Positions 1-22,974 of a stretch of 22,974 nt of DNA are shown here, one piece after another. A model generated the notes under the pieces. It was given only the letters and a program-made list of their open reading frames with translations. It searched no databases and was not told where the DNA came from. The DNA is taken from the IMG/VR virus record IMGVR_UViG_3300049259_000225, positions 1 through 22,974 of that record, one strand, 5' to 3'. Source of the stretch: a virus. Each line of letters starts with the position of its first letter. Position 1 is the stretch's first letter. The position numbers and the translations under genes are program-made.

Positions 1-110
1 GTAACAATCATAGAGATGATGCCTATTAATACAAGAAGGCCGACTAAAGACGCGCAGCCAATCGCGAGCTTACGACTAGTCGGCATGGGGGTGCTTTGAG
101 GGGTATTCAT
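1..110 (-). CDS. Small membrane protein, cut by the left window edge
   Basis: The frame opens with ATG at 110 and runs off the left edge, leaving 36 codons. The visible part is a short polar, Pro/Thr/Ser-rich N-terminus (MNTPQSTPMPTSRK) followed from about residue 15 by a hydrophobic stretch (ASLVGLLVLIGIISMIV) that looks like one transmembrane helix or signal anchor. It starts one base after the stop of the upstream 69-aa gene, so it continues the same minus-strand operon. Two Met codons (residues 1 and 9) are possible starts; I chose the first because it is closest to the upstream stop. Function cannot be told from this fragment. Confidence 0.55.
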   Translation of the reverse strand, partial: MNTPQSTPMPTSRKLAIGCASLVGLLVLIGIISMIV

Positions 111-111
111 T

Positions 112-321
112 TTAGTTCTGGGATTCTCGGTATAACTCAAGTACACGGTCCTGAGATTCAACAACAGACTCGAGCGTTGAAACTAGTTCTGTTGACTTTG
201 CGATCGCTTTCTTCTTCTCTTGGATTTTTTTCCGCGACGCCCAAACAAACCACATCACAAATATTGTCGTGATCAAAGGGAATATCACTGAGCAGATGAA
301 AACGATTTTGACAATGTCCAT
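112..321 (-). CDS. 69-aa single-helix membrane protein with coiled-coil tail
   Basis: Residues 4-28 form one strongly hydrophobic helix with no signal-peptide cleavage site. A Lys/Arg-rich stretch (RKKIQEKKKA) follows, which by the positive-inside rule places the tail in the cytoplasm. The remaining 35 residues have the heptad-like pattern of a short coiled coil. The start at 321 overlaps the end of the upstream 204-aa membrane-protein gene by 37 bp, so the two are probably co-translated. The layout (TM helix then coiled coil) resembles the N-terminus of small Bacteroidota sensor histidine kinases, but no kinase domain follows. Function is unknown; an accessory or regulatory partner of the polytopic membrane protein is the natural guess. 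Confidence 0.6.
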   Translation of the reverse strand: MDIVKIVFICSVIFPLITTIFVMWFVWASRKKIQEKKKAIAKSTELVSTLESVVESQDRVLELYRESQN

Positions 322-899
322 AAGGAAATTGCGAACGCAAGATTAGTTATTGAATTGATCCATGAGTGTATATCAAATAACCTCATCATTAAATTTAAGT
401 CATTTGATTGTAAATAACGGGCCGTGAAGAAAAATATAGTTGAGCTGAAAGCCGAAAACAATAGGATGCCGTTGAAAACGAATATGCTGCTGTCAATGCG
501 TCCATTGATCAGTTTGTAGAACGTGACAAGCGTTATTCCAATCATCAACAGGTTGAGAAGTGTAAAGGAATAACTATTGAATTGAGTTCCTCCGTAAGTA
601 AACCATTCAACAACAGACGTTACCGGCACGATAAGAAATGGAACCCATGCCTCGGATTTTAAGACCTTTGAATACAGTACTCCAATAGTGATTGCAACGA
701 GAGAAGCAAAAAAATAAAAGACAATCATATTGTTGCCGTAGGCTTTGGCTAACGCAATAGAGATTATCTCTGAAAGCAAGTTAAGATAAAAAAATACGAC
801 GATAATTTTGCCGTAGGCAGGCAGCCTGTTAACCATCACGGTACCAAGCAATGTCGGAACTATAATGGTTGCAGAAAGTAATTGCGTGAGGGTGATCAT
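285..899 (-). CDS. Polytopic membrane protein, about 7 helices
   Basis: This 204-aa protein is almost entirely hydrophobic. I count six or seven helices, at roughly residues 6-23, 31-52, 57-77, 84-99, 107-128, 135-158 and 175-195. It contains a FNSYSFTL motif near residue 106. I remember similar FNSYSxTL motifs from Bacteroidota 6-7TM proteins that often sit next to sensor kinases; this is recall, not a search. The frame is open for 10 codons upstream, but the ATG at 899 is preferred because it lies directly after the stop of the 99-aa gene (902-904). The neighbours upstream (Cys-motif protein) and downstream (TM plus coiled coil) suggest a membrane complex or signalling unit. The activity is unknown. 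Confidence 0.75.
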   Translation of the reverse strand: MITLTQLLSATIIVPTLLGTVMVNRLPAYGKIIVVFFYLNLLSEIISIALAKAYGNNMIVFYFFASLVAITIGVLYSKVLKSEAWVPFLIVPVTSVVEWFTYGGTQFNSYSFTLLNLLMIGITLVTFYKLINGRIDSSIFVFNGILLFSAFSSTIFFFTARYLQSNDLNLMMRLFDIHSWINSITNLAFAISLWTLSKSFSSAQ

Positions 900-901
900 C
901 T

Positions 902-1201
902 TTAGTCCATGGGACAGTAAGGCGGACAAGGGTTGCCCACATTTACAGGATCTGTTTCAGATGTCAATAATTTGCCTGTTGAGTCAACAGCATATAGAAC
1001 AACAGTGTTTTCGTTTGCGTCGTTCTTTGCGAATTGAATACTCAACCCTGCTGCATTAGGTGCAGATAAGAGTTGTGTGACGATCGCAGAATCAAAATAA
1101 ATTGAGCGGATGCCGTTAGGGTTTTCCTTTCGATATCGGTCAACCATCTCTTTTCCTTTTTCAGAAGCAATTTTTTGACCTGCTTTTGGATTCCAATTCA
1201 T
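902..1201 (-). CDS. 99-aa protein with C-terminal Cys-Pro-Pro-Tyr-Cys motif
   Basis: A soluble protein with no signal peptide or membrane segment. The N-terminal half contains a charged helix (EKGKEMVDRYRKENPNG) leading to a short strand region (IRSIYFDSAIVTQLLS). The centre predicts as beta-rich (LSIQFAKND, TVVLYAVDSTGK). The C-terminus ends in NVGNPCPPYCPMD, with two Cys separated by Pro-Pro-Tyr. I recall small Bacteroidota proteins of this size with a terminal CPxxC-type motif beside polytopic membrane proteins, but cannot name a domain. Its start overlaps the stop of the upstream 76-aa gene as ATGA, and the membrane-protein gene follows after two bases. The motif could bind metal or form a disulfide. 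Function is unknown. Confidence 0.7.
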   Translation of the reverse strand: MNWNPKAGQKIASEKGKEMVDRYRKENPNGIRSIYFDSAIVTQLLSAPNAAGLSIQFAKNDANENTVVLYAVDSTGKLLTSETDPVNVGNPCPPYCPMD

Positions 1202-1428
1202 GGTTTGTTTTTGGTTATGATTAATGTAAAATATTCTACTTGCGTTAATGTTGCCTTTCTTTCATAGTAATCTGTCTTAGACAAGACTGATTTTTGAAGG
1301 TCGTTGATATTCCGGTCCTCTGCTAACTTCTCTTTCAAGTAGCTGCCCAATGTCAGTGGGTCAATGTTAATCTCTTTTAAGGCCTGGAATATCTTCTCCT
1401 CCAGCGTCTCGTCTTTTATTGAGTTCAT
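1198..1428 (-). CDS. 76-aa soluble protein, first gene of left operon
   Basis: A short, charged, mostly helical protein with no recognisable domain. It has an acidic N-terminus (KDETLEEKIFQALKEI), then a Lys/Asp-rich middle, and ends in a hydrophobic strand-like stretch (YFTLIITKNKP). It is the promoter-proximal gene of the minus-strand operon; 164 bp of apparently non-coding DNA separates it from the repressor gene. Its stop overlaps the start of the Cys-motif gene (ATGA at 1198-1201), so translation of the two is coupled. Function is unknown. Confidence 0.6.
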   Translation of the reverse strand: MNSIKDETLEEKIFQALKEINIDPLTLGSYLKEKLAEDRNINDLQKSVLSKTDYYERKATLTQVEYFTLIITKNKP

Positions 1429-1592
1429 GTATTAAAGCCGTTTAGGTTTGCTGCATGATAAAATTCTTTCCTAAAGAATAATTTAATATGAACTGAAACT
1501 TTTTTGCGATTCATGAGTTTTGATGAAAATTCAAACGATTGACCTTGATCGTCATAGTATTTTTATACTATCAAAATGGTAAAAAAGTACTA
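1429..1592. promoter_or_regulatory. Intergenic stretch with two perfect palindromes
   Basis: This AT-rich gap between the repressor and the left operon has no convincing ORF. It holds two perfect inverted repeats: ATTCTTT-CCT-AAAGAAT at 1463-1479 and ATAGTAT-TTTT-ATACTAT at 1554-1571. Neither has a good T-run on the minus strand, so they read more like protein-binding sites than terminators. A weak hairpin at 1585-1598 (AAGTA/TACTT, read on the minus strand with six T) overlaps the repressor stop and could end its transcript. The left operon's own promoter, if it has one, must be here; I could not pick out a clear -33/-7 pair. Confidence 0.4.
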
Positions 1593-1952
1593 CTACTTCT
1601 TTTGAACACTTTCGACTTTCTTCTGACACTCTTTCAACTGCTTTTTTAGTTCAGCAATCTTCAACTCATCGTATGTGATAATTTTTTCGAGAGCTTCAAT
1701 TGTCTTCCTTAAATCATCCTCGGTTGTCCCTTTTTTAGGCGAGTTTTTTATCGTCTCTGTTCCGAACAGCAAGTTAGGAGTTGTGTCCAGTACAACAAGC
1801 ATTTTATATATTATTTCTAAACTCGGTGAGTTTTCACCATTCTCATAATTGGCGATTTGTCCTCTCGAAACCCCGAGCTTTTCGGCAAGTTGCTGCTGGG
1901 TAAAGCCATTCTTTTCACGTAAGCTTTTGATATTCAATTGAGTGTTCGACAT
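1593..1952 (-). CDS. XRE-family (CI-like) repressor
   Basis: The 119-aa protein has an N-terminal HTH_3/XRE domain at about residues 6-60: LREKNGFTQQQLAEKLGVSR is the first and start of the second helix, followed by GQIANYENGENSPSLE, the classical recognition helix and capping region. Residues 75-119 form a Lys/Glu-rich coiled coil, likely the dimerisation element. There is no peptidase S24 domain, so it is not a self-cleaving CI/LexA-type repressor and induction must work another way. It is divergent from the early operon with 88 bp of control DNA between them, the usual place for a lysogeny repressor. It may also regulate the left operon, which it precedes on the same strand. Confidence 0.9.
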   Translation of the reverse strand: MSNTQLNIKSLREKNGFTQQQLAEKLGVSRGQIANYENGENSPSLEIIYKMLVVLDTTPNLLFGTETIKNSPKKGTTEDDLRKTIEALEKIITYDELKIAELKKQLKECQKKVESVQKK

Positions 1953-1985
1953 GATAATGGGGTAAAAATAAAATGCTTGTTATAC

Positions 1986-2016
1986 TTGACAATTATGTAC
2001 AGTGTAACTATCATTG
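1986..2016 (+). promoter_or_regulatory. Candidate rightward early promoter
   Basis: TTG at 1986-1988 and TATCATTG at 2009-2016 are 20 bp apart. This matches the Bacteroidota -33 (TTTG/TTG) and -7 (TAnnTTTG) pattern with one mismatch in the -7 box. It points at the first early gene, whose ATG is at 2041, 24 bases after the -7 box. It lies in the repressor-early gene divergent region, where a repressible promoter is expected. Confidence 0.45.
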
Positions 2017-2042
2017 TAACATCAATGCAATACAAATGCAAT
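2003..2042. promoter_or_regulatory. Candidate operator cluster for the repressor
   Basis: Nested inverted repeats overlap and follow the -7 box of the candidate promoter: CATTG (2012-2016) with CAATG (2023-2027), and TTGTA (2014-2018) with TACAA (2031-2035). TGTAAC occurs directly repeated at 2003-2008 and 2015-2020, 12 bp apart, and ATGCAAT occurs at 2025-2031 and 2036-2042. A dimeric HTH repressor bound here would cover the start site of the early operon. Which of the overlapping repeats is the true site cannot be decided by eye. Confidence 0.4.
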
Positions 2043-2262
2043 GACTATGCAAATTAAAGAAAAGGTTTTAGGAAAAAAGAGGGGAACACCCGGCTTTACT
2101 GATAAGAGGTTTAAAGTTCCTACTGAACTCGACGAGAAAGTCGATCAACACAAAAGGAAGATGGAGCTTAAATCGGGTGCTGATTTGAAATGGGAGGATG
2201 CTGCGATCGACTTGCTGGCGAAGGCGACGCGAAACATTAAAGTCAACAAAGAGCCGTCATGA
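2041..2262 (+). CDS. 73-aa basic protein in the cro position
   Basis: First gene of the rightward operon, directly after the switch region. The protein is small and basic. A segment FTDKRFKVPTELDEKVDQHK looks like a strand followed by a helix, as in ribbon-helix-helix proteins, but the match is too weak to claim the fold. The second half is helical (WEDAAIDLLAKATRN). Two starts are possible, ATG at 2041 or the third codon ATG at 2047; neither has a Shine-Dalgarno sequence. Position suggests a DNA-binding regulator, possibly the anti-repressor or Cro counterpart. Function is inferred from location only. Confidence 0.6.
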   Translation: MTMQIKEKVLGKKRGTPGFTDKRFKVPTELDEKVDQHKRKMELKSGADLKWEDAAIDLLAKATRNIKVNKEPS

Positions 2263-2525
2263 GCACCATCGCTGTGAACATTGATTACAAAGAACTCAAC
2301 AGGTGGTTGAAGCGTGGAGAATTGGAAGAGTTCGCGAAGAAGCATAATAGAAGTAGAGTCTCAATCTGGAAACACCTGAATGGAAAAATTGTGAGACCAG
2401 ATTTAGAACTCCTGGACGAAGTGAGCAAAATAGTTATCGAACGTCAGACACTCCTAATTAATAGGATGAAACAGATAAAAGAGAATTCACAATTAATTAA
2501 AGAGTTGCGAGACACGAGTAAGTAG
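2259..2525 (+). CDS. 88-aa probable HTH protein
   Basis: Starts in an ATGA overlap with the previous gene. The middle (EEFAKKHNRSRVSIWKHLNG, about residues 22-41) has the spacing of a helix-turn-helix: a first helix EEFAKKHN, a turn, and a second helix SRVSIWKHLNG. This is followed by PDLELLDEVSKIVIERQ, much like the last helices of XRE/Cro proteins. The C-terminus (from about 65) is a Lys/Glu-rich helix. It is probably a second early regulator or a CII-like activator. I do not recognise the specific family. Confidence 0.6.
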   Translation: MSTIAVNIDYKELNRWLKRGELEEFAKKHNRSRVSIWKHLNGKIVRPDLELLDEVSKIVIERQTLLINRMKQIKENSQLIKELRDTSK

Positions 2526-2549
2526 TATTTGTCACCTAGCTAATTTTTT

Positions 2550-2912
2550 ATGGCCGATAACCTGAAGACTGAATGCGTAGCGTTCCCAGCATGCACACAT
2601 CCTAATTGTGCTTGTAAAAGTAGTAATATCTCACGCAACGAATGGAAGGACACTGTTGATCGAGTTGCTTTCGAACTGCAACGAGCAAGTGTTTCATTGA
2701 GTCAATTCAAAATCGATTTGAAAGACATTGAAGTCGAGATCGGTGTAATCCACGTTGGCGTGGAGCAAATGATTGAGAAGTATACGAAGGAAGCAAAAGA
2801 TTGTCATGACACACTATCTCAATTGATCTACAGCAATGTGGTAGCTGATCTTAAAAATGTCATTAAAGTCAGTCAGCAGTCCGCTGGCGAAATCATATCT
2901 AAAACTCTATAA
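2550..2912 (+). CDS. 120-aa protein, N-terminal Cys cluster and long helices
   Basis: The N-terminus holds four Cys within residues 9-22 (CVAFPACTHPNCAC), a spacing that could bind zinc, although there is no second cluster. The rest (about 30-120) is helical and amphipathic, with a coiled-coil character around FKIDLKDIEVEIG and VEQMIEKYTKEAKD. There is no signal peptide or membrane helix. It follows the HTH gene after 24 bp and is followed 4 bp later by the OB-fold-like gene. I do not recognise the family. Confidence 0.6.
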   Translation: MADNLKTECVAFPACTHPNCACKSSNISRNEWKDTVDRVAFELQRASVSLSQFKIDLKDIEVEIGVIHVGVEQMIEKYTKEAKDCHDTLSQLIYSNVVADLKNVIKVSQQSAGEIISKTL

Positions 2913-2916
2913 CCCT

Positions 2917-3222
2917 ATGAAAGCTACTTTAGTCGGTACTCTCGAAAAGGTATTTCCTATCCAGCAAATGCCTAACAAAAAATTCAAACAGGACATTATT
3001 GTTGTTGAACCCCCAATGGGAACCAACTCAAAAGAGAAACCTTTTCTCATTCAGAATTGGGCAGAGACACGCGAGTCGCTGGAAAACATGCAACTCGACG
3101 AGTATACACAGGCAAAAGTTTCTTGCGACTGCTACTGGAATGGTTATCAGTATGAGAACCGCAACCATGAAACACAGTATGGTGTACGTGTCAGTCTGAT
3201 CAATATTAAAGTCGAAAACTAA
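2917..3222 (+). CDS. OB-fold-like small protein (DUF3127-type), possible ssDNA-binding
   Basis: The 101-aa protein begins MKATLVGTLEKVFPIQQ, a strand-turn-strand start typical of small OB-fold proteins. It continues through KFKQDIIVVEP, PFLIQNWAETRE and QAKVSCDCYWNGYQYENR, ending in RVSLINIKVEN. The order and spacing resemble DUF3127, a Bacteroidota OB-fold family thought to bind single-stranded DNA. The assignment rests on pattern only. A longer frame exists upstream to 2857, but it would overlap the previous gene by 56 bp; the ATG at 2917 leaves 4 bp. A role in replication or recombination would fit the early operon. Confidence 0.55.
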   Translation: MKATLVGTLEKVFPIQQMPNKKFKQDIIVVEPPMGTNSKEKPFLIQNWAETRESLENMQLDEYTQAKVSCDCYWNGYQYENRNHETQYGVRVSLINIKVEN

Positions 3223-3234
3223 ACCCCACCTATC

Positions 3235-3870
3235 ATGCAAACTTCATTGGAAAATAAGTCCAATTACGATCTGCGATATATCATCGAATACGTTTCAGAG
3301 TCTCGCGCTGCCGCAGGGGAACAACTGCTCAAGCAGTCTCCGTCCAATGACGATCTGCGATATATCATCGAATACGTTTCAGAGTCTCGCGCTGCCGCAT
3401 GGGAACAACTGCTCAAGCAGTCTCCGTCCAATGACGATCTGCGATATATCATCCGCTACGTTTCAGAGTCTCGCGCTGCCGCATGGGAACAACTGCTCAA
3501 GCAGTCTCCGTCCAATGACGATCTGCGATATATCATCCGCTACGTTTCAGAGTCTCGCGCTGCCGCAGCCAGGTTACTCCGCTCCAATCTTGGCTTTCCA
3601 ATGGAAGTCGATGAAGTGGCACTCATTAAGCAAATAGCCGATATCGTTCTGAAGGATAATAAGAAACTGCGAATGGGAGCATGGCATTGTAAAACTGCTC
3701 ATTGCGTCGCAGGCTGGGCTTGCGTACTCAATCCAGTTGCCGGCGAGATTGAAAAAGCACACAACACAGAAATGGCTGGCTTTGCCACAATACCATCACT
3801 GACAAATTATTTCTACAGTGAAGACAAAGTTGTACTTGAGGTTCTGAAAAAGTTTCAGGAAGCAAATTAA
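3235..3870 (+). CDS. Protein with four tandem 28-aa repeats and a Trp-His-Cys C-terminal domain
   Basis: Residues 10-111 are four tandem units of 28 residues, nearly identical and built as helix (DLRYIIEYV), turn (SES), helix (RAAAWEQLLKQ), SPSN. This is a small alpha-solenoid of the leucine-rich-variant or HEAT type. The fourth unit is incomplete and merges into a different C-terminal domain (about 112-211) with GAWHCKTAHCVAGWAC, a motif I have seen in phage proteins of unknown function; its Cys and His residues could bind a metal. No membrane segment. The DNA repeats mean copy number can change easily. It is probably a protein-binding solenoid fused to a small folded domain; partner and role are unknown. 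Confidence 0.75.
   Translation: MQTSLENKSNYDLRYIIEYVSESRAAAGEQLLKQSPSNDDLRYIIEYVSESRAAAWEQLLKQSPSNDDLRYIIRYVSESRAAAWEQLLKQSPSNDDLRYIIRYVSESRAAAARLLRSNLGFPMEVDEVALIKQIADIVLKDNKKLRMGAWHCKTAHCVAGWACVLNPVAGEIEKAHNTEMAGFATIPSLTNYFYSEDKVVLEVLKKFQEAN
3262..3567 (+). repeat. 84-bp in-frame tandem repeats, 3.6 copies
   Basis: Copies at 3262-3345, 3346-3429, 3430-3513 and the partial 3514-3567. Copies 1 and 2 differ at only two bases (Tyr/Asp at the second codon and Gly/Trp at unit residue 19). Copies 3 and 4 share a GAA-to-CGC change (Glu to Arg at unit residue 9) and otherwise match. Synonymous positions are also conserved, so the expansion is recent or kept homogeneous by gene conversion. Confidence 0.95.
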
Positions 3871-3877
3871 TTCAAGC

Positions 3878-4123
3878 ATGAAAGATATGAAGCGGATTTA
3901 TAGGGAATTGAATCGTGAGGAAAGGTACCCGTCATATTTCAGGTCGCACGATTTCAAAATGTTCATGCTGATCTTCCTGCTCGTTTTGGTTTTGATACTC
4001 GGCATCCTCCTCGTGCTTGCTTTCAAAGAGTTGATTGATACAAAGGGTCAATTTGTGGCTGCTGGATTCATAGTGCTTGCACTCTTTTCATTTGCAATGT
4101 GGGCACTATTCTTCAGACGATGA
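3878..4123 (+). CDS. 81-aa membrane protein, two helices
   Basis: A polar, basic N-terminus of about 26 residues (KRIYRELNREERYPSYFR) precedes two hydrophobic helices at about 28-48 (MLIFLLVLVLILGILLVLAF) and 59-78 (AAGFIVLALFSFAMWALFF), joined by a short polar loop and ending in Arg-Arg. The topology is probably both ends in the cytoplasm. An early-expressed small inner-membrane protein in a temperate phage is often a superinfection-exclusion or host-takeover protein, but nothing here proves that. It is coupled to the next gene by an ATGA overlap. Confidence 0.65.
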   Translation: MKDMKRIYRELNREERYPSYFRSHDFKMFMLIFLLVLVLILGILLVLAFKELIDTKGQFVAAGFIVLALFSFAMWALFFRR

Positions 4124-4311
4124 TAACAGAAAAGGAGTTGATGCCACAGTTCGGCGTAAGGCGAGACTTTGGAATGGTTGCAGTCAGTTTGAAAGTATTG
4201 AGAAGATGTCGCAGGGGAATGAAACGGGAGCTTAAACGCCTGGGAAGTAGTGAACAACGCCGGCACTTGCGCAAAGTCATCAGAGATATAGACTATTTGT
4301 TGAGCGTATGA
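4120..4311 (+). CDS. 63-aa very basic protein
   Basis: The ATG at 4120 overlaps the previous stop as ATGA and is preferred to an earlier ATG at 4099. The protein is rich in Arg and Lys (VLRRCRRGMKRELKRLG, EQRRHLRKVIRD) and predicts as two helices. It has no recognisable domain. The charge suggests nucleic-acid binding. Its stop overlaps the next start (ATGA at 4308), so it is in a chain of coupled genes. Confidence 0.55.
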   Translation: MITEKELMPQFGVRRDFGMVAVSLKVLRRCRRGMKRELKRLGSSEQRRHLRKVIRDIDYLLSV

Positions 4312-4661
4312 GCCAGGTGCAGATTGATTTCGCAAAGAAGATAACCGAGGAAGCAATACAAGCTGGCGTGGATCACGCTAACGCAATACATGAATGCTGG
4401 AGCGATGTGGCGTTTGATTTCTTCAAAGGTTACGCTGAGATCAATCCGAGGTTTATGACAGAAGACGTGAGAATGGCTTCGAAAGGACTTGTCCCAGAAC
4501 CTCCAACAGCACGCGCATGGGGCTGGATTGCACTAAAGGCAGCGAAAGCTGGAATTGTTCACAACAAGAATCGTGAAACTGATAAAGTGAAAAATATCAG
4601 AGCGCATCATGCAAATGCTGCAGTCTGGAAAAGCTTAATAGTAAAACAAAGGTCAAGATGA
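4308..4661 (+). CDS. Conserved phage protein with PPTARAWG motif
   Basis: The 117-aa protein has an N-terminal helix, a WSDVAFDFFKGYAEINPRF segment, then DVRMASKGLVPEPPTARAWG and WIALKAAKAGIVHN. I recall this last arrangement (PPDxRAWG followed by an A..AGII helix) from many phage early regions, where the protein is usually called hypothetical and has a winged-helix look. Start and stop both overlap neighbours as ATGA. A DNA-binding or replication-accessory role is plausible; no catalytic motif is visible. Confidence 0.65.
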   Translation: MSQVQIDFAKKITEEAIQAGVDHANAIHECWSDVAFDFFKGYAEINPRFMTEDVRMASKGLVPEPPTARAWGWIALKAAKAGIVHNKNRETDKVKNIRAHHANAAVWKSLIVKQRSR

Positions 4662-4852
4662 TTCACTGTGAGTCGTGCACAAAATGTTTTGATCAGCCAC
4701 TACTGTGCTATTCCAAGGAAGAGTGTGAAATACCAGTGGTGATTACAAGTGCTCAGCCAGAGTTTACAGCTTCAGGTTTTATTGATGCGCCTTACTCCTG
4801 GAAGTGTTGTCCGTATTGCGGATCAGAAGATATCAAAGACCTGTCGAATTGA
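4658..4852 (+). CDS. 64-aa zinc-ribbon protein
   Basis: Cys pairs at both ends fit a zinc ribbon: CESCTKC at residues 4-10 and CCPYCGSEDI near residue 50, the second being the typical zinc-knuckle CPxCG. The middle (VVITSAQPEFTASG) predicts as beta strands. There is no other domain. The start overlaps the previous stop as ATGA. After its TGA the same frame stays nearly open for another 50 codons, interrupted by one more TGA (see 4853-5095). Confidence 0.65.
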   Translation: MIHCESCTKCFDQPLLCYSKEECEIPVVITSAQPEFTASGFIDAPYSWKCCPYCGSEDIKDLSN

Positions 4853-5095
4853 AGGATCGATAGTTTAATGCCCACTGAACGACATTCCAGTTGTTCGAAA
4901 GTTTTGGTGTGACAGCAGTTTGCTGTGAACTCAGATAATGCACCATCAAAAGCCGGATTGGAGAAGCTGAGTTCTGAAAAACCGTGCGAACGGAAAATTG
5001 TGTGATTCATTTTCATACAGTCACATCAAAGGTCGTAAGCCAGTCGCGGGAGTGCTGGCACTTTTTTAAACTTTTTTACTTAACCAACACCCACT
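4853..5095 (+). other. Gene-free gap, with coding-like remnant in the zinc-ribbon frame
   Basis: No complete ORF with support lies here. Reading on in the frame of the zinc-ribbon gene gives a coding-like stretch (RIDSLMPTERHSSCSK, stop TGA at 4910, then QQFAVNSDNAPSK and GLEKLSSEKPCERKIV) up to a TGA at 5003. It may be a decayed C-terminal part of an older gene, or chance. The right part carries the terminator-like hairpin at 5039-5067 and probably a promoter for the downstream modification genes, which I could not identify. Confidence 0.3.
5039..5067 (+). terminator. Terminator-like hairpin
   Basis: GCCAG (5039-5043) pairs with CTGGC (5055-5059) across an 11-base loop; a run of six T follows at 5062-5067. 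The stem is short, so termination would be partial. It would separate the first block of small early genes from the DNA-modification block that begins at 5096. Confidence 0.4.
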
Positions 5096-5554
5096 ATGCA
5101 ACTTGAACATCAAGTCTGTACGCTCGAACAATCTAAAAAATTAAAGGAGCTGGGACTATTCCAGGATTCAGCACTCTTCTCGTGGTGCGGAAATGAAAGT
5201 CATGCGGCTAACAACAAGCCGTGGGTGTGGATATCTCAAACTATTCCTGTCAACAATCAAATGGAAGAAATGCGTCAGGATATTCCAAGTGCAAAACCTT
5301 TCGCAGCAGCATTCACAGTTGGTGAATTGGGCCGAATGCTCACATTTCCTGACAAGTATTACAAGACATCTCCCATCAAACTTTCTTTTAAAACACCGGC
5401 AGATAAATGGTCGCTTGATCTTAATGTCGAAACTGAAAACGAAGAGGAAATTTTATTTGAACATGAGGCCCATGCCAGAGCCGCATTGCTGATATACTTC
5501 ATAGAGAATGACATTCACACAGCTGAATATTTCAATACACGCCTTTCAGCATGA
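5096..5554 (+). CDS. 152-aa conserved phage protein preceding the methylase genes
   Basis: The start LEHQVCTLEQSKKLKELGLF and a following SALFSWCG segment resemble a hypothetical protein common in Bacteroidota phages and conjugative elements (the 'LEQAKKLKELGVKQxSLFYW' type), recalled rather than searched. Further features are a FTVGELGRMLTFP helix near residues 73-85 and a C-terminal ARAALLIYFIEN helix near 130-141. No catalytic motif or membrane helix. It overlaps the helicase-methylase start as ATGA. It may be regulatory; function is unknown. Confidence 0.65.
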   Translation: MQLEHQVCTLEQSKKLKELGLFQDSALFSWCGNESHAANNKPWVWISQTIPVNNQMEEMRQDIPSAKPFAAAFTVGELGRMLTFPDKYYKTSPIKLSFKTPADKWSLDLNVETENEEEILFEHEAHARAALLIYFIENDIHTAEYFNTRLSA

Positions 5555-8280
5555 CAGCCATTCATCCAGCATACGAAGCGTTTTTAAAGAGCAAGGTTCG
5601 ACTTGCCAACAATGATGGATTTGAGATCGATGATGCGTTGATCAATCCAGCATTGAAGCCACACAACCGGTTAATGGTAAAGTGGCTGATCAAAGGAGGT
5701 CGACGGGCGTGCTTCGCTAGGTTTGGATTACACAAGACTGTTACCCAGCTGGAAACGTTGCGAATAATTCTTGATCAAGTCGGCGGACGTGGACTTATTG
5801 TGTGCCCTTTGAACGTGCGTGTCGAATTCATTAACGACGCACTTAATATTTTGAAATGGAAAGTTCCACCGAAATTCATTCGAACGATCGAAGAAGCGGA
5901 CGAGACTGGAATATATATCACCAATTACGAAACCATCCGCGAGGGAAAACTTGATCCGCGATTATTCACAGTAGCGTCTCTTGATGAAGCTTCTATCCTC
6001 CGCGGATTCGGAGGCTCTAAAACATTTCGTGAATTCATGAGACTGTTCACCGGTGATGGCGGTCCTCTCGGAGATCGTAAAGGAACGCAACGTGTGAATT
6101 ACCGTTTTGTGGCCACGGCAACTCCATCGCCAAATGAATACATCGAACTGCTTGCCTATGCAGATTTCTTAGGCATCATGGATGTTAGCCAGGCAAAAAC
6201 AAGGTTCTTCAAAAGAGATTCAACGCACGCCGACAAACTCAAACTGTACCCACATAAGGAAGAAGAGTTTTGGTTATGGGTTGCGTCCTGGGCTTTGTTT
6301 GTTCAAAAGCCTTCCGATATCACTGGAAATGCAGAGGATGATATCGGCTACGAACTTGAAGAGCTAACGCCAACTTCAAAATGCATTCACTGGCACGAGA
6401 TAAAAACCGATCACTCCACGGCGGGAATGGAGAGGGACGGGCAATATCGGATGCTGAAAGATAACGCAGTAGGACTCGAGGGGTCTGCTCAGGAGAAACG
6501 TGAAAGCCTTCATCCACGCGTGGCAAAAGTTGTGGAGATACGCTCATTGTTTCCGAACGAGAATAAAATCATTTGGCACGATCTGGAAAGTGAGCGAGCT
6601 GCGATCGAGAAAGCGATACCTGGTTCTGTCAGTGTTTTCGGTTCACAGAAGTTAGAGGACCGGGAAGACATTATTGCTCGATTCACATTGGGAGAGATTG
6701 CTGATCTGAACGCAAAACCTTCCATGCTTGGTTCAGGATGTAATCTACAACGCTCATGCGGATGGGGAATATATACAGGCCTTGGTTTTAAGTTCAACGA
6801 GTTCATTCAATCACTCCATAGGATTTATCGATACGGAATGAAGCCAAATCGTTTTGGCGATGATCACATCCGAATAGACCTCATTCATACAACTGCCGAG
6901 AGACACATCGTCAAGCAATTAATTAGAAAGTGGAACCAACACAACGAACTGGTAAAACGCATGACAGAGATTATTAAAAAATATGGGTTGAACCACGTTG
7001 AAATGGCTCAACACTTGACGCGAAAGATGGGCATCGATCGAGTAGAAGTCAAAGGCTCAACATTCACCGCTGTTCAAACAGACAACGTACCAGAGGCTAA
7101 AAAGCTTGAAACAAATAGCATTGGGTTGATCTTGACCAGCTGGCCATTTGCAAATCAGTACGAATACTCGCCCAACTATGCAGACTTCGGACACAGTGAT
7201 AACACTGCAGAGTTTTTCCGACAAATGGATTTTTTAACGCCGGAGTTATTCCGCGCAATGATACCGGGACGCATTTACGCTTTGCATGTTAAAGACAGAA
7301 TTATTCCTGGAGGAATGAACGGGTTCGGCTTTCAAACTACTTACCCGTTCCATCTTGATTGCATCAACCACATGTGCAAACATGGCTTCGGTTATCTCGG
7401 AATGAAAACAATCGTGACCGATGTAGTCCGTGAAAACAATCAAACATACAGGCTCGGATGGACTGAACAGTGTAAGGACGGATCAAAGATGGGGGTCGGT
7501 ATGCCGGAATACCTCCTCCTCTTCAGGAAGCCACAAACTGATCAGTCAAAAGCATACAGTGATGTTCCTGTTATCAAGCTGAAGAAGATCTATAAACGAA
7601 TCGAGGACATTTCTGATCTCGAAGATCGCGCAATGCAACTTCGTGCAGCCGACATGGAGGCGGAAGAAATTTATAAATCTCTTGATTCAAAGGAAAGAGG
7701 TTACTGGAAAAATCCAGGAGGATACTCTCGCGCAAAATGGCAAGTGGACGCGCACGGATTCACTCGCAGCTCTGGCGATCGCTTACTCGCTCCGGAAGAG
7801 TGGTTACACCTTGAGCATGATCAAATCTTTCAACGCTTCAGAGATTGGTCACTGAACAATGTTTACAAGTTTGACTTTCACGTTGCCCTTGGCGAAACAC
7901 TCGAGGCCGCCGGAAAACTCCCTTCCGGATTCATGTTACTTCAGCCGCAAAGCTGGAGCGATGATGTCTGGACCGATATCACGCGAATGCTGACTCTTAA
8001 CGGGTCACAATGGAGTCTCGGAAAAGAAATGCACATATGCCCTTTTCAGTTAGACCTAGTCGGGCGTGTCATCGTGCAAATGAGCAACAGAGGTGACAAG
8101 ATACTTGATCCCTTCGCGGGACTGTTCACTGTTCCTAAGGTTGCTGTAGAGCTTGGCCGGTATGGCATAGGCTACGAATTAAATCCTGTTTCATTTCTCG
8201 ATGGTGTTCATTACTGCAAGACAGCAGAAATCGGAACAAACACCCTTACTCTATTTGACACTTTAAAAGAGGCAGTATGA
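5551..8280 (+). CDS. SNF2-type helicase fused to DNA methyltransferase (N6-adenine/N4-cytosine type)
   Basis: The 909-aa protein has two halves. Residues 1 to about 480 are an SNF2-like superfamily-2 helicase: Walker A-like FGLHKT at 58-63, DEAS at 145-148 (motif II), ATATP at 188-192 (motif III) and HRIYR at 423-427 (motif VI). About 520-909 is an N6/N4 methyltransferase with TSWPF at 529-533 in the place of the catalytic (D/N/S)PP(Y/F), and DPFAG at 853-857 as the SAM-binding motif. The order IV before I makes it circularly permuted, class-beta-like. I know this fusion from phages; it probably modifies phage DNA against host restriction. The residue before the Walker A Lys is His61, where Gly is expected. 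ATGA overlaps join it to both neighbours. Confidence 0.9.
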   Translation: MTAIHPAYEAFLKSKVRLANNDGFEIDDALINPALKPHNRLMVKWLIKGGRRACFARFGLHKTVTQLETLRIILDQVGGRGLIVCPLNVRVEFINDALNILKWKVPPKFIRTIEEADETGIYITNYETIREGKLDPRLFTVASLDEASILRGFGGSKTFREFMRLFTGDGGPLGDRKGTQRVNYRFVATATPSPNEYIELLAYADFLGIMDVSQAKTRFFKRDSTHADKLKLYPHKEEEFWLWVASWALFVQKPSDITGNAEDDIGYELEELTPTSKCIHWHEIKTDHSTAGMERDGQYRMLKDNAVGLEGSAQEKRESLHPRVAKVVEIRSLFPNENKIIWHDLESERAAIEKAIPGSVSVFGSQKLEDREDIIARFTLGEIADLNAKPSMLGSGCNLQRSCGWGIYTGLGFKFNEFIQSLHRIYRYGMKPNRFGDDHIRIDLIHTTAERHIVKQLIRKWNQHNELVKRMTEIIKKYGLNHVEMAQHLTRKMGIDRVEVKGSTFTAVQTDNVPEAKKLETNSIGLILTSWPFANQYEYSPNYADFGHSDNTAEFFRQMDFLTPELFRAMIPGRIYALHVKDRIIPGGMNGFGFQTTYPFHLDCINHMCKHGFGYLGMKTIVTDVVRENNQTYRLGWTEQCKDGSKMGVGMPEYLLLFRKPQTDQSKAYSDVPVIKLKKIYKRIEDISDLEDRAMQLRAADMEAEEIYKSLDSKERGYWKNPGGYSRAKWQVDAHGFTRSSGDRLLAPEEWLHLEHDQIFQRFRDWSLNNVYKFDFHVALGETLEAAGKLPSGFMLLQPQSWSDDVWTDITRMLTLNGSQWSLGKEMHICPFQLDLVGRVIVQMSNRGDKILDPFAGLFTVPKVAVELGRYGIGYELNPVSFLDGVHYCKTAEIGTNTLTLFDTLKEAV

Positions 8281-8510
8281 GCAGATTAAAATCAACTGTA
8301 AAGGTGAATTACTCTTCAGCGATCGGCGGGGCACAGGTTCGCGAAGAAATGAGAAGATCTTATCGATTTGTCTTCAGCAGCAACATACGCGACTGGCAAT
8401 TTACCGACACACAGTTCGGAAGAAACAGAAGGAAGGCATATGAAAACGAATTGCGATCGATAATGAAGCTGGAGAAGCCGGAAACCAACAACGTGAAAAA
8501 AGCAGCATGA
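8277..8510 (+). CDS. 77-aa basic protein between two methyltransferase genes
   Basis: A short basic protein, largely helical (YRFVFSSNIRDWQFTD, GRNRRKAYENELRSIM), with no recognised domain. It is overlapped on both sides by ATGA junctions (8277-8280 and 8507-8510), so it is translated with the helicase-methylase and the C5 methyltransferase. It could be a subunit or specificity cofactor of one of these enzymes, but only location supports that. Confidence 0.6.
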   Translation: MSRLKSTVKVNYSSAIGGAQVREEMRRSYRFVFSSNIRDWQFTDTQFGRNRRKAYENELRSIMKLEKPETNNVKKAA

Positions 8511-10567
8511 AAGTCGAACTACAAAATATTGATTTACTACAGTACATAGTCATCGACTTGTTTTGCGGGGCAGGGGGAACAACAACAGGGTTTGAACTTG
8601 CAGAGTTAACGCTCGATGAGAAACTGGCAGCTGGCTTACCTAAGAATAGTCGGATATCGAAAGTCGTTGCTTGTGTCAACCACGATCCTATAGCAATCAA
8701 ATCTCATTGGGAAAACCATCCAGAGGTTGAACACTTTGAAGAAGATATAACCACCATGTATGGTTCCATCTTCCACTACCGTGATCAGGACAATGCTAAA
8801 AAAGGAATTTGGTTTAAGTCGTCTCAGATCATACGCCTTCAGCGACTCGTCGATTTGTACAAAGCATTTTATCCAGAGGCGAAAATTATTCTTTGGGCTT
8901 CATTAGAGTGCACCAATTTCAGCAAAGCAAAAGGTGGAAAGCCGCGGGACGCTGACAGTAGAACTTTAGCTGATCACCTCCACCCATATATTTTAGCGAT
9001 CGATCCAGACTACATCAAAATTGAAAATGTAGTTGAGTTTATGAGTTGGGGTCCGCTGGATGACAAAGGCAAACCGATCAGCAGAAAGAACGGCCAGGAT
9101 TGGCTCCGTTGGAGAAAGATGGTGTGTGAGCTTGGTTATCGTGACGAGTGGAGAGAATTAAACTCAGCCGATTTCGGAGCGCTCACTTCACGCAACAGAC
9201 TTTTCGGATGTTTCGCGAAGCATGATCTTCCGATCGTCTGGCCGGAACCAACGCACTCTAAGAATCCTGAAAAGACATCGATTTACAATCCTCTTCTAAA
9301 ATGGGAGCCGGTAAAAAAAGCATTGGATTTTTCGGACGAAGGCAATTCAGTTTTCAATCGCAAGAAGGCGCTTTCCACAAAAACGATGCAACGTCTGTTC
9401 ATGGGGTGTGTAAAACATATCGCAGGCGGGAAAGAGAATTACATCAAGGCTCATAACTTCATCAGCAAATATTTTTCAGGAAGACCACAGGATAAGAACA
9501 TTTCAATTGAAGGCCCTGCCGGCGTGATCAAATGCAAGGACAGCCAAGCGTTGGTATTCATAACAAAGTGGAATAGCAATGACAAAATCAACGGTGGTCA
9601 TTCTGGACATTCTGTAAACGAGCCCGCTCCAGTTGTTTCAACTCAAAATAGGCTTGGAGTTGCTTTCATCACTAAAGCGTTCTCTTCCAACTCAAACAAA
9701 AGCGTCAACGCTGGATCTTCAGTAGAAGAATCAGGGCCAACTGTCACAAGTCAGAACAGGCTGGGACTGGCTCAAGCTTGTTTCATTTCTCGATATAACG
9801 GAGTCAACGGAGGAAAGCACGATAACTCACATGGAGTAGAAGGTCCGCTCGGAGCATTGGGTACAGGTGACAACCATGCAAAAGTCACAGCGGATTTCAT
9901 ACAACTGTACTATAGTCAAGGTGGTCAACATACAAGCATAGACGAACCTGCCGGAACAATTCCGACAAAGGATCGAATGGCAAAAGTTCAAGCTGAGTTC
10001 TTCATCGATAAGCAATTCTCCGGTGATGATAATCATCAATCGGTGAACCAGCCAGCAGGATCCATTCTTCCGAACGATAAGCACAATTTAATCAAGGCGG
10101 AAAAATGGTTGATGGATACGAACTACAACAACGTAGGCTCATCACTTGATCAACCATCGCCAGTCATCACTGCAGATAGACACCACCATTATATTATCAA
10201 TCCATCATGGGGTGGAAATTCTGGATCAGTTGATCAGCCGTGTCACGTAGTAATTGCTCGACAGGACAAAGCGCCATTGTATTTAATAACGTGCAAACAA
10301 GGCGCAGTCGCGGTTCCGGTTTATGATGGCGACTGTGAATGGACTGTCAAGTTAAAAGAATTCATGGCCCTTTACGGAATCGCTGATATCAAGATGCGAA
10401 TGCTGAAGGTCCTGGAATTAAAACTCATCCAAGGGTTTCCAGGTGACTACGTCCTCCGCGGTAATCAAACTGATCAAAAGAAATGTATCGGCAACGCTGT
10501 TCACCCTTACGTTCCGAAAAACTGGATAAAAGCTTTCTCTTATAAATCTCTAAAACTAGCTGCATAA
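8507..10567 (+). CDS. C5-cytosine DNA methyltransferase with repeat-rich recognition region
   Basis: The 686-aa enzyme transfers a methyl group from SAM to cytosine C5. Motif I is IDLFCGAGG (residues 16-24). Motif IV holds the catalytic Cys135 in LECTNFS, in place of the usual PCQ-type sequence. Motif VI is ENV at 173-175. Motif VIII is TSRNRLF with Arg229 and Arg231. Motif IX/X is IQGFP around 641-645 and GNAVHP from 662. About 280 residues (318-595) between VIII and IX are eight diverged repeats. It is much longer than a typical 330-450-aa C5 enzyme. It probably methylates phage DNA to evade restriction. Its TAA overlaps the next ATG (TAATG). Confidence 0.92.
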   Translation: MKVELQNIDLLQYIVIDLFCGAGGTTTGFELAELTLDEKLAAGLPKNSRISKVVACVNHDPIAIKSHWENHPEVEHFEEDITTMYGSIFHYRDQDNAKKGIWFKSSQIIRLQRLVDLYKAFYPEAKIILWASLECTNFSKAKGGKPRDADSRTLADHLHPYILAIDPDYIKIENVVEFMSWGPLDDKGKPISRKNGQDWLRWRKMVCELGYRDEWRELNSADFGALTSRNRLFGCFAKHDLPIVWPEPTHSKNPEKTSIYNPLLKWEPVKKALDFSDEGNSVFNRKKALSTKTMQRLFMGCVKHIAGGKENYIKAHNFISKYFSGRPQDKNISIEGPAGVIKCKDSQALVFITKWNSNDKINGGHSGHSVNEPAPVVSTQNRLGVAFITKAFSSNSNKSVNAGSSVEESGPTVTSQNRLGLAQACFISRYNGVNGGKHDNSHGVEGPLGALGTGDNHAKVTADFIQLYYSQGGQHTSIDEPAGTIPTKDRMAKVQAEFFIDKQFSGDDNHQSVNQPAGSILPNDKHNLIKAEKWLMDTNYNNVGSSLDQPSPVITADRHHHYIINPSWGGNSGSVDQPCHVVIARQDKAPLYLITCKQGAVAVPVYDGDCEWTVKLKEFMALYGIADIKMRMLKVLELKLIQGFPGDYVLRGNQTDQKKCIGNAVHPYVPKNWIKAFSYKSLKLAA
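9458..10291 (+). repeat. Eight diverged protein repeats in the C5 methyltransferase
   Basis: Each unit is about 30-40 residues and begins with an aromatic-rich strand (FISKYFSG, FITKWNSN, FITKAFSS, FISRYNGV, FIQLYYSQ, FFIDKQFSG, WLMDTNYN, NPSWGGN). It then has a (S/G)(I/V)(D/N/E)(E/Q)PxxxI core and a (T/S)xxx(R/D/K)-type end (PTKDRMAKV, STQNRLGVA, TADRHHHYI). The DNA is too diverged to be a recent duplication. The block sits where C5 enzymes carry their target-recognition domain. Confidence 0.75.
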
Positions 10568-11355
10568 TGGCCTTAACATCTAAGATACAATGGACCGATG
10601 CAACGTGGAATATTGCCCGCGGATGCACGAAGGTTGACGAAGACTGTAAGTTCTGTTACATGTATCGCGAGAGCATGAACGGTACCAGGTACGAGCCTAA
10701 GAATGTCACGCGAACAAAAACGGTTTTCAATCTTCCGTTAAAGTTGTCAACACCGTCGAAGATCTTCGCCTCCTCGCTAACGGATTTTTTCCATGAAGAG
10801 TGTGATGCTTTCCGGCATGAGGCATGGGCCATCATCAAGAAGTGTCCACAGCATACTTTCCAGATTCTAACGAAGAGAATCGATAGAGCAAGAAATCATT
10901 TACCTGCTTTATGGCAGGACGGATGGAAAAACGTTTGGATGGGAACGTCGATTGGTAGTCAGGCTTCAACTCACAGGATGGTTGACCTGGTTGTTGGCAT
11001 AACTGCAAAAATTAAGTTTCTGTCGTTGGAGCCCTTGCGCGGACCAATTGATCTCAACGCGGTCACATGGCAGGCACCTTCAATGCCGAATGTAGACTTC
11101 CAAGTCTTAGGCGGAATCCACTGGGTAATTGTCGGAGGGGAGTCAGGAAACAACATTGGGCAGTATCGATACCGCGAATGCAAAATCGAATGGATAGAAA
11201 TGATCATTGATCAATGTCAGCGTGCAGGTATCCCGGTTTTTGTCAAACAACTCGGAACTCATTTAGCAAAGCAGCTCAAGCTCTCCGATCGCCACGGAGG
11301 CAACATCGATGAGTGGCCACAACATCTTCAAATCCGAGAATTCCCACGAGTATGA
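10567..11355 (+). CDS. DUF5131 (phage Gp37/Gp68-type) protein with Cys cluster, radical-SAM-like
   Basis: The 262-aa protein starts SKIQWTDATWNIARGC and has Cys20, Cys27 and Cys30 (CX6CX2C, then Tyr), the DUF5131 hallmark. Other family segments are KIFASSLTDFF, FQILTKR, NVWMGTSI, FLSLEPLRGPI, WVIVGGESG and IPVFVKQLG. The family resembles radical-SAM enzymes in its TIM-barrel pattern and Cys cluster, but the spacing differs from canonical CX3CX2C and the reaction is not established. It is coupled to the C5 methyltransferase by TAATG. A role in further modifying a DNA base or nucleotide is inferred. Length is normal for the family. Confidence 0.85.
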   Translation: MALTSKIQWTDATWNIARGCTKVDEDCKFCYMYRESMNGTRYEPKNVTRTKTVFNLPLKLSTPSKIFASSLTDFFHEECDAFRHEAWAIIKKCPQHTFQILTKRIDRARNHLPALWQDGWKNVWMGTSIGSQASTHRMVDLVVGITAKIKFLSLEPLRGPIDLNAVTWQAPSMPNVDFQVLGGIHWVIVGGESGNNIGQYRYRECKIEWIEMIIDQCQRAGIPVFVKQLGTHLAKQLKLSDRHGGNIDEWPQHLQIREFPRV

Positions 11356-11444
11356 TGAAGCCAGGCGATAAAAGAATCATCAATGAAATCGAATGTCATT
11401 CTACTACTACGACAGAGATGTTCCTGTTTTCGAGTACTACATAA
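11352..11444 (+). CDS. 30-aa ORF coupled to DUF5131 gene (possible N-terminal half of a split gene)
   Basis: Its ATG overlaps the DUF5131 stop as ATGA at 11352. The peptide begins MMKPGDKRIINEIEC and then becomes Thr-rich (HSTTTTEMFLFSSTT), which looks out of frame. A shift of -1 at about 11399 would join it to the next small ORF (11393-11521). It may be the front part of a broken 56-aa gene. Confidence 0.35.
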   Translation: MMKPGDKRIINEIECHSTTTTEMFLFSSTT

Positions 11445-11521
11445 AAATGGAAGACGGATCGATGAAGCAGTTTTTACATAGGGACAATACGCTGAAAATT
11501 CAGGAGGTGAGTAATGGCTAA
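11393..11521 (+). CDS. 42-aa small protein, or C-terminal half of a frameshifted gene
   Basis: ATG at 11393 opens a frame ending at 11521. The peptide MSFYYYDRDVPVFEYYIKME then GSMKQFLHRDNTLKIQEVSNG has a convincing strand-turn-strand composition, better than the overlapping 30-aa ORF. No Shine-Dalgarno sequence precedes it, so a joined reading with 11352-11398 by a -1 shift is attractive. I see no classical slippery heptamer. Its end overlaps the next start by 8 bp. Confidence 0.4.
   Translation: MSFYYYDRDVPVFEYYIKMEDGSMKQFLHRDNTLKIQEVSNG
11502..11510 (+). promoter_or_regulatory. Strong Shine-Dalgarno site for the 73-aa gene
   Basis: AGGAGGTGA ends three bases before the ATG at 11514. It is fully complementary to the 16S tail, whereas genes before 11500 lack such a site. 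It decides the start of the downstream gene. Confidence 0.7.
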
Positions 11522-11735
11522 GCGAAAAAATAAAAAGCCGGAGCATCAGTTCCAATTATTTGGATTCATGAAGCCTAAGACAAAAATAAAGCTGAAGGCT
11601 GCGATGCTAATCAAGGCACGCGAGGACATGAAGAAAGGCGATCATCAATCAACGTTACAGGTCCTCCGCCACATCAACGATCAGCTGGAAAGGTTCGAGG
11701 AGAGTATTCAGGTAAAAGGGGTGCAGCATGGCTAA
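11514..11735 (+). CDS. 73-aa basic protein
   Basis: The start is fixed by the strong Shine-Dalgarno site just upstream. The N-terminus is extremely basic (AKRKNKKPEHQFQLFGFMKP, then KTKIKLKAAMLIK). The C-terminal half is an amphipathic helix (LQVLRHINDQLERFEESIQ). No domain recognised; nucleic-acid or protein binding would suit the composition. It overlaps the DUF4406 gene by 8 bp. Confidence 0.6.
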   Translation: MAKRKNKKPEHQFQLFGFMKPKTKIKLKAAMLIKAREDMKKGDHQSTLQVLRHINDQLERFEESIQVKGVQHG

Positions 11736-12087
11736 GAAAAGGATTTATATATCCGGTGGAATTACTGGACTTCCATTGCAAGATGTGGAGAAGTGTTTCA
11801 ACTACGCTGAATTGATTCTCAATACTAAAGGTTGGTGTGCTGTCAATCCAATGAAATTGAATCTTCCGAAGAGCCAGAAAAAGACATGGGAGAATTTCAT
11901 GATCAATGATCTAAAGGCATTGATACCCTGTCATGCTATATACATGCTGAGAGATTGGCAAAAATCCAATGGTGCCAGGATTGAACACGCGTTCGCCATA
12001 GCCATGAATAAGACTGTGTATTATCATTCAGACGTTCCGACAGTAGAGCATTTACTTTTTTTAGAAAGGGAGGTGAGCAATGGCTAG
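11728..12087 (+). CDS. DUF4406 nucleoside 2-deoxyribosyltransferase-like protein
   Basis: The 119-aa protein begins KRIYISGGITGLP, the beta-strand and Gly/Thr loop that opens DUF4406 and nucleoside deoxyribosyltransferases. It has WENFMINDLKALIPCHAIYM and then NGARIEHAFAIAM, where Glu86 matches the catalytic Glu position. It ends with a strand VYYHSD. Members cleave or transfer N-glycosidic bonds of deoxynucleosides or nucleotides, or are only fold relatives. Placed after three DNA-modification genes, it may process modified nucleotides or host nucleotides; this is inference. It is coupled to both neighbours by short overlaps. Confidence 0.75.
   Translation: MAKKRIYISGGITGLPLQDVEKCFNYAELILNTKGWCAVNPMKLNLPKSQKKTWENFMINDLKALIPCHAIYMLRDWQKSNGARIEHAFAIAMNKTVYYHSDVPTVEHLLFLEREVSNG
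12068..12076 (+). promoter_or_regulatory. Strong Shine-Dalgarno site for the replication gene
   Basis: GGGAGGTGA ends three bases before the ATG at 12080. The whole block through GGCTA repeats the one at 11502-11520 with two changes, so both genes carry the same translation-start cassette. Confidence 0.7.
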
Positions 12088-13021
12088 GCCTCAACGAAAT
12101 GATGTTGACTACTTTCCCTTCTATTGTAAGCAGGGCGCAACTACAGAGTATGTAGAAAGTGCCTATGGAAATGACGGGTTTGCAGTTTGGGTCAAGATAC
12201 TCCGTGAACTTGCAACGACTAATTATCATTTTCTGAATCTAGCCGATCGAAAGAAGGTGATGACGTTCGTCGCAAAGTGCAAGGTTACCGAAGAACTATT
12301 ATTCAAAATCATTACTGACTTAGTTGAACTTGGAGAGTTTGATGCCGAGTTGTGGAACGAGAATAAAGTTGTTTGGGGTTCAAAGTTCACCGACTCTATC
12401 GAGGACGCTTATAAGAAGCGAATAAATAAAATATTCAAAAAGGATGAAGTTATACAGGTGCTTGTTGGTTTAGGGGTACGGAAACCTAATAACATCATCC
12501 TTTCAGTGTCCGGTTATCCCCAAAGTAAAGTAGAGGAAAGTAAAGTAGAGAATACTAGAGAAGAAGTTTCTCGCGTAACCGTGGGTGAAAAATCAGATGT
12601 TGAATTGTTAAATGATTTTGTTCCAAGTGTTTCACGTGAAGCTGAAGATTTGAAGGATGCCATTTGCGATTACTTCGATGTTAAAAAAATTCTGACGTCA
12701 AGACATTATGCCGAGATCGACTGCTTTGTTGAGACGATTCGACATCGAAATGAATTACCCATAGTTGCTTCAGCACTTAAAAACTATGTGGCCTACAAAG
12801 CCAGATCACAAGAACAAAAACATGGCTTTCAGAAATGGATAGGCAGTCATGGAGAGCATTACAATGACGGAATTTGGTTTACAACTGATTGGGAAAAGAA
12901 ACTTAAAAATTATGAGCGCCAAGGCTTTAATGGAATTAATGGAACAAATAGTACCCACCAAGTCGCAGGAACAGATTATACCGGAAGTGGACTTAAACAA
13001 ACTACCGGAATTGACTTCTGA
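12080..13021 (+). CDS. Replication-initiation-like protein, DUF4373 (Lin1244/Lin1753) type
   Basis: The 313-aa protein starts MARPQRNDVDYFPFYCKQGA, the hallmark of DUF4373 proteins (xKDxxYFPHD), and continues with YGNDGFAVWVKILRELAT, which fits the winged-helix domain (about 10-110) seen in phage replication proteins. A Ser/Glu-rich linker (about 150-200) follows. The C-terminal domain (about 200-285: DAICDYFDVKK, HRNELPIVASALKNYVAYK, GSHGEHYNDGIWFTTDWEKK) resembles the DnaD/replisome-organiser type. The last 30 residues are a Gly/Asn/Thr-rich tail. It probably binds the phage origin and recruits the helicase loader encoded next. Confidence 0.8.
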   Translation: MARPQRNDVDYFPFYCKQGATTEYVESAYGNDGFAVWVKILRELATTNYHFLNLADRKKVMTFVAKCKVTEELLFKIITDLVELGEFDAELWNENKVVWGSKFTDSIEDAYKKRINKIFKKDEVIQVLVGLGVRKPNNIILSVSGYPQSKVEESKVENTREEVSRVTVGEKSDVELLNDFVPSVSREAEDLKDAICDYFDVKKILTSRHYAEIDCFVETIRHRNELPIVASALKNYVAYKARSQEQKHGFQKWIGSHGEHYNDGIWFTTDWEKKLKNYERQGFNGINGTNSTHQVAGTDYTGSGLKQTTGIDF

Positions 13022-13772
13022 GGAAGAACGCAAGGCAATTCTCGACGCGCGGAAATCAAAATACGCGGCGATCGAGCTGGAACGTACACGAAAGGAATAT
13101 TGGGAGAAGCTGACCAAAGAAACTCCGGCACCAAACTTCACCGCGGAACAACTTAGGAACAAACTCGCGGCTTCAATCACGGTTGATCAAAAGAGATTTG
13201 TGATTGACAGCGATAATAAGGCAATCGTCAACGCACTTTGTCTCTATTTCTCCAATGATCCACGCCTGTTGGAGTATGGTCTGTCGCATGACAAAGGGTT
13301 GTTGATCATGGGTGGAAAGGGTGTCGGAAAAACGCATTTAATGAGCTTCTTTTTCAAAAATCGGAAGGCCAGTTACGTGATGGCGCCATGTGTTGAAATT
13401 GAAAACAAATGGCGGAAATCGGAGCCAGACAAAGGAGATCCTGACTTCGTCGAATATTATTCGAATTTGATACCATGTGCTATCAATTCCGATCCTTTCG
13501 GCCATCAGCAGATTGGTGTTTGCTTTGATGATCTCGGAACGGAGACAATTCCAGCGGTTAGGTACGGAGAAAAGAAAAACATCCTTCAGGAGATTGTCCA
13601 AACCCGATACAGCAACAAAAATTTTATTCACTTCGCCTTGACACATGCGACAACGAATTTGAACGAAGATGGGATTAGTGAAAAATATGGCGATCGCGTT
13701 CTTGATCGCCTCCATGAGATGTGTAACATTTTAGTTTTTCCAAATAACGCTAAATCAAGGAGGAGAGAATGA
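12912..13772 (+). CDS. DnaC/IstB-like AAA ATPase, helicase loader
   Basis: With the start at 12912 the protein has 286 aa. Walker A is GGKGVGKTHL (residues 134-143), Walker B is VCFDDLGTE (D206, D207), sensor-like ATTNL and an arginine-finger-like DRVLDRL follow. These make it a DnaC-like loader that places the host DnaB-type helicase on the phage origin. The start is uncertain: the frame is open to ATG 12849 and other ATGs lie at 12930 and 12939. All overlap the previous gene, because no ATG follows 13021 before the Walker A. The last codons (KSRRRE) precede an ATGA overlap. The N-terminal 100 residues are helical and may bind the partner initiator. Confidence 0.85.
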   Translation: MSAKALMELMEQIVPTKSQEQIIPEVDLNKLPELTSEEERKAILDARKSKYAAIELERTRKEYWEKLTKETPAPNFTAEQLRNKLAASITVDQKRFVIDSDNKAIVNALCLYFSNDPRLLEYGLSHDKGLLIMGGKGVGKTHLMSFFFKNRKASYVMAPCVEIENKWRKSEPDKGDPDFVEYYSNLIPCAINSDPFGHQQIGVCFDDLGTETIPAVRYGEKKNILQEIVQTRYSNKNFIHFALTHATTNLNEDGISEKYGDRVLDRLHEMCNILVFPNNAKSRRRE

Positions 13773-13969
13773 TGAAGGTAACAATGGAGAACGTTCAGCA
13801 GGCTGCCAAACTTTATAAAATTAGAGCGTCGGCCAAAAAACTGTTTGGCAGTCAGTATGAAGAGCGGGTTGCATTCTATAAAGAATACATTTTGAAAGTG
13901 TCGAAAGCCACAGAAAAAGACTTTCTCACATCCGCGATCGGACATGGCCAATCATCTGAAAGAGCTTGA
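13769..13969 (+). CDS. 66-aa small basic helical protein
   Basis: AGGAGG at 13758-13763 stands five bases before the ATG at 13769, a strong start, and the ATG overlaps the previous stop as ATGA. The protein is mostly helical (VQQAAKLYKIRASAKKLFG, YEERVAFYKEYILKVSK) with no recognised domain. It is likely an accessory of the replication genes; no direct evidence. Confidence 0.6.
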   Translation: MMKVTMENVQQAAKLYKIRASAKKLFGSQYEERVAFYKEYILKVSKATEKDFLTSAIGHGQSSERA

Positions 13970-14036
13970 TGATAATGGCGTGGCCACGATGCTAATATTC
14001 GCTGCAGCTGTAGACCTAACTGAAAAAGAATCATGA
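13944..14036 (+). CDS. 30-aa micro-protein coupled to the next gene
   Basis: ATG at 13944 to TGA at 14034-14036, overlapping the end of the preceding gene by 26 bp and the next start by ATGA. The peptide (MANHLKELDDNGVATMLIFA, then AAVDLTEKES) has the look of a helix followed by a hydrophobic patch. Without it there would be a 63-bp gap in an otherwise seamless run, which supports it. No Shine-Dalgarno sequence. Could be a leader that couples translation. Confidence 0.45.
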   Translation: MANHLKELDDNGVATMLIFAAAVDLTEKES

Positions 14037-14284
14037 ATAAAAAATTCAACGTCGAAGAACAGTATAAGCTATACATCAATCGTGTAGGGTTAAAACTGGA
14101 ACAAATGCCACCTGATCAAATTAGAGAGACCAGGAGAGCTTTCTTTGGAGCATGCGGACAAATACTCATTCTAATGCGCGATGATGTTGGTGCACTTCCT
14201 GAGAAGCAAGCCATCAAGATAATGGAGAACATGCTTCAGGAAGTAGGAAATTTCTGGTTGGTACAAGGACAAAGGCAGAATTGA
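14033..14284 (+). CDS. 83-aa conserved phage protein (YKLYINRVGL type)
   Basis: A compact helical protein with EEQYKLYINRVGLKLEQMP, then QIRETRRAFFGACGQILILM, and a C-terminal MLQEVGNFW segment. This order is familiar from Bacteroidota phage early regions, where it is a hypothetical protein of about 80-100 aa. The start is an ATGA overlap with the 30-aa ORF; the next gene begins one base after its stop. No catalytic motif; function unknown. Confidence 0.65.
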   Translation: MNKKFNVEEQYKLYINRVGLKLEQMPPDQIRETRRAFFGACGQILILMRDDVGALPEKQAIKIMENMLQEVGNFWLVQGQRQN

Positions 14285-14285
14285 A

Positions 14286-14936
14286 ATGATAAAATTAATT
14301 CTATCATTTCTCCTCCACCAAGCCAACCGGTCAGATGATCGAAGGGAACAATTTTATCCGATCAAGGATAAAATATTGAAGGCCCATGGTAAAGAGATCG
14401 GCTACGACATTCAACACATTGCGGGTAAGAAATGCAGATCATGCGGCGGATGTGGCTACCATAGCTATTACAGCAACCATTATCCTTACAAGGAATATGA
14501 TCGTTCAGCCTGCTGGCATTGTCACCATGGATGGTTCAAACTTCCTCAATGGATTTGTCTTTCCAGAATACAACTCGGACAATATACTTTCCACAGGCCT
14601 CTTAAAAAAGAGCTTGCTGTAAAGAACCCGTGGGTAGAGAATAAGATGGGGTGGAAGGTTTCAGACACTCCGGTTATTGAAGGTTACATCGAGCACAGTG
14701 AGAGTTGGTTCGGTGGATTCGCTCTGCTGATTTTATTTCGTGCCTACGACCGCCACGCATTCACACAATACCTTCCAGAGTTTAAGGATGAAATGTTACG
14801 ACGGTTTAGAAGGTTCAAAAGAAAATACCATTGGAGCAACTTCATTATTGAAAGACTGAATGTAGTTGCATGGAGGCGATTCGATGAGTACGGGAATGAA
14901 GTGTCAAATTTTGACGACAATGACTTTCCCTTCTGA
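14286..14936 (+). CDS. 216-aa zinc-binding protein of unknown function
   Basis: Four or five Cys near the N-terminus form a likely zinc site: C50, C53 and C56 in CRSCGGCG, then C76 and C79 in CWHCHHGW, similar to half of a DnaJ-type zinc domain. The second half is rich in Trp, Phe and Arg (LLILFRAYDRHAFTQYLPEF, LRRFRRFKRKYHWSNFIIE) with an acidic end (FDDNDFPF). No signal peptide and no clear membrane helix. I do not recognise the family; the zinc knuckle and basic helix suggest nucleic-acid binding. Confidence 0.65.
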   Translation: MIKLILSFLLHQANRSDDRREQFYPIKDKILKAHGKEIGYDIQHIAGKKCRSCGGCGYHSYYSNHYPYKEYDRSACWHCHHGWFKLPQWICLSRIQLGQYTFHRPLKKELAVKNPWVENKMGWKVSDTPVIEGYIEHSESWFGGFALLILFRAYDRHAFTQYLPEFKDEMLRRFRRFKRKYHWSNFIIERLNVVAWRRFDEYGNEVSNFDDNDFPF

Positions 14937-15120
14937 AGAAGAGTTTTATGGACCAATCCAGCTGACACAGCAAGAGGTTAACGCGGCCATGCTTGAGGGA
15001 AAGAAAAAGAAATTTTTTAAAGAGAGAGGCCAGGACTATTGGGAAGAGGAGACGGTAGTTGTTAAAGGCAAAACAAAAATTGCAGCGAAAGGATCTGCGA
15101 TTTACGAGGACGAAGACTAA
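14884..15120 (+). CDS. 78-aa protein of unknown function
   Basis: GGAGG at 14872-14876, seven bases before ATG 14884, picks this start over 14866 and 14896. It overlaps the previous gene by 53 bp; an ATG at 14920 would overlap by 17. The protein has an acidic segment (FPSEEEFYGPIQLTQQEV), a Lys-rich patch (EGKKKKFFKERGQDYW) and ends EDED. No recognised domain. Its TAA overlaps the HNH gene start as TAATG. Confidence 0.55.
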   Translation: MSTGMKCQILTTMTFPSEEEFYGPIQLTQQEVNAAMLEGKKKKFFKERGQDYWEEETVVVKGKTKIAAKGSAIYEDED

Positions 15121-15413
15121 TGCAGAAGCATACTAAAATTTACATGAAGTTTTTTGGTTACGATGAAAGTGATTTCCTGCCGTGTGAAGTATGCTTATCA
15201 AAGGCTGTTGATATCCATCACATTGATTCGAGAGGAATGGGAGGCAGTAAGACAAAGGACTTCATTGAAAACCTGATGGGCCTCTGCAGGAAGTGTCATG
15301 ACAAATACGGAGACATTACTCATTTGATGGACTTCTTGATCAACAGACATCGATGGTTCATGAAGACCTACAGGACGTACGAAGATCGATGCGGAGTATT
15401 CGATTGGGCTTAA
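15120..15413 (+). CDS. HNH-type nuclease-like protein
   Basis: The 97-aa protein has CEVC (C22, C25), VDIHHID (H33, H34), FIENLMGLC (N51) and CRKCHDKYG (C56, C59, H60). The two CxxC knuckles hold a structural zinc and His-His, Asn and His form the HNH beta-beta-alpha metal site, so the catalytic set is complete. Residues 62-97 add a helical tail (THLMDFLINRHRWFMKTYR). It cuts DNA or acts in recombination or processing. In phages such HNH genes sit near either replication or packaging genes; here it is among early genes, so a recombination role is more likely. The start follows TAATG. Confidence 0.75.
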   Translation: MQKHTKIYMKFFGYDESDFLPCEVCLSKAVDIHHIDSRGMGGSKTKDFIENLMGLCRKCHDKYGDITHLMDFLINRHRWFMKTYRTYEDRCGVFDWA

Positions 15414-15436
15414 CAACAAATTTTAATAACGCGCTG

Positions 15437-15901
15437 ATGAATTACCTAACACACGATCAATTCACAAAGAACCTGAAAAAAGAAGACGAGGAACGCGGCC
15501 GGTGGTTCCTGTGGATTAAGAAAACTATTTTGAGAATTCGCGACGGGCGTAAGAATCCTATTTACTTAATCCGCTTCTCATTGTTGACGTTGCCATGGTT
15601 GTCGGTGAAGCTCCACAGAATCTATCTGAGCGACGATGACTGCATGCATGATCACCCGTGGTCATTTGTCAGCTTCGTTCTGTGGGGCGGATATATTGAG
15701 CAAACACCGGACGGAAAAAAATTGTATGGACCAGGTTCAATACTATGGCGTAAAGCTCCAGCAATTCATAGGCTCGAAGTATTCCAGCCTGCAACAACAT
15801 TGGTTATCACTTTCAGAAAGCATCGAGATTGGGGTTTCTACACTCCACGGGGTTGGGTGTTTTGGAAAGACTATATCAGGAGTGGACAAAAATGCGATTG
15901 A
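15437..15901 (+). CDS. Cupin-like 154-aa protein
   Basis: Begins at ATG 15437 after a 23-bp gap; the frame opens upstream inside the HNH gene but lacks reason to start there. The core has HRIYLSDDDCMHDHPWSFVS with an H-x-H-P metal-type motif, then GPGSILWRKAPAIHRLEVF and LVITFRKHRDWGFY, then GWVFWKDY. The HDH and later His fit a small cupin barrel that binds a metal. I recall similar phage proteins next to ASCH genes; enzymatic activity is unknown. N-terminus (about 1-50) is basic and helical. Confidence 0.65.
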   Translation: MNYLTHDQFTKNLKKEDEERGRWFLWIKKTILRIRDGRKNPIYLIRFSLLTLPWLSVKLHRIYLSDDDCMHDHPWSFVSFVLWGGYIEQTPDGKKLYGPGSILWRKAPAIHRLEVFQPATTLVITFRKHRDWGFYTPRGWVFWKDYIRSGQKCD

Positions 15902-16686
15902 CCATGAAAGAGCGCTCAATTTTAGTAAGTACTCCAATGGTCAAAGTGATCATGGCTGGAACGAAGACAGTGACCAGGAGAATTATCGCTGAATCGTTTA
16001 ATGGATGTTTGACTGACGGTGGGCCACACCCATGTCCGAATCCACCAATTGTATTTTATCCAGGAGAAATTTATGAAGATCAAGGAGCAACGATAGTCGT
16101 TGACTATCCTGAGGTCAGAGCGGCATTTTTCTGCTCTACACTGGACGTGGAAGCCAAATGCAGATTTGGAAAGCCGGGCGATGTTCTGTGGGTGCGTGAG
16201 ACGTATTATGATTACGGTTATTGGTTTGAAGACGGATATACCAAGACAGATAAAATAAAATGGAGGTTCCAGTCTGTGATACCTTCGCCATCAGACATTC
16301 GATTTTTTGAGAATCCTCCTGAAGATGTTAAACCAAATTCATATCGAAAACTTGGATGGTATAAAAGACTTGGGAGATTCATGCCGTATATACGGTGTCG
16401 AACGAAATTAAAAATTACTTCCATCACTGTTGAAGCGCTTCATGACATCACGGAAGAGGACGCTATTAGAGAAGGAGTTGAAGTGATTATCCTCGACGAT
16501 GATCATCTCCCAAATTTAGGAGGGAAGAGAGTATACAATGACTATTTAGATTCCGACTACTTTGTCAGTAATGCTGTTGATTCATTCCGCACACTCTGGC
16601 AAGCAATCAATGGTGAAGACTCATGGAATGCAAATCCGTGGGTGTGGAGAATTGAGTTTGAAAAAATTAAACCAACACAACAATGA
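15892..16686 (+). CDS. ASCH-domain phage protein
   Basis: AGGAG at 15878-15882 selects ATG 15892, giving 264 aa and a 10-bp overlap with the cupin-like gene. Typical family segments are ILVSTPMVKVIMAGTKTVTRR (split by a short N-terminus), FGKPGDVLWVRETY (about 90-103), KITSITVEALHDITEEDA with IREGVE, FRTLWQAINGEDSW and NPWVWRIEF. ASCH domains are PUA-like beta barrels that bind RNA or modified nucleobases; the phage members have no proven reaction. With four DNA-modification-type genes upstream, binding or processing of nucleotides or RNA is plausible. Its stop overlaps the last early gene as ATGA. Confidence 0.8.
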   Translation: MRLTMKERSILVSTPMVKVIMAGTKTVTRRIIAESFNGCLTDGGPHPCPNPPIVFYPGEIYEDQGATIVVDYPEVRAAFFCSTLDVEAKCRFGKPGDVLWVRETYYDYGYWFEDGYTKTDKIKWRFQSVIPSPSDIRFFENPPEDVKPNSYRKLGWYKRLGRFMPYIRCRTKLKITSITVEALHDITEEDAIREGVEVIILDDDHLPNLGGKRVYNDYLDSDYFVSNAVDSFRTLWQAINGEDSWNANPWVWRIEFEKIKPTQQ

Positions 16687-16940
16687 AACTACCAGACAAC
16701 GTTGCACTGTACCTTCTTAGGAGCAAGGAATTTTCCAAAGAAGAAATCGACGCATTAAAAACAAGCGGCACGCTTGCTGAAAATTGGTTCGCAGTAACTT
16801 ACAGTACTGACGAAAAATCGAAGACTCCGGTTGCGATGTTCGGCGATCGTGAAATAGCAGAGCGTTATAGAGATGAATTCCACAAAACAGCGATAGTCGA
16901 TCCGTGGCCGATGATCATCAAGAAAATGGATCAATCATAA
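16683..16940 (+). CDS. 85-aa protein, last gene of the rightward operon
   Basis: The start overlaps the ASCH stop (ATGA). A predicted helical N-terminal half (LYLLRSKEFSKEEIDALKTS) leads to a beta-containing half with AVTYSTDEK, VAMFGDREIAERYRDEFH and WPMIIKKM. No recognised domain. Its TAA lies inside the last codons of the convergent spanin candidate (6-bp overlap), so the two transcripts run into each other. Function unknown. Confidence 0.6.
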   Translation: MKLPDNVALYLLRSKEFSKEEIDALKTSGTLAENWFAVTYSTDEKSKTPVAMFGDREIAERYRDEFHKTAIVDPWPMIIKKMDQS

Positions 16941-17588
16941 CGACGAACCATTCTTAGGTGGCGGTGATGGCTTGATCAGATTTACTACCACCTGTTTAAG
17001 GGAGCTCGATTTCCCACGAATCCAGGATGCGGCAAAGCCGATTGCAAAAAAACCAATCGCTAATAACATATCAAACCAAAAGGTGTGGCCAGTCTTTACG
17101 CCGACCTTAATAGTTTCTACCTTAACCGGTACCCTCAAGGTTCCTCCGATTATACTGTACTTGAAATCGCTCCCTGAGGATGAGATCTCGACAGTGATAG
17201 GTAGAATGTATTTAGAGCCATCTGGGCCGGATAACTCTATATTATATGTAGAATCAATCTTAACCTTAGGGCAAATCGTTTTAGCCAGATCGTTGACAAT
17301 TTTTGTATTGACAGATTTTGTCAAGTTACTTTGAACCATTTCAACACACAGCTTTCCAACTTTTAATTCATCCACAAGACGAGTCGAAGTTTTCTTGTCG
17401 TGAAATGCGAGGACCTTAACCGAATCCCAGCGGGTTTCTGTTAGTGAGTCTACTTTGGCACCTTTGGCAATCGCCTTCGCGATATCCTTCTTGGCGTGTT
17501 TCAAATAAAAATTCGCTCCACAACTCGTGAGCAACACAACTAGCATACTCAAAAGAATCAGTAATATGTAGTTGCCTATTTTTCGCAT
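16935..17588 (-). CDS. Candidate unimolecular spanin (lipoprotein with C-terminal TM helix)
   Basis: The 217-aa protein has a lipoprotein signal (residues 1-22; lipobox LTSC with Cys23, then Gly, so export to the outer membrane is likely) and a second membrane helix at about 170-190 (FWFDMLLAIGFFAIGFAASWI), followed by a 27-residue positively charged tail. Residues 24-169 are a periplasmic domain, beta-rich in the second half (KYILPITVEISS, KYSIIGGTLRVPVKV). An outer-membrane lipid anchor plus an inner-membrane TM helix is the architecture of the u-spanin of phage T1. It is two genes from the endolysin in the lysis region. Function is inferred from topology; a plain phage lipoprotein is the alternative. 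Confidence 0.65.
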   Translation of the reverse strand: MRKIGNYILLILLSMLVVLLTSCGANFYLKHAKKDIAKAIAKGAKVDSLTETRWDSVKVLAFHDKKTSTRLVDELKVGKLCVEMVQSNLTKSVNTKIVNDLAKTICPKVKIDSTYNIELSGPDGSKYILPITVEISSSGSDFKYSIIGGTLRVPVKVETIKVGVKTGHTFWFDMLLAIGFFAIGFAASWIRGKSSSLKQVVVNLIKPSPPPKNGSSL

Positions 17589-17950
17589 TCTGGTCTGAGT
17601 TTAAATGTTACAGAGTAGTGGCCACTGTTCGGGTAGTAGACACTTAGATAATAGGAGTTAGGCAATGATATCACTAGCCAACCGATAAAATTCCCCTTCA
17701 GCTCGTAATAGGTTTTTCCTTTGAACTTGAAGGTCTTGTTAATATCAAATGTTTGGACGCTGTCACAACGGATATAAATTTTAGTTGGAGTAATAGCGAT
17801 TAGTCCGCGATCGATCGTGTGACAACGCTTGTTCGAACATGCACTTAAAACATGCCGCTGATCATATGCTTGGCAGTGGCCTTTGATCAATCCAATGATA
17901 CAGATCAACAATAATATTATTCCAATCAGTATGGTTGTGAGACGATTCAA
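17576..17950 (-). CDS. 124-aa membrane-anchored protein in the lysis cluster
   Basis: An N-terminal helix (residues 4-22, RLTTILIGIILLLICIIGLI) is a signal anchor or uncleaved signal peptide. The rest is a Cys-containing (C26, C38, C43) beta-rich periplasmic domain (IAITPTKIYIRCD, FKFKGKTYYELKGNF, YYLSVYYPNSGHYS). It overlaps the endolysin stop (ATGA at 17947-17950) and the spanin start by 13 bp. A role in lysis control, such as an anti-holin or a second spanin partner, is possible; nothing specific supports it. Confidence 0.6.
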   Translation of the reverse strand: MNRLTTILIGIILLLICIIGLIKGHCQAYDQRHVLSACSNKRCHTIDRGLIAITPTKIYIRCDSVQTFDINKTFKFKGKTYYELKGNFIGWLVISLPNSYYLSVYYPNSGHYSVTFKLRPECEK

Positions 17951-18561
17951 ATCGGTTTCAGGTGCTCAACATTCTCAATACAATGGACAATACAGTTTGC
18001 AATCTTTGTCTGACCGTCAACGCTCATTAAGAAATCCGCTTCTTTTCTGTTGTCAAAGAATAGGTTTTCAATAAGTAACGATGGACAATCCGTTTTACGG
18101 AGAACATAGTAGTCCGCTTCTTTATCGCTATCACCATCTGCCAAGTCCTTCCGGAATGGAAACGATGGGAAAAATTTCTGATACGTTTCGCAAAAAATAT
18201 TTGCGACCTTATCGGATTTAGTCTGCCCAGGTGACGTGAATATTTCAAATCCTGATCCTCCTCCAGCGTTGGAGTGAATGCTTAGATAAACAGCACGCTT
18301 GTCTTTTGCGAAAATATCGTCGGCCCTTTTTACTCTCAAAGCAAGACTGTCATCGTCGTGCTCGTCATACACGAGTTTAAAATCAATGTTACGCTCCGTC
18401 ATCTGTAGCCAGATCAATCTGGCTATAGCACGGTTGATCACACCTTCGCATACAACAACATCATCCGGAAACTTGCACATCTTCGCAGGAGCTGTGGTGT
18501 ACACTCCATTCTTCATTCCTCCGTGGCCGGCATCGAGGACCCATAAGTAGTTACTTTTCAT
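17947..18561 (-). CDS. N-acetylmuramoyl-L-alanine amidase (Amidase_3), endolysin
   Basis: The 204-aa enzyme cleaves the amide bond between MurNAc and the stem peptide. The zinc ligands are visible: H13 in LDAGHGG, E39 in VCEGVINR and H96 in LSIHSNAG; E165 in LLIENLFF is the catalytic Glu. The whole protein is the catalytic domain; no cell-wall-binding domain and no signal peptide, so it needs a holin to reach the peptidoglycan. Size and motifs match Amidase_3 phage endolysins. Upstream are two small membrane proteins and downstream the spanin candidate. Starts in an ATGA overlap with the 91-aa membrane protein. Confidence 0.93.
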   Translation of the reverse strand: MKSNYLWVLDAGHGGMKNGVYTTAPAKMCKFPDDVVVCEGVINRAIARLIWLQMTERNIDFKLVYDEHDDDSLALRVKRADDIFAKDKRAVYLSIHSNAGGGSGFEIFTSPGQTKSDKVANIFCETYQKFFPSFPFRKDLADGDSDKEADYYVLRKTDCPSLLIENLFFDNRKEADFLMSVDGQTKIANCIVHCIENVEHLKPI

Positions 18562-18833
18562 CCGTATTTCTTTTTGTTTTCCTGCGTCCGAGCGTATAAC
18601 TCCTGGTCCTTCAATTGAATGTCCTTTTCTAGGTTTCTATTTTTAAGCATGTAATGCCTCCAACTCAAAAGACCAACACCAATTGTAATTACTCCTGTGA
18701 TCACACGTAGAGTGATATCCAGAAACTCAATCAACGTTATCGTTGCTGAGATTGTCACAATCCAGTTAAGCACTGTGACAGTTGCTGGTTTCAGATTCTG
18801 AATTAGACTATCAAAATATGATCTCCACTGCAT
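18558..18833 (-). CDS. 91-aa membrane protein, second holin candidate
   Basis: After an N-terminal amphipathic segment, two hydrophobic helices at about 18-38 (TVTVLNWIVTISATITLIEFL) split by a short turn and 42-58 (LRVITGVITIGVGLLSW) are followed by a charged coiled-coil tail (NLEKDIQLKDQELYART) of about 30 residues. Size and layout fit a class II holin or a holin regulator. It directly precedes the endolysin with an ATGA overlap, and 9 bp separate it from the upstream holin candidate. Confidence 0.6.
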   Translation of the reverse strand: MQWRSYFDSLIQNLKPATVTVLNWIVTISATITLIEFLDITLRVITGVITIGVGLLSWRHYMLKNRNLEKDIQLKDQELYARTQENKKKYG

Positions 18834-18842
18834 CGTGTTGTG

Positions 18843-19148
18843 TTACTTGTTTTGATTCTCTAATATTTCCGGTCTAATTTCTTTTGGTGCGCTGTCAGCT
18901 AGCATTTGATCTTTTTTCTGAGAACCTTTTGAGCTTCCAAAATAGAATGAGACGAGAGTGGCAACCACTCCCTCAACCATACCAATTAAGTGGATGATTA
19001 TTTCCCTGTTCTCTTTTGGAATTTCTTCATGGATTAATTTATTCACAAGTGTGATGAACACATACATCACGCATAATGCTACGCCGAATTTGATTGGGTC
19101 AGTTTTAGCGAAAGTGTCTCTGATTATTTCTTTGATAAACTCTTTCAT
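18843..19148 (-). CDS. 101-aa holin-like membrane protein
   Basis: Two membrane helices at about 20-37 (IKFGVALCVMYVFITLVNKL) and 52-71 (IIHLIGMVEGVVATLVSFYF) are joined by a charged loop (HEEIPKENREI). They are followed by FGSSKGSQKKDQML and a polar tail. The F-x-FGSSKGS pattern after the second helix is one I associate with Bacteroidota phage holins and small membrane proteins near amidases; this is recall. Position before the endolysin supports holin. Which of this and the 91-aa gene forms the lesion cannot be told. Confidence 0.6.
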   Translation of the reverse strand: MKEFIKEIIRDTFAKTDPIKFGVALCVMYVFITLVNKLIHEEIPKENREIIIHLIGMVEGVVATLVSFYFGSSKGSQKKDQMLADSAPKEIRPEILENQNK

Positions 19149-19176
19149 AATATTTTGTTTGTTGAATTATTGATTT

Positions 19177-19686
19177 TTACTTTTTCGGCTTCAACTTGAT
19201 TTCCAATTCCCCATCCTTATATACTGGAAATTCAATCAGGTCTTGCTGTGGCTTGATGCCTTTTGAGTCTAGTATTGCGTAATAGAGAAAGTTTAATTTC
19301 TCTTCGATTCTTTGCCTTTCAATAAGCAATGCTTTTACCTCCGCGTTCTGCCAGTCTGTGAGATTGATTGTTGTGTCGTTTTTAATATCGATCCATTCAA
19401 ACCCGGAATTAACTTTTAAAGATGCATTTTGTATCGGCTTTCCATTTATAAGCCACTTGGTTTCCTCAACAGGTGACTTGTAATTCGGATCATGTAGTTT
19501 TGAATAATTAACTTCTGTGGTGAATTTTATTTCCTGTTTTCCGATAGACCAGTATCTAACAGAATCCGCACCCTCATTGCCATAAGTGTATAGACGATGT
19601 TCATTGTTATCAAAATAGCAGCACACAATAATCGTAATCAGTAGTACAAAAATTGATAGTTCGATTTTCAATAAGATGTTTTTCAT
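19177..19686 (-). CDS. 169-aa exported or membrane-anchored protein of unknown function
   Basis: The N-terminus (MKNILLKIELSIFVLLITII, then VCCYFDNN) is a signal peptide or anchor; the Cys-Cys at 22-23 lacks a proper lipobox. The remainder predicts as mixed with beta strands (SVRYWSIGKQEIKFTTEV), a KWLINGKPIQNASLKV segment and a C-terminal strand EFPVYKDGELEIKLKPKK. No recognised domain. It lies between the tail fibre and the lysis genes and is separated by 11 bp from the fibre. It may be a fibre accessory or lysis-related periplasmic protein. Confidence 0.6.
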   Translation of the reverse strand: MKNILLKIELSIFVLLITIIVCCYFDNNEHRLYTYGNEGADSVRYWSIGKQEIKFTTEVNYSKLHDPNYKSPVEETKWLINGKPIQNASLKVNSGFEWIDIKNDTTINLTDWQNAEVKALLIERQRIEEKLNFLYYAILDSKGIKPQQDLIEFPVYKDGELEIKLKPKK

Positions 19687-19697
19687 AAGTCTAAGTT

Positions 19698-21629
19698 TTA
19701 AAAGCTTGCTATTACTATCCAGTTTGCCCCGTTACTCTTTACATAATATCCGTGGAACTGAGCTATTGATAATGAGGTTGGAGTTGCAGTTATGTTGACA
19801 AATGTTTGGGATGATGTTGTCGCGAGTGTGACCGTTCCAGACCCAGAGTTAGTAACAACATATTCCCGACCTGTTATACCAACGGCTGTCGGTAGTGTTT
19901 GTGAATGAGTCCCTGATGTAACTTCTACTGTGTGGTCTGAAATTGTTAAAGTGTACGCCCCGGTTTTAGCAACATAACCAGTGGCAAACGATCCTCCTGA
20001 CTGTAAAGTTGATGTTGGAGCAGTAGCTACAGCTCCTGAATAAAAACTGTTCGCGCGCGCTGATGTTCCAGAGACACGGAGCTGTTCGACACCACTTGCA
20101 TAAATGGTATGAAAATATCCACCAGCCGCAGCGAATAGCCGGGCTTCTGCCGTCCCAAAATCCACGGAGTAATATGCTTTATCACTACCACTAAACTGGC
20201 CACGAATCATGTATTGTTGACCACCGCTCCCAGATACAATTATTCCGGCTTGCGTGCTGAACCTGAACGGTGCCGAGGCTGTATTTGATATAAGTTGATT
20301 TTCAGTAGAGCCTACGAATGTCATTGTAGGAATGGTCGCACCGCTAGCGCCTACCACTGTATTCGGAATGGATAACGTAGAGAAAGAATTGAGCGCCATC
20401 CCGTTTGAGAATGTACCAGTGTATGGCGCAATAGTGAATATTGTGTTAGTGTCGTCCACATTAAATTTAATGGCTCGCGTTGGAGTTGCCATTGTCAAAT
20501 TACTTGTGGTGGAAGACGCTGAAATTGCAAAGTAGTACAGGCCTCCATTCGCTACAGTGCTACGCCATTCAAAGACGTCCAAAGCACTGTAGCCTTGTGC
20601 GACTCCGGTTTGCTTTTGAACATTTATAGAGTAGTGCCTATTGGTATTTCCGTTTCTTGAAAGACTTTGTAAGTGATATTCAAAATCTCCGTTCGCGTGT
20701 GTTCCGCCTCCTATATAATGGGACTCTAGTGCGGTATGAAATTCTGCATCGCCTGTGTTTACTCGACCACCTGCCCCGTTGGTATTATAACCATCCATGC
20801 GGACCGCATCATATTGTCCGTCTGAGTTAAGATAGCCTTCGTTAAGTGTCTCGTAAAAATGCCCAAACGTTGCGCCCTGTGTTGTAGTTATTTGTTTTAG
20901 TCTTCCTCCTGCCGTTGTGCCAGGAGCGAAGATTACATATTTATCAGTGCCACTAAAGGTTTGGTTACCGACTAAAGTCCAGTTACCAGTTCCTGTTGGC
21001 CCTGAAAGAGTAAATGAACCGGAAAGGGGCCAACCCGATCCACCGCCACCACTTGCAACTTGCCAACTTGGAGCAACACCTGCACCGTTTGAAGTAAGTA
21101 CATAGCCTGACGTCGATCCAGCCGCTACTCTTGCTGGAGTTCCAGATGCTCCTCCTACAATTATATCCCCCGCTGTCGTCATTGGGTTTGTGAACGAACT
21201 ACCCCCTCCGCTTCCACTCATCATTTGGAAATTCGTTCCGTCGTAAATGAATTTTAATTTTCCACCTGCAGGGATGTCACCGCTCACTAATGCAGTGTTG
21301 CCACTCTTCTTTAGATTCTTTATACCTAGCGATCCTATATTGACAGTTGAAGCACCGGTGTTCGCGTTGGTGAACGTGATGTTTATTTCCTGGTCCGCCA
21401 CATATGTATAGGAAGGATAAGGCAGTGCGGCAGTGTATGAGTCAGTGCCAGAAGCTACTACTTTCGCATCAAGATAATCGAGATCAGCATTTATTTTTCC
21501 GAATGCGATATGCGCTTTGTCACCGGTGCCGTCACCTGGTACGGTACCAGGGTTTACTTTTTGAATCTGGGCAAAGGACGTGATGCTTAGCAGTAAAAGG
21601 AAAAGTGTTTTTAAAAGATGCTTTTTCAT
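19698..21629 (-). CDS. Tail fibre-like protein with N-terminal signal peptide
   Basis: The 643-aa protein opens with MKKHLLKTLFLLLLSITSFA and Gln, a good Sec signal peptide. Residues about 26-57 (NPGTVPGDGTGDKAHIAFGK, INADLDYLDAK) match the N-terminal segment of phage fibre proteins (DGTGD...AFxKINxNxxxL). Then come VADQEINITFTN, a Gly/Thr-rich LTTAGDIIVGG-like stretch (about 150-200), a large beta-rich body, and a C-terminal ISDHTVEVTSGTH segment with TLPTAVGITGREYVV. It is probably the receptor-binding or side fibre. Phage fibres do not usually carry a signal peptide, so its presence is odd. The codon start at 21629 has no Shine-Dalgarno sequence. Confidence 0.8.
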   Translation of the reverse strand: MKKHLLKTLFLLLLSITSFAQIQKVNPGTVPGDGTGDKAHIAFGKINADLDYLDAKVVASGTDSYTAALPYPSYTYVADQEINITFTNANTGASTVNIGSLGIKNLKKSGNTALVSGDIPAGGKLKFIYDGTNFQMMSGSGGGSSFTNPMTTAGDIIVGGASGTPARVAAGSTSGYVLTSNGAGVAPSWQVASGGGGSGWPLSGSFTLSGPTGTGNWTLVGNQTFSGTDKYVIFAPGTTAGGRLKQITTTQGATFGHFYETLNEGYLNSDGQYDAVRMDGYNTNGAGGRVNTGDAEFHTALESHYIGGGTHANGDFEYHLQSLSRNGNTNRHYSINVQKQTGVAQGYSALDVFEWRSTVANGGLYYFAISASSTTSNLTMATPTRAIKFNVDDTNTIFTIAPYTGTFSNGMALNSFSTLSIPNTVVGASGATIPTMTFVGSTENQLISNTASAPFRFSTQAGIIVSGSGGQQYMIRGQFSGSDKAYYSVDFGTAEARLFAAAGGYFHTIYASGVEQLRVSGTSARANSFYSGAVATAPTSTLQSGGSFATGYVAKTGAYTLTISDHTVEVTSGTHSQTLPTAVGITGREYVVTNSGSGTVTLATTSSQTFVNITATPTSLSIAQFHGYYVKSNGANWIVIASF

Positions 21630-21657
21630 ATAAAAGGTTTTTTCTGTTTTTTCATTT

Positions 21658-22041
21658 TTATATACTGTCTGCAGTTATTACATCTGAATCAGCGGACCAC
21701 ACATTCGAGTCGGCCGTGATACTTCCTAAGGAGATAACTTTAAGCGGAGCACTATCAACGCTTAGGCTCCCTGCTCCATTCGTTGCCGTTACCGTCACAT
21801 TTATGTCAGCGTTCACGTCAGCATTCAAAGGCAAATAAGAATTATGTGTCGCGCCGGAAATCGGATTCCCATTTCGCTTCCACTGGTATGCATAAGTCGA
21901 TGGTGACCCTATCCATAATCCGGAAGAAGCGTACAACAAATCGGTATCAGTCGTAATCACCGGTGGAACAACATTCACAGGAGGCATTGCTTGCCCTAAT
22001 GAGCGATATCCTACTCCTCCGACTGAATACCTTCGGTTCAT
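21658..22041 (-). CDS. Virion protein with Ig-like domain and TADS heptad tail
   Basis: The 127-aa protein has an N-terminal polar start (NRRYSVGGVGYRSLGQAMPP), a Pro-rich linker, and an Ig-like beta domain at about 30-105 with YAYQWKRNGNPISGATHN and DINVTVTATNGAGS, the conserved Trp strand and Y/T-x-C/V position of Ig-like repeats. The last 19 residues are heptads TADSNVW, SADSDVI, TADSI. It is likely a decoration or tail-tip protein exposing the Ig domain. It overlaps the upstream gene's stop as ATGA at 22038-22041. Confidence 0.7.
   Translation of the reverse strand: MNRRYSVGGVGYRSLGQAMPPVNVVPPVITTDTDLLYASSGLWIGSPSTYAYQWKRNGNPISGATHNSYLPLNADVNADINVTVTATNGAGSLSVDSAPLKVISLGSITADSNVWSADSDVITADSI
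21661..21717 (-). repeat. TADS heptad repeat at the C-terminus, copy set A
   Basis: Three 7-residue (21-bp) units, TADSNVW, SADSDVI and TADSI, end the Ig-like protein. The same period and core occur at the end of the gene at 22639 (copy set B). Confidence 0.75.
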
Positions 22042-22649
22042 GTGGCCTCTGGTAAAGTGAACGTGTATCCTTTTTCAGTTTCTTCAAGCTTCATGATCGT
22101 GATTACTCCTCCAGCCATTCCAGGAGAAATGAGTTCGTATGTCTCCAGTGCTGAAACCTCAATAGTGATTCGTCCCATCACCGAACTAACTGAATCAGCG
22201 TTGACAGGATCAGCGATCATTATGCCTTTAACCTGGCGGCTCATTATCAACGGAGCGTCAAATCCCAATGTCTTATACTTTGGATCATTGAGTATAGCTC
22301 TACTAATTCCTAAAATCCTCTGCAGATTTAGGATTGCTTTCTTGTCAGCATCGGATCCATTCTTGGACTTTGCTCCGGTGAATACATCAATGTTATAGAT
22401 GTATGTACCTTTCGCATTGGCCATGTTTTGATTCGAGTAATCACCTTTTGACAATGCGACTGACAGTGCCGGAAATTCCGTGTGATCAAAAGGAACAAAT
22501 CTTTCAACCCACACCTTTGCATCAATCTCCTTGTTAGTGGTCAACACAGACTGATTGTGAACTTCCAGCGAAAGGATTGCTCCGATTTGATCGCGGATCA
22601 ATTCAAAAGCCTGTGGCGGTATAATTCCATTTATAAGGTTAATTGGCAT
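22038..22649 (-). CDS. Tail-completion-like virion protein
   Basis: The 203-aa protein has PPQAFELIRDQIGAILSLE at the start, FPALSVALSKGDYSN, a YIYNIDVFTGAKS strand motif, a helix LNLQRILGISRAILNDPKYK, LGFDAPLIMSRQVKGIMIA, and ends in a strand-rich part (GRITIEVSALETYEL). I recall this order from Bacteroidota phage structural proteins of the head-tail junction or tail-terminator type; the assignment is by pattern. It overlaps both neighbours (11 bp upstream, ATGA downstream). Confidence 0.6.
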   Translation of the reverse strand: MPINLINGIIPPQAFELIRDQIGAILSLEVHNQSVLTTNKEIDAKVWVERFVPFDHTEFPALSVALSKGDYSNQNMANAKGTYIYNIDVFTGAKSKNGSDADKKAILNLQRILGISRAILNDPKYKTLGFDAPLIMSRQVKGIMIADPVNADSVSSVMGRITIEVSALETYELISPGMAGGVITIMKLEETEKGYTFTLPEAT

Positions 22650-22974
22650 CTGCTGTCACATCGGTTGAGTCTGCTGTCCATTCCTGTGAATCTGCTGTTG
22701 TGGATATTTGGTAATCACCAAGTATGCACACTATCAATCCAATCGTTTCATCTGGGAACCATTCACGAATCACATAATGCTTGTCGGTTCCCGTACTATC
22801 TTTTACTCTGACCCTGTGTTTCGAGAGATAAACCTCTCCATCAATATTTCTTACAGGGTAGTTTAAGTCAGTCAACTTCTTTTCGAAGAAAGAGACAGAA
22901 GCATTTTTTGCATTCACTCTTCTTCCTTCAGTGTCTACACCAAGATGATGCTTAGTGTGAAGGCCTCTTATTTG
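22639..22974 (-). CDS. Partial virion protein with TADS heptad tail, runs off right edge
   Basis: A GTG at 22917 could start a 92-aa protein, but the frame stays open through the preceding 19 codons to the window edge with no ATG, so the gene very likely begins outside. Visible parts are helix KNASVSFFEKKLTDLN, then beta segments YPVRNIDGEVYLSKHRVRV and KHYVIREWFPDETIGLIVC. The last 19 residues are TADSQEW, TADSTDV, TADAN. Probably a small structural protein of the head-tail region. It overlaps the next gene by 11 bp. Confidence 0.6.
   Translation of the reverse strand, partial: QIRGLHTKHHLGVDTEGRRVNAKNASVSFFEKKLTDLNYPVRNIDGEVYLSKHRVRVKDSTGTDKHYVIREWFPDETIGLIVCILGDYQISTTADSQEWTADSTDVTADAN
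22642..22698 (-). repeat. TADS heptad repeat at the C-terminus, copy set B
   Basis: Three 7-residue units: TADSQEW, TADSTDV and TADAN, in 21-bp DNA units. They share the core and period with copy set A, while the body of the two proteins is unrelated. Confidence 0.75.

What the first reader, a model, noticed from the sequence alone, without database searches (positions are those of the whole stretch)
1..1428. Five-gene left operon of small unknown proteins around a 7-helix membrane protein
Minus-strand genes of 76, 99, 204, 69 aa and a partial one follow each other with ATGA, 2-bp, 37-bp overlap and 1-bp junctions. The set combines a soluble Cys-motif protein, a polytopic membrane protein, a TM/coiled-coil peptide and another TM peptide. 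It sits on the repressor side of a temperate phage switch, where cargo genes such as superinfection exclusion, defence or host-signalling modules are found. The 204-aa protein resembles Bacteroidota 6-7TM proteins linked to sensor kinases, and the 69-aa one looks like a kinase N-terminus without a kinase. That combination reads like a stripped-down sensor or exclusion system, and I know no name for it.
Basis: partly seen in the sequence, partly recalled or inferred. Interest (0 to 1): 0.7.

Follow-up and report, generated by a model that had tools for sequence, protein, structure and literature searches.

The report
Kinase-less receptor cassette in phages
Several unrelated phages of Bacteroidota-type bacteria carry a four-gene cassette descended from a widespread but unnamed bacterial sensor system, keeping the sensing parts but with only a short membrane peptide where the signalling kinase should be, which suggests they tap into, jam or re-use their host's signalling.

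Summary
In detail: window 112-1428 (minus strand) encodes 76-, 99-, 204- and 69-aa proteins with 4-nt overlap, 2-nt gap and 37-nt overlap, plus a cut fifth gene. None has a significant Pfam, NCBIfam, PHROG or PADLOC match. The four-gene set recurs in order beside the repressor in three other IMG/VR phages (two integrase phages, one Mu-like), under purifying selection. The 99- and 204-aa proteins are homologous to the first two genes of a common Bacteroidia operon: CPxxC-tailed small protein, 7TM protein, HisKA_3 histidine kinase (often then a NarL-type regulator). In 91 of 100 chromosomal loci the kinase directly follows the 7TM gene, often overlapping its end. In the phages a 62-91-aa TM/coiled-coil peptide sits there instead. 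The four phages form one clade in both trees (98/90, 100/98). Three share a palindrome, ATAGTA-N6-TACTAT, at the repressor-module junction, absent from all other fetched loci. Best explanation: a phage-adapted, kinase-less receptor cassette that interferes with or plugs into host signalling; its target is unknown. A rival, signalling to the phage repressor, has a partial sequence hint in two of four phages.

The parts
1593..1952 (-). HTH_3 repressor-like regulator with C-terminal coiled coil (119 aa), upstream neighbour of the cassette
   Evidence: Pfam HTH_3 6.8e-19; PHROG repressor families. Counterparts with a repressor-like gene in the same place in L002, L003, L115
1554..1571 (.). Palindrome ATAGTA-N6-TACTAT between repressor and cassette; a degenerate second copy (2 mismatches) lies 22 bp away at 1576-1593
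   Evidence: Only match in the window, 0 expected; same palindrome at the same junction in L115 and L002, none in the other fetched loci
1198..1428 (-). 76-aa helical protein, first gene of the cassette; relatives found only in the phages (L003 relation doubtful)
902..1201 (-). 99-aa small domain protein with C-terminal GNPCPPYC tail; homologue of the first gene of the chromosomal sensor operon
   Evidence: HHalign 99.7% to chromosomal family; invariant C-P-x-x-C tail; model pLDDT 80.7, tail about 63
285..899 (-). 204-aa seven-helix membrane protein, receptor-like 7TM topology; homologue of the second gene of the chromosomal sensor operon
   Evidence: HHalign 98.6%; AF2 pLDDT 94.8, seven helices; best PDB match proteorhodopsin, TM 0.63 but E 0.028
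112..321 (-). 69-aa single-TM plus cytoplasmic coiled-coil peptide, in the position of the kinase; starts 37 nt inside the 7TM gene
3..110 (-). Cut fifth gene, N-terminal TM segment; not conserved in the other phages, probably not part of the cassette
   Evidence: neighbours differ in L002, L003, L115

Best explanation
A phage-borne, kinase-less derivative of a widespread, unnamed Bacteroidota sensor operon (CPxxC-tailed protein, 7TM protein, HisKA_3 kinase, often NarL-type regulator). Shown: homology of the first two proteins, conserved order, absence of any kinase between cassette and integrase in L002 and L003, one phage clade, purifying selection. Inferred: the 99-aa protein and the 7TM protein form a receptor unit; the 62-91-aa TM/coiled-coil peptide takes the kinase's place in it; when expressed in the lysogen the unit competes with, or couples into, a resident host 7TM-kinase complex and so dampens or diverts that pathway. 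Which host pathway, and to what end, is not known.
For: Same four genes beside the repressor in four phages. HHalign to chromosomal families 99.7% and 98.6%. The kinase directly follows the 7TM gene in 91 of 100 chromosomal loci, with overlaps mostly 4-40 nt or short gaps; phage 7TM-peptide overlaps are 37, 37, 37 and 28 nt. One phage clade in both trees. Purifying selection. A palindrome at the junction in three phages with unlike repressors suggests the cassette carries its own control site. Tandem soluble-7TM pairs with no kinase in between in some genomes (L226, L229, L230) suggest the pair is a unit with a separable output.
Against: The peptide's sequence match to kinase N-termini is weak (50.9%; L002 peptide no better than shuffles). 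No host was identified, so a resident target operon in the same cell is unproven. The function of the chromosomal operon is unknown. Interference is inferred from anatomy only. Kinase-less chromosomal copies exist, though rare (L147).
Confidence: 0.45

Rival explanations
1. Membrane sensor for the phage's own switch: the receptor unit signals through the peptide's cytoplasmic coil to the coiled-coil tail of the neighbouring repressor, tethering or releasing it and so tuning lysogeny to a cell state.
For: A profile of the four peptide coils, searched against 12,571 ORFs from the loci then held, hits as its only non-self matches below E 0.1 the repressor-like proteins of L003 (5.7e-4) and L002 (0.054). 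L002 pair: 0 of 2000 heptad-preserving shuffles reach the observed score; L003: 35 of 2000. The L002 peptide coil matched nothing in the phage records below E 6. Cassette lies next to the repressor in all four phages.
Against: The repressors of the window and L115 show no such match. Coiled coils match promiscuously. The background held few coiled-coil repressors.
Confidence: 0.17
2. Superinfection exclusion or other anti-phage cargo: lysogen-expressed membrane proteins that block entry of, or react to, competing phages.
For: Position beside the repressor, small membrane proteins, cassette shared by unrelated phages.
Against: No PADLOC match. Chromosomal relatives are two-component operons, not defence genes. 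Exclusion does not explain retention of the CPxxC protein plus kinase-position peptide as a set.
Confidence: 0.15
3. Active coupling in trans: the phage unit is a working receptor that recruits a resident host kinase and feeds it a phage-chosen input, switching a host programme on rather than jamming it.
For: Soluble-7TM pair behaves as a unit, with kinases of differing build next to it, e.g. a longer kinase-family protein in L228.
Against: The peptide in the kinase's place would be expected to exclude, not recruit, the kinase; no direct evidence.
Confidence: 0.13
4. Decaying remnant of a captured host operon without function.
For: The kinase is missing.
Against: Open frames, purifying selection, conserved overlaps and conserved C-terminus of the peptide in four phages.
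Confidence: 0.03

Closest known systems
Phage-borne agr quorum-sensing cassette of Clostridium difficile phage phiCDHM1 (and AgrB/AgrD loci of phages Davies, Emery, Abouo with AgrC-like proteins lacking HATPase_c), PMC3901668
   Same: Temperate-phage cassette taken from a host two-component circuit, keeping sensing or signal parts and lacking the response regulator; in three phages the kinase-like protein lacks the ATPase domain (PMC3901668).
   Different: No AgrB, AgrD or AgrC homology here; different phylum; kinase replaced by a short TM/coiled-coil peptide; a 7TM protein and a CPxxC-tailed protein instead.
Unnamed Bacteroidota operon: CPxxC protein - 7TM - HisKA_3 kinase - NarL-type regulator
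   Same: First two proteins homologous, same order, same kind of overlap between the 7TM gene and the next gene.
   Different: No kinase and no regulator; extra 76-aa gene in front; a distinct phage clade.
Sensory rhodopsin plus transducer (7TM receptor with a separate TM signal-output partner; from general knowledge)
   Same: Possible working analogy: 7TM receptor beside a TM partner with a cytoplasmic coil; best PDB fold match is a proteorhodopsin (TM 0.63, E 0.028).
   Different: Match not significant by E-value; no lysine in the middle of helix 7; no full transducer output domain.

Membership tests
Bacteroidota CPxxC protein-7TM-kinase-regulator operon | Small protein with C-terminal C-P-x-x-C tail | tested here: met
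Bacteroidota CPxxC protein-7TM-kinase-regulator operon | About 210-aa 7TM protein of the family | tested here: met
   HHalign 98.6%; seven predicted helices
Bacteroidota CPxxC protein-7TM-kinase-regulator operon | Next gene starts in or near the end of the 7TM gene and opens with one TM helix | tested here: met
   37/37/37/28 nt overlap in phages; kinases mostly 4-40 nt overlap or short gap
Bacteroidota CPxxC protein-7TM-kinase-regulator operon | HisKA_3 plus HATPase_c catalytic domains in that gene | tested here: not met
   62-91-aa peptides only; no kinase between peptide and integrase in L002 and L003; the window and L115 contigs end at or just after the cassette
Bacteroidota CPxxC protein-7TM-kinase-regulator operon | Adjacent NarL-type response regulator | tested here: not met
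   None next to the cassette in L002 and L003; window and L115 end there
Histidine kinase N-terminus (69-aa peptide) | Sequence homology to the TM and linker of the operon's kinases | tested here: inconclusive
   HHalign 50.9%, E 1.6e-4; L003 peptide 25.3 bits versus best shuffle 17.2, L002 peptide 5.5 bits
Phage agr cassette (phiCDHM1 type) | AgrB domain PF04647 and AgrC HATPase_c PF02518 | tested here: not met
   No such Pfam match in the four proteins; features from PMC3901668
Known anti-phage defence systems | Match to a PADLOC model | tested here: not met
   No match for the four proteins
Superinfection exclusion system | Blocks entry of a second phage | not testable with these tools
   Needs a plating assay
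Microbial rhodopsin | Retinal-binding lysine in the middle of helix 7 | tested here: not met
   Predicted helix 168-203 has its only lysine at 198, near its end
Holin or spanin (69-aa peptide) | Match to a PHROG lysis family | tested here: not met
   Best lysis hits E 0.065 and 0.1; the window's endolysin lies at 17947-18561, far away

The most novel reading that the evidence does not exclude
A membrane receptor that controls a phage repressor directly: the CPxxC protein and 7TM protein sense a cell-surface or cytoplasmic state, and the TM peptide, an ex-kinase stub, passes it on by coiled-coil pairing with the repressor's tail, turning a host two-component system into a one-step lysis-lysogeny sensor.
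Probability: 0.15. Interest if true: 0.9.

Novelty: new variant of a known kind. Interest (0 to 1): 0.62.

Why it matters
It defines an unnamed receptor pair (CPxxC protein plus 7TM protein), with the CPxxC family found in about a quarter of sampled genomes of one Bacteroidota order (103 of 398), and shows that phages carry their own kinase-less lineage of it. That gives a handle on what this common host operon senses, and a testable case of phages re-using two-component receptors without the kinase.

Tried and rejected
Direct IMG/VR scan with the 204-aa protein found nothing; the P0001+L002 alignment scan then found L115. Pattern hit L006 and almost all of the 52 genome pattern hits were chance matches. 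The 17-row alignment A5 could not be used for a scan. No phage or plasmid record in INPHARED or PLSDB matched credibly. Pfam, NCBIfam, PHROG and PADLOC gave only weak chance hits for the four proteins. PqiA, LapA, holin and spanin readings of the 69-aa peptide were rejected as generic TM/coil matches. The small protein has no fold match and neither profile finds a solved relative. Repressor relatives were sought as a background for the coil similarity with little yield. Paper searches found no description of the operon in the library held.

Full report
Check of the observation. The window is a 22,974-bp IMG/VR virus record classed as linear. On its minus strand, 112-1428 holds the four ORFs described, with junctions of 4-nt overlap, 2-nt gap and 37-nt overlap, then a 1-nt gap to a cut fifth ORF. 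Upstream lies a 119-aa HTH_3 regulator. The window also carries a replication initiation protein, a helicase-loader-like protein, an endolysin and a structural-protein-like ORF. No integrase or transposase was recognised in it.

Recurrence. The same four genes in the same order follow a repressor-like gene in three further virus contigs: L002 (then a tyrosine integrase), L003 (then a tyrosine integrase) and L115 (next to a Mu-type transposase; the contig ends just after the cassette). Identity to the window in L115, L002 and L003 is 58, 49 and 22% for the 7TM protein, and 54, 36 and 36% for the 99-aa protein, which keeps G-x-PCPPYC in all four. The 76-aa gene is shared by three phages; the 118-aa ORF at that place in L003 is a doubtful relative. 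In nearly all comparisons third-position differences clearly exceed second-position differences, so the frames are under selection. IMG/VR scans need short exact peptide patterns, so four is a lower bound.

Relation to chromosomal operons. A profile of the 99-aa proteins matches 103 of 398 genomes of one order. Profile-profile comparison with the chromosomal families gives 99.7% for the 99-aa protein and 98.6% for the 7TM protein. In the chromosomes the order is small protein, 7TM protein, HisKA_3/HATPase_c kinase (Pfam checked on one), and in the loci read more widely a NarL-type regulator (L107-L110). Of 100 loci from two searches, 85 show the full triad by profile, and six more show 7TM plus kinase with an upstream protein the profile did not recognise. 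The remaining nine: L158 and L174 are cut at contig ends; L088 shows a second 7TM gene before the fetched piece ends; L162 and L175 hold only the small protein; L118/L147 and L146/L148 are duplicate views of two copies in one genome that lack a kinase. In several genomes the small protein begins with a lipoprotein-like signal or a TM anchor (seen by eye; a strict automatic test caught only three), so its compartment may differ between members. Some genomes carry tandem small-protein/7TM pairs.

What replaces the kinase. At the kinase's position the window, L115, L002 and L003 encode peptides of 69, 91, 62 and 65 aa: a short N-terminus, one TM helix, then a positively charged start of a coiled coil with a conserved end. 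Their start codons lie 37, 37, 37 and 28 nt inside the 7TM gene, as kinase starts do in many chromosomal operons. Sequence similarity to kinase N-termini is suggestive for L003 and the window and absent for L002. Position, overlap and topology carry the argument, not sequence alone.

Phylogeny. In trees of 89 sequences the four phage proteins form one clade: support 98/90 for the 7TM protein and 100/98 for the small protein, with unsettled bootstraps and long branches elsewhere. This fits one kinase-less lineage moving between phages of different integration type rather than four separate captures. The root is not known.

Control site. ATAGTA-N6-TACTAT occurs once in the window (1554-1571), once in L115 and once in L002, each between the repressor-like gene and the cassette. 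A search of all 222 loci then fetched (1.36 Mb with the window) finds only copies of these three sites. L115 has a second, one-mismatch copy 22 bp away and the window a two-mismatch copy at the same spacing. The repressor-like proteins of the other phages are only 19-30% identical to the window's, so the site may belong to the cassette rather than to the immunity system. L003, the most divergent member, lacks it. What binds it is unknown.

Structure. The 204-aa model is confident (pLDDT 94.8, pTM 0.88) with seven helices. Loop charges suggest N-terminus out, C-terminus in. The best solved match is proteorhodopsin at TM-score 0.63 but E 0.028, with many GPCRs behind it: a receptor-like seven-helix topology, not proof of kinship. 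The 99-aa model (pLDDT 80.7) has no fold match; its Cys tail is less confidently modelled.

Mechanism. Most likely (0.45) the cassette is a receptor unit whose peptide occupies the kinase slot and so interferes with or diverts a resident host pathway. A rival with a partial sequence hint is signalling to the phage repressor: a profile of the peptide coils finds, among 12,571 ORFs, the L003 and L002 repressor-like proteins as the only non-self hits below E 0.1, but nothing for the window or L115. Exclusion or defence remains open and untested.

Closest known kind. Phage phiCDHM1 carries agrD, agrB and agrC without a response regulator, and phages Davies, Emery and Abouo carry AgrB with AgrC-like proteins lacking the ATPase domain (PMC3901668). 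The present cassette is the same general kind, a phage-borne partial two-component circuit, but of a different and unnamed family with a dedicated peptide in place of the kinase.

Noticed in passing
window 3235-3870: 211-aa ORF whose first half is four near-identical repeats (DLRYIIEYVSESRAAA.EQLLKQSPS), with the DNA repeats conserved almost exactly.
   Followed up: no
window 5551-10567: 909-aa protein with a C-terminal N6/N4 DNA methylase domain and a 686-aa C5 DNA methylase with a long repetitive insert, side by side.
   Followed up: no
L147 9069-10797 and L148 7720-8779 (both genome G754): Two copies of a kinase-less small-protein/7TM pair beside HTH regulators whose C-termini are alike; in one copy the 7TM gene is cut at 114 aa next to phage-like or mobile-element genes.
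   Followed up: partly
L226, L229, L230: Tandem arrays of CPxxC-protein/7TM pairs without a kinase in between, suggesting the pair is the unit.
   Followed up: no
L101, L102, L096: Proteins with the same small domain beside a response regulator and a 1005-1008-aa protein (L101, L102), and among porphyrin/heme-type genes (L096).
   Followed up: no
L002 3295-3762 and L003 4160-4537: Repressor-like proteins whose coiled-coil tails resemble the coil of the cassette's membrane peptide.
   Followed up: partly
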